Shown in pieces: positions 1 to 64,000 of a stretch of 64,000 nucleotides of DNA. The DNA is taken from assembly GCA_031763025.1 (NCBI GenBank), contig JASSKH010000001.1:21429142-21493141 (forward strand), written 5' to 3'. Source of the stretch: Macrocystis pyrifera. Its lineage: Eukaryota; Sar; Phaeophyceae; Laminariales; Laminariaceae. Numbering within the stretch: the first letter of the stretch is position 1; each line of letters starts with the position of its first letter. The notes beneath the pieces were generated by a model. It searched no databases. It saw nothing but the letters and a program-made list of their open reading frames with translations, and was not told where the DNA came from. Both the position numbers and the translations under genes were made by a program.

Positions 1-526
1 TGACCCTTCGATGGCTCGGAACTCCCTAAGGTCTTCGACTATGCATCTATGCCAAGTCTTAACCTGTCCGCCAGGTCTCGGGTTCTCCCCACCAGCAATC
101 ATCCCGAACATTACCCGACTGGGTAATCGATCCTTGCTTTGCCGTGCCACCCCCCCCCCCGCGAAGAAGAGACGCCGTTTGCGGATGATCATTTCGATGC
201 TCTCGCAACGTGTCATCTTGAGGGCCTTCGCGTACGAGAGGGGGGCATGGTCAGCACGCAGTCGGCGCTGGACGCCATTGACTCGCAACAGGACTTGGTG
301 GTGAGCCGTTCGAAGCTTGGCAAAGTGTTCCGCTCTGAAGGTCCACGTCACACACCCGTACAGCAGGGTCTCAATCACCTCGGCCTTCAGCATTCGGACT
401 TTCAGGCTAAGGAGGGCGGTCGTCCTATCATACAGCTCCGGGCCGAACCGCTTGAGGCATGCTCGCATGAGACGGATCCGTCGGTCGATTTCGAACGAGA
501 GGTCAGCGTTTTCGTGGATAATGCCG
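1..526 (-). pseudogene. LINE A C-terminal region beyond the foldback insertion
   Basis: The minus strand from 526 to the window edge reads as LINE C-terminal sequence: HENADLSFEIDRRI, ETLLYGCVTWTFRAEHF, a basic SIEMIIRKRRLFFAG segment, and a GGENPRPGGQ-KTWHRC-VEDLREF tail. Such tails follow the RT thumb in many LINEs. A run of C/G near 150-160 may carry a small frame change. Joining this segment to the RT frame at the six bases ATGCCG gives the continuous reading YLGG-IIHENADL, which is how I place the insertion ends. Confidence 0.85.
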
Positions 527-540
527 TGTTGCGAGTAAGG

Positions 541-800
541 GGATCCCCCTAGTTAGGGGATCCCCTCTTCATTAGGGGATCCCCTCCTAGCTTACGGGAT
601 CCCCTCCCAGCTTAGGGGATCCCCTCCCAGCTTAGGGGATCCCCTCCCAGCTTAGGGGATCCCCTCCCAGCTTAGGAGATCCCCTACTAGCTTAGGGGAT
701 CCCCTCCCAGCTTAGGGGATCCCTCACGAGCTTAGGGGATCCCCTCCGAGCTTAGGGGATCCCCTCCTAGCTTAGGGGATCCTCTAGGAGGTTAGGGGAT
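541..800 (+). repeat. Left palindromic tandem array of the foldback element
   Basis: About a dozen 20-bp units of the form CTTAGGGGATCCCCTCCCAG lie head to tail. Each contains the perfect 12-bp palindrome AGGGGATCCCCT, so each unit is itself a small inverted repeat. Confidence 0.9.
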
Positions 801-811
801 GCCCAACGACT

Positions 812-1510
812 TTAGGGTACCCTTATCATGTGTATACTGTGATATAGCGTCTCCATTCAGTTTATCCTTGACAAATTATTGTGACAATTGGGGGATCCCC
901 TAACACCATATGGATGATATCCCTATATCACAAATGATATACCAGGTAGGAGATACATCAAATCCCTAAGCCTGTCAGGGGATCCCCAACAGGCTTAGGA
1001 GAGGTTAGAGGATCCCCTACTAGCTTAGGAGATCCCCTAGGATATTGGGGGATCCCCTAGGAGGTTAGGGCCTAGGAGGTTACGGGATGCCCAACGACTC
1101 TAGGGGACCCATATCATGCGTGTACTGTGATATAGCGTCTCTATGCAGTGTATCCTTCACAAATTATTGAGACAATTGGGGGATCCCCTAAAACCATATG
1201 GATGATATCCCTATATCACAAATGATATAGGAGATACATCAAATCTCTAAGCCTGTTAGGGGATCCCCAACAGGCTTAGGGGATCCCCGTCAGCCTTACG
1301 GGATCCCTGCATACCTTAGGGATCCCCAACGGCCTTGGAGTACCCATATCGTGTGTGTACTGCATTGTACACCCAACAGACACAAATCGTGTGATATAAC
1401 GCCTCTATTCAGTTTCTCCTTCAAAAACTATCGTGAGAATTGGGGAATCCCCTATCACCATATGGATGATATCCCTATATCACAAATGATATAGGAGATA
1501 CATCCAAATG
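812..1510 (+). repeat. Three central direct repeats of the foldback element
   Basis: A roughly 150-bp block occurs three times (near 812-945, 1095-1240 and 1335-1505). Each contains a GTGTACTG-GATATAGCG segment, CAATTGGGGGATCCCC and CCATATGGATGATATCC-CTATATCACAAATGATATA. The third copy carries an extra stretch of about 30 bases after the GTGTACTG-like segment. Confidence 0.85.
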
Positions 1511-1514
1511 TATT

Positions 1515-1700
1515 AGGTAGGAGGGTATCCCCTAACCTGGGAGGGGATCCCCTAAGCTAGGAGGGGATCCCCTAAGCTAGGAGGGGATCCCCTAAGCTGG
1601 GAGGGGATCTCCTAAGCTAGGAGGGGATCCCCTAAGCTGGGAGGGGATCCCTTAAGCTGGGAGGGGATCCCCTAAGCTAGGGGGGGATCCCCTAAGGCAA
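1515..1700 (-). repeat. Right palindromic tandem array of the foldback element
   Basis: About nine units of AGGGGATCCCCTAAGCTGGG, the reverse complement of the left array, at the same 20-bp period. Confidence 0.9.
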
Positions 1701-1714
1701 AAGCGATTCCCTAA

Positions 1715-2347
1715 CTAGGGGGATCTCCTAACGCGCAACATGCCGCCTAGGTACAAGAACTGGGCCGTCTGCTTATACCTCTGGCCTGCTGCTTCGATAA
1801 CGAGCGGTGGTGCGAGGGTTTTCTGGTCTGGCGTTTGTAGAAGCATAGTCTCTGTCTTCCTTTCCGACACCGTAAGGCCTGCTGCTTCGAAGACAGTCAC
1901 GAAGACTGTCATCATTTTCGCGAGCCCTTCAGCCGACTTCGAGACAATCCCTGCGTCATCGGCGTACAACATGCCCCACACAGCCCTTCGCACGCACGCC
2001 AACGGCTCCTGCTCCTCCGTTCCGACTACTCCGGCATCACAGAGTTGGACCAAATACCTTACGATGGCTTCGTCATGGCTAAAGCGTACTAGTACGACGT
2101 GCAACGCAGCAGCGAAGAATACGTTGAACAGTAACGGTGACAGCACACAGCCTTGTCGCAGCCCCTGCGTGACATCAAACCATTCCGAGTGCTCGCCGTC
2201 ATCCGTACGCACGCGAGCCCGCATGCCATCGTGGAAAATACACAAAATTCTCAGCATCTTGGTTGGTACGCCAAAACGTGTGAATACTTCCCATAACAGC
2301 TCTCGGTCGACAGAGTCGTACGCTTTCTGCAGATCGATGAAGCACAA
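1715..2347 (-). pseudogene. LINE A reverse transcriptase, catalytic half
   Basis: The frame opens with [17 protein letters not shown] (first catalytic Asp), continues through [17 protein letters not shown] and reaches YADDAGIVS, the catalytic Asp pair. A thumb-like region and YLGG follow. The last residues before the stop are encoded by the foldback element that enters at 1739; the true LINE reading ends at YLGG and resumes at 526 on the far side of the insertion. Both catalytic motifs are intact. The ATG at 2347 is only the first Met of the open frame, since the protein continues from the preceding fragment after a one-base shift. Confidence 0.92.
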
Positions 2348-3123
2348 GTACAGGGGGATTTCCTCTGTCTTCCAAGCTCTTGCAACCGGCGCACGACGAA
2401 CAACATATCAATCGTTGATCGTGCGGGGCGGAAGCCGCACTGTTCCTCCGGGGGAAATTCCTCGGTCTCGCAGTAGTTGCTGAGGCGGGACGCGACGATT
2501 TTCAACAAGACTTTGCCTGCGTGAGCAACAAGCGAAATCCCTCTGTAGTTGTTGCAATCAGTTCGGTCCTTCTTTTTGTGAAGGACCTTGAGCATCGCAT
2601 GTTTCCATTGCTGTGGGACTTCTCCTGATACCCAAACATTGACAAGGATGTTGTGAAAGCACTGGGCGAATGCGGGGTGGTCGAATTTCAGGAGTTCGGC
2701 CGGGAGACCATCTGGCCCGACAGCTTTCCAGTTTGACATCCCCTTAAGTGCTTCCGTCATCTCGTCCATGGATGGTTCATCTCCGAGCGACAGTTTAAGC
2801 GGTCGTGGTGGCAAGAGGTCGATGATCGTGCAATCGAGTTTAAGCGATTTCGTGTTCAAAAGTTTGTGGTAAACCCCCCCCCACCGTTCACGAATTCGCA
2901 CCTTATCCCGCAACAGCGTGCCATCCTCGTCCCTAATGAACAGTTCGCTTCTCGATTTAGTCCCTTCCAATCCTACCGTACTCTTAAGGTGCTTGTAAAA
3001 GCCTCTCTGGTCGTTGTTCGCTAGTAGTCGTTCGGTTTCAGCGAGGTACGCTTCGAAGTACGCATGCAGTCCGCGGCAATCACCCTCTGCAGGTTCGCAC
3101 ACGCAGATCTCAGTGTCTTCCAC
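2251..3123 (-). pseudogene. LINE A reverse transcriptase, N-terminal half
   Basis: This frame carries the linker and the first RT blocks: a [14 protein letters not shown] segment, [36 protein letters not shown] and [21 protein letters not shown]. These are the fingers and early palm motifs shared by non-LTR RTs. It overlaps the endonuclease frame by about 100 bases in another register, and the useful sequence enters this frame near 3060, which points to a one-base indel. It leaves this frame near 2355, at a run of C on the minus strand, where the RT continues in the frame of 1715-2347. It would copy element RNA at the nick made by the upstream endonuclease. Confidence 0.9.
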
Positions 3124-4481
3124 GCGGTTCTATCCCGGGGGTGGGCACGCAAGAATTGCCGTGCATCCTCCCTCGCTGTCCATGCTAATATAAATGCGGC
3201 CAAGGTTTCGGCAGACTCACACCATCCATGTCTGCGGTGGCGACGTGGAGGGGGTGGTACCTCTTTTTCGACCGCATCAATAGTAGCCGTAGTGAAAAAC
3301 TCAACCATGCCAGACGTATTACGGGGCTGGTTAAGCTGGTTGAGAGTGGAGATGACCCTCGCGACTACTCGTTCACGACACTTTCCATCGGACATAAAAA
3401 GCTGCCTGTCGAACTCTCGGCGTTTTGTCGGTCTATATATTAGTCTGTTGGACGCAAAGTGACCACTGAGTCGGACTTCGATATACAAGATGTTGTGGTC
3501 TGAGTCAGCCTTAGCTGGGGCAGGAGGCTGTGGGACGACTTTAACATCATGTACTCTAGGTCGATGGGCTTGACGGGTTAGGATGTAGTCGATCCGCTTA
3601 CGGTCACTCGGGCTGGTGCCGTTGCGTGTATGCGAAATCCCACCCTTGCACGTGCTGAAAAACGTGTTGGTGAGAGCTACCTTGCAATTGGTGGCGAACG
3701 ACAGAAGTCGTCTGCCATTATCGTTACGAACATCACGCCCATATGCTCCAACCACTCTACTTTCATCATCACCACACCCTTCCATCCTCTGTCCAGTTCG
3801 CGCGTTGGCAACCATCAGTACAAACAGACACTCTTTCGTCGGGATCTTTTCCACCAAGTACTCCAGCTTCTGCCAGAAACTACGTTTCAGTTCAACGTCC
3901 TAGGTACAATCAGTTGGAGCATACGCAACGACGAAATTGACTGCCTCGCATTTGCTAGCCAGCCCAAAGCGCGTAGACATAAGCCGCTCGTCAATGAACT
4001 GATGAGTGTACGCAGCCTTACTGCACAACGATTCCTTTACAGCTAGACCTACTCCGTACAGCCCTTGCCTAGCAGCTGTTGTTTCCTGACCTGAGCAGAA
4101 AACGCGATACCCTGCCGCACGAAATGTCGTGCTACTGGTTCTCCGGGTTTCCTGCAGGCCAATGAAGTCACAGCCGAGTTGCCGTCCCTTCGCCAGTACA
4201 CCCTCGTCGTGTCCGTGCCCGTTCTTTCCCTTTACAGCCAGGGTGCGCACATTGTAGGTCGCTGCCGCAACCAGTGCCTCCTTCTGTCTCTTACGAGCCT
4301 CGCGTGCTGCTTTCTTTGCCAGCCGACGTGAGGCTCGTCCCCTCCTCCTTTTTTTATTTTTTTCTTCTTTTGTTTCTTTTTCTTCTCTATGGCGAAAGTG
4401 GCTCTCCGTTTCGTAGCCCTGTACGCGCCTTGGTTTCCGTTGGCTAGGTGCTGTCGTCCCAGCCAACGCCGACACTCCCAT
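3021..4481 (-). pseudogene. LINE A endonuclease domain (APE/exonuclease III fold)
   Basis: The frame starts with a very basic, lysine/arginine-rich stretch of about 70 residues and then enters an endonuclease-exonuclease-phosphatase fold. Visible motifs are TYNVRTL near the start, GLQETR (catalytic Glu), a YAPTD strand, a DRKRIDYIL segment and the terminal SDHN motif, all in the expected order. In this family the domain nicks target DNA to prime reverse transcription. The frame holds a single in-frame TAG at about 3900-3902, just after YAPTDCT, and both sides continue in the same register. The start at 4481 is the first ATG of the open frame; the real LINE start could lie further up. The alternative, a host repair nuclease, is excluded by the adjoining RT. 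Confidence 0.9.
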
Positions 4482-4700
4482 CCTTCCTGTCGTGCATGCA
4501 TACCCACGCTGTGACCAGCCTCTCCACTCCCCCGACTGCCCGTGTAGCGCTCTCTGCTGTGGTGATGTACCCGTCCCGCCTGAGGGATGAACTCCTTGGC
4601 GTCGGGGTTAAGAAGAAAAAACATCACCACCACCCCACGCGGTCCTTAAAGCGACCAGGCCACCAGCCAGACCGCGCAAGGTACCCTCTCTACTCAGCCA

Positions 4701-6899
4701 GAAGCTCGATGTTCGCGTGACTGTCGCTACACCGTTGCAGGTCCTGGCGGACTTCCTCGGCCCACCCCAAGGACGGGGCAGGCCGAAGAGAGATGGTTTG
4801 TATTCACCCCGACGAAAACAAACATTTTCTTCTAGAATATTATTACAATCATGGACATTTACATTGGTTATTACTCACGGGATGTTCCACACCTTTTCGT
4901 TCATAATAAAAACGACGACTCCTTTTTCGCAGGTGGTCATATCACTGCAGGTCGCCAGTTTGCGATTTTTTCCATCATCAGACATGAACCTCCTACTCCT
5001 TATTTGTGTGGATACTAGAACTACTAATATAATTGCAGCAGGGCCTGGAGATACGAGTGTTCGTGGCACTGCTCGATGCCTTGGATACTACTGTGACCAG
5101 TACCAGTTGAATGCTCCCTTGACAATGCAGGGAGCCGGCCCAGACACTTTTTGCTTGCCTTGCCAGGACTTTACATGAGTTTGGTGGCACCGCCCTACTG
5201 TTGACAGGACAAACGTACCTATGCAGCCCACCGCAGGTAGTACTCGAGCTAACTGAAGCAGACCCAATACATCACAACTCAGATTCCAGGCATAGTTTTT
5301 AGCGTTGGTGTGTGTCAGCCTACCTCCCCCTTCTGTGTGCTCGAGACCGACAGCAAGTATCACGTCAGCATTTCTTTTATCTACTGTACGTGCCTACCAG
5401 CACTAGGGAAACGATTCCAAGGTTATGTTGAAATCTGGTCACACCCAGCCGGCTTTTCGACGCTTTCCGTCTGCTCGTATGGACGTAAACACGATCGCAA
5501 ACAACCGCTCGTCCCAAGCTCCTGCCGATAGTCACAAGCTGCCTGGCAAACACAGGTAACCCGCAAGCCAGTGTGATATTGATACGGGCTCACTTGCTAT
5601 GCCGAGCTATATCCAGCTCATGACGAAGGACAGCGTATTATCATATTTCGGTGCACGCGACAACGACAGCTAGCTGCAGTATGTATACAGCAGTACATGT
5701 ACTACTGTAAAAGTATCGTGGGTCGCTAATCTGTTCTCCAGTATATAAATACGCGTAGTATCTCTAAGTTCACGAGAGATGCATGTTTTGTTCACAACCG
5801 ACGGAATTAATTATTCATAGTCATGGGCTCTACCGACGGAAACTAATACCTGAAATCTCCCAGAGGCAGAGAGAAGAGAAGAACGGCCACACTCGTCCCG
5901 CGCCCCCGCCTAGCTTCTCATGATAGGTGCACAAGCAGAGCACGGCACTGCTCGCTGCCGATTGATAGGCCTAGAGGCTAGGGCTACTGTTGTGGTTTCT
6001 AGCAGCAACAGCGGCGGTCGGCGGGCTACAGCATGCAACGGGAGGAGGAAGAGCAGGGGCAACGAGCGCTTTCCCGGTATGTGTGCGAGAGGCGCGCGAA
6101 CTAGCGGGGGTCTCGGGCGTTCGTGGGGACCCTGAACTCGATTACAATGGGGCGTGGGGCAGTCGACTCTGGTTCGCAATGATACACAAGCCCGTCTCAT
6201 GCGTCCGCAAGCAAGCATCGCTAACTCGCTTGCGCTGCCAGCCATGATTTTTCCCAAGTGGTTTTTGTTTCTTGGCCGGTTCGTCCCAGCGGATGGGGAA
6301 AAAGCAGCTTGTACATGCATGAAGTTATTATAGCTGGCACGGGTAGAAGGAAACTCATGTCCTTTCTAAACCCGCGAATACGCGAATCGGCCATTCACAG
6401 GAGGGAACACTGAAGATAGCTGCAGCAGCATAGACAGGACTTCTGCCTAAGAAGTAGGTATAGGTGACTGAGACGAGCGTACCACCGGCGCAGAGAGCAC
6501 CTATCACGTACCAGACACATCCATAGAAGGCTATACCTAGGAAACGAAATACATACCCGGACCTAGACGCCGGAGCGGAGGGCATATGTGGTGTACGAGC
6601 ACATGCCAGGTTTATTTTCCTTTGCCTTTTCTCGCAGATCCTGTACCCAGGAACGCGATACATTCTCGCATATACTGCTATATATCGACGTATGCCTGAT
6701 ACTCTCGATCTCACAGCTGACGGCTGTCTAGGTTTTTTTATAGGGACGAACAACGCCGGGCCAGTGCCTTCGGCCCTGACCCCGTTCACTATTGGAGATG
6801 TTACTTGACAGTAGCTATCATTTTGTCGTCACTGGATAACACGGAATAATCTGGTAATACCAGGTATACCTTATAAGGAATCCGTAAAAGATCGATTTT
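4701..6899. other. No recognisable gene
   Basis: Short open frames occur here (for example plus 4717-5178 and minus 5910-6320), but none shows a domain or motif that I recognise and none has supporting context. 5740-5760 holds a TATA-like CAGTATATAAATAC of unknown significance. Confidence 0.5.
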
Positions 6900-6995
6900 G
6901 GGTGTGTCATTACCTGACGAACGTTGTCATAGGCCGTAATCGAGTACGGGTGTGTCATCACCTGACGAACGTCGTCGTAGGAGATATATGTATCT
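6900..6995 (+). repeat. 48-bp tandem duplication
   Basis: Two adjacent units begin GGGTGTGTCATYACCTGACG at 6900 and 6948 and differ at only a few bases. Confidence 0.8.
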
Positions 6996-7697
6996 GTTGA
7001 AGATCATCAAGATTGGAACAACAAACAGGAGCGTTTGCACGCCCACTTGTTTCCTCTACTTTAGCTCACCATCATCAGCTTCCAGCTGAGCAAGTGAATC
7101 AGCACTGTGGCTTGGGGTCACCACACCATTTTCTTCTTCTCTTCTGTTGAAGCTTCTCGTACAGGTCACCGAACAGTGGCTATACGTTTGCCTCTAAAAT
7201 TTTGACTGTGTATTGACCGGCCATCGGCAATCGAGTCTAGGCGTACACACCAGCTACGAGCTGGTACACACGCTCACCGCCATACCTAATAGGTTAATTA
7301 GCCTCGGAACGCGTAAACGCGGCAAGCTACTAGCAACGGTGGCCCAAGACCGCCACCCTGAACTGCTACTGGCTCGCTATACAGCAGTAGGAAGACTGGA
7401 CTTTTTCTAGATCAACAAACCTGCTGCTACGTACGAAAAAGGGAGCTTCTTCCACGACGAGAGGAACCAAACATCGAAGGTCTACGTACTTCGTTGAAAC
7501 GTGAGTGACACGTGGTGCGGACACCGCGTGCTTCTGAGAGGGCCCTGCGTAGGGCATTCTACTACTGCTGTCGTTCACTACTGCTGTAGTCAAAATGCTG
7601 TAACTACGATAGAGGCACCCACAGAGCACCACCGCGTAAGGAGCTGTGAAAATCTCACCCGCTCCCCTTTGTCTTTCATAAACGAGGACCAATAATC
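6996..7697. other. No recognisable gene
   Basis: Only short unsupported frames are seen between the 48-bp duplication and the compound repeat that starts near 7.7 kb. Confidence 0.5.
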
Positions 7698-8420
7698 TCG
7701 AGCAAAACTCGAGTGTAACCGCTGTACGCTGCTCAACAGCAAGTCCACATCACAACCCAGCACGCCTGAAAGTTAGGAGCTCTGCTGAGCGTAGTCCATT
7801 TCGTGGATCGTAAGCCTCAGTTACTCTGAGCAACAGCGACATAGAAGTTAACTCCCGATAAGCACCCTGCTATCTGTGAAAGGAGCGCTGAACTTCGAAT
7901 TTTCAAGAGGGCGTCGGCAGTGAGATTTTTTTTTTAATCGTCACTACAACAGTGGCACAGAAGCAAACTCCCGACAAGCGTGATAGCTGTCTGTTAAAGG
8001 AGCCCCTGACTTCACTATTTTCTGACAGGACCTTCCATTGTGAGGGAGCCTAGAAAATACAAAAATCTCGATCAACACGTCGAGTAAGATTCTGCTGTAC
8101 GCTGTCAAGGACAACTTCGCCACAACCCACAGTACCGCTGGCGTTAAGGAGCTCTGTCTAGTGTAGTCCATTTCGTGGATCATAAGCCTCAGTCACTCTG
8201 AGCAACAGCGGCATACAAGTTACCTCCCTATAAGCATTCTGCTATCTGTTAAAGGACCGCTGAACTTCTATTAATTTCCAAGAGGACCGTCGGCCCCAGA
8301 GAGATAGCTTGAAAGTCGTTACTACAGCGGCATAGAAGTTTACTCCCGATAAGCATGCTATCTATTAAAGGAGCGCAGAACTTCGATAAATTTCCAAGAG
8401 GGTCGTCGGCCCCAGAGAGA
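7698..8420 (+). repeat. Compound tandem repeat (371-bp unit with a sub-repeat of about 90 bp)
   Basis: A block running from GCTGTACGCTG to TCGTGGATCRTAAGCCTCAG occurs at 7721-7830 and 8093-8200, an offset of about 371. Within and after the units a sub-repeat (GCAYAGAAGTTAACTCCCGA, then GCTATCTGTTAAAGGAGCGC and AAGAGGRCGTCGGC) occurs four times, near 7831, 7947, 8201 and 8322. No coding signal is seen. Confidence 0.85.
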
Positions 8421-9016
8421 TTTTTTTTGCGGTCGTCACTAGCACTTCACGTAGGTCTGTGACCCCACACGACTGCTGGAACGAGAACTATTTTGCGATA
8501 GTTTTTCTGCGAGGAGGATACGACAAATTATTCACACAGCAGTACTGGTACCTACAGTAGTACTACTAATACTGTACCTGAGTGCACTACTCGTACTGCT
8601 ATGGAATCATACAAGTACGACACCAACTTCAAACGTAAAAGTGAGCGGTATCAGTTACACTGCGCGCATCCAGAGGGTCCCGCATAGATAGGCGTCTGCT
8701 ATCAACTGCTACCGTACTACTGCAGTCAGGACTGTTTCATATGTGCGAGATACCCAGCGAGCATCACTGCGTTGTTGAAGGTGTGTGTACGTCTCACCTC
8801 GTGCCATATTTCTCATACGAAGCTAGCGTGGACTCCAAAATCTCGACCCAAAGTCGAGTATTGTACTGCTGTATCGTACATACTTACATACGGAAAATTA
8901 AAAGCCTCGGGATCCCCGAGCATTGTGCGGCAACCACTCCAAGAGATACTGCTGTACATACGGTACTACTGGTGTAGTATCATACAAGACCGCCTGGCCA
9001 AGTGTTACTCATCATC
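8421..9016. other. No recognisable gene; sequence upstream of a Copia relic
   Basis: Rich in TACTRCTGTAGTAC-like motifs. This could include a decayed LTR of the relic that follows, but I could not pair it with a second copy. Confidence 0.4.
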
Positions 9017-9939
9017 ATGGGGGACTCAGCTTTCGACAACAACAGCGGCAACCTCGCCAATGCTGTCAAAGGACTGACAAAGTCCGACAGCGGCAAGCCA
9101 GGGAATTTTCGCGATTGGCGTAAGAGGCAGGCGGCAGTGCTCAGCGTCGCGCGCCGAGACTTTGCAAGCCTGATCAGAGGGAAACCCCGACCAACCGAAG
9201 AAACGACCGGCACGGGAGCTCAGGCTTCTTTCGACAGGGTAATTGCTGACGATGACAGGGCGAGCGAAGACTCGACTTGTTGTACGTGCGGGGATGGTCA
9301 GCGGGCTCTTCAAGAACTAGACAACAAGTACAACAAGGAATCTCCCCCATGAGCAAGGCAGGATCCAACGATGAAGCTGAGCAGAGGTGGTGTTCTGTAC
9401 ACAAGACTACATCTCACCACGACTCGGAACGTTACCCGCCGCAAAGTAACGGCGCTGTACTGAGCGCGATATCACTTGCGGTCAACGACGACAAGAGGCC
9501 GTCCGCAAGCAACCTTCTGGAAGGGGACACGTCATCGACAACAACAGCCGGAGCATCATCGACGGGAGCTGGAGTACCCTCACTAGGGGCCGGAACACCA
9601 TCACCAAGGACTAAAGAATCCTCATCAGGGACCGGAACGCCATTATCAGAGACTGGAACACTACCGCAAAAAGCTGGAGTGTCGTCATCATCATCAGGAG
9701 CTACATCTTCTTTTCACCCTGAAAAAATTCACACTGGATGCACCGCGTCACGAGACCGCCAGTACGGTACACAATCCAAGCGTCGAGGAGATCTTCGACA
9801 GCATGCACGCCAAGAGGCATCGGGGGAAGACCCCCCGGACACGTGTGTGGATTTCGCCTACACCAATAGAGACCCTTTTCGAAGAGGAAAACTGGGTGAT
9901 CAAAAGCCCCACCAAAACACTACGATGCCATTCATTCCC

Positions 9940-10200
9940 GGGAGCAGCATCACCCGGGATCATCGGATCATCGACATCTGGGGTCATTGGAGCATCAGTA
10001 TCTATCTGGGATAATCGTAACATCATTTATCTGGGATCATCGGGACATCAGCGTCTGGGATCACCGGAGCATCCACGTCTGGGATCACCGGAGCATGCAC
10101 GCCTGGGATCACTGGATCAACAGCTGGATCATCACCTGGCATCACCGGATCAACAGCTGGATCATCATCGTCTGGCATCACCGGAGTATCAGCTAAGACA
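9940..10200 (+). repeat. Low-complexity GGATCAYC/CTGGGATCA repeat
   Basis: A degenerate repeat of about 20-30 bp built on CTGGGATCACCGGAGCATC and CAACAGCTGGATCATC, lying inside the Copia relic. Confidence 0.8.
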
Positions 10201-10241
10201 TCACCCCCTGCTTCACCAGAGGTCGTGTCAGCTGCTCGAGA

Positions 10242-10395
10242 GCTGTGTCTGGCTCGTGCCTCCACACGAGCCGAGCCCAAAACAGAGAACACAGAGACAA
10301 ACCGTCAACTGAATGATCGCTGTGTCTGGCTCGTGCCTCCACAACGAGCCAGACCCAAAACAGAGACCCCAGAGACAAACCGTCCAACTGACTGA
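10242..10395 (+). repeat. 77-bp tandem duplication
   Basis: Two units start GCTGTGTCTGGCTCGTGCC at 10242 and 10319 and share the CCCAAAACAGAGA and CAGAGACAAACCGT segments. Confidence 0.85.
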
Positions 10396-10600
10396 GGTCC
10401 ACACGCTCACGATAGCGGAAGGACAACCACGGGCAAACCCCGGGACAGGATCTGCGGCATGACACAGGACGATCAAGAGCCACTGGCGACTGCGGCCTTC
10501 GTGTACAACCGCAAGCCAACTTCAAGAATCCTCTTCTTGCTGGACGGAGAGCCCATCATAATCGGGACCAAGAAGCAGACGCTGACTGCTTAATTAACAG

Positions 10601-11329
10601 TGGAGGCGGAGCTGAGACAACCATCAGTTTTGAGGGAAAGGAAAAGACTACCTCTCCAACTTCAACATAAGTTGAGCCTCAAGCCACTGGAAGCGTGAAC
10701 TGAATTGTCTGCCTTACCGAAGCTGTGGGTTGTCGCATGTTCAATTTGCACGGGGCGGATAAGAAATTATTTTTCCTTGGGTCAACGAACTGATCACCGG
10801 ATTTTTTGCATTCATTGGCAGCGTATCCCGTCCACCTTCCCTACAGTGCAGTACATTGACCGGTGTTGTGCAAGATTAAAAAGATAAATCGCAGTCCCAG
10901 TACCAAGCAAGGTTGCATTGTAACCAAGTCGAATCATTAGGTTCGAATGTGTCGTTGAAAAGAGTACGTCATCTCCGGAACTTCAGGATGTATAGCAGGA
11001 GAACTTTCCACCTAGATGAGTCCAAACAGGAGATTAGCATACACGAGGGGGATGTCTCTCTGATAGCAGTATGTCTTGTTACAGCGTTAAGCTGGCAGTA
11101 TAAAAAAACATGTTCCTTTGTTTTGTGGGCGGCAGGAACGTTAATAGTTCGTTCACTCCTATGCTTGTTGCGGAATGATGAACAAATTCACTGTTTTAGA
11201 CTACTACACACATTTAGTATTCCTTTGTCGTTTAACTGACTGGAATGTAGTTCACGGTTTGATGATTCTTGGACTGATAGCTAAGCTTGCATAACATGTG
11301 CAGAAAAGTAGCAGAACTGGATATTTTAT
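10601..11329. other. No recognisable gene
   Basis: A plus-strand frame at 10913-11239 (108 codons) shows no domain that I recognise; otherwise nothing is visible. Confidence 0.4.
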
Positions 11330-11604
11330 ATCGACACAGACTATACACATCGCGAGACACAACGGACTGTTGTACGTACCACAATGCTGTGCCAGCTCAG
11401 CAAAAAGGGGTTGATGGCTAGGGATTTGGGGGCCGGTGTCACTAACGATGCATACCATACACGTCGCGAGACACATTTGTACTGCTGTATGCTCCAACTA
11501 CGGGATCGATTGCCAAGGAATTGTGGCCGGTGCCACTAACGATGCGTACCATACAAATCGCGAGACACATTTGTACTGCTGTATGCCCCAACTACGGGGT
11601 CGAT
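11330..11604 (+). repeat. Degenerate tandem array, left part (units of about 94-115 bp)
   Basis: Units share GTCACTAACGATGCATACC, CATACACGTCGCGAGACACA and TGTACTGCTGTATGC. Two neighbouring units are offset by 94 bp (ACCATAC at 11454 and 11548). The array breaks off inside a unit at 11604, where Copia element A begins. Confidence 0.85.
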
Positions 11605-11860
11605 TGTTCGTTTGGATCGTTCCAGCAGCGACAGTTACAAGTTGTAGAGGGTTGCGTATATCTTCGCAGGCGTTATTATGAATTATGCCGTGTGTTCACG
11701 AGGAGAGTTTGAGCACTCCGTTCTCTGCTCCGTTCTCTGCTCCGAGCTACGAGCTAGGCTCCGCTCTTTCTCCCCTCATCTGTCCTCTAATACAACGACT
11801 ATAAAGCAACTCATCAGACCACGTGGTGGTCAGGGCATCCAGGCTTGGACTCTACGAACA
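11605..11860 (+). repeat. 5' LTR of Copia element A (256 bp)
   Basis: Same length and nearly the same sequence as both LTRs of element B. It starts TGTTCGTTTGG and ends CTCTACGAACA, with 7-bp terminal inverted repeats. A TATA-like ACTATAAAG lies about 60 bp before its end and is the probable promoter core. Confidence 0.93.
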
Positions 11861-11906
11861 CACTAGTGCAACTTGAACGTTTGAGGTCTAGTACCAGAAG
11901 CCCACG

Positions 11907-13790
11907 ATGCCCTCGAAGGGATCGGCTCAAGAAGAGCGCGACTCTCCAAGTGACGTTGAAACGCTGCGACGCGAGATCAAGCTGGCAATGGAGAACAGAG
12001 AGGCGTCGATGCTGAACGCCATGAGGGACATGATGGCCGAGTTCGTGAGGAACAACGGCCGATCGGAGTCCGGCAGCGCTGTGAGTAGCGCTGCTGTAGA
12101 GGAGAGCCCACAAGGGGCAGTACCCACTGCTGTAAGAGAGATTGCAGCAGAAGAAGAGACAAATTTGCGTGAGGGCGCCTCGCCAGATTTGGGAGCAACT
12201 GGACGCGGAGGAACTGCGTTTCCTGTCGAGGTTGGCCCACCGAGGGGTGAGCCAGACCAGCACGGGAGGACAGGAGGATGGGGTGCATACCCCGGCGGTG
12301 AGTTGGGTGGTGGATTTGATCTGCCTCTATCGCACCATTTGGCCTTCAAACACACTCCTGTGCCATCGTTTAGTGGGCTGAAATCTGAGTTCAACCCCTC
12401 TGGACAAGAGACGCTCGGTATTACGCCAAAGGAGTTGGTTTCTTGTCTGCTTTCGTGTCGGATCCACCACAGTACATTCCCGTAGGGGAGTTAGACACCG
12501 AAAACTCGATGCTTGTCGCTAGGGGGTTTAGCCGCGAAAGTGTGCACAGGCATACACTGGCATGGAATTTCCTGTCGACGGCCCTCAAGAGCAAGAGCGA
12601 TAAAAGCATTTTGCACCGGTGTACCTCGCCGAGGCAAGCGTGGGACGCTCTCCTTGCGTGGTACGGCCCTCAGACGACGGGGGCCAAATCAGACCTCTCC
12701 CGACGCCTTAACAGTTTTAAGATGGCGCCGGGGAGCAACCCGCTCGAGGAGATGGGCAGGATCGAGGATCTTGCCGCGGAAATGCGAACAGCAGGAATGT
12801 CAGTAGACGACGACATGCTGTACACCATATTTATTGACGCTCTGCCTGCCGAATACGAAGTGGAGGCTCGGAACCTGGCATCACGTGACAGCATCGGCCG
12901 TGATGACATCATCAAGGCTGTTCGAGAACGGCATCACCGACTTTCTGGAAACAGGAAGAAGGGGTCCAACGCTGGCCACGCAGGCCATGCTATGTACGCC
13001 GGCGGCGGCGGCGGTGGCGGTGGTCGCCGGAAAGGCGGAGGAAATGGCAAAGAAAAAGGTGGACGACGGGGCCACGGACGAGGCGGTAGAGGCTCCAACG
13101 AGGACGGTGGTGGCTCGGCCGCGGCTGCTGGTAGCAATGGTAACGACGCCAAAGCCGCCAGCGGAAGGACTCCAGTGGGTAAGTGCCATAGGTGTGGCAA
13201 GAAGGGCCATTGGAGGAGCGCGTGTACGGCGAAGCTATGCAGTCGATGCCAGGGACGCGGGCACTCTGCCGAGGCCTGTCCCATGTCCACGGATCGATGC
13301 AGTCGATGCAACGGGCTGGGGCACGCTGCTGATGTCTGCCCGTCATCGAAAGAAGAAGCTGTCATGGCGGTGACGAATAAGGATGGGGCAAGGGACGACG
13401 ACCCGGAAAAAGGTACGGTCCAGGCCTCAGCTTTCACGGCCGAAGAGACAGGCAAGTGGAGCGATGGTTCGGGGGAAGGGGAGTCTGCTTGGCAGGTAGG
13501 AGACGAGGCTTGGATATGTGATAGTGGTGCGTCTACTCACATGACGCCCTCCGCAGACTGCATGATCAATTATAGAGAATGCAACTTGACTCTCCGAATC
13601 GCTGACGGATCCACCCGAGCGATCGAAGGTTACGGTGACGTGAGTGTTGTCTTTCGGTCCGGAAACGGTCCCGTGCAAGTGCTGCTTACGAACGTTGCGC
13701 ACGTGCCGGATCTCCGCTACCACATATTTTCCCTGCCCACTCTGGTCAAAACGGCCATACTTTCGAAGGGCGCCCCACGGGGGTTGTAAT
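11907..13790 (+). pseudogene. Copia A gag and protease region (fossil)
   Basis: The region starts MPSKGSAQEERDSPS, continues through a coiled, acidic N-terminal part and a UBN2-like gag core (about 12440-12950), then a glycine-rich linker, zinc knuckles (CHRCGKKGHWRSAC and two further CX2C-type units near 13180-13340) and a Copia protease-like segment (WICDSGASTHM, near 13510). In life it would make the nucleocapsid and protease of the particle. It is a broken fossil; integrase, RT and RNase H are not present in this copy. Confidence 0.88.
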
Positions 13791-14063
13791 CAGGCTCAAG
13801 TCGGAGCGTTCGATCGTGTTCCCGTTGAGTGGGACTCTCTACAGCCTATACGGCTACCGGGTCGACCGCAGTTGTGGGGAAAATGCCTGTGCTGTACTAG
13901 CCCCGGGACAACTGCCCAACAAGTCTGCAATCAACATCAACGATTTCCACTGCGCTGCTGGACACTCCCACGAGGTACTACTTCGCAAGACCGCGGAGCA
14001 GCAAGGGATTAACTCATCAGACCACGTGGTGGTCAGGGCATCCAGGCTTGGACTCTACGAACA

Positions 14064-15240
14064 TCGATGGCTAAGGATTTGTGGCCGGTGCCACTAACGA
14101 TACACATCATGCACGCTGCTACACACGTCTACTGCTGTATGCACTGCTGAAAGCTCCAACGACGCTGTGCTGGCGCACTTAAAGAGTGATCGAGGAGGCC
14201 GGCGCCTACCCGTCTGCCCTTGACCGCCGGCCTGTGCCTCCCCCTCACTGACGATATCAATCATACGCGTCGCGCCGCACATCAACTCCCTAGGCACAAC
14301 GATATATCATACTATGCACAACGATATATACCATACACGTCGGGAGACACATCGTATTGCCGTACCTACCAACAGCGATGTGCCAGTGCACTATTAATAC
14401 ATGACGGTCGATGGCGAGGGACTTGGGGCCGGTGTCACTGCGAATACATATCGTGAGACACAGGGTACTGCTATACGCTCCATGCACGCAAAAACAAAAA
14501 AAAAACACCGATGTGCCGGCGCACGGCTCGGGGCCGGCGCCGATGCGTCATCCCCCGGCCCTGCCCCTCTATCGATACTTATCATACGCGTCACGATGCG
14601 CAGGAACTCACCACGAATAGACCATACTAGTGTGTTCTACTGTTCATATCAACAACGCTGTGCCGGTGCACTTAAGCGCTATCGATGTTTATCGTTCGCG
14701 TCACGACGCGCAGGAACTCACAATGAATTGACCATACTAGTGGTGAGACACTATGTTCTACTGTTCCTATCAACAACGCTGTGTCGGTGCACTAAAGCGG
14801 TCGGTGGTGAAGGAACAAGTGCAGGTGCAGGTCTCGTGGCCGGCGCCACCGCGTCGGCCGGTGACCCGCCCCTCACCACCGATACATACCATACACGTTG
14901 AGAGACACAATACACTACTGTATGTGCTAACGACGCTGTGCCGGGGCACTAAAGATGGCGACGGAAGGGACTGTGCCGGCGCGGCCGGCGCCAACGCGTC
15001 GGCTCTCGTCCCGTCCCTCACTTGCGATACATACCAGAAACGCCGCAGTACACAAGGAACGACGCACGTAGCAATACCGCTGTGCCGGCGGACCGGAAGG
15101 CGGTCGATAGTGGCGGAGTACGCGCCGGTCGACATCCCGGGACCGGAGCACCGGCTTACAAGTCGAGTTCGAGTGGAAAGCATGCCGGTGCATGCCTCAC
15201 CCTCCCCCCACCTCCCCCCACTAGTGATACATACCAATGA
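14064..15240 (+). repeat. Degenerate tandem array, right part
   Basis: The array interrupted at 11604 resumes at the TCGAT target duplication, with GGCTAAGGATTTGTGGCCGG matching an intact unit near 11510. Further units share AACGCTGTGCCGGTGCAC and CATACACGTYGMGAGACAC. Two longer units near 14571-14682 and 14683-14802 share GCGCAGGAACTCAC and ACCATACTAGTG. Units diverge more towards 15.2 kb. Confidence 0.8.
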
Positions 15241-15257
15241 CACAGGGGCGTGTCACC

Positions 15258-15714
15258 ACAAGGGAAGCTCTCAGCCGGGGCACGAGATGCGCGGTGCATA
15301 GCACCAGATAGCCAACTCGTTGATAGGAAGATGCCGGTGAATGTCAACAACCGCGGCTATAAACAACGCCGGCGCGTAAAAACGGGGGGTCCAGTGCACA
15401 TCAGCACGGGGACAAGTATGCCCCACCCTCGCCCAGGACGGTGCATGGGTAGTACTCACCGTCGCCTCTATGTAAATTCGTTCCCACAAGGGAAGCTCTC
15501 GGCTGGGGAACAAGATGCGCGATGCGTAGAACCCAATAGCTAACCCGTCAACAGGAAGATGCCGGTGCATATCAACAACCGCGGCGATAAACAACGCCGG
15601 CGCGAACGAACGTGTGCCAGTGCACATGAGCACGGGGACAAGTAAGCCCCACCCTCGTCCAGGCCGGTGCATGGATAGTGCTCACCGTCGCCTCTATCTA
15701 AATTCGTTCCCGTC
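15258..15714 (+). repeat. 228-bp tandem duplication
   Basis: Two adjacent units begin ACAAGGGAAGCTCTC (AGGGAAGCTC at 15261 and 15489), both containing GGAAGATGCCGGTG, CAACAACCGCGGC and CACCGTCGCCTCTAT. They differ at roughly one base in ten by eye. Confidence 0.88.
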
Positions 15715-15719
15715 GCGTT

Positions 15720-15720
<1 letters not shown>

Positions 15721-15772
<52 letters not shown>
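15721..15772 (+). repeat. Poly-C tract of about 52 bases
   Basis: An uninterrupted run of C ending in CGCGAGAAAC. It directly precedes the open frame of LINE B and may mark that element's 5' junction. Assembly error in its length is possible. Confidence 0.95.
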
Positions 15773-15773
<1 letters not shown>

Positions 15774-15774
15774 C

Positions 15775-16437
15775 GAGAAACATAGGGGCGCAGAACAAGC
15801 AGACAAGAACAGGAACGGAAACGAAAACAATGCTCAAAGAAGAGATAACAGAAATACTCGTGGCGACAACGGAGAAAGAACAGGCAAGACTAGAGCGGAT
15901 AGTGAAACGAAAAGGAGGCTGAGAATAGGATCATGGAACGTATGTGGCTTCTCCACGGAAGAGCGCCAAAGAATCGAAACTGCCCAGCAAGTAAGTAAGC
16001 GCGACCTATACATAGTGGGAATTCAAGAGTCGTGGGAGAAAGAAGGAGGGGAGATAGGATCCAAAGTTGGAGAGTACGCATGGATAGAGAAAAAGAGGAA
16101 GGGACAGAACAGCAAGAATAGGGGGACGGGGGGTGTGGGGTTCCTAGTCAAAGAATACCTGTGTGACATAATAGAGGTGATCAAAGACACTAAATTCGAC
16201 GAAAGCACATGGATTATGATTCCAGGGGAGCGGGGAGCGAAAGATTACTTCTTAGGAAACATATATATGCCCCCAGAGTAGAAGAATACGATAAAATATA
16301 TACAGAGGAAGTTCGGAGAAGTAGCAGTAGATGTACAGAAGTATAAGAGGCAAGGAGAAGTAGTACTAGTGGGAGATTTTAACTCAAGAATTGGGAGGGC
16401 AAGCAAACTGAACGAGAACAATGGACAATATGGGGAG
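15775..16437 (+). pseudogene. LINE B endonuclease, N-terminal part
   Basis: A frame open from the poly-C tract reads RRLRIGSWNVCGFSTEERQRI, then LYIVGIQESWEKEGG (catalytic Glu), GGVGFLVKEYL, a IPGERGAKDYFLGNIYMPPE strand and VVLVGDFNSRIGRA (catalytic Asp-x-Asn). These are the first five motifs of the APE fold. The frame contains one stop (TAG, 16279-16281). A second frame, 15830-15922, starting MLKEEITEILV and ending just after the endonuclease frame becomes convincing, could be the end of a first ORF. The domain is cut at GQYGE by the 706-bp element. Confidence 0.85.
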
Positions 16438-17143
16438 CGCTAGTAAACACAGCCCCGAGTGCATGACCGGCATCCGACCATATCGGTAGGCGAAACGGCT
16501 CCAGAAGTACGAGCCCCCGAAACGCCCAATCATCAAGGCCGACGACAAGTAACCAGCATAGAAACCTGCACGTTATGGTAATGTAGGTGCATGCTGTTGG
16601 CGCCGTATGTGACCGACTGTTGTGGATAATCGAAAGGGAAAGTGCTTGGATTGTTGCTGGGCAATTCTGGTTGTGAGCTTCAGCTCAGAAGGAATATGAA
16701 TTGATGGTGCTAAACGGCACTCTCGGGCCAGAATACAGAGATACTGTATGAGGAATTGAGAGGATGGTTATGCCATCTTTTCTAAGGTCAGCAGTATGCG
16801 AGTAAGGTGGCTTAATAGGTATGCCCGTCCCGGCCATTGTACTGACTGACGCCCAGCATGTTCTCACAATGCTTCTTCGTGGAGGTCGGCACTTGTTCAA
16901 GATTGCTACTGCGTTATTGTCGACTACCTAAGGAAGACATAGTGCTTCTGCGCACGAGTACGTACTACGGTGTTGCTTACAGTCTTCGAAACTTAATTGC
17001 TCTACACAGCAGGTACACCCCCTTTTCATGAGCGGATCATGCCTCTCTGCCAACTTTGCAGTGGGTAGGTAGACGGGTATATTACCGTCTGTCATATTGT
17101 GCTTCAATAATACACGATGCCTCTGGGCACGACTGTACACACG
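16438..17143 (-). mobile_element. 706-bp unclassified element, copy 1
   Basis: This segment is nearly identical (about 4% different by eye) to the plus strand at 35121-35827. It splits the LINE B endonuclease between GAG and GAA codons, and joining the flanks directly gives GQYGE-EVTKNKNGEE in frame, so no target duplication is visible. Ends are CGTGTGTACAG and, inverted, CGCTAGTAAACACAG, a weak terminal inverted repeat at best. A minus-strand frame of about 70 codons with a CTCC-x8-C cysteine group is open in both copies. I recognise no transposase. Confidence 0.85.
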
Positions 17144-18299
17144 GAAGTAACAAAGAATAAGAATGGAGAAGAGATGTTGAAATTCCTCGAGCACAACGAG
17201 ATGAAAACGTTGAACGACAGAGTAAAAGAGGGAGAACCGGAATGGACTAGACAGTGCATACAAAAGGGAGAAAGCTCTATCCTTGACTCTATAGTAGTAG
17301 AAAATGGAAGTGGTACGGAAACGGAACTACATGTATGCGCAGCGGACATAGGAACTACGGATCACTGTCTAATATGGACAGAGTGTCAACAGACGAGAGT
17401 TATCAAACATGGAAGAGGTAGGAAATTGTATCGATGGAGAATAGATAAACTAGAAGTACAAGAGAAACGGGAAGAGTTCCAAGAAGAGATGGCCAAAAAT
17501 GCAGAGAAATTTTCCGAGTTGTTGGCAAAAATAGGTACAACAAGGAACGATATAGAAAGGGATGATGCAGGAGCTAGGATAATTGAAGGATGGGAGCAAT
17601 TGGTCAAGACCACAGCAAGAAAAGTAATAGGGAAGAAGTTGATAGTATGCAACAGAGCAGTAAAATGGTGGGATGAAGAAGTGAAAGAGGCTATAAGAGC
17701 AAGGAGAAAGGCACACGCAAGGTATACATCGAGTAAAACTTCGACAGGGTGGGAGGAATATGCTATAGCTGGAAAGAAGGTAAAAGAGATGGTAGAGAAG
17801 AAGAAGAAAGGGATATGGAAAGACGTAGTAAATAACACGAATGAAGACTTTGAGGGCGGGATGAAGCAGATGTGGGTAGGGATAAAAGGGATACTTGGCA
17901 AACAAGCAGCAGAGGCAGACACGGGAATAGCTACTCTAAGAGCACAGAACGGTAAAATGGTTAGTAGTTCGAAGGGGAAAAGGGAAGTACTAGTAGAGCA
18001 TTACCGAAAGCTAGGAACACCCACAGCCCACGAAACGTTCGATGCAGAATTCGAGAAGGAAACCAACGCGTGGGCAGAGGCGAACGTAGATACATCAGAA
18101 AGGGAAGACAGTGGTTCGGGAGGGTTACAGAGAGAGTTCACAAGGGAAGAAGTAAAGAAGTGTGTAGCTAAACGTAAGAATAGAAAGGCAGCAGGGGCAG
18201 ACCAAATAGTGAATGAATTTATCAAGTACGGGGGAGGAGAAATGCTTACCATGTTGGTTATGTTGTATAACTGGATATGGAAAAACGAGTACGCACCTA
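17144..18299 (+). pseudogene. LINE B endonuclease end and RT start
   Basis: After the inserted element the frame resumes EVTKNKNGEEMLKFLEHNEM, runs through the endonuclease C-terminus (IGTTDHCLIW, the SDH-like motif), a long basic, charged linker of about 200 residues, and the first RT motif KNRKAAGADQIVNEFIKYGG. It is open for the whole stretch. The MITE interrupts it after NEYAP. The ATG at 17117 belongs to the inserted element and is not a real start. Confidence 0.88.
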
Positions 18300-18404
18300 T
18301 TACGGGGGTCCATAGTTAACAGGACCAAATTTTGTTGGTAAAAATAGGTAAATATATAGTTTTTTATGTATACCATAGGTCCTATTAACTATGGACCCCC
18401 GTAA
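18300..18404 (+). mobile_element. MITE copy 1 (105 bp, TA target duplication) inside LINE B
   Basis: Ends TTACGGGGGTCC and GGACCCCCGTAA form a near-perfect inverted repeat of about 27 bp. TA flanks both sides (18298-18299, 18405-18406). Removing the element and one TA joins NEYAP to RRWREGVVV in frame. The TA duplication and size fit Tc1/mariner-type MITEs. Confidence 0.95.
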
Positions 18405-18820
18405 TAGGAGGTGGAGAGAAGGAGTAGTAGTAAATTTATTCAAGAAAGGAGATAAGGCTGACCCGGGGAACTACAGAGGGATGACGCTACTAAGCACAGT
18501 AGGCAAAACATTTTGTAAGATTTTGAACGATAGAATGGGAACGATGATGGAGAAGGAAGACAAAATAAGCGAAGGGCAAGCAGGGTTTAGGCCAAACCGT
18601 AGCTGCGTAGACCATGTGTACACCTTAGGTAAGATATGTCAAGGTAGGAAAGACGCGGGACTAACACCGTACTGTTTCTTTCTAGATGTGCAGAAAGCCT
18701 ACGACACAGTATGGAGAAATAAATTGTGGAAAAAACTGTGGGAAATAGGAAATAGAGGAAAGATGTGGAGAAAGATGAAAAAGATGACGGAATGTGCGAG
18801 AAGTGCTGTGATGCTGGACG
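18405..18820 (+). pseudogene. LINE B reverse transcriptase, central part
   Basis: The RT resumes RRWREGVVVNLFKKGDKADPGN, then NYRGMTLLSTVGKTF, AGFRPNRSCVDHVYTL and CFFLDVQKAYDTVWR (first catalytic Asp), and stops matching after SAVMLDD. The QG and YADD motifs that should follow are absent; the sequence changes to a GC-rich unrelated element within a frame that happens to stay open. This is therefore a 3' truncation by insertion or rearrangement. Confidence 0.9.
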
Positions 18821-21294
18821 ATCACGTGATGGAGCACTTTGCGGTTGCCGACCGCCCGGCGAACCAGGCCAGGCTGGCGGCTCTGGTGACGAAGGACCTC
18901 GAGACCTTCGCGCTCGACCTGCATTGTGTCTCCGACTCCTGCGGCCACGCTTGGGCCTACCCCCCGCCGGTGGAGTCCTTCCCCGTCATCCCGGGGCCCC
19001 ATTGTCCCCGCCTTTCCGGATACGTCGCCCTCGGCGGCCTGATCAACGCCGAAGCCCAGCAACCTCGCCGCACATCCGCCACGGTGGCCGGGGTCGGGGC
19101 CGGTGAATGCCGGCAGTGGGGGAAGACCGGCAAGTGCCGCTTCGGTGACGCCTGCGTGTTCACCTAAGTCGGCCCCGCTCGCAAGACGAGCAGCGGCAAC
19201 AAGCGCAAGGCGGCTACCGGCGGGGGCTCGGCCGATAGCGGCGTCGCAGCCAGCGGCGCTGCATCCGGGGAATCCCTGGCCAAGAGGGCCAAGGGCAAGG
19301 GAAAAGGGGGGGCGGGGGGCGGGGGGCGGCGGTGCGAGTAACGGGAGCAGCGACGGCGGTAGCGGCGGCAATGGCAGCGGCAGCGGCAGCGGCAGTGGTA
19401 GCTTCGGCGGTTCCGGCAGCGGCGGCAGCGGCAGCGGCAGCGGTAGCGGCAGTGGCAGCGGGGCGTCGAGCGGGGGGGGGGCTTCACTCGCTCGGCGGCG
19501 GCCAGGACTGACGAATAGGGGGACGGGCCTCGCCCCTCAGCAGGGGCGAGGCCGATCGTAGGGCGTATGGAAGCAACAGCGCGAGATGCGCAGCTTGCAC
19601 GTCCGGGGTCGGCGTCCGTTGGGGGACCAGGTGTGACGAGTATGCTCGGCCGTTGTGTAGTGTTGTTGCGCGATATGCAGCATGTCGCATCGCCTACTAG
19701 CGCGTCTCGGTCGGAGATTATGGACCGCGTAGCTCAGCAGTATGTGCAGTATTTTCCGGCGAGTGGTAGCCGCTTTGGGTGTATGCGGGCCATCGAGACA
19801 TCCTTGAACGTCCCGCGTGTGAAAGCAGCTAGGATTCGTTTTTGGTTCCGACGACAGAAAGGGTTCCGTGGGGTAGAGCAGTTAGCGGATATCGTCGAAC
19901 ACGGCGCGCCCGTCCACGTGGAAGGGACCAAAGACATTGGCGCGGCCTTGGCATACTCAAACCATAGCAGCGTAGCCCGACACTCTGACACTGTAATCGC
20001 GAAGATTTTTGACGACGTACGGTTTGGGCGGGCAGTCATATTTCCGCACAGCGAGGCGCACACCATCCCCGGCTTGCGGTTGTCTCCGCTAGCCGTGATT
20101 GTATCCCCGTCTCAAACTCGGATCATCCACGATCTGACGTTTTCGTCGTCGCAGTACGCCCACGGCGTCAACGCGGATACTGACTTCGAGCGAGCCCCCC
20201 CCGTGGTGCTGGGCCACGTGTTGCGAGACGTTATTTGGCGCATTTTGTACCTTCGTCGGCGTTTTGGACCGAGCGCGCGTATTGTTTTGAGTAAAATCGA
20301 TACCACTGAGGCGTTCCGTCAGGTTAGCGTACAGTGGGCAGGGGCGCCCGTATTTGGATACGGATTTCGCGAGTGGATTGTGACCGACCGCCGGCTCTCC
20401 AGTTCGGATGGCGCAGTTCACCGGGGTTCTTTTGTATGTTTTCGGCAGCCCTCGGACACGCGCATCGCCACACGTCGTACGAGGATGCCGTGGTGATGGA
20501 TCAGGGGCGTATCGCGCACGTCGCGGTCACCCCGCCGAGGAAACCGACCGGCCGACCCCCTTTCCACCTGGGTGCCGGGTCCCCGTCGGGAAGGGGGGGG
20601 GAGGCGTAGCCAATTTTTCGCGCGGTATTATGTAGATGACGGGATACTAGTGCAGGTACAATGGTGGCCCGACGGTCGGCGCTGTAGACGCGCGTCCGCA
20701 TCTCTGGCGTCGGACCATTTTCGGCTTTTCGGGGAGAGCTCCTCATGGGACCCCCCTCTGCTGTCTTCTCGAAAGATATCACAGTGGGACACCGTGTTGT
20801 GCGTGCTGGGGTGGGAAATTGATACCGTGGCACTGACTATTTCCGTTCCCGTAGCCAAGCTGGAACAACTCCGCGACACGCTGAGCGAGTGGCCTTCGGA
20901 CCGCGCGTTCGCGTCCGAGGGAGAGCTCCGCTCTCTGACCGGTCAGTTACTGCACCTGTGCGAAGTCGTGCGACCAGGAAAACACTTTGTTCGACGCATG
21001 CTCAACCAAGTAGGCCTGGCCCCTGTTCGCGCGTGGAGCGAGAAGTTCCACGTGCCGCACGCGCGCGCGGCGTCGTCCTCGCGGATTCAATTGGGTCCTG
21101 AGTTCCACGCCGATGTATCCTTCTGGCGTCTGTTGGTAGAAGGAGGGCTAGGCTCCGTGGCGGGTCGCCCTGTGCCGAAGCTACATGCAGCCGCCGGCGT
21201 TTACACTGTGATCAGACGCTTCCGGCGACGCCATGGGGGGTTATTTTTTTGGGCCCGTTCCCGGGGCCGGCGTATGGTGGTGTGTCGAATTTAA
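18821..21294 (+). mobile_element. DIRS-like retrotransposon relic (fossil)
   Basis: A GC-rich element in two recognisable parts. The first (18830-19170) ends in a CCCH-type zinc finger context (CRQWGKTGKCRFGDAC), as in some gag-like proteins. Glycine/serine repeat sequence follows. The second part (about 19700-21290) is a reverse transcriptase with KIDTTEAFRQV, YYVDDGILVQ and an RNase H-like LRSLTGQLLHLCEVVRPGKHF segment, the pattern I associate with DIRS/Ngaro-type elements. No tyrosine recombinase or terminal repeats are visible. It is broken in several places; age is not measurable without repeats. A Ty3-like element is the alternative. Confidence 0.7.
19340..19490 (+). repeat. GGC/AGC-rich trinucleotide repeat
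   Basis: An imperfect run of GGCAGC units coding Gly-Ser in one frame, lying between the two parts of the DIRS-like relic. Confidence 0.9.
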
Positions 21295-21639
21295 CGCCGA
21301 CGTTCTCCAGTATATAAGTACATATATGTTCACTAACACCGCAGTACGTCCTATATTGTTGTTGGTACAAAATCCGTCAATCAATCGCACACGAGAGTTC
21401 ATCCCATATTACTGCTGGTACATCCTCTGAAAATGGCAGATTTGGTCCTGTTCACGTGGCATAACTCAATGGAGAGTTTCGGTTAAAAAACAAATCGAAA
21501 AAAAGCGCTCAGGGTCAGAGTTTGTCGTCGAAGTCTCTCCGCACAAAAGACGTTGACGGCTATTTTTTTCCCTGAACGGTTTTTTTTTTTTTCCAGATGC
21601 TCAGTAGAGGTCGGTATCACTTTTGAAAACACTCTGATA
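21295..21639. other. No recognisable gene
   Basis: AT-richer sequence after the DIRS-like relic. It contains CTCCAGTATATAAGTAC at about 21306-21322, closely like a motif near 5740, but no linked gene. Confidence 0.4.
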
Positions 21640-21765
21640 TGATATATGATATATTGTGAAAAAAATGGTATATGATATGATATGATATAAATATTATATT
21701 ATATATCTTATCATATGATATATCATATTATATCGTATGATATGATATGATATAACAGAAAACCC
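21640..21765. repeat. AT-rich palindromic GATAT/ATATC repeat
   Basis: Runs of ATGATATGATAT on one side and ATATCATATGATATATC on the other can pair as hairpins. Confidence 0.9.
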
Positions 21766-21975
21766 TCTCAAGCGCCCGAGAATCTCCCGAGATCCACTTT
21801 CTTCGAAGATCGGCGTTCTTCGAAATAAGCTGACATGGCTCTAGCTAGACTAGCTCGCACACAAGGAGAGAGCCATCATAGCTGGAGAGGTCCATCATAG
21901 CGTGTCTGCTGTAGTCCACAGCAGCAGTCAGTTGTTCTCACGGCATGGTCTTTGTGGTTCGCGTTGAAGTTTTGG

Positions 21976-21977
21976 AG

Positions 21978-22017
<40 letters not shown>
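21976..22017 (+). repeat. (GTT)n microsatellite
   Basis: About 14 consecutive GTT units. Confidence 0.95.
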
Positions 22018-23099
22018 CATTATTGTTAGATCTTTTTAACGATGATTTTCGAACTACGGCTAGTATATAGAAAGGCGGAGTTCCTCCTCCTGTTGATTTC
22101 ACGGTGAAGATTCTAGTGTGTGGTGTCGTCAGAGTTATCGCAATCTTCATGGTACTCTATTTTGAGGACAAGCGGTTGAAATTGTTTCGAGCATTATTGA
22201 CTGGTGGTTGCACAGCCGCTGTGCATGCCTTGGGCCCGAGGTACTATTATTCTTGATTGTTGCGTGCGTAATATGGGACCTCCGCGGGACAATACCCATG
22301 CGACGGTCTGGTCGAGAACCTGGAACCCACAGTAATACCTTATTATAGCAAGGTGCGCCTTTTGTTTATTCCGTGGAAGCGAAATAATGTTGTACGTACC
22401 TGGTAGCTGGTATTTTGTCATTGTCTACCAGGTACTACTGCCGTATAGTAGGTGTAGGCGAGTAGAGCCTGGTAGAAAAGCAGTTAAAATATACTACTAT
22501 TAATATTAAAATACCAACTAAAAAATGTAAAGGTTTCCAACAACTAACTTGGCATCATGCCATGAATACATTACTTACTTATGCTATACGTTACTACTGC
22601 TCTTCTCGCTGTGTACATCATCACCCACCTTTCGTCCCAGCGTGTGCTCGAAAACGTTTATACGAGTATCATATACGGTTCGCGCTACTACTGTTACTGA
22701 CGCTGTGGATATTATGTTTGACTATTGAAATTGTTATTGCCCTCGATGAAATGCATCGAACGCTGTTCTCAGTTTGTTTGCTTGTCTTTTTTTTTGTGAA
22801 GTCGCAGGTGGAATTGTTGAGAGTGACGGGAGAGGCCAGTCGGGACCAGCACAGACGGAACCTCAGAGTGCTGTGTTTCGCTCAGGCAGAGCGTCTACTT
22901 GTTGGCTATCGGTACCACTTGTTATAGTACTCGGCGGGGACATATATCCGGCAGCAACACACGAAGACGGCACGAGCACCCGCACCAGTACCACAACAAT
23001 GGGATCGACATCATTAAGGTGTAATTGGGGTTGCAGGGCTAAATACAAGACTGTTGGCCAATGAAAAACGAAACATGAACGGGGAGAGATCTCCAACAA
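22018..23099. other. No recognisable gene
   Basis: A plus frame at 22562-22927 (121 codons) has two hydrophobic stretches (FALLLLLTLWILCLTIEIVIAL and LFSVCLLVFFFV) that could span a membrane, but it matches nothing that I know and lacks context. Confidence 0.35.
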
Positions 23100-24370
23100 T
23101 CAGTCAGAAAGCTGACGACGCTCTCTTGGCCAAAGCAAAACATGTCGATTGTTTATTACAACAAGTAAACGACAGATTGACAAGAGATCTCTGTACCGCG
23201 AAATAGTTGTTGTTGGCGAAATGAGAACTGAGGTGGATGCATGCTCTAGGGGGCAAGAGCTTGCCACCGGCGTCCTGCGGTATCCTCCCAAACCTGAAAA
23301 AGGCCCATTTTTTGTTGTGTGTTGTTACACATTCGACAGATTGACGTATTTTCAACTGCCGGGTTATTATTTTTGCGAGTACCGAAACATAAGATGAGGA
23401 TCGCAAAATACAAATAAAGGGGAAAAGTATAAAGTAATCAACTACTTGCTGTTGTAAAAGACTTACGATAGTATGCAATTTTGGGTCAGTATTTTTGCGA
23501 GTACCGAAACATACGACGAGGATATCAAAATACAAATAAAGGGGAAAAGTATAAAGTAATCAACTACTTGCTGTTGTTGCAAAAGACGTAGTACGCAGCT
23601 TGCAAAATTGAGTATCAACTATTTGATCAGTCGAACTCACAGCTGACGTATTTCAAAATTTATAAAAAAGACCTACGAGTTCGTATGCAATCTTATAGTA
23701 GTAGTTTTCAGGCTCTACTGCTGCTATAGTATGCGAATGACGACGCATTGTTGGCCAATGAAAAACATTTTGTGGGTTGTTACACATTCGACAGATTGAC
23801 ATGTATTTTCAACTGGCGGGTTATTATATGCGAGTACCGAAACATACGATGACGATCGCAAACAAACAAAGGCGAAAAGTAGAAAGTAATCCACTACTGC
23901 CGGCGGCGTCCTACGGTATCCTCCCAAACCTGAAAACAAGCCCTTTTTTTGCCTTTCGCTGCTTTAAAAGACCTGCGATAGTATGCATTTTTTTTGCCAT
24001 TCGAGGCACAGTAGTACTCGTAGATAATTTTGCTGTGGCACAAAAAGTAACCCACTCCTGTTGTTGTACAGTAAAAGACCTGCTATAGTATGCGAATGGA
24101 AACGCGAAGTACACCAAAAAAGTATTATTTCAGCTCGTGCCACGATACACGATAGACGCTCGATCTCGACAGAGACTCAGCCCACGGACGACCCGCGCGG
24201 TGGTGGGCAAGATCAACTAGTATAGATGACGGGCTCGAAGGAATGAGGTGGATGCACGCTCTAGGGGGCAAGAGCTTGCCGGCGGCGTCCAACGGTATCC
24301 TCCCAAAACTGAAAAAAAGCCCATTTTTTCCCATTCGAAACGTTTGTTGTACTGATGTACTGATAGACGA
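23100..24370 (+). repeat. Complex dispersed repeat block
   Basis: One motif of about 100 bp (GAGGTGGATGCAYGCTCTAG, then CGGTATCCTCCCAAA and CTGAAAAA) occurs at 23229-23315 and 24244-24335, with a partial copy at 23902-23950. Another (GCGAGTACCGAAACATA, AAAGGGGAAAAGTATAAAG) occurs near 23373, 23495 and 23829. The segment 23589-23670 also occurs inverted at about 59090-59180. Confidence 0.85.
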
Positions 24371-25390
24371 AATGCATTTTTTGCCATTCTGTTATGATGT
24401 TATAGAGTCGAGCGGTGCGCGTGTCATGCATGATGGCGTAATCTCGTCGGGCTCTCCGGCCGAGATAGCTTATGTTCCTCGAAAGGCTGCTCAGATATAC
24501 CCACCTCCAAAACATCATGTATTAATTCCTTCTCAGAACAAACAGGGCCGTAGGCCGTCTGGCACACATGCACACGCTCAAGCTATTTCAGTTCGTTGCA
24601 AAGACTGCCGCTTGCATTCCCGTTGTTCCGCCCAGCCCGCGGAACATACGCCTCAGCCATCTCCTATTCTGGTGTAGGGGAACACTGCCGGCAACAGGAT
24701 GAGCTATAGGAAGCTGAAGGGGTGGAAGAGGGTTGTGACCGTCTGCTCACATCCCCGCAGTCTCCGGATTCAATTCGTATTTTCCCCTTCTGCCTACATG
24801 CCGTGTCCACTTCTAGAAACCCCCCGGATCCTTGGATTACCACCGTAACATCCTCCCCAGCTGGTTTAGCCGGATAAGGCAAACCACGCGATATCCTAGA
24901 CGGTGGACCCGAGGTATTCTATGGCCGCCAAACTGAGGCAAGAAAACCCGGCTATTTTTTTGTTTCTTATAGGAAAGGCCTCCCCCCAATACGCACACTA
25001 CATGCGTCGCCTTGCTCTCTTAACGCGGCGAACACTGTTACGCCCCCTCCAACTACGCTCCTGAATGCTCGCTTGACTCCTAAACTCCCTACAGTTCCCC
25101 CGACGTACAATACCTGTACCACCTAACACTATTGTGCCAATCGATAGGAAAAATCACAATTGTCGCGCCTCCAAGGTGAAAACTAGGCAAAAACAGAATG
25201 TCAGAGATCGCAAGGAACCCCGTTCCTTCGGACAATAGTCTCCTATTGCCCCCTACTCCTGCCATAAATACACAGATCGCGACGGTAATGCGAGATGACA
25301 GGGTCTTTTTTTTGCGTGACTTCAACATAGCAATCATCTAGCGCCTACCAAACTAATGAACTCCTGAAAATTCGTAGTGCTGTTGCCGAG
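24371..25390. other. No recognisable gene
   Basis: The plus frame entering from 24243 stays open to 24677 and has a CKDCRLHSRC cysteine cluster, but I recognise no family. Confidence 0.35.
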
Positions 25391-26419
25391 CTAAAGTGGG
25401 TTAATTTTTCCAAAGTGCCGCTGGCCTAGAACAACGCCCCCCAGCGGCATCCCGCTCATCCTCCCCCGCTTAGAACAAGCGCTTCCAGAATCGCCACCCC
25501 AGAGCAATAGTGTAAACCGCTCCTCGTCCATCAACCCCCCCGAAGCTCCGAAGCCGACACCACCAAGACAGGTGAGCCGGTGTTGCGCGCGGCTGTACTC
25601 GAAGATAGACCCCGAACGAGCTGCTCGATCTTCGGAACGGCGCGCTCGCGGCCCCACCCTCGCCTTTCCACTCCGAGTCCCCTCATTGAACGCGCCAATA
25701 CGGCGAGTGAAGTCGTAGACCTGCCCGGGCCGCCCCGCGTGCCCCTTTCCGCCATCGACCGGCTGATTTTCGTGCCGATCGCGAACTTTCTCAGCGCCTC
25801 CTTTGTACTCAGCGCGGGGCGTCTTCTCGCCTCCTCGTCTCGGGCTGCGGGGCGGCTCCGCTCGCTGCTCGGATCGTACAAGTTCCACCACGCGTGAAAA
25901 TGTGTCCACCTGCAGCGGAGTGAAACTTGTCCAGTGACTCCGCCTCCGAGACCCAGTGACGCCTCCCCGTCGAGGTAACCGCCGCGGTACCCCCATCTCG
26001 CGACCCCGGTAGCGCTGACCACCCTCCTGACCAGTGACTCCGCCTCTGAGACCCAGTGACGCCTTCCCGTCGAGGTACCCGCCGCGGTACCCCCATCTCG
26101 CGACCCCGGTAGCGCTGACCACCCTCCTGTCTAGTAGCGTGTACATTGATTGGTGCTGCTGTAGTCGAGTGCCCTCCGAGGCCCAGGTCCGCTCCCCACG
26201 CCATCTGCGCAAACTGAGGGGTCCAACCGAGCTACCCCAGGCTACTGCCGTGGTCATCCCACGACCCGTTGGCGACACCGCTGACGTCGCCTGCTTCTCT
26301 ATACCGCCGCCTCCTCTTGGGCGCTGCCCATCCACCCCCGTCGACGCCGAACGCGCCGACGCCATGTGGAAAAGAGGGGCCGGGGCCGCCGCCCGAGGTG
26401 CCCGTACCGCTCGAGTCAC
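25391..26419 (-). CDS. Unrecognised ORF in a GC-rich block
   Basis: A 342-codon open frame, very rich in Gly, Arg and Ser, with no domain, signal peptide or membrane segment that I recognise. It spans a 100-bp tandem duplication, so the protein repeats a GQRYRGREMGVPRR-like segment in a shifted register. In GC-rich DNA long antisense frames arise easily, and frames are open on the plus strand too (25580-25897, 26034-26516, 26269-26841). I would not treat it as a gene without transcripts. Confidence 0.15.
   Translation of the reverse strand: MTRAVRAPRAAAPAPLFHMASARSASTGVDGQRPRGGGGIEKQATSAVSPTGRGMTTAVAWGSSVGPLSLRRWRGERTWASEGTRLQQHQSMYTLLDRRVVSATGVARWGYRGGYLDGKASLGLRGGVTGQEGGQRYRGREMGVPRRLPRRGGVTGSRRRSHWTSFTPLQVDTFSRVVELVRSEQRAEPPRSPRRGGEKTPRAEYKGGAEKVRDRHENQPVDGGKGHAGRPGQVYDFTRRIGAFNEGTRSGKARVGPRARRSEDRAARSGSIFEYSRAQHRLTCLGGVGFGASGGLMDEERFTLLLWGGDSGSACSKRGRMSGMPLGGVVLGQRHFGKINPL
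25931..26130 (+). repeat. 100-bp tandem duplication
   Basis: Two adjacent units start CCAGTGACTCCGCCT at 25931 and 26031 and differ at only a few positions. Confidence 0.95.
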
Positions 26420-26841
26420 GTGGTCGGGGCCACACGGACGGCGCGCACGCCCGTGCCGATCACCGAAGCGCCATCGCTGGCGTGGCCACTCCTACCGTGG
26501 CAAGCCTCGAGCATGACGGCAAGCCTGTCGTGAAACGCGAGGGTTTTTCAGCTGTCTGTGAGCCAAGCCCCCTTCCCCAGATCTCTAACGGGAGACGGCG
26601 TGTCGTGAAACGCGAGAGTGCCCAGCTGTCTGTCAGTCAAGCCCCCTTTCCCAGATGTCTGAAAGGAGGCGGCGTCGAGGTGAGTCTGAGGGATGCTGTC
26701 AACAAAGCCTTCAAGCAGCGAGGGCGCAGGGGGCGGGCGTGGTCTCAGCATGTGTGGTTTCTGCGAGCATGGTTCGGTGGCGTGCGGCGTGATCATGACT
26801 CTCATGACAAGTTACTGGGCGGTCGAGTCGATCAAGAGTAA
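26269..26841 (+). CDS. Unrecognised ORF, 190 codons
   Basis: A proline-rich N-terminal half is followed by two related segments, KPVVKREGFSAVCEPSPLPQ and RRVVKRESAQLSVSQAPFPR, encoded by a 75-bp tandem duplication that keeps the frame. The C-terminal part is basic. No domain is recognised. The in-frame period is suggestive of coding but not proof, and the frame competes with minus-strand frames over the same DNA. Confidence 0.2.
   Translation: MATPLTSPASLYRRLLLGAAHPPPSTPNAPTPCGKEGPGPPPEVPVPLESRGRGHTDGAHARADHRSAIAGVATPTVASLEHDGKPVVKREGFSAVCEPSPLPQISNGRRRVVKRESAQLSVSQAPFPRCLKGGGVEVSLRDAVNKAFKQRGRRGRAWSQHVWFLRAWFGGVRRDHDSHDKLLGGRVDQE
26526..26675 (+). repeat. 75-bp tandem duplication
   Basis: Units begin TGTCGTGAAACGCGAG at 26526 and 26601; both contain CAGCTGTCTGT and AAGCCCCCTT. 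Confidence 0.9.
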
Positions 26842-26890
26842 GGTGATTCATGTCATGAAAAGTCTTGTTGCTGTAGCTATCAGAGTATAA

Positions 26891-27689
26891 CCGCCGCTCG
26901 GCTGTCCCGGCTACATGTTCTTGAACTCGCTAATCTAGTCATACTCGCCACCCCCCATTGTGCACTACCTACGCAAGGGAGAGCATGAACACGCTGTATC
27001 AGTTGTAAAATACCTATATATGTGAACTGGCTACGAACCATGATGATGTCTCGACCAACTACTAATTTCTCGACCCTGTAAGCCCATCCCTGAACCGGAG
27101 TTATTCAGCCCACATGAGCGCGAGAACATTGCAACAACACCAAAACACTAAATTCGGGTCGGTACATCAGGAAGGATTCGCACATCATGCAGGTACCGTG
27201 TTGAAAATAGTATTATAGGAAACATCGCGCGCTACCGGGGAACAATATGATTACCGCGCATTGGGCAGTTCCGGCGGGGGTGAGGCAACACTGCATTGCA
27301 AAACGTGGCTGCCACGGTTACAAGATGTGGCCCCAAATGGGGAGGCACAGCGGACACGATAACACTGCGAACGGGCAATGCTGGGTATTGGTGGAAATGG
27401 GGGTGATATCTGAGCCACTTGGTTGATTTCGGTGATTTCGTGCCGTTGCAGGTTTCTGACGAACGCGTCGACTCCCCCCCGTCAACGAGAGTGGAAACGA
27501 AAAAGGAAGCGAAGGGGAGGAACAAAGAGAACGGGAGAGCCTGACAGTCAGGTCGAGGCAACTGGCGGGCCTAACAGTCAGGTCCAGGCTATAAGACACA
27601 TGTCAGGGCAACATTTTCCTTGATGTGTCCTTCACCCGCCAAAAAATGAAGAGAAAAGAACATAGTGCTAATGAACAACAATAACTACG
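26891..27689. other. No recognisable gene
   Basis: Only short unsupported frames; the stretch ends near a short direct repeat of AACAGTCAGGTC. Confidence 0.4.
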
Positions 27690-27819
27690 ATGGACACGCA
27701 CACACAGCGGACACGGAACGGCAGTAAACTGCCGGACACATGCGACGGAGTACGGGCGTCAGTAAAGGTCACCGCCAGTGCGGTCGGATGCACGGGCAAG
27801 CGGGTTTGCAACAAACAAT

Positions 27820-28125
27820 ACGCAAGCAAACAAACGCCCAAACAATCAACAAAAGCGAACAGAACAAACAAGAACAAACAGAAGAACAAACAAACAAACG
27901 GACGAACGACATAAACCTAAACGACAAAGAGGCAACAAGCCCCGTGGCAAGGCTCAGACCTAGAGGGGCCTGGTTGCCGTCTCCTTTTAGCATGGGCGAC
28001 AGCAACAGCGGTCCGAATTAGTACAGACCCGACTATTCTGGGCATTCAACCCGCCTCAAGAAGGAAACAAACGAGCATACAAACAAAAGAAAACGAAACA
28101 AAACTAAACAAAGCAAAACAAAACA
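27820..28125 (+). repeat. Low-complexity AACAAAC tracts
   Basis: Two A/C-rich blocks (27820-27915 and 28065-28120) made of AACA, CAAA and ACGA units. Confidence 0.85.
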
Positions 28126-28250
28126 GGTAAAAGCCCCGGGGCTAAGGCGCAGACCTAGAGGGGCCTGGTTCCCGTCTCCGTTTAGCATGGGAGGCAGCAA
28201 CAACGGTCCCAATAGGCGCAGACCCAACCACTCTGGACATCCACTCTCTA
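27932..28250 (+). repeat. Direct repeat pair of about 120 bp, spaced about 195 bp
   Basis: Copies at 27935-28052 and 28130-28247 share CAGACCTAGAGGGGCCTGGT, CGTCTCC-TTTAGCATGGG and GCAACARCGGTCC. The A/C-rich tract between them may be part of the repeating unit. Confidence 0.85.
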
Positions 28251-28487
28251 TCCGAGAAATGAACAGTCAAACAGGCAGACAAACGAAAACAACCAACACA
28301 TAACATGAAACAAGAGGTGCCGCGTTCGTAGCGACGCAGAGCCACGCGTCGCGACAGTGACGAGTGGCGTACGGTGACAGCAGCGGATACGCAGACATGC
28401 AAATGGCAAGCGAATGGCAAGAAATGATAAAGAACGCCTGCAGTAGAACCCGGGACGTCGGCAAATTAGCAGCTGGTAAGAACACTA

Positions 28488-28743
28488 TGTTCGTTTGGAT
28501 CGTTCCAGCAGCGACGGTTACAAGTTGTAGAGGGTTGCGTATATCTTTGCAGGCGTTGTTATGAATTATGCCGTGTATTCATGAGAAGAGTTTGAGCACT
28601 CCGTTCTCTGCTCCGTTCTCTGCTCTGAGCTACCAGCTAGGCTCCGCTCTCTCTCCCCTCCTCTGTCCTCTAATACAACGACTATAAAGAAACTCATCAG
28701 ACCACGTGGTGGTCAGGGCATCCAGGCTTGGACTCTACGAACA
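28488..28743 (+). repeat. 5' LTR of Copia element B
   Basis: 256 bp, TGTTCGT to ACGAACA, with the TATA-like ACTATAAAG about 60 bp before its end and a doubled CTCCGTTCTCTG segment in the middle. Confidence 0.95.
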
Positions 28744-28790
28744 CACTATTAGTGACTTGAACGTTTGAGGTCTGGTACAAGAAGCCCACG

Positions 28791-30600
28791 ATGCCCTCGA
28801 AGGGATCGGCTCAGGAAGAGCACGATTCTCCGAGTGACGTTGAAACGCTGCGACGCGAGATCAAGCTGGCGTTGGAGCAGAGGCAGGCATCGATGATGTA
28901 TGCCATGAGGAGCATGATGGCCGAGTTCATGAGGAACAACGGTCGATCGGAGTCAGGCAGCGCTGAAGGCAGCGTTGCTGTAGGAGAGAGTCCAGCAGAG
29001 GTAGGAACCACTGCTGTAGGGGAAAGCCCAAGAGGGGCAGTACCCACTACTGAAGTACGAGAGACTACTGCTGCTGTTGAAGCAGGCATTGGTCGATCGG
29101 AGTCCGGCAGCGCTGAGGGCAGCGCTGCTGTAGGGGAGAGCCCACAAAAGGGCAGTACACAATGCTGTGAGAGAGATCCCTGCTGCAGCTGTAGGCATGG
29201 CAAGGGATATAGCAGCAGAACAAGAGACAAATTTACGTGAGGGCGCCTCGCCAGATTTGGGAACAACTGGACGCGGAGGAACTGCGTTGCCTGTTGAGGT
29301 TGGCCCACCGAGGGTCAGCCAAACCAGTATGGGAGGACAGGAGGATGGGGTGCATACCCTGGCGCTGAAGACGAGGTGGAGGCTCGGAACCTGGCATCAC
29401 GTGACAGCATCGGCCGAGATGACATCATCGAGGCTGTTCGAGAACGGCATCACCGACTTTCTGGAAACAGGAAGAAAGGGTCCAACGCTGGCCACGAAGG
29501 CCATGCTATGTACGCCGGCGGCGGCGGCGGTGGCGGTGGTCGCGGGAAAGGTGGAGGAAATGGCAGACGAAAGGGTGGACGACGGGGTCACGGACGAGGC
29601 GGTAGAGGCACCAACGAGGACGGCGGTGGCTCGGCCGCGGCTGCTGGTGGCAATGGCAGCAACGACAAAGCCGCCAGCGGAAGTACTCCAGTGGGCAAGT
29701 GTCACAGGTGTGGCAAGAAGGGCCATTGGAAGAGCGAGTGCACGGCGAAGCTATGCAGTCGATACCAGGGACGCCGGCACTCTGCCGATACTGGTCCCAT
29801 GTCCACGGGTCGATGCAGTCGATGCAACGGGCGGGGGCACGCTGCTGATGTCTGCCTCTCATCGAAACAAGAAGCTTTCATGGCGGTGACGAGCAAGGAT
29901 GGGGCAAGAGACGACGACCAAGAAAAAGGTACGGTCCAGGCCTCAGCTTTCAAGGCCGAAGAGACAGGCAAGTGCAGCGATGGTTCGGGGCAAGGGGAGT
30001 CTGCTTGGCAGATAGGACACGAGGCCTGGATATGCGATAGTGATGCGTCTACTCACATGACGCCCTCCGCAGACTGCATGATAAACTGTAGAGAATCCAA
30101 CTTGACTCTCCGAATCGCTGACGGATCAACTCGAGCGATCGAATGTTACGGTGACGTGAGCGTTGTCTTTCGGTCCGGAAACGGTCCCGTGCAAGCGCTG
30201 CTTACGAACGTTGCGCACGTGCCGGATCTCCGCTACCACTTATTTTCCCTGCCCACTCTGGTCAAAAACGGCCATACTTTGGAAAGGCGCCTCACGGGGG
30301 TTGTAGTCAGGCTCAAGTCAGAGCGTTCGATCGTGTTTCCGTTGAGCGGGACCCTCTACAGCCTGTACGGCTACCGGGTCGACCGTAGTTGTGGGGAAAA
30401 TGCCTGCGCTGTACTCACCCCGGGGCAACTGCCCAACAAGTCTGCGATAAACATCAACGATTTCCACTGTGCTGCTGGACACTCCCACGAGGTACTAATT
30501 CGCAAGCCCGCGGAGCAGCAAGGGACTGTCCTCGAGGGAGAGCTGCTGGAGCGCAAAGGGTGTTCCATGGCAAAGGGTCTCCGCAATGGTATCAAGCAGT
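28791..30600 (+). pseudogene. Copia B gag and protease region (fossil)
   Basis: The start MPSKGSAQEEHDSPS matches element A. Recognisable parts are repeated acidic GRSESGSAEGS segments, a glycine-rich linker, zinc-knuckle units (CHRCGKKGHWKSEC and others near 29700-29850), a protease-like segment (WICDSDASTHM, near 30030) and a gag-pre-integrase-like stretch to about 30520. The part is broken and reduced compared with element A. Confidence 0.88.
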
Positions 30601-31160
30601 CCACACACACGAACAGACAAGAAGCTCGGGAGGGTTTTTGTGGATTTGAGCGAACCAAAGGTGGTAGAGTCTCTCGGGCGGAAGCGGTATACTCTCATCG
30701 TGCGCGACGATTTTTCACGATATACGTGGGTGTACTTTATGCGCCACAAGTCGGACGCCGCGGAAATGTTCGAGCAGTTCCTTGCGGATTCTCGTGCAGA
30801 CGGTGTCCCTTCTACGGTGGTAATCGTCCGATCTGATGGGCGTGGCGAATTCCGCGGGGGAAAGTTTGGCGATCTGTGTAGATCACGAGGGTTCAAGCAG
30901 GAATTCACGACGGTCGACAGTCCCCAATTCAACGGAGTAGCAGAGCGCTCGCTTGGTTAAATAGAGACGGCCGCAATGGCGGGCCGAATCCAGGCTCAAG
31001 AGCTTTTTCCTGGCGCGAAACTCCCGGCCACGACGTCGTTGTGGGCGGAAGCGTCCCACTGGGTGTGTGACGCCTTGAACCGCACAGCAACAACAGCAAA
31101 CCCGCAGAGCAAGTCGCCGCATGAGATGTGGCATGGTAGCCCCCCCCGGTAGTACTACTG
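30590..31160 (+). pseudogene. Copia B integrase region (fossil)
   Basis: The core reads GRVFVDLSEPKVVESLGRKR, YTLIVRDDFSRYTWVYFM and VRSDGRGEF followed by QEFTTVDSPQFNGVAER, the retroviral-type integrase (rve) fold with its DDE-like motif pattern. It would insert element DNA into the host genome. The region is broken. Confidence 0.88.
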
Positions 31161-32038
31161 CCCTGCCTCAAGCCTGGCTACTGCAAGGTGAATAGGGAAA
31201 ACGAGTCACAGGCGAAAGCACAAGAGTGCTTTCACCTTGGCCCTGCACCAAACTACCCCCGAGGCTCAGTACGAGTATTGACAAAGAAACGCACTGTGCT
31301 AATCACGCGCAATGTCACCTGGCAACGCGTGTCACCTGCACCACCTGTACCTGCCGAGGCGAATGACTCCCTGTCTACGGAAAAGGGGGGGTCAGAGGCA
31401 GACGACGTGAGCACGTCGGATCGAGGTGGTGGGGGGGTGGTGGATGAGCTGAACGACGGTCTGGCTCACTTGAACGACCTCGACGTGACGTGGAGTTTTG
31501 ACCTGAACGCGTTTATGCTGGAGCGCGCACAGCAGGCACCTGCCGCCGGCGACACCCGAGACGATGGGTTCGTCTCAAGGGGGCGCCGTGGACGCCTCCT
31601 CGGTCCCGGCAGGGAGGGCCGGAAGCGACCCGGACGCAGCATCAGCCTCTGACACCGTCTGAGGGAACGGTGAGGATCCCCCCGCGGTCCTGTCGGGGAG
31701 GACTGCACACGAGCTCTGCAGCTGGGGCCGGCTCCCCCCGACAGTACGGGGCCGGACCCGGGGTCAGAGCCAACGCCTGGAGGGTGAACCTGCCGTGCAC
31801 CAGGAAGGGATGGATAAAGGAGCCGCAGACGCGCTGCTTGCGGCAGCGTACGAGTCGTGGACGAAGCCTGGGAGTATGCTGAATCGTACGTCCTGGACGA
31901 TGGAGGACGCAGTGGCTTTAATGGCCGGAGGACATGCTGTGGAGAACAAAGGGGAGTTGAGCGTGTGCATGCCGAGTGGTTTCCCGAAAGACGTAGAACC
32001 GCCCCCACAGTCCGTAACAGTGTAGGTCTGACCCGTGT

Positions 32039-33043
32039 GTGTTTCGCATGGTTGTAGACGGCAAGGTAGAACTGAGCTTGGCCGTTCATGTAGATGACAT
32101 CGTGATCGCAGGATCGGATCAGACATGCAGAGACTTCCATGCCGCGCTAGCTATGAAATTTCTCACGAATAACCTCGGCGAACTGACTAGGTACACTGGT
32201 TGTGCTTTCAAATGCGACTGGGAACTGGGGACATTGGAGATTACGCAGGAGGCGTTCATTGAGAGCATGCTGAATCGTTTTGGTGTTAACTCATCCTCTG
32301 ACATCCCCGCGACCCCCGGTGATGAACTAGGTCCAAGAGAGGAGGGCGAACTTGGAGGAGATTGGCCGTACAGGGAGGCTGTGGGCAGCTTGATGTGGCT
32401 GTCGACCAAGACGAGGCCGGACGTTTCGAACGCTGTGCGTGCTGTGGCGCTCCACTCCCACAACCCAACGGAGAGGCACTGGAAGGCAGTTTTGAAGATT
32501 ATGGCTTACCTCCACGGGACCAGGTTTATGGCATTGACTTTTGTGCGGGGCTCGGGATTGGATTTGACAGCGTATAGTGATGCTGATTATGCGGATAAGT
32601 CGAACGATAGGCGCTCGGTATCGGGGACAGTAATTACCCTAGGGGGTGCGGCCGTCAGTTGGGCAAGTGGCACGCAGAGGTGTGTTACGTTGTCGACAGC
32701 AGAAGCAGAGTATGCCGCCCTGGGTGAAGGGGTAAAGGAAGCTTTGTTTGCGGGCGCGGTGTTGTCGTTTATTTGTCCAGAGCTAAGCGGATCATGTGTC
32801 CGGGTTGTCGAGGATAACCAGGGGGCCATAGCGTTGGCTGAGAACCCTCTTAGTTCTGCTCGGAGTAAGCTTATCGACGTGCGTTTTCATTTTGCCAGAG
32901 AGCTACTTCGTGCTAAGAAGATCGACATTCAGTTCGTAGCTTCGGAAGAGCAGCACGCGGATATGTTGACGAAATCCCTTGCTGCGACCCCTTTTAAGTC
33001 TCACTGTAGGTTCTTGTTGAATCTGCCTTTGGAGGGTGGGTAA
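32039..33043 (+). pseudogene. Copia B reverse transcriptase end and RNase H (fossil)
   Basis: The sequence enters in the RT palm (VHVDDIVIAG), continues through YREAVGSLMWLSTKTRPDVS, then RNase H with YSDADYADKSNDRRSVSG, LSTAEAEYAAL and the closing KLIDVRFHFARELL and HADMLTKSLA motifs, the usual end of Copia pol. It lies about 315 bp before the 3' LTR. The remainder of RT between about 31.2 and 32.0 kb is poorly preserved. Confidence 0.92.
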
Positions 33044-33358
33044 GGGGGTATGAGCATTATTCGATGAGTACCATGTTTGAGTGATGCGAGGAATAATTTG
33101 TCAGGTCGCCAACCCTGCGCTACTTTGAGGGGCATGGGGGAGTAGGGCACCGCTTGGCATTTTATTTTCTGGCCATGGTAATCGTTCGGAATGCGGCCGT
33201 TGTTTCGATTGCAATGGTTTGGAGTATATGTGTTATACAGGGGGTTTTGACCCGGTAGCCGGGTTTCCTCCTGCGGGACTGTCGTTGGCTGTTCTTAGGC
33301 CCTAGCAAGTCTTGGATGTCTTTTCGGTCTCGTCACTGCTGTGAAGAGCCAGGGAGGG

Positions 33359-33614
33359 TGTTCGTTTGGATCGTTCCAGCAGCGACGGTTACAAGTTGTA
33401 GAGGGTTGCGTATATCTTCGCAGGCGTTATTATGAATTATGCCGTGTGGTCATGAGGAGAGTTTGAGCACTCCGTTCTCTGCTCCGTTCTCTGCTCCGAG
33501 CTACCATCTAGGCTCCGCTCTCTCCCCCCTCCTCTGTCCTATAATACAACGACTATAAAGAAACTCATCAGACCACGTGGTGGTCAGGGCATCCAGGCTT
33601 GGACTCTACGAACA
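33359..33614 (+). repeat. 3' LTR of Copia element B
   Basis: 256 bp, same ends as the 5' LTR, about nine differences from it. Confidence 0.95.
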
Positions 33615-34522
33615 AGCGCCAGCCACTCACCCTCAGACGTATGTAGCACCCGACCATAGTTTCCTCCGGCTGCTGCTAGGGACCACTGTTGGGACCACTG
33701 CCATGCGTTTTGCCAGGTATACAATTTGGCGGGTAATAATATTGGGAGACCATTAGCTCTCACGAAAAGGGTAGTAGACTGCTACTGATATATTCTCGTA
33801 GTGGTCGATGAACCGACAGGAGTATGATTCGAGTTTGATTCTAGCACTAAGATGACCTGCAGGTATGATGCAGAACAGTATGTACGGGGCGGGCAGAGAC
33901 GTGGCAGACACCTACTCCGTGACTTGTTTTTCCACGCCTACGTAAACAAACTGACCCCTGCAATATTTTTCTCGTGTCTTATCATGTAGGGTGCGTACAC
34001 CACAAATAGATCTGTGAACAGACTAACCCCCATTGCCGCCGTTCATACAAGGGTTGCTATGTGGTAATTTAATGCTACCTGCGCGATAAACCATCCCGCC
34101 TGCAGAAAAGCACGCAGTTATGCGGGTCTTCGATATTGCAAAGGAATGCAATCAGTGATAGAGGTTACTCGAATCATACGTAAATACATTGACTATGGTA
34201 TAGAGGCTGGTCCAAGAAAAAAAACAAATTGCGTCAACCATGAATGCTGCATGCAGTAGCTACTCGAATGGCACATGTTTGGTATCATACTGCCCGTACT
34301 GAACAGTCCAGGATAATGGCGTACCCAGTTGGTTTTGTTAAGGACCTAGGGCGGGCGCTAGCGGCGAAATTGCGTCCCGATCAACCACAGGCCTTCACAA
34401 AGATCAACAGGCAGGCGTTTCCGTAGGAAGAAACCATTTTTTTCTGTTCTTTTCTGAACGAAACGATTATAGGTACTCCAGGGCTTAAAAGTAGATTGCG
34501 TACATATTCGAAGAGTTGACTA
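33615..34522. other. No recognisable gene
   Basis: Only a 60-codon frame (34244-34426) without known motifs. Confidence 0.4.
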
Positions 34523-34628
34523 TTTCGGGGGACCATGGTAAATAAGACTTACGGTACACACAAAAACCTATATATATTTCCCTATCTTTACTACAATATT
34601 TCGTTCTATTTACTATGGCCCCCCGTAA
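34523..34628 (-). mobile_element. MITE copy 2 (106 bp)
   Basis: Same family as 18300-18404, in the opposite orientation. Ends TTTCGGGGGACC and GGCCCCCCGTAA; TA on both sides (34521-34522, 34629-34630). Confidence 0.93.
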
Positions 34629-35120
34629 TAGGTGGGATCAATATTTAGCAAAATATACCGCTAACCGTCAATTCATATATCTGGAACCAAATACTTTCGA
34701 AACAAAACGGAAAAATACGCATTTCCCTCACGAAAGCGCAGATGTTCGCTCGTTGTGTTCGAATTAGAACCTGAAAATTGGCACACCTTCCGTGTCGTTC
34801 CCGAGGAGTGTATCAAGGGGGTACAAGCTTGTTCAACTTTGTTCGCTCCTACCTGGGGTCCCAGAAAGCCCAGTACTCAGAAAAACACCCTCCCTATACC
34901 TCTCGGCATAAGGGCAGGGAAGGTGTGCGCGAGGTTCTTAGGGTCCAACAAAAAAGACGGCGTGAGCTCCTGATGTCTAAACTAATTTCTGGCGAATTCC
35001 GTGAACCAGCTCGTAAGGAATTATAGCATATATTGTCGAACAGCACATTTAACGACGTTACCTCCATCGAGGGGTCGTGTGGGTGATAGGGACCTCGCTA
35101 GAACAATAACAGTGACCAGT
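34629..35120. other. No recognisable gene
   Basis: Two overlapping plus frames (34755-34973 and 34778-35026) have no recognisable domain. The second is rich in Arg and Lys towards its end. Confidence 0.35.
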
Positions 35121-35827
35121 CGTGTGTACAGTCGTGCCCAGAGGCATCGTGTATTATTGAAGCACAATATGACAGCCGGTAATATACCCGTCTACCTACC
35201 CACTGCAAAGTTGGCAGAGAGGCATGATCGGCTCATGAAAAGGGGGTGTACCTGCTGTGTAGAACAATTAAGTTTCGAAGACTGTAAGCAACACCGTGGT
35301 ACGTACTCGTGCGCAGAAGCACTTTATCTTCCTTAGGTAGTCGACAATAACGCAGTAGCAATCTTGAACAAGTACCGACCTCCACGAAGAAGCATTGTGG
35401 GAACCTTGCTGGGCGTCAGTCAGTACAATGGCCGGGACGGGCATACCAATTAAGCCACCTAACTCGCATACTGCTGACCTGAGAAAAGATGGCATAACCA
35501 TCCTCTCAATTTATCATGCAGTATCCCTGTAATCTGGCCCGAGAGTGCCGTTTAGCACCATCAATGCATATTCCTTCTGAGCTGAAGCTCACAACCAGAA
35601 TTGCCCAGCAACAATCCAAGCACTTTCCCTTTCGATTATCCACAACAGTCGGTCACATACAGCGCTAACAGCATGCACCTACATTACCATAACGTGCAGG
35701 TTTCTATGCTGGTTACCTGTCGTCGGCCTTGATGATTGGGCGTTTCGGGGGCTCGTATTTCTGGAGTCGTTTCGCCGACCGATATGGTCGGATGCCGGTC
35801 ATGCACTCGGGGCTGTATTTACCAGCG
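35121..35827 (+). mobile_element. 706-bp unclassified element, copy 2
   Basis: Full-length copy of the element at 16438-17143, about 96% identical by eye, from CGTGTGTACAG to TTTACCAGCG. The plus-strand frame SRAQRHRVLLKHNMT-GNIPVYLPTAKL ending in ALYLP (to 35336) is conserved between copies with only a handful of amino-acid changes. Flanks are AGTGACCAGT and CTCCTGCATG, again with no clear target duplication. Confidence 0.85.
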
Positions 35828-38374
35828 CTCCTGCATGTCTCTTTCTGCTCTTCAACCAGCTATTCCTGGCCAGTTACTTTCCGGTGAGGGGCACGCTCAC
35901 GTTTTGTTCCCTTCCGGTCGGTCATCAAGAACCTGTGTCATCGCTGACTCGCCAGCGTCCGCTAACCGGTAGGCCATGGCCCATGCGTCGCAGCGCAACC
36001 GAGTAAAGTCTTGCGGCGCGGTGACCCCATATGCTATATGCGTAATGTACTGTGGAGGTCCGAGGCAACATACCGGTTACACCGTAATGTAGCAAAAGGG
36101 TGGTGGGGGGCACCCTTTCTGGCGACTGTGTATCTGAGTACCGAACAAAGAAATACATATACCAAGTGCTAGAGCTGACGATATAATGATACGCAAAATC
36201 GGCATTCCAGTATACCACGTGATGCGAAGCATAATGACAACAGGCGGCGTTTTTTAAGTCGTTCACCCGGAAAAATAGCACCAACGGACAAGGAATAGGG
36301 CCAAGATGTTGCTAAATTTTCCACTGCAGGTTGACAATTTGAAAGGTTCATCGTTGCGTCAAAAGGTTTCTTATGCGAGCATTCAACGCCATATTGGTGA
36401 ATGCCAAGCCTGTGATATCCAACGACATGTCCGAGAAGGTTTCTCACCAGAGCATTGGACGTTATAGAAGCGGACGCCAAGACTATGATCTCCGAGATTT
36501 GCGAACGCTAGCACGACATGGTCGGCATGAGCTTCATCACAGGTGATATCACCGCAGAGCTACAGTAGGAGGTAAAAAAGTCTGTCATATATCGCGGTCT
36601 GGTGCAGCAAAGCGCAAAAAACGGAACCAAGCTACAGTTTGGGCAGACTCGAGATTGTTTGTGCCACGTTACACTTTGTGCCACACTGATACCTGGTACC
36701 GGTGTATAAAAACGTTGCATCAGCACAGTACAGAAGGGCTACAGAACTGTGTACGTAGTGTAGCCGCGTTGCACAATATGTAAAGCTTGAGCAGTACTCT
36801 GCAGAGCCCTGACTAAGTATCTACCGTAGTGCCAAAGAAACTGCCTGGTTTTTTCTTGTTTTAACCACAGTACGACTACAGCAAAGGAACTGCCATGAAC
36901 GTTAGTTGTGACACAATTAACGTGTGTTATGGCTAGGTTACGCAAACACCTTCCGCCTTCGGCTCCACTCTCAGTCTCTTCTCCAACGCACCTGTGCCTT
37001 GTTTCTACTGCACAGCAGTTGGTATTACACACCTATACCAGCTGGTGTTTTCCCATACGCGTTGCACGTGTAACCTGTACAAGCGCAGCCTCTTACACCT
37101 ACGATAGTGTTGCCTATTACATCCCGTAAGTGTCGCCAGTTGTTGTTTGAATGAGTTATCTCAACGCTTTGCCGTGTCCACGCTCTCGTCCTCGCCATGA
37201 AAGGCGCGGGTCGGTTGGGCTTGTCCTCGGGTCTGGCCTTCGTGGCCTGCTGGTAGAACCGGCGACTCAACACCCCACCATATTTTCGGTGTCGGGGCTA
37301 TTCGGAAGGTGATCAGCACGAGAGCACAGCAGTGTTCTGTGGATGGGCCATGCCTCCAACGGCCGCGGGCGTTGCCTTCAACAGCTGTATATGTGGCCAG
37401 TCGCCAGTGCTTCTTCGCCGGTTTAGACGTGTCCTTGTGCACCACTTGCGCCTTTGACTATGTATGCGGGTTCTCACTCTTTGGTCTTCCCGCTCGCTCG
37501 AAGTTCGCCTCGATTGCTATCACGGTACTGGTTTGGGCCGACGAACGCCAGTCGCCTGAGAGAGTGACCCACCCCGTACCACCATTCAGGAAGCAAGGGC
37601 CCACACGCAAACCGTCTTGGAAGAAGACACCCGCCGATTATAAAACAACCTAGAACGTGTGTTGCATACTCAACGCTCACTGGCGCTCGCTGCAGCCCTG
37701 AAGGAACTGTCGGTCCTTATGTATTACTTGTTCTTCTTTAACGTTTTGTTGTCTGCCGACGGCTAAACTCTGCCAGGTTCCCGTACTTACTTCCGAACAT
37801 CTTTGGGGCGACCCTGTCTATGATAGCCATGCGTCTGGTCTCCTTATTCCTCGGATAGACCCACGAAATCCAAACGAGTGGCGACAGGTGGTAACCTGCG
37901 ATTTTGAGCACGATCGAAATGAAAGGATTCGTGTTTTTTTTATGAAGCCCAATAGTACCTGCACTGTTATTGGGCAGGACGAGTGTACCCCGGCCTGTTC
38001 ACGTGACGTTTGGGGGGTCATGGCCCGGGTTTAGGATCACGTTTCCGGGTATCCAACGGAAACCAGCATCCGTTTGCACCGGGCCGATGCCACGCCACCG
38101 CCGCAAACGCCTTCGACAACACTACAGTAGTATTAGCAATATATGCCAAACTTTTTGTGTGTCCATGATCGACGATGAATCTCAGAAGTAGGTACTAAGC
38201 AGCCATTCATTCAATAGCGTTTATGTGTTTCCGATCGAGTCGGCTTTGATTCGCTTACCTTCCATAGCCGCGAGTGATTTGGAATGGTCTGCTGCCGATG
38301 TAGTTCGGTTTTACTTCGTAGGGGGGGATACTGAGGCAAAAGGGTGTCAAGAAAAGCTGTGATGTACAACACCT
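35828..38374. other. No recognisable gene
   Basis: Only short frames, some open on both strands (for example 37161-37653), none with a motif that I know. Confidence 0.4.
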
Positions 38375-39100
38375 ATGGCATGTTGCCTGATACACACAGC
38401 CTCAAAGCTTTTTGTGGTCACTTTTCGTGGATGCAGGCAAGGTTTCGAGCCTCTTCCGACGCGGAAGGCGAACATGCACATCCAAGAGGCGATGGGGAAG
38501 AAGGGAAGGGATGCTACAACAATCTCCACCGGCATTCGCTACGACCCACAGCTCGCGAACGGCGGTGGGGGGGGAGCAACGTCGGGGAGTGAAAGTATAA
38601 TTGAACGTGAAACCGTCGGCAAAAATGGAGGTAACGGCAGCAACGCTCAGGCACGACCTGACCAGCGACGTCTTCTCGCCCCGCGACCATTGAAATCGTT
38701 CCGTCGAGCGCAAGAGCTGGAAAGGAGGGAGATGCGAAGTGTCCAAGAAGCAGGTGGTGGCCAAAGTAGAGAGGAGAAGAGGAGGATTCCCTTCTCGCGG
38801 GAGTGTCTTCTGCCGTTTAAGCTTCTCGAAGGGCAACGGGTCCTCACTGTCCTGTTCGTGCGTGCTTTGTTTGCGATGAGAAGAGGGTTTTTGCCGTCTG
38901 TAATACACGGTATTCTGCATAGGTGTGTTGTGCAATCAAAGGTTGTGTTGCTACGTCTCATGATTTTGTCTGAATTCACGCCGTGTGAAGAGAATATGCC
39001 GGGGTATCAATTTTGGCCTGCACCGCGTTTCCATGTGTGCCTTTCCTCCTCGTCGGGGAGAGCGTTCCATTTGCAACTGAGGGATGTGCGCAAGAGCTAA
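38375..39100 (+). CDS. Unrecognised ORF, 241 codons
   Basis: The longest plus-strand frame between the 706-bp element and the MFS exon. It has a glycine-rich stretch, a basic charged middle (ELERREMRSVQEAGGGQSREEKRR) and a moderately hydrophobic KLLEGQRVLTVLFVRALFAM segment. No domain is recognised and no clear splice sites define it. It could be an exon, a retroelement scrap or chance. Confidence 0.2.
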   Translation: MACCLIHTASKLFVVTFRGCRQGFEPLPTRKANMHIQEAMGKKGRDATTISTGIRYDPQLANGGGGGATSGSESIIERETVGKNGGNGSNAQARPDQRRLLAPRPLKSFRRAQELERREMRSVQEAGGGQSREEKRRIPFSRECLLPFKLLEGQRVLTVLFVRALFAMRRGFLPSVIHGILHRCVVQSKVVLLRLMILSEFTPCEENMPGYQFWPAPRFHVCLSSSSGRAFHLQLRDVRKS

Positions 39101-41104
39101 ATGGCACCACCCTCACGCGTGGGTTGTCTTTGTCGCGCACCCTCTTTAGAGCCGCACTTCTACCCGTTGGGTCCCAGGAAGTGTACCCACTGTGGGCGCT
39201 CAGCACTCTCGCCGACGGAGGATTGGATTGGACGACGAAACAGATCGGAAAGGAAATTGATGCCTTTGTTTAGTGCTGGTGTCATTCCCGTCGCGCGCGT
39301 CTTTGCTTCTTGCCAACTGGGTCGCTCTTAGTTCTCGGTAGTGTATTTAGCAGAACGTCTTCTCCGTAGTTGACCAGCAGCGCGGGCATGTTGCGACAAA
39401 CGTGGGTCATCAGCTGGCAGACCTCAAGGAGGGAAGCAGCATGTCAATGCTTCCCATCTTTCACTTTCGCACCTGCATGCCATCTTATGTAACTCCACAT
39501 CTAGTTTGTTCGGGCCTTTATCTCGTGCCCGATCGGAGTAATAAATTCTCGGAACACATGTCGGGTGATGCGGTTCGCGTCTCTGGTTCGTGTCTGGCCC
39601 GCGTGTGGTCCCCAGTGTGCAGCCTTCGCCCATTGGTATGCGTGCGATGCGGCTATTGCGCTGTAGCTTGAGAACAAAGGAGACCAGGTTTTTTTCTTCT
39701 CTCACGCCCCCCCATGGTATTAGAGAAGGCAACACCTCTTACCCTATGGGTGGCGGTGGCGCCAATTCGAAGGGGCAGAGAAGCGCGCAGAACGTTCAGG
39801 GCGTGTTTGACGTCCACGGCAGCGGTATTTTGGGAATATTGCGATCCAGATAGTAGTACCTGTCGACCCCCCTCTCGATGGCGGGTGGCGGGAAGTTGGC
39901 CGGAGCTTGTCTTGGCATCAAGTAGGCGATATTCCTGAGACAATTCAGTAGCCCACACAATGGTTGACTCAGCCCGGCCCCCGCTTCTCAGACAACTTTG
40001 AATAACTCGCGGCCAACTTGACGCGTGCTGTACATTTTGTATGCTACCCCTTACCCCTTTGTCATGTCGGTCCCCTTTTACGTTTGCACCCGCCTGCTCT
40101 CTAATGCTGCAGACCCTCGCTGTGTGTGGCGGAAGCATGCTCATCTTCCAGCTATTAGTGTACCAATGTGCTGTCGAGTGGATCGGCGCGACTAGTCGCA
40201 GGCGCTAGTCTTGCTGTGTAACGATCCCTCCCTAGCTCTCGTACCTTCTCCTCTCCATGCTGCACAACTCTAGGGAGGTGCTTGTGGTTGCTTCGGGGGC
40301 CATGCTGTTCTTCGCCGGCATCGCTGTGGGTGTCATGCCTGCTTCAATTACGTCTCCCTTTCCCACATGTTCTTATTGCTGAACGACGCCGGGGTACGAT
40401 GTCGACCGCCTTGTTGTTGCTGGATGTGTCTGACATTTAGATGCTACTGTACGATGTTGCTCTATGTCAACCATCTCAATACTTCTGTGTGATATCGCCC
40501 TGCGGTACTTTGGTCACCGCAACTAATCTACAAGAGGGCAGGAGACCCCCATGATTTGTGCTTTTTCGTGCTTGGATTGTGGTCGGCGAGAGCCTCTGTC
40601 CCGTACATGCAGAGCCAAGGGCTCTATTCTCAGCTCCGTGTTCACATGGATGCGTCGATATCGAAAGATTGCCCCTGGGGTGTTTATTTCAGCGAGGGTC
40701 GTGATGAAACGTCTCGCCCAGTAATCAAGCTGGGCGGGTGGGTGGGGAAGGGGGGCTGACCGTGGTAATCGTTGTTTACGTGCAAGTAAGTACAAAGTTT
40801 GGTCTTACACTGTAGCGGTGTTATCGACCGTCCATGCATCACATATCGAGTGGACCAAGGCATGCCTTCAGTGGTATTTGCATCGAATCGACCACGTCCT
40901 CCTGCTGTTTTCGGGGGACTTACATCAGTTGTCTTACGACCGTGCTCTCATTGGTCCTTCACACTCCAGACTGGTATCCCAGCTCCAGGACTGAGTCAGC
41001 TCTGTTTCGAGGTCGTAGCATATGCACCGACAACAGAGCACCCCTGACGCGCCACCCCCCTGCCTCTTCCTCCCCCCCTCTTCCCCTCCCCACCGTCACG
41101 ACAG
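39101..41104. other. Intergenic or intronic sequence upstream of the MFS exon
   Basis: If the MFS exon belongs to a working gene, this stretch should hold earlier exons. One weak candidate is near 40274-40360, where a pyrimidine-rich CTAG acceptor is followed by a hydrophobic EVLVVASGAMLFFAGIAVGV reading, like a transporter helix. I could not find a matching donor or the conserved N-terminal MFS motif. Confidence 0.25.
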
Positions 41105-41464
41105 GTTCTTGTTAACGTATCTCTGGCAACCAACAACGCGATACATCCTTCTCAACGTGGGACTGTCAACGGCCTCTCGGTGGTAATAGGCTCGTTGGCA
41201 AAAGCGACAGGCCCGATCGTCTCCTCCACCATCTTCGCTCGGTCCATCCATCGCCCCCGCCCTTTCCCGCTCGACCGCCACCTCATTTTCTGTATATTTG
41301 CCCTTGGCATAGTCATCGGCACAGCAACGAGCTGGGACATCGATATATCTCCCATAAAGCCCGAACCGAAGGGCACTGCTGTTGTTCCTGTGGTCGCAGT
41401 CAACGGAAATTCTCTAAGAGGCCGGAGAAGCGGGTTGGAGGTTTGGAAAGAAGTTGATATTTGA
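41105..41464 (+). CDS. MFS transporter, terminal exon (partial gene)
   Basis: A 119-codon segment reads VLVNVSLATNNAIHPSQRG, TVNGLSVVIGSLAKATGP, then ARSIHRPRPFPLDRH and LIFCIFALGIVIGTATSW. This matches the last two helices of major facilitator transporters of the ZIF1-like/peptide-nitrate type, where N-x-AV-P-xQRG-x-NG and SLAKA-GP are conserved. A polar tail of about 40 residues follows, ending at TGA 41462-41464. The exon starts after a textbook 3' splice site: a long C/T tract and ACAG ending at 41104; phase 0 fits. The protein would sit in a membrane and move small solutes; the substrate cannot be told. Earlier exons were not identified, so it may be the end of an intron-rich gene or a leftover fragment. 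Confidence 0.8.
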   Translation, partial: VLVNVSLATNNAIHPSQRGTVNGLSVVIGSLAKATGPIVSSTIFARSIHRPRPFPLDRHLIFCIFALGIVIGTATSWDIDISPIKPEPKGTAVVPVVAVNGNSLRGRRSGLEVWKEVDI

Positions 41465-43800
41465 TTGATGACACGACGACGTCTTCGTTCCAAGCCTGGG
41501 GATCCATTGGGAACCTAGCGGCAGCAATTAAGTAACCTTCGTCTGTCTTCTGTCAGGTTGGAAACCGGGATTTCGGACGGTGTACCCGTGTTCGCCTTCC
41601 GTGATGAGCCGATGTGGGGTTCAGGGGGGGGGCGAACAAGAACGAGGCAGTTGAAAGGATCATCAGTTGTAGACGCCACTGTGTGTGCCTTTGTCTTGCC
41701 GTTTTGCGGAATAAGCTGAGGCTCAAGCGGAGGAAACCACGAGGTGGACCGAAGGGTTTGCGAGTTCGCGCCGTCTTTGTCGTGCGTTGTCTATCCAATC
41801 AAATGAAGCCGTGGACTACCCATTTCTGTCCGGCACGCGCGAGTGGTTTCACGCAGCACCCCTTTATACGAATTTCACGCTTAGCCTTAGCTGCGCCATG
41901 TATCCTTCCATGATTTGGTGAACGAAGATGCATGTCGCTATTACTGCGGCGGGACCGCAGAAATCCACGTGGGGGGGTATGACACGTGTTGCTGGTTTCG
42001 ACTGCCCGGGACAAAGTCACCGCGCCTACGATAGCAGCAACGGGGTCTACAGGGCCGGGAATCTAAGCGACCAGCATGCGGTGCAGAATGCTCCGTGCAC
42101 CGGTGGCAGCTGGAGATATACAGTAATACAGAAGGATTAGCGACGGCCCTCCCGCAATGGCCGAAGAGCAATAACTTGGAGCTACGAGATCAACGGCTGG
42201 TACATGAGGCTGAGGCTGGTCTGGGTTGTTTTTATTTGCCCTGCCCTGAAGCTCGCGGCACCCTAGATCACTCTCGCACTACTGTAGTTCCACCGGTAAA
42301 CACAAAATTCTAGGTAAAACCTTTTAAAGAATCGGTCGATACTCTAGCTGTAATAGATTAGTATATGATTGGCACTTGCTGGTACCAGTCAGCCCCCGGG
42401 CAAGAGCTGCAGCGTTCCTATAAATTATGTGTATTGTTGTGGTGTGATTTGACGGGGGGGGGGGGGGGCGCGCACAACTCCAGACAAGACCATTTTTTTT
42501 CCCCCGCAGGCATAGTGTATGCTTTGCTCAGCGAGCGTTGCATGTTTGTTGACGTGTTTTGTGCTGTTCGACAAGCACGAGTACGTCGTAGTGGATAGTG
42601 TTTTGTTTTTGCTCTATCAAACGGTTTCAAGTTCGAGCTCTGTACAAGTCGTAGGTTAATTAGTTCCAGGCGGAATATCAGCACTATTACAATGTGTGTC
42701 TACGGTAGGTTTTGGTGGGTATGGTATGGTAAGGTACGGTATGGGGTCAGTACTAAGACTGTACACACGTCTAACGGGCAGGTAGTCTTCATATCCTGCC
42801 TAGTAGTCTTACACGCGAGTATCTGGTGGGCTATGCCTCTCGTAATTTTCCCCGCCCCCAGTAGGGCGAACCATAGACCCACTCCGAGTATAGCGACCTG
42901 CTGCAAACTAATGTGTTCGAGAAATCGCGCTACGTTCATATGCATATTAGATCTGAGTTTCGTAAGACTGTCCGAGTATTTACATTCTCATTTTGTTTCC
43001 GACTGGTACTTTAGGTCGTTCAACGTATAACAAATTGCATCTGATGCATCCGACGGCGAACATATCATACATTGGTTAACATTTTTTTTTTTTTTTTTTT
43101 CCTGAGTGCGATGTATCTAGCGTTTACACTTGCAAATTATCCTCTTGCTTTCCTATTCCATTCTCAGAAATTTTGGAGCATTTTAGTGACCACCTACTAC
43201 CTCGTAGGGTCGCGGCAGGTTTGCAAACCACAGGCCCAAACAAGGGTAATAGTATATTCGATCGGCTCCAATTGCTGTCTGGAGTTCGGTGGAGAGAGCT
43301 TCCTAGTAGGTATCCATTTGGACTTCGTTGGAGAGAGTTTCACATTATTAGGTATCCGCAAAGCACTATTAATAGCAATATAGCTCCGATCTCCAGCATT
43401 CCACTTGATGTAGCGGGCAACGAGGTTGATCATACGATAAGCGACATGTTACAGGTATAACAAGGGTCGTTCGGCTTTTCTCTATTTTTCTTCGCCGGGT
43501 GGTATCCAGATACACCGGGCATGAGTGCTTCTTCGATGATGATTTTCGACACGCATCAGACGGTATCTCCCGCCGGCAACACTCCTCCATTCTGTTAACT
43601 GTTCCGATTAGGAACTTCGCGATGGCTATATCCCCGCCCGAACAACTAGACCCTCGCCGAGGCGCTGGCTCGGACAGTAGCCACGTATCTAAGCAAATTA
43701 TGGCCCCACGGCACTGCAACACCTCCCCCGGCCCGACGCATCGTATAATAGGTGCAACACGGGCATCCCAGTGAAGGCTTGGTTACAGCGTGTGCGCCTT
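41465..43800. other. No recognisable gene
   Basis: Downstream of the MFS exon there is a G-run (about 42452-42467), a T-run (about 43082-43100) and short unsupported frames. A plus frame at 41614-41913 follows the MFS stop but shows no domain. Confidence 0.4.
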
Positions 43801-46200
43801 CCCTAGAACGGATGACATGCCCCTTCCTCACCCATATGGCGATGAGTTGTTGCTCCAGTTTGCGTCGGAAAACGTAGTTTCGGGCGAAAGCCCTTTTCTT
43901 GTAGGCGATGTCGAAGTTGATTGTGGCGGCGACGTATCGCAGAGTGCGCTTGACTGTCTCCATGTCTGCATTGAGCGGGTTTGACATTCCCTTCGTGATC
44001 TTGCGGACGCTTTAGAAGATGTCGATTAAAGTCGTAAAAGGTCATGTGAGTGTTGATGGTGCAATGGATGATGATAGCAGTGAGAATGGCGTCGATGCCG
44101 GCTGTGAGACCGCCCCGCGTTCCGACGATCATGTGGAAGGTAATTGCTCCGCGTCGTGATCGGCTATAAACGATTATGTCGGTAGTCGTTGAAAATTTGA
44201 TGGGTTTGGTGGTGTTTTTACGACCTTGCGACGAACGAGTATCCGTTGTCGTCTGGGGCAATGATGAAGCGCCAGCGGTCGTAGGAAAGGTGGAGCGCGA
44301 AGTAGCTGTGGTAATTGCAGCAGTAGTAGCTGTAAGTGTCCACCCGTGTCCCTGATGTGAGGTCGATGGTGGTGTTGGCGCGAGCATTGTGGTTGGCCTA
44401 CTTTGCGTCACGGATTTGAAGGGTCAAGAGCTTAGACGAGGCGCTGCTTCTTCAGGCTTTCCAGCTCCGTCCCGACGCTGCCACCCAAAGAGCGTCCTCC
44501 AGTTGTCCCATCTTGAAGGTTGTTCGGCATACCACCATTTCCTTCCCCTTCAGCCTTATTTTTATTTGCATGCGGGTGGTGACATGTACTACGAACTAGC
44601 GTCGTATGTACCCTTCCTAGTGGGGCGTTGGACCGCATCACACGGGTGTTGTTTACAGGCGACTCTAACCCCTGCTTCTCTCGAAGGTGGGGTTCCTCGA
44701 TTTCTCGCAAGTGCCACCCCTTCAGCGAGTACTTCCTCAGCTCCAGGTTCGCCTGCCTCAGGTGACGGATGAGACTTGTTGACCGCAGGCGGTCTCCATC
44801 GCTGGCGCCTCCGGTTACAGTCGTACCACCGCTGGATACACTTCCGCAATCATGACTAGCCAGCTCGGCGCAGCCTTACGGTATTGCCGGTCCGACTCAG
44901 CATTAGCAGGTTGAGCGATTCCGATGGCCTAATCGGAGGTGTTGATAAGGTAGAGGAGTGATGTATGATCCTGGATGCCACTTAACAGGTTATCTTCCTG
45001 GTGTCACAGCACGTCGGCGTCATTGGTGGTGTTTTCATTGGCGTTCCTGTTATTGGCTGTGTTGTTGTAGTCGTTGTTGTTGCCATCGTTATGGACGTTC
45101 AAGGTCGGCCGTCTTCGAAGCTACTTGTTGGATAATTTCACCGATGGTTCCAACGTCGCAGTCCGACACTCCCCCCGGTGAAGCGCGTCCCGTTGCCCGT
45201 TACCGTCCGTCTCGTTCAGAAGTCCAACACTTCGGCGTTGGTGTATCCCATGCGGAATTTTCATTTTCCCGCAAAGTGTACAGTCGTGGCCTCATGCGGA
45301 ATTTTCATTTGCCCGCAATGTGTATTATCGTGGCCTCGACTATTTTGGTGGCCTCTGAGGCGAGCTCAGGTATATCCAGCTCCGTATCGAACGAGGTTAT
45401 CATCTTGGGCTCCCATCGCTTGCTCAACTGGGAGACGAAGACGATCCTTCTCGACGCGAGTGGCGTCTATAGACAAGGTCGTGATAATGAATTGTAGCGT
45501 CACCTAAGGAACTGAGAATGGGTTGCGTCCCAGACAGGGTACGAGCACGATCGGTATTTTCACGGACTGCTTTACTCCAGCTTTGCAGATGATAGCGCCA
45601 GCAACTATGCATTTTCCATTTTCCTTACAGCTGTTTTTTGCCTGCTAGAGATTTCGCGTGGTCCCTCACGGGATTTGGCAGTTGGAAAACTTTCGCCTTC
45701 ACCCAGGAGTGTCATCAAAGTAGTTCAAGGACGCTCCGCTGTCTACAAGTATCGTCAGAGTATTGTCAAAGCGCTGTCGCCGATGAAGCCTTTCTCTGTC
45801 GTTGTTGATCTCCCGGGCAGTTGCTCCCGTAAGGTGGGTGTCTTCGGGGATCTGCCCAAACATTCCTAGCGTCGCGATTGATGGTCTACTGAGATTCGTT
45901 TCGGGCTCGCGCGCAGATGTACGGGCATGTAGGGCTCTTACCCCCATGCTCCGCTATTGAATTGGCGTCATGTGTGGTAGTGGTGGCCATCAACAAATGT
46001 CCTCCTTCGAAGCCCTGTTCCGGTGGTACCATTGGGCGGGGCTGCTCAAAGTTCTTGATGAAGTTAGCGTTGCCGTTGTAGGCCCGCGCGTAACGGCCGC
46101 CGGGATTGGGCGGAGGCCTGGTATTAACGAGCGGGGGGAAGTGGAGAAGGCTCTGCTACTGCTGAGACCAAGGTACGTTCGGGGAGGCAGGGTCAACCAA
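43800..46200 (-). mobile_element. Old Ty1/Copia relic (fossil), minus strand
   Basis: Read on the minus strand, a gag tail lies near 46.1-45.9 kb, a protease-like LTILVDSGASLNYFDD near 45.75 kb, a VLVPCLGRNPFSV-type gag-pre-integrase segment near 45.5 kb, and an end with NPLNADMETVKRTLRYVAATIN and a FSDANW-type RNase H reading near 43.85-44.0 kb. The order fits Copia. The protease type differs from that of elements A and B, so this is another lineage. It is heavily broken, with large parts missing and no LTRs found; probably much older than A and B. Confidence 0.7.
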
Positions 46201-48829
46201 TGATGAATCTCCCGAACTTCTCCAACAACGGTTCATCGCTGCCGTTACCTTGCATCCGGGGCTGGCGACTGTCCGTTCCAAGCTGCTTATCCACATGATC
46301 GGCCTCCCCAACCACGCTCTCCGGACGCATTGGCAGAAACATTGCATCGAGACTAGGCTCCTGAGATGCATCAGGAGGAAGCTCATGAACAGGTGCTGTT
46401 TTACTCCTAAACCGACCAAGTGAGGCGGTCCGAGAGGTTCTTGTCTCGAGATCGTGACATCAGCCTTCTGGTGCCTTGCGTATATATTGTCTCCCTCCGC
46501 ACACCACATATCCCTATGAATATATACAGTAGATAAGCTGGTAAGTATATAGTAGTAGGACAACATCCTTGACATATCGGTTCCACCAGACAGTGCCATA
46601 TACAGTAGTATCTTTTTGGTTCTGCATGAGAACGAGGCGACGCACCGTGTTCTTTCTTTCGTCAACGGAACTGTTACGACGTACGGTGGCAAACCAGCAA
46701 CGATAAAGGACAGAGGACAGCGTGAGGGTGGATAGAACAAGATGAGGAGTAGCGAAGGGTTGCTGGTGGTGAGATATAGTCCGGGAGAGTAAAACCGGTG
46801 AAGTCGAAGAGTGAAAAGGGGTCCAACGTTCGTTTCTTCTCAGCGCGTGGTGACTTCAGTTCGTGAGGGCAGGACCGAGCGATGGCTTAGTTTCGAGGAA
46901 ACCAGACGCTCTACCCAAACGTGTGCTGGTGCTGGAGGAGTGGAGAGGAAGAGGCTGTTCGTTTGAGGGAGAGAAGCGGTCTAGTTGGCGTGGGGTTGCG
47001 TGGCGCAGTTTGGAGGAGGCACGTGGCAGGAACTTTGGGGAAGTAAGAGGAACCGACTGCGCATCAGAGGGCGTTAGCATGGAGTGCACTGAGGAGGAGG
47101 AACCTGTACAGTAACAGTCGAAGCTCGGGCAGTTGCATAATCCTTTGCCTCAGCCTCGCCCACTCTTCGACGCGCCCGTGCCCCTGGTCATGGTTGTGCC
47201 CATCATTTCTGCTGCGTATGGATCTGCCAAAAACAACATGGTCTGGGTGGTTTTTTTTTTCTTGCTGTGGTTTCGTTTTATTTTGGTGTGCGTGCGCGTG
47301 GATTCACGTAAACGATCGTCGTGGGCCCCCTACTTTGCTTTGGTTGCCTCCGGCGAACTGCTGCTGTTACAGGAGTACTTGTCACGCTGGGGTGGGCTTA
47401 GCTTTGCGGCCCCGACACGGGAGGTGAGTCTGCCATGAGAGTCGTTGCGTCGCCGCCGCTGCCGGGGCCCTGGGCTTGGCTGTTGCAGTGTAGTACGATG
47501 TTGGCATCAAGAGAGGCAGGGCTGAGGGTGTCGGAAACAGAAATGGAGCGTGGATTAGAGGTTATTGACATGTAAGGCGGGTGGGAGGCCTGGGGGGGAG
47601 GATTGAGGAACAGGGGGGGGACGACCAGGGTTTGAGGCGTTCCGTTTGGTGACAAAAGAAGGACAAAATTCAAGATGTTTGTTTTAAGATGGAAAGGGGG
47701 CAGGGAGTAGCAGAGGAAAATGGCGCAAGTGGCGTGGTATCTGAGCGGCGGTCTATCGGAGACGCAGGGAACGCTATCAGATAGAGAGCGTTGGTTTCTG
47801 TCAACCCAGAGGGAGAATGCGACGGCGAGGTCGTGGGGCAAGGTGCTTGCCTTGTTGGGGCTTTGATGTCGCTAATCACAGTGCAGTAGCGGTGCACCTG
47901 CTCTCCTTGTATCCGTTTGCTTGTGTTTGTTTGTTCGCTGTTTTCTCCTCTAGGCGCTGGGTGGATCGTTGTAAAACGTAGGGAGCGCCACTATGGGCGG
48001 GTGCACCACGAGAGCACCCACCGCCATAAAATGGGTAAATTATTGAAAGAGTGGAGTGGCCCCCTGGAGGTGGCGTCGCTTCGGGAGGACCGGTTTCGGG
48101 GAGGGATGTAGTCGGGGAAGGAAATCTTGGTCCACATGAACCAAACGCAGGGGGGTTGGTCAATGGCCGCGCCCGACCGATGAGGTGGAGAGGGTTCAAA
48201 ATCACCAATGTAGAATCCACTTGAGAACGCTGGAGACGGGTAACTGTGTTTCGTTAGGGCGCCTTTCATATTGGAGGAGACTACGACAAGGTCCGGGGAG
48301 TGAGTATGCGGGCAGAGTGGAGGTGGGGAGCGAGGCAGAGCGAGGGTCACACCTGCAAAACATGGGGACGCCGGGCGAAGGAACGGCTTTGGGGCCTCGC
48401 GGAAGGCGCAGGTTGGTCGGAATTCGAAAATCTCTGATCGCCATGTCGTCGCCTGTTCTGTAGGGATCGCTGGCGACACGCTTGCCCGTGGGGCACTGCC
48501 AGTGAAGAGCTCCGCTGTCATGGTCCCCAAGGCGTGTCTCTGTACATAGCATTCTCAATTGGCCCGCGACACCCACGATGGGGATAGCGTACACGCATAC
48601 CCCATGGGTGCAAGGCGGCCGAACAGCAGTTGGGGTACCCGCAAATCATGCCCCGGACAGCGCGCCCTCGACAGCCATGGCCGGACAAGATGTGGCTCAC
48701 CCACCTGTGGGCCGCGGTTCATACGGCTATTCCGGCGTGGGAGAGTGTTGGGGCCGGCAAACCGCCCGCAAACCAGGAGGGCTACAGCACGATACGTCAT
48801 TCAGGACGCCACAGGCGGGAGGTAGGTCA
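46201..48829. other. No recognisable gene
   Basis: Several frames of 80-180 codons occur on both strands (for example minus 46156-46740, minus 47398-47841, minus 47991-48530), without any domain that I recognise. Parts may be diverged gag or LTR sequence of neighbouring relics. Confidence 0.35.
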
Positions 48830-49570
48830 CCATGAGCAGCCACGGTAGGCTCAACGGCTGTTCTGCGGTAGGTGAGGGAAGGACGGCACACGACTGCCCC
48901 GGCGTGGATAGGGAAGGCGACAAGGGGTGCATTGCTCGAGCCATGGGGTTAGCAGCAACAGCCGAAGAAAAGTAGGAGGAGGCCGGGGGGCGGGCACCCG
49001 CGACAGCAGCCATACGCCCAGCGGCAGTGCTACCGCCAGTTGGACGCATGCTACGGAGGAGTACGGGGATGAGGGGACCAGCTCTCGTGCCAGGGAGGTG
49101 ATAGTAACAGCCACTAATAAACGAGCAGCAGCAGGAGAGCCGGGCTTCCACTGCAGCAGCGATGCGCTCAGCGCTGGCCTCGCTGCCGATGGAACGTGGC
49201 GGTAGCCGACTACTGAGGCATCAATGAGAGTGACGAGGGGGGGGGGGCAGCGCTCATACCAGGGCGGCTACATCAACAGGCGTTAATCAGGAGGCAGCAG
49301 TAGGGGGTTCAACCGCTCGCGAGAACGCGCCCAGTGACACTTCCGCCGCCGGATGGACGCGAGGGAACAGACGAGCGCGCCCGCATGGATGAGGCAGGGG
49401 ACGGAAGGACCAACTCCCGTGTCAGGGAGGCCACGGCAACAGCCGTCGGTCGGGGCGCAGCATCAAGCGTCGCCCGCCCACTAGGGTCGCAATACGCCCA
49501 GCCTTGGTCCCACTGCCAGTTCGACGTGGGCGGCGGATGACTGCTCCGGCATGGACAAGTCAAGGGAATT
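48830..49570 (+). repeat. Degenerate GC-rich tandem repeat of about 180-350 bp
   Basis: Segments near 48930, 49080 and 49405 share a GACCARCTCYCGTGYCAGGG motif, RCAGCCRT-like stretches and CGCCCAGC-GGT-CACTGCCAGTT-GACG. The matches are loose, so unit edges are uncertain. Confidence 0.5.
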
Positions 49571-50599
49571 GGGTCCAACCCTCGGCAGAAGAGGGTTCCA
49601 CTTCCAGGCGTCGCGATGATCGGTACAGGTGGGGAGTGGAATGGGTTTCTTTCACGAACCGTTGTTGTGGTTCCGCCGTAATACGCACGATCAGGCGATC
49701 AACCTTTGCCGCCGACGTGCGCGCGGTCTAGGCACCGCTCGACATCGCCTCCGTGAAGAAGGATCATCACCACTCTTTCCCCGCCCCTACCGAGATTTTA
49801 ACGCCCCAGTGACGAGCTGTTTCCCGTCCGTCGAGCACGTTGACGCTCGCGTCAGTGGCCTCGGCTCATCCTTGCCGAGGACACCCATTAACGATAGGCC
49901 TCAACTCGCCAAAAAGTGGCGTTAGTCGCCCGCTTCCATCGTCCGCGGTCGACAAGGGATGAGTTCACTCTCACTCAATGGGTGGCCCGCGAAGCCCCAG
50001 AGCAGGGGGTCTGTCGTCTGGGTCCTGTTTGCTAGACGACCCTGAGGTTATGACAGCAGGTATCAAGCCCATGTCGACAGTATCGTCCCTCACACTCTGC
50101 TTAAGGCTCCACCATTAATGACGCTGGACCAGTGGTTGCGGCTTCCGACAGGAAGCAGGCGCGAAAGAAGCGACAATTGCAACTGTGTGACCTCCAGGGC
50201 CGCCGCCGGAACGAGTGAAGGTGGGGAATCGGTATTCATACCCGACAGCGGGGGAAACGACCCACGGCTGGAACGCCTCAAGCTGGAAACGAGAAACAGG
50301 AGGGTAACGATCGAGTGGACCTGTCAAACCGCGACGGGAGTAAACGCACCAGGGCTCGGGGTACTTCGTCCACAGAGGTAGACGGGAGGCACGTCCCTCT
50401 TTTACCATCCGGGCCGGGTGCCCAGTATGCTGCTCGTTCCGTCGGAGAGTGCTTTGGGAAAGGTACCTTACCCCGTCTAGATCTGTGCGAGACCACGGGA
50501 TCAAGGCAACACCCACTGAAAACAGCCGGAGAGTCAGGCTACGGGAGGGGTTGAACGTTTGAGACTAAACATGGACTGCCAGTGGCCTCACCGCACTCA
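49571..50599. other. No recognisable gene; possible 5' part of the Gypsy relic
   Basis: Short frames on both strands only. A decayed LTR or gag of the following element may lie here, but no repeat pair with 55.7-56.4 kb was seen. Confidence 0.35.
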
Positions 50600-52481
50600 C
50601 AGCAGATCACGTCAGAGGAGCCGTCGCAACGTCAGCCGTTGCCCCCCCCCCGCCTCGGAGATGCAAGCACCCGCCCCACCGGCGACGCCAGAATAGCAAC
50701 CAGCTACACCCCTGCCTCCACGGCCAGCGCTGCCGTCGACTGTGGGCCTGCGTCGCCCCGCTTTCAACGATGCAGCACACAGTAGTGCTGTCGGGCCGCG
50801 AAAGCTAGACGTGCGCTTTTCGACGTTGCTTTCGCCCCCTGCCCCCTCGCATGTTATCACCCTCGCGTTATCCAACCACGCCCCCACAGGCGCCTCTGCT
50901 TTTGTTCCTTGCCTTCTCGCCTCGGACGGCGGCGTCTACCTTCGCGACGACGGCACAGCTGGTATCACCTAGTCTGACGAGCCGCAGCTGCTCTTCGTTC
51001 ACTTGGGCCAATACCTCGTCGATAACAAGCCCAAGCCAGTAGTGGTTTCTGCTGATTAATACTTCGTTGCTTTCGGTCGACAGATCCTTCCTCTCGTTCG
51101 CGCCGCTGATCCCAAGTCTTGATGTCTTCTCTGAATCGCGCACACACCGTTGATACATTTGCGTGTTGACGTGTTTGAGAGTGATGGCCGCGGCTCGTCC
51201 CCTTTTCGATTCTCACAAACGTGCCCCATGTCTCGACCCTTTCGGACTCACTCCTCCCTGGTACCGCAGCTCTGCCTTTGCGATTGCCTTGACGTGCTCA
51301 ACCGTTTGACTCCTGACCAAAATGCTTCGTCCCTAAGCATTTGAGATTTCCTGACGATTTCTTCGGGCGACGTCGCATTCAAGTTACATGGCCCAGATTT
51401 GACCCGTTGGCCACGGAACAGTTGACGTTATCTGTGATTTGGCAAACGTTTTCAAATCCAATATGGGATTTGATTCTTTCTTTGATGTCATCCGAGATTT
51501 CGGTCTCGGAGCGCAGTGCGCCCGCCGTTTCCAGTCCCTATCGTTACAAAAATGACTTCCAAGGAAGTTGACGCCCCTTCGGAGCATCACGTCGCAGCAG
51601 GTCTGATCCAGAACTCGATTTCTCCGTATTTGCGTCGTTGGTGGCGAGTTCAGAACAGACTGAACGCATCATTCGGATTGCCGTGAGCTATCAGGAGCTC
51701 AGTAATAGCAGGAACCTCAGTCAGCTGTACTTCTCGCGTGGGTCAGAACCTGGACTCTTTGGGCAAAGGGCGTTTTTTTCTCTCTTCGATCCTCCATCTC
51801 ATCAGATAAGAACACAGGTTCCACTTACTGCGCGTCGCACCTTTACGGATATTTACGAGAGACTTGTCATGCCCCAGCCTAGCAGTGCATCACCCCATTG
51901 GCTAGTCAAAGTTGTCAATGGGGTTATCAAAGGTCTAGGCGCACGCTTAGAAAGTGCGTTATCTCCTCAAGCCACTGTCCAGACGTGATATCAACCAGCC
52001 TCCCTCCAAAGTTCAGCTAGACGCGAAGGATGCCGACTTTCTTGGCCACTCCACTGCGAATACGCGACGGATGCGGATTTTTCTTGCCCTCTCCACTTCA
52101 ATTACTAACCCTAACCCCAGGGTGTTCGCTCGAACGCGGACTAAATGTCGGTTTTGACCCAAGCGCCTATGCCTCGCGACTTGAAGCAGTTTTCGCCTCC
52201 TTCTGTTTGGCGCTACAGTATTATCCTGCGAGATATTTCCAAAGGTATCCGCCCGATCACTTCCCTTTTCAAAAACGTTGTCAACGTTACGCTCACGCTC
52301 TCCATGGAGATCATTATTCGCGAACACATCGACGAGCTCTCCGCTTCGTCTTGGTCTTCTCCGATTGGGACACTGTCGCAGGCGCCTCTCGCCTAAACCG
52401 AGTGTACTGATATGCTAGTACCGATATGCCAGCATCTATGGCATTGGTGCTAAGCTTGGGCAGGAGCAGCCCGACGACTCC

Positions 52482-52769
52482 GTGCGACCCGTCGCCTACG
52501 CCAGTCGCACTACCTTCGACACGGAGAGACACTGCGCTAACCCTCGACTTCGAAGCATTCAGCCTTGTATGGGCCGTCAAGCGTCTTCGAGGTCATCTTT
52601 GAAGCGAGAAATCCCGCATGTTTTAGGACCACAAAGCGCTTTGGAGCGAGAAATTCCGCATGTTTTAGGACCACGAAGTGCTGGAGAACATTGCCAAAGC
52701 TTGGCCCACAATGCGCAATTTCAGCGGTGGCTCAAGTGCCTCGCCGCAATAGACTACACACTTGAGTAA
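52482..52769 (+). pseudogene. Gypsy RNase H remnant (fossil)
   Basis: The best preserved part of the relic: VRPVAYASRTTFDTERH at the start and the RWLKCLAAIDYTLE end typical of Ty3/Gypsy RNase H. A short segment in the middle is duplicated (REIPHVLGP occurs twice), which arose after integration or in the source copy. Confidence 0.8.
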
Positions 52770-54289
52770 CGCAAAGGGGGGCTAATGGTAGCGCCAATGC
52801 CTTGTCCTGTACTCCCTGCCACAACCTATTACTGAGTACGACCGCAGTGGTTCTAGCTGACTCACCCCCGTGGACGGTGGGGCTATTTACTTCATCCGGG
52901 GCTGCGGTCTGCGCACGCGGTTTTCTCCGGTTTCAGGCATCGTTTTCGGTAGGCTTGTGCGCCGACCCAAAAGTGCGAGTTTGGGTGGGTTCCTTCCCAT
53001 CTATCCTGACTTTCACGCTTTGAGCGAACACGGGCCAAGTAGTGGGGTTGACGACCTCGCTGCTCCTACGGGGAGATTCGTCGCTCGTGATTTCTTTGTT
53101 TTCATCACTACCAGTGATCGCCATCCCGGCCGCGGGACTATTAATAGTTAAGCTGCCATCGACACCGGCTCCACCTCGATTTTTGCCGTGCCCTTTGTGG
53201 GGAACCCGGGGTCAGCAGAAACATCCACGCCCACGATAACTACAGCCTAATAATAGTGGAACCTCTGCGAAGAGTCAACTACACAGAAAACGGAACCCAT
53301 CGTGATCGGCGATATCCGGTCGTGTCGAACTCCTTTGCATCTCGGCCCCTCCGCAGCCTCCGGCTACCGGTACACAGCCGTTTTCGACTCTAATTTCTAC
53401 TCGGATGCGCCGTCGGGCAGCCACCGCCACAGGCGTCTTGCAACCTGCTGTCAACTATGGTTTCAGATCCGATACTCTCTTTGCTCGCCGTTTCGATGGG
53501 CCAGCACCTCGCTGCGTGTTCTTTACCCGCAATGACCTTTGGCCATCGCTACATAACCCACCTCTTCTGCGCTTCAACACCGGCCCCGACGGTATCGAAT
53601 CGGTCCGTGTACAACAAGGCTGAACCTCTGGGAGCTCCGCTGTGAGACCCCCGACCTCCCCTGAAACTCTCTCCGCCGCTACGGCCGACTTGAACACCCT
53701 AGGCGCTGCCGCCGAATAACAGTTTGACGATCCCACCGCGCGATATTCGCACGCCGATCGGGTGCGGAAACACCAGGCAGAGCTTATGTACCATGTCATC
53801 ATCAGATAAATTCTTCTCGGCCGGCTACTGGCTCTGCCCACCGACTTTTTAACGCGTTTCCAGCTGCACCAGCGCCTCTCCTCTTCGGATATCACAGATA
53901 TTGCTGAAAAGGATCGGTTCCATCCCACCTACGATAGCATTGTCCTGCTCGTCCCTAGACCAACCCCGCCTCCTCCTCTCTGCCCCCAACAACCAGAGAA
54001 GGGTGCTGCTTATCTCTGAACGACGGCCATGTCCGCATTTACGCACCTCTGCTCTCCCGCTCATAGATCGTACAAGCTTGCAACTCAACAGATCCCTGCC
54101 ACCTAAACGCCACAAGCGCAAAACGCTTGCTTGGATGGTTCTATTGTCTGGTTGGTATAAGCGCTAGGCACTCGACCGTGTCCCCGCAACTGTCTGGAGC
54201 ATCCAGCACGGAAATCATCTCGATCCCGCTGCCTTCAGGGACCAGAAACCGGATCAGCGTCGACTCTTTCGCCTACCTTACGGCCACAC

Positions 54290-54660
54290 CCCGGATATGA
54301 CTCCTACATCTTGGTCTTCGCAGACCGTTTCAGCAATCGTCCGAACTTACGTGCTGTCACTGCTGCCGAATTCACGACCGAAGGCACTGCGAGTGTCGTT
54401 TCAACCCGTCCATCCCCTCCGAGAACGTCCGCACGGCACATACTTGCACAACAACCTCCAGTTGTGCTCGAAGCTTCACACGCTGTGTTGAACATTTTGG
54501 GTGTTCGAAAAATCGCCACCAGCTCCTACGACGCCAAGAGCAACGGCGATGTGGAGCGTGTTAATCACACGATGGCGCAAATGCTGGCTACGATCTTCAG
54601 CGAGCGCCAAACGAGCACTAGGATGCGCAATTTCTTTGCGCAGAATTTTCTTTGAACTAC
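54290..54660 (+). pseudogene. Gypsy integrase remnant (fossil)
   Basis: Reads VFADRFSNRPNLRAVTAAEF, then a core with LGVRKIATSSYDAKSNGDVERVNHTMAQML, the rve-type integrase pattern of Ty3/Gypsy. Broken, no intact domain. Confidence 0.8.
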
Positions 54661-56000
54661 TTGGTCAGTACAGACTTGCTTCTCGCTGAGGTATATAGGT
54701 GTCCGTCTTCAGGTTCCCACGTCTCCCTCTCGTGTTTTTTCCAACGCACCGGGGCAGCCAGACATCACACTTGCCGGCCGCCATGATAACTCGTACATTG
54801 CAGCCTGGCGACGGACCGTCAGCAAGCCTTCTACGGCACCGTTCGTGAGTATCATGCTCTCACACTCGTCGCTTGGAGCACTGGATCTCTACCCCTTCCG
54901 ACGCCTCGCGTCAGCTGCCCTACTTTGTTGTCGGAAAAATACCATGGGCATACACTACGGCCACTAACTGCGAAGGTGTGACGGCCGGCACGGACGTGTA
55001 CCTTCTCAAAGTCAAACGTTCGCGAATTTGGACGGGCCTAGACAAGATTCTTGGTGTTTGCCCTGCCCTTCAGTAGAGTTGACCCTCTTGGTGCCGCGCT
55101 CCCACATTGGACCTTCCCATGGACATTCCGGGCACTGATGCACACCGCCGAGTCTTATGAGTCGCTGCAACCTCCGTACCGACCCTCAGAACAATAAATA
55201 CAAAGCGGAGAATGAATAGTCGAGACTGACTCAATACATGCTCAACGACCTCACCAATGAGTCCCCCCAGTATCACGTTACCCAAGCCTGTGTCCCGGTA
55301 CCCCTCCAACGACTTGAGGAGAAGAAGATCACCGGCCACTAATCGGTCCGCTTTGTCGAGGTGGAGTCATCGCGATGATCTGCGAGTCGCATTGGATACG
55401 AGTCGTTCGCCCATCTCGGGAGAGGGAAACGGACCTCAAGCTCCCGATCGCCAGCGGAGGTTTTTCTCTCGGTTGCACCCGCACTCCGAACAACCACCGA
55501 CCAAACGCATGTCCTGTACCGCCGATTGCGAATGGGTGCGGCACAACAGAACCTTTCTCGAGGCAACAGCGGGCGTCTACTAGCACTCGGCTACCGCTCG
55601 CTACAGCACTACGGTGCTTGCCGGTGAAGCTAATTTGTGATACAAAGGCGGCGACAGTTTATGGTGGCAATGCTTAATCAGCGCCCTTACAGCCACCGAC
55701 GGGGTGATTTTTGGTGCGTTTTCTGGACCACCGGGAACCGATCAGTCTTCCCCTCCCTCCGGCTCGTCTCAGGGGCTGTTTTGGCGTTCTAAATGCCTGC
55801 AAAATTGCGTGTGTCGCATATTTGAACGGGAGATCTAACGCAACGTGGAAGAATCTCGAGAGACAGGCGCGTGCAGCTGATTTTCACGCCACCTTCGCGC
55901 TCGATTGTTTCCAGTTTTTTTTGTGTGGATCTTGGGTCTGTATTCTGTGTCATGTTCCGTTTTCCGTTTCGTTTTCGATGACGTCTCTGCAAGGCCTGCG

Positions 56001-56885
56001 AACGACGTCCGCTCCGATTCGCGTGCCAATTTCCTTACTTGAGTGGTCCTGTAGTGTGCCGGTCGTTTTTGGGGCCGCTCCAGGTTTTATAACCAACCTA
56101 TTTTACTGCCTCGTGCTTAACCTCGACGTTTTCGTCCTTTGCCGTTCGTCTCGCGCGTTGTTTTCATTGTTTCGCCCTGCGGATCCCCCTCCCTCCTCCC
56201 TCGCTGGGGACGTAGTAGTAGCTGGTGTTCTTCCGTGATCATAATGTTTTTCTTCCGTTTTCAAGGATGCCCCCCCCCCCCCCTCCAGCGACCGCGCGCG
56301 CTGAAGATGCGGCGGTAGCTTCGGTGTTTGCGTTTATTTAAACCCTTTCGGGTAGGCTTCCTTGCTTCCTTTTTAAGTTATGATTTTCCTGCAGGAGGCA
56401 TCGTGGCCTCGCAGGGTAGAGGTGTGGCGGTGGGTTTTGAGGAGTGGCATCTTCTGTTCATGTTCTATTAATAGCGTAGAAATGGCATTAGCCTGAACCT
56501 TCCATATTTCTGCCTGTACGGCCCACCAGGGTGGGCTAGTGTTATCATGGATTGACCTGAAAGGCCGGCAAAGGCCCAGGAATAGCCACACGGAAAGAAC
56601 GACGAAGTGTTTTACCTGGATTATTTATTCGTACAGGGAACAAAAGGTTCAGAGCAAGGAAATAGCCGCGGGTCGCCCGCTTTTCAGACAGACCTTCACC
56701 GGAGCCCTAAAACTTGGACAATACCAACTCTGTCTTGTGACCTAGCACACAGCGCAGAACACGTGATTTAGTGAGTGCCAACGTTCACGTTAAACCTCAA
56801 AGCCATAAAGTGGATCCTTATTTTTCAGCTGTACGCGGTGATGACGATGATGTCGTTCTGGATGTTGGATTATAGGTCGGTGTTA
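56001..56885. other. No recognisable gene
   Basis: Contains a C-run near 56270. May include the decayed 3' end of the Gypsy relic. Confidence 0.4.
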
Positions 56886-56989
56886 CTACGAGGACCATAG
56901 TAAATAGAACCTACGGTATACACAAAAACCTATATGTTTCCCTATTTTTACTGACAAAATTTGGTCCCATTTACTATGGTCCCCCGAAA
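56886..56989 (-). mobile_element. MITE copy 3 (104 bp)
   Basis: Same family, orientation as copy 2. Ends CTACGAGGACC and GGTCCCCCGAAA, TA on both sides (56884-56885, 56990-56991). Confidence 0.9.
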
Positions 56990-56991
56990 TA

Positions 56992-58388
56992 GTATGCCTC
57001 GCGGAACACCGGCTCTCTCCCGACCCGTCACCCGACCTCCCGCGGCGGCACATGATACGAATGCGTCCCAAGCTACCACGTGAGGGGAATTAGACAACAC
57101 GAAAACTAAACCAAAAACTTTGCATGACTTAATGTATTGATAGCATGACTCAGTGTATTGATAGTGCGTATACTATTCATATTTATTACGAATGTGTAGA
57201 TGAGTTTCGAGGAAATCTTCGGTATCGTGAAGTGTCTTTTTCAACTTGAACACGTGGTATATATGACCAGCTACCATCCTTTAATAGAGGGGGGTAAGGG
57301 TGGTTCAAATTGTCCAACCACTTGATCCATTATTGGTATTGATAGTGCGGGTTAATCAATACCAGGTATACTTTTCAGGTGTTATCTACAGCAGTAGATG
57401 CCATAGGTGTCAGCCGTACGTAGAGGAGTTTCTTGCCAGAGGCATGTATGTTTGTAAAAAATATATAAAATAACATCAGCCGCGAGATCGAGAATTTTGT
57501 CGAAACTCATGTGTGATGTGTTATTATCTACAATGTTAGCAACAATGCCAAGCGGCCGCACCGGCCGCACTATCTCCTACCCGGTACCTGGCAAATATTT
57601 TATGCCTCCTTTCTGGTATTATTTTTCTTGCAAAAAATGTATTTTCCGCACCAGCTATACTATTTCCAGTAGTGTACCAATAGTGGCCAACTACACACGC
57701 CTTAACGGGAAAAAGGCGTACCGCCCAAACAACCCCTAAGAATCCCATCTCTCCAGTATTAGAAGTTGGAAGAAAGCTTACATGCTTCCGTAAACCTGTT
57801 ATTCTATTTTATTAGTACTCGTAGTAACTTTGGAGCCCCTAGCCCAAGCAACTACGTTGCGGCGCTCGTGTTTTACGGAACGCGGGGCTCCGCTAGAGAC
57901 TTGCACCGATCATCATGCCAGTGGTTGGCGTTTTCGCCGATGTTCAATGACAGAAAACATCGATCGATGGTGAGAACTTTTCAAGTCGACCAAAAGCTGG
58001 TGGAGCGTTGTAAATAGCGTTCATCTCTGAGGCGTTTTCGCGTTGAATACTGCGTTGAAGTAATCTGGCATTGGCACCAAAACTGTTGCTGTGAATTAAT
58101 TTTTCTTCGAGCATGCAACAGTATGTCCCTTAGGCTTAACAGGTTTGGCGCGGGAGGTATGATGTTTTCTGGGAGGCGTGTTTCCTACGGCTATAATACA
58201 CCCCGGTATATATCATGGATGCAGAAATAATAAAGTTTCTGCTGCTGAAACAGTTTTTATTTTTGTGATTCGAGTAGAATATTTCAGAAGAAGAAAAACG
58301 ACGTGCCTCCTTAATAAGACAGTCACCATATACATTTATGTTGCTGCGCATCTGCGACGACGGCATTAAACAAGGCGCCGTCATACTA
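56992..58388. other. No recognisable gene
   Basis: AT-rich sequence with short frames only. A short direct repeat (ATGACTYAGTGTATTGATAG-like) lies at 57122-57165. Confidence 0.4.
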
Positions 58389-58493
58389 TTTACGGGGAAC
58401 CATAGTAAATAGGACCAAATATTGTGAGTAAAAATAGGCAAATATATAGGTTTTATTTATACCATAGGTCCTATTAACTATGGACCCCCGTAA
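58389..58493 (+). mobile_element. MITE copy 4 (105 bp)
   Basis: Orientation as copy 1. Ends TTTACGGGGAACC and GGACCCCCGTAA, TA on both sides (58387-58388, 58494-58495). Confidence 0.94.
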
Positions 58494-59089
58494 TACTACA
58501 ACCAGGTGCTGGTCTACGAGTGTGGAGGGGGTTGTTGAAGTAAAGCAGGAACCAGCCAGCTTCATGACATCACAAGAATATATTTGCCTCCGGCTGGGAG
58601 CATTTTGTCCCGTTGTCCCGATTTCGGTCATACTAGCGATATACATCAAGTGACTGCCGCGGTTCTTTAGCTGGTGTTCATGCACCAGATAGAGTACGAA
58701 AATAACACAAAATAGAGCGCGAATTTTGGAAAACCTCGTACGCGATAGTGTCAAAATTCGAAAGGCATTCCACCTTAATTAGTAAATTAAGGTAATTTTG
58801 GACACTCTGCTAGGAACTTATGAAGAGGCCCTCTCTTCTTGTGAAAGGTTTTCAAACTCCGAAACAAACACCCGAAACCCTGTTTTCAATGTGCTTTCAC
58901 GAGAGTTTCGGACACGGGAGTCCGACCGAATTGGGCTCGCTCTTTTCATTATTCTTCCGGCGTTTGGCGAGATGTATCTAGACTCTGCACCCGTTCTTAT
59001 TTCCTCCAGGGACGCCGTTCGAACGGTTTACGATTTTGCCGCTTTCGAAGAAAAAAAAAGAGCCAGAGATTCCCAGATGCAAGTAGATT
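58494..59089. other. No recognisable gene
   Basis: A 100-codon plus frame at 58798-59100 has no known motif and abuts a repeat. Confidence 0.35.
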
Positions 59090-59180
59090 TTTTTTTATAA
59101 ATTTTGAAATACGTCAGCTGTGAGTTCGACCGATTAAATAGTTGATACTCAACTTTGCAAGCTGCGTAATACGCCTCGTC
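59090..59180 (-). repeat. Inverted copy of the 23.6-kb repeat
   Basis: The reverse complement matches 23589-23670, including GAGTATCAACTATTTGATC-like, GTCGAACTCACAGCTGACG and TATTTCAAAATTTATAAAAA segments. Confidence 0.85.
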
Positions 59181-59279
59181 TATATTCCATTTTTACCAAA
59201 TTTTACAAGTATTGAGATAATTTAAAGAAAAAACAGCGGTGAGACCGATGATTTCGTCGAAACTACGTACAGTATACTA

Positions 59280-59384
59280 TTGCGGGGGACCATAGTAAAT
59301 AGGATCAAATATTGTTAGTAAAAATAGGTAAATATATAGGATTTCATGTATACAATAGGTCCTATTAACTATGGACCCCCGTAA
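59280..59384 (+). mobile_element. MITE copy 5 (105 bp)
   Basis: Orientation as copies 1 and 4. Ends TTGCGGGGGACC and GGACCCCCGTAA, TA on both sides (59278-59279, 59385-59386). Confidence 0.94.
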
Positions 59385-59559
59385 TATATAGACGTTTCAT
59401 TCCAAAATGGTCCCATGTCCCGAATAAATCACGCCCGAAACTGACTATTAAATACTATTAGTAGAGTCTACTGAAGTGCATCGACAATTGTTCAAACTGA
59501 AATCCTGAAAATAAGGCATATATATAGATATAGATCACACCCTGGACAATAGACAATGG

Positions 59560-59745
59560 CCCCTGCAATAGCGATGTAATTTGGTGTAATGGCTATCGAT
59601 AGATGTGTGTCTGAATCTATGGTAAGCAGCAATGGCTATCGATAGATACGTTTCTAATCTAGTGTGGCCGGCAATTGCTATCGATGGACACCGTTGAGAA
59701 TCGATTGTGGTGGACAATGTCTATCGATGGACACCATCACCAGCC
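59560..59745 (+). repeat. ATCGAT minisatellite, block 1 (43-bp period)
   Basis: ATCGAT occurs at about 59595, 59638, 59680 and 59723, a steady 42-43 bp spacing. Each lies in a CTATCGATRGA context with a CAAT-containing spacer. Confidence 0.9.
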
Positions 59746-60127
59746 TATTTCCACACCTATAATGCACTCTGATTTACTAAGCAACGCAATATTTTGTTCC
59801 GCAGCAGTGTCATATTTTCATCTTGTGATCACCACCAGTATGGAATGAGTGTATGGTGTATCGTGATGAGCAGCAATGTCGGTGCATGGCATAGCGTGAA
59901 CGAGGGCTGCAACGTTGTGTGTCTCAACAAGGCAGTGGGCATCATGGGGGTTAAGTGTGTTGCATTGTCGGCCGTGTTGTTGTGGTTAGTACTCTGTGTT
60001 ATTAATAGTGGTTCCAATTCGGTTACACTCTGTATGGATAAGATAGATGAGGTACGCTGTGCATATACCCTGGACAATAGAAAGGAAATAGAACATTGCC
60101 GCTACAGTAGCCCCGAAAAAGCGTGTG
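59746..60127. other. Spacer with one unrecognised ORF
   Basis: A plus frame (59794-60144, 116 codons) has one clear hydrophobic segment (GVKCVALSAVLLWLVLCVI) and eleven cysteines. It overlaps the next minisatellite block slightly. I recognise no family and doubt that it is a gene. Confidence 0.25.
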
Positions 60128-60720
60128 TTAATGGATATTGTTAACGACAATAGACTGGCAACGCTGGCTAACGATAGACAATGTGAACCACAATAGACTG
60201 GCAACACTCTCTATCGATAGACACTGCTGACCACAATGGACTGGCAACGCTGTCTGTCGTCGATAGATGTTGTTAACGACAATAGACTGGCAACGCTGTC
60301 TATCGATAGATATAGTCAGGGAACAATACTTTTTCGGCAATGGAGACAATATGCCTTTGCCCTAACAATGGAGTCACAAGGTTGTCCATAGATGGCCATT
60401 GTCCTGAACAATAGATGTTGGGGAAGCAACCGTGATAGATATTGTTCGAACAAGAGACCAAAACGTTTGCCTATCGATGGCTATTGCCTCCAACAGTATA
60501 CACGCATTTGTATCCATCAATAGCCATCGTCACGCACAATAGACTGTCGGGCGTGTTTTCGTAATAGACTATTACCTAAACCTATTGTATACCGTGGAAT
60601 CATGTATGTCAATGGCCATTCTTGACGACCGCCGAAGCTTCTGTTGCCGCCAACAATAGGTACGCGATTGTGTCCAACAATAGCCATCGCCACCCACAAT
60701 AGATTGTTGGCCGGGCTCCG
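60128..60720 (+). repeat. ATCGAT minisatellite, block 2 (degenerate)
   Basis: Units with ACAATAGACTGGCAACGCTG and CTATCGATAGA recur at about 44-45 bp in 60128-60315, then decay into looser units built on ACAATAG and CCATCG up to about 60715. Confidence 0.85.
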
Positions 60721-61120
60721 AAAAATATGAATCTGACTTACTTCATTTCAGTGCGAGACAAAAATGTCGAGTTAAGAAACGGAAAGCTGATAATTTTTTT
60801 GTCAAGGTAGTTTTTTTTTTTAGTATCCAGATTATTTTGAAAGTGCAGTTAATCGAGGACAATGTAAGGGTAACAAATCGAATTTATTTCCGAACAGAAA
60901 AAAAACTAAATTATAGATGACCAGCATCCGAAAAAATAACTCTTACTTGGTTTCAGTATGGGACGAACAACTCGAGATGAGAAACGGAAAGAAAAGAATT
61001 TTCAGCGTAAGGTGGTTTGAGCTTAATGATCCACGTTTTATTCAAAGTGGAGTTAATAGACTTGTAGAACAAAGCAAGGGTGTTAAATCGAGTCAATTTC
61101 CGAAACTAAGAGCGTACACA
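60719..61120 (+). repeat. Diverged tandem duplication of about 209 bp
   Basis: Two units starting CCGAAAAA near 60719 and 60928 share TTCAGT-TGRGACRAA, GAGAAACGGAAAG or AAGAAACGGAAAG, AAAGTGSAGTTAAT and AAATCGARTY-ATTTCCGAA. The second unit holds a 69-codon open frame (60917-61126), probably by chance. Confidence 0.85.
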
Positions 61121-61299
61121 AGTTAATGACAGTTACCAAAATCTTGGTGCGCGAGTTTCTATTAATGGCGACATCTGTATATAATGTATTCTTCAAATGA
61201 GTGTGAGAGCGTATGGTGTCCACAACATGATAACGTCGGTCCAAATTACCACATACGTACAGAACATGATATACCTCGTATATCGCGTGATGAGTGCAA

Positions 61300-61740
61300 A
61301 ATATCCTCGAGATGGCTATCGATGGATAGCTTGTACAATCTATATGGCCGGCAATGGCCATCGATAGACATCTCGTACAATCTATTGTGGCCGGCAACGG
61401 CCATCGATAGACCTCTCGCACAATCTATTGTGGTCGACAATGGTCGTCGATAGACATATCGCACAATCTATTGTGGCCCGCAATGGCCATCGATAGACCT
61501 CTCGCACAATCTATTGTGGTCAATAATGGCTATCGATCGACATCTCGCACATTCTATTGTGGCCTGCAATGGCCATCGATGGACGAAGTTCACCATCTAT
61601 TGTGTTAGACAATGTCTATCGATCGACAATATCACCAGTCCATTGTCGCCGACAATACCTATCGATAGATTTCTTTCATAATCTACTGTCGCAGATATTG
61701 TACATCGATAGATTCCCCTCCTCGTATATTGTTGAAGTAA
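61300..61740 (+). repeat. ATCGAT minisatellite, block 3 (43-bp period)
   Basis: About ten units spaced 41-45 bp. Each has an ACAATCTATTGT near-palindrome, a GGCCGGCAATGGCC-like core and a CATCGATAGA or CTATCGATMGA palindrome. It is the most regular block. Confidence 0.93.
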
Positions 61741-62161
61741 TAGACTATTGTTGTGTCCATTGTCCAGAGCGTGATATAGACAGATATACGGCGTTGGACC
61801 CTTCCCGCGAAGCGGCGGGTGGGATTGCAAGAAAAGCGGACCCGTTTCGCCCGTTTGCCGGGCGAAACGCACCTGTGCAGATGCTGAAACCTCTATTTTC
61901 AGTACACACATACTACTCGTATTGAAGGTCGTATCGGAATGTCGGATCTATCGGAAATCGGGTACGTACGACTACGCAGGTATTTGTATCGAGAAAAGTT
62001 TCTCGACCGTTTTGGGGTGCTGTCTCTTTAGATCAGTCTTTGGGACAAGTTACTTCGAAATTGACTGTTTTTTGCCCAGAACGGGCATTCAGTCCTAAAA
62101 GCGAAATGCAACACGTAAAACGTCCGATAAGCCGGGGATAAAATAATAGATATCTCTGCTG
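61741..62161. other. No recognisable gene
   Basis: Sequence between the minisatellite and MITE copy 6; a GCCCGTTTGCCGGGC inverted repeat occurs near 61850. Confidence 0.4.
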
Positions 62162-62267
62162 TTACGGGGGATCATAGTAAATAGGACCTACGGTACACAC
62201 ATGAACCTATATAATTCGCGATTTTTCCTAACAATATTTGGTCCTATTTACTTTGGTCCCCCTGCAA
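62162..62267 (-). mobile_element. MITE copy 6 (106 bp)
   Basis: Orientation as copies 2 and 3. Ends TTACGGGGGATC and GGTCCCCCTGCAA. TA follows it (62268-62269), but TG precedes it, so the left TA has probably mutated. Confidence 0.88.
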
Positions 62268-62393
62268 TACCTGGCACAGCAGATTTACGCGCCCATGCAA
62301 ACCGCTTACGTACATGGCACAATACCGGTACCACAGTAAGCTGTAACGCATGGTAAGAGTCTCGTAGCGACTATCCGCCCTAGCCCCCCCCCT

Positions 62394-62456
62394 GCTCCGT
62401 CTCGAAAGGGATGCGTGGTCAATGGTCAAATGACTAAGGCAGGCAACAAATGAGTA
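62394..62456 (+). repeat. 63-bp direct repeat, left copy
   Basis: From GCTCCGTCTCGAAAGGGATG to CAACAAATGAGTA; same sequence with a few changes at 62786-62848. Confidence 0.92.
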
Positions 62457-62845
62457 GCCGGGAGGACGAGGAAGTAGATGCACAGATGTGCCCGTGTGGC
62501 AAAGCAATAGAGAGCAGAACTCATATAGTACGAGAATGTGAAATATACAAGGAGGAACGGGATGTGTTAGAAGAGGAGATGAGGGAAATCGACGAATGTG
62601 ACATGGAGGAGTTTGATACACTGAATAGCAGCGAGAAAACGATCACTATCCTAGAAGAAAGATGGTGGCCACAGGCGGCCAGACAGGAAGGGGATAACAT
62701 TAGCAAAAAGTTTCTATGTAATATATGGAAACAACGTAATGAGCGCCCAATTGTTGAAGGTGCCTCTATTAGGAGTGGGAACGGTGCTCCGTCTCGAAAG
62801 GGATGCGAGGTCAATGGTGAAATGACTAAGGCAAGCAGCAAATGA
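62450..62845 (+). pseudogene. LINE C-terminal fragment (possibly LINE B family)
   Basis: A 131-codon frame with CPCGKAIESRTHIVREC, the CxC-x8-H-x4-C finger found after the RT in many LINEs, and a charged tail (YKEERDVLEEEMREIDE, ITILEERWWPQAARQEGD, SKKFLCNIWKQRNER). AG-rich composition and style resemble LINE B. It lacks RT, so it is a 5'-truncated copy or a detached end. The frame starts inside the left 63-bp repeat and ends inside the right one, so the apparent ATG comes from the repeat junction and is not the original start. Confidence 0.8.
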
Positions 62846-62848
62846 GTA
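62786..62848 (+). repeat. 63-bp direct repeat, right copy
   Basis: Second copy, containing the LINE stop codon (TGA in AAATGAGTA). It is the 3' end of the LINE fragment, immediately followed by a C-run. Confidence 0.92.
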
Positions 62849-64000
62849 CGCCCCCCCCCCCCCCCACACACGCTCTCGCACGCTGCAGTAAGACGTCTGA
62901 ATTCCGACTGGTTTCGCCCTTCCGTGTCTCATGAAGTCGTTCGATGCCCATCGCCCGTCCCTCTCAGCAACGGAATCGCTGCCCCCCCCCCCCCCCTACC
63001 ACCAGCTTGCCCGCCCCCCCCCCCGCTGTTCGCCGCGAGGGTATAGCAAGTCAGCTACACCCCGTCCCCGTTCCCCATTCCCCATTGGCCGACTATGTGC
63101 CGCTCCTCGTATAATGTTTCGGTTTCCCTTGCATCCACACCTCATCGATCTCCCACCGCGTCTTACGGTCATCTGCGGTGCACCTTCCGCCGCCCCCCCC
63201 CCTATAATATATACCTGGTATCTATATATAGGTTAGGTTGGCGTCGGTTGGCGACGACGCTGTAAAACACGCCTCTCACTGCGTGAGCTAGACGGCCAGG
63301 GCACCGTTTTTTTTTTTTTTTCGTTTTTGTTTTGTTTTACCACGGAGGTTACCACGGCTGGCGGTCGGGTTATATCATTTTTGTGCGAGGAGAACCTTTA
63401 CCCCGCACAAGGGGGACGATCGTATCACGTAGTGTGTATATGGTGAGGCGCCCACGAGGCAGTTACATAGTGAACCCATTTCTGTCTCTCGAGGTGACCA
63501 CACCAGAAAATTAAATCAATTCATTGATGCTGTCATCCATAAGCAAGAATATCCGCCTCTAACGCGGTTCTTAGTAGGATGCAGCTCACCCTTCATGCGA
63601 CTCGCCCAACACCTCACGGCGCTTCGCGCTTGGTGCAAGCAATGTCTGCCTGGTCGGTGAAAACCCGACGTTCTCCGTCCCGGCATTATAGGGATGTGAG
63701 GGTCTATGGTCATATGACTACGGCCGTGCATGATGACGACTGCACCCCCCCCCCCCCCTCATTGAAAACACCGTACAGCTCGCACAGCCACAGTCCCATC
63801 GCCCCCACTTTCTCTTGACGCCCCTTGCCTTGTCTCACCCTAGCGAGTAACTCTCCTTTTCGGGCCTGACCCACCTTCGATGTGCGTCCACTCAGGCCGT
63901 CTCCTCCCTCCCCCCCCCGTCCTAGTTGCAACCTTTCCCTCCCAAACGAACGCTATACCTCTCTTCCGCAGACGCTAAGTCCGTGGCCCTCCACAAATAG
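62849..64000. other. C-rich sequence with no recognisable gene
   Basis: Several C-runs (about 62851-62866, 62982-62997, 63013-63024, 63744-63759) and a T-run (about 63307-63322). Short proline-rich frames result from the C-runs and are not evidence of coding. Confidence 0.5.

Follow-up and report, generated by a model that had tools for sequence, protein, structure and literature searches.

A 1214-bp element that interrupts a reverse-transcriptase gene in Macrocystis pyrifera is, with a probability that we put at about three in four, a non-autonomous inverted-repeat DNA transposon with TG..CA ends, a 6-bp target duplication and a foldback build, generated by the internal deletion of a ∼50-kb parent so that two of the parent's tips became joined. 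The element lies at positions 527–1740 of the 64,000-nucleotide stretch of DNA analysed here (the window). The marks by which a DNA transposon is recognised (defined ends, target duplication, empty site and dispersed copies) were all found, as were those of a foldback build (long inverted arms composed of tandemly repeated short units).

The window element and its host gene

The element is flanked by the two parts of a LINE (LINE A) whose coding strand is the minus strand. The upstream part (1746–3857, minus strand) contains reverse-transcriptase pieces and a further open reading frame. Matches to RVT_1 were obtained in two overlapping minus-strand frames, 1715–2347 (E = 9.9e-22) and 2251–3123 (E = 1.7e-06, just below the curated cut-off); a Pfam search of the frame at 3021–3857 returned no match. 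The downstream part (1–520, minus strand) continues the interrupted coding strand from the junction with IIHENADL. When the insert and one ATGCCG copy were removed, the LINE A frame was open for 133 codons (...YLGGIIHENADL...). An independent LINE A copy near C216:4204152–4204552 spans the junction with 334 of 401 positions identical and no gaps, and reads YLGSIIHENADL. This empty site is one copy at a single place on C216 (present in loci L008 and L032), and not the outcome of a survey. The earlier note had proposed that a transposable element was inserted in LINE A, and had predicted an empty copy reading YLGG-IIHENADL; the open joined frame bears out the former, as does the empty copy, which was found as YLGS-IIHENADL. 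Nor did the repeat array prove to be an inherent part of LINE A, the possibility that the note had set against its own proposal: the one further LINE A copy found is without it. The insertion of the element into the reverse-transcriptase gene of LINE A is thus confirmed.

The position proposed in the earlier note was right, while the length of 1213 bp has to be corrected: the ends of the family, TGTTGCG..CGCAACA, give 527–1740 and 1214 bp. On the left, the element is preceded by ATGCCG (521–526), which, with the 6-bp duplications of the family, marks the left copy of the target duplication. The right ATGCCG (1740–1745) shares its A with the last A of the element, so this junction falls one A short of TGTTGCG...CGCAACA followed by ATGCCG, and TGCCG, 5 bp, is what matches flush with the ends. 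Either an A has gone missing on the right side of the window copy, or its duplication measures 5 bp.

The arms of the element (527–752 and 1515–1740; 226 nt, 89% complementary) are built of 20-bp units around GGGGATCCCC. TRF delimited a left array at 538–804 (plus strand; unit AGGGGATCCCCTCCCAGCTT, 13.6 copies, 87% matches), a right array of the same kind of unit, inverted, at 1518–1696 (minus strand; 8.9 copies, 91% matches), and a third, poorer period-20 array at 1256–1336 (4.1 copies). Exact GGGGATCCCC occurs 21 times in the window, always inside the element (539–1692); when one mismatch was allowed, 34 units were counted in the element, with 22 of the 33 spacings measuring exactly 20 bp. 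The middle of the element (807–1514) appears by eye to consist of three diverged modules with GATATAGCG..ACAATTGGGGGATCCCCTA..ATGATATCCCTATATCAC. Folded as single-stranded DNA, the element is predicted to base-pair its two arms over most of their length. The longest stop-to-stop stretch anywhere in it is 87 codons, and an Rfam search of window positions 400–1900 gave no match. Tandem 20-bp units would also be seen if a satellite array had arisen inside this LINE copy, but the chance of this is practically nil, growth in place being ruled out by the exact ends, the duplications, the copies dispersed among many other flanks and the empty LINE copy.

Termini, target duplications and arrays in the family

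The genome searched comprises 537,376,219 bases in 223 contigs. The terminus TGTTGCGAGTTAGGGGATCC was found in it, with at most two mismatches, 196 + 188 times (control, 0 + 0); the ends that, according to the earlier note, should be sought elsewhere are therefore plentiful. With the whole element as query, a DNA search returned at least 256 matches (40 of 230 candidates scored), and the 1.2-kb window element is one copy of a large family. From the loci found in such searches, 21 outermost end pairs were chosen, leaving out one twin each of the duplicated loci on C218 and C220 (the omitted twins bear the same 6-bp duplication as their partners), four 220-bp copies on C189, one-ended places and the tips of long elements. 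The 6-bp duplication was exact in 10 of the 21 pairs and matched at five of six positions in 3; the remaining 8, the window copy among them, showed neither. In a swapped-pair control, 0 of 420 combinations were exact at 6 bp and 5 of 420 had at most one mismatch. No pair among the 21 was exact at 7, 8 or 9 bp. When all 56 end pairings within 3 kb were considered, 12 were exact at 6 bp, against 0.014 expected, and none was exact at 10 bp. The family as a whole therefore has TG..CA ends and a 6-bp target duplication. The 6 bp that the earlier note had read at the window copy thus stand for the family, and ATGCCG fits at that copy if an A was lost. Among six further loci found by position (L081–L086), five had a partner end within 3 kb, none of the five with a 6-bp duplication; two of the six, L081 and L082, seem to be long-element tips.

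Drosophila FB elements have a foldback build, non-coding copies and tandem repeats in their inverted ends; the target duplication of the P superfamily is 7–8 bp. The kelp family has the same build, with tandem units in long inverted arms and non-coding short copies, and might on these grounds be placed with foldback elements of the Mutator type (FB, Tm1, Tetris) or the P type (Galileo). According to the available text of their descriptions, Tm1 of root-knot nematodes (Mutator/Foldback) has composite inverted ends in which the number of ∼14-bp tandem units varies, short copies that resemble MITEs, longer ones that carry a transposase, and a demonstrated empty site (PMC3169594); Tetris of D. virilis has a foldback build, non-coding copies and tandem repeats in its inverted ends (PMC4079207); and Galileo has long inverted ends, tandem units that are gained and lost, and copies made of two ends only (PMC3573991). 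The duplications, however, differ from the 6 bp of the kelp family: those of Tm1, which has a Phantom-like Mutator transposase, are mostly 9 bp (8–10; PMC3169594), those of Tetris 8–10 bp (PMC4079207), and those of Galileo, a member of the P superfamily, 7 bp (PMC3573991). The unit of Tm1 is moreover unlike the kelp unit by eye (PMC3169594), and the available text on Tetris mentions no ∼50-kb relatives (PMC4079207). A 6-bp duplication is therefore at odds with foldback elements of the Mutator or Galileo type, and it would be very surprising if the family belonged to either: the 8–10 bp of Drosophila FB and Mutator were not encountered (0/21 at 7–9 bp, 0/56 at 10 bp), nor were the 7–8 bp of the P superfamily. 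The word 'foldback', used in the earlier note with Drosophila FB elements in mind, is thus apt for the build and not for membership of that family (6 bp here, 8–10 bp or 7 bp in the relatives). The note's remark that no described foldback family with this unit is known to it agrees with the literature searched (subscription papers and supplements excepted), in which no kelp foldback family and no stramenopile foldback transposon was found either.

The combination of 6 bp with TG..CA would instead point to an integrase like those of IS481, IS3EU or GingerRoot. In the available text of the work describing these groups, 6-bp duplications are usual; TG..CA ends with 6 bp are those of prokaryotic IS481 and of part of GingerRoot, and 6 bp are also given for IS3EU and Polinton (PMC10045372). 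The ends of IS3EU/GingerRoot are TA..TA and occasionally TG..CA, and those of the kelp family, TG..CA, are of this rarer type; neither long tandem arrays nor a size of ∼50 kb is mentioned there for IS3EU, GingerRoot or IS481 (PMC10045372).

The arrays change in place, by loss or gain of units at duplicated loci. At the duplicated locus on C220, where the flanks are identical at 297/299 and 295/299 positions, the gaps between the two copies amount to a single 20-bp unit and one further base. At that on C218 (flanks 300/300 and 298/300), gaps between the copies total 150 bp, of which 139 fall in the array. Arms of the same element had a mean likeness of 0.878 vs 0.857 between elements (1 of 2000 permutations was as high); in 3 of 15 elements (C143, C209 and C223) the own arms were less alike than their mean to others. 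These values hint, faintly, at a homogenisation of arms within elements.

Long relatives and the anatomy of the short copies

The earlier note did not connect the element with ∼50-kb elements; that connection is new. At C198:2933371–2984080, facing tips bound a span of 50,710 bp, and CTCGGA adjoins each of them on the outside; this is an assembly distance, in which 9.9 kb of interior beyond the tips were read and ∼36 kb may hold assembly gaps. The same end layout was found over 53,130 bp at C167:68728–121857, without a duplication (GGGGTG / GGGCGT). By our own reckoning the probability of a chance 6-bp match among these two facing pairs is ∼2 in 4096, which is somewhat too favourable in that the C198 duplication was found by eye, and the case for 50-kb elements is built on this one duplication-flanked pair and the one pair lacking it. 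Seven tips (C198L/R, C167L/R, C170L, C216R and C147R) run past an inner CGCAACA into common sequence. On the outside these tips have different flanks, apart from C167L and C170L, which are alike there over ∼110 bp.

Positions 527–1515 of the window (plus strand) are colinear with the tip of these elements (81.9% to C198R 1–975; 76–82% to the best tips), and positions 1520–1740 (minus strand) match, in inverted orientation, the 221 bp at the extreme end of a tip (C216R, 91.4%). The first 989 bp of the window copy are thus tip and its last 221 bp inverted tip, the junction lying at 989/994; with its left part 76–82% like the tips, this copy is therefore no recent derivative of those seen. A split into a tip and an abutting inverted tip was found in 6 of the 18 short copies compared, the window copy and five others, the latter with junctions at 1005 in C129 (parts 94.7% and 94.8% to tips), 966 in C222 (96.5% and 93.4%), 710/711 in C203, 352–357 in C202 and 666/688 in C220:13333197. 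In four (C125, C171, C195 and C197) the two tip parts overlap, in another four (C198:6058521, C209, C218 and C220:15320305) a middle stretch is unmatched to tips, in three (C143, C189:896203 and C223) the tip matches are short or poor, and C219 consists of one inverted tip alone. That the short copies have individual junctions suggests that a long parent has repeatedly undergone internal deletion. Counting against such an origin are the 12 of 18 copies without a clean split into two abutting tips, the C198 right tip, which parts from the left one after ∼1.3 kb, and the C167 pair, which lacks a duplication.

The order of events might also have been the reverse, with short foldback elements as the basic units and the ∼50-kb elements as DNA enclosed by two such units, whose outer ends mobilise it, on the model of the Ising TE of D. 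melanogaster, a composite between foldback elements (PMC6431247). This would account for the terminus copy found on the inner side of each long-element tip examined (CTCGCAACA adjoining CGGTGATCCT), through which a tip resembles a whole short element, and for the unrelated outer and inner flanks of the C198 tip. We nevertheless consider it unlikely. The sequence beyond the inner terminus is common to five of the seven tips up to ∼2.5 kb, near the end of the letters available (C167R diverges at ∼1.9 kb and C198R at ∼1.3 kb), and L081 and L082, of a diverged subfamily on C192, are colinear with it at ∼69% into the start of the C198 interior (L087:27–1609 and 27–1623); being common to the tips and colinear in L081/L082, the subterminal sequence is an inherited part rather than fresh cargo. 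The junctions, moreover, are individual to each short copy. The Ising TE resembles the kelp case in that long DNA is moved between two foldback elements, but in its available description involves chromosome segments of hundreds of kb, whereas in the kelp a long element with common subterminal sequence is repeated (PMC6431247).

The 9.9-kb C198 interior piece contains 39 open stretches of at least 85 codons; 14 distinct ones were queried against Pfam (18 queries), none scoring over the curated cut-off, and four queries from the piece against PHROGs gave nothing over the cut-off. In a search for the integrase domain rve, in which 150 of 3609 candidates were scored, the matches listed included none inside the C198 or C167 elements, which with this coverage says little; one listed match lies 37 kb inside the C216 end and may belong to a nested retroelement. 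No transposase of the long parent was recognised in these searches, which counts against the proposed deletion origin. Among viral contigs (IMG/VR), where this genome's records may be absent, neither a relative of the frame L087:4965–5900:- nor the exact terminus was found. The Pfam result and the missing terminus bear, with little weight, against a long parent that was a Polinton-type endogenous virus whose terminal repeats the short copies inherited. Polintons make 6-bp duplications (PMC10045372, available text), the length observed here, and their size fits loosely; we hold this origin to be distinctly improbable. By eye, motifs like the boxes of ubiquitin-specific proteases were seen in two frames of the C198 long element, L087:4965–5900:- and 6556–7260:-. 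That reading was rejected: the sole PDB matches of the former up to E = 1 were USP4 and USP15 (E = 0.41 and 0.52), the latter had no USP match, Pfam and PHROGs gave nothing over cut-off, and the lone-sequence fold (pLDDT 30) was uninformative.

If the short elements do derive from long ones, internal deletion of the ∼50-kb parent would join two tips into a short element, and a transposase acting in trans would bind to the TGTTGCGAG ends, the 20-bp palindromic units perhaps serving as extra binding sites. The enzyme would then cut and insert the element at a 6-bp stagger, the target in this instance being the LINE reverse-transcriptase gene, and the arrays would afterwards gain and lose 20-bp units in place. 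The type of transposase, mobilisation in trans, the direction from long to short and the role of the units are what we infer in this scheme. Binding assays could exploit the palindromes, which recur every 20 bp.

Very long DNA transposons, several of them presumably non-autonomous, are known from another brown alga, Ectocarpus (KDZ, EnSpm and Sola-1); their maximum is 30.3 kb in the available text of that study, which a 50.7-kb duplication-flanked element would surpass, and 'foldback' is absent from its main text as available (PMC12477816). A KDZ profile search gave no match in the genome, but none in 14 controls either. More tentatively, and with the odds leaning against it, the ∼50-kb parent may represent an undescribed class of giant DNA transposons of kelps, with an integrase-like enzyme (TG..CA, 6-bp stagger) and with tips that are complete foldback modules, any two of which, when left by deletion, would form a mobile hairpin. 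Such a family would be of foldback build yet belong to neither the Mutator nor the P lineage, and its source element would be available for study. For some foldback elements the source is not known: according to the available text, the authors describing Tetris found no transposase-coding copy (PMC4079207). In the kelp the origin of foldback elements is directly testable, because one chromosome-scale genome contains both the short copies and their long relatives, which agree in ends and in duplication length and whose junctions can be read.

Nested copies and neighbouring elements

L081 and L082 (C192:12012185–12015185 and 12066615–12069615) are same-facing tips of the diverged long subfamily, 54,430 bp apart. 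The two agree at 2990 of 3000 aligned positions, a stretch that takes in 200 bp of outer flank; the pair has the appearance of an entire long unit duplicated in tandem.

Elsewhere in the window, an open frame at 18391–19167 runs from a reverse transcriptase (22–124) into a CCCH zinc finger (239–257) scored at the curated cut-off, and the LINE there is apparently broken by other coding sequence. Frames at 19567–21294 resemble a DIRS-type reverse transcriptase by eye; a Pfam search of them was without match.

The four 220-bp mini-elements on C189 (303659, 345535, 404126 and 6496207; L075, L076, L077 and L080) are without duplication, and one is inverted; they are probably carried by another repeat, because their flanks are common to all. 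At C194:155826 (L009), an end is flanked by GGGGATCCCC, as though its element had inserted into another copy's array. At C126:3300428–3303017 (L036), a span of 2.6 kb between G runs contains four forward and three reverse ends, a cluster that we regard as nested or self-inserted copies.
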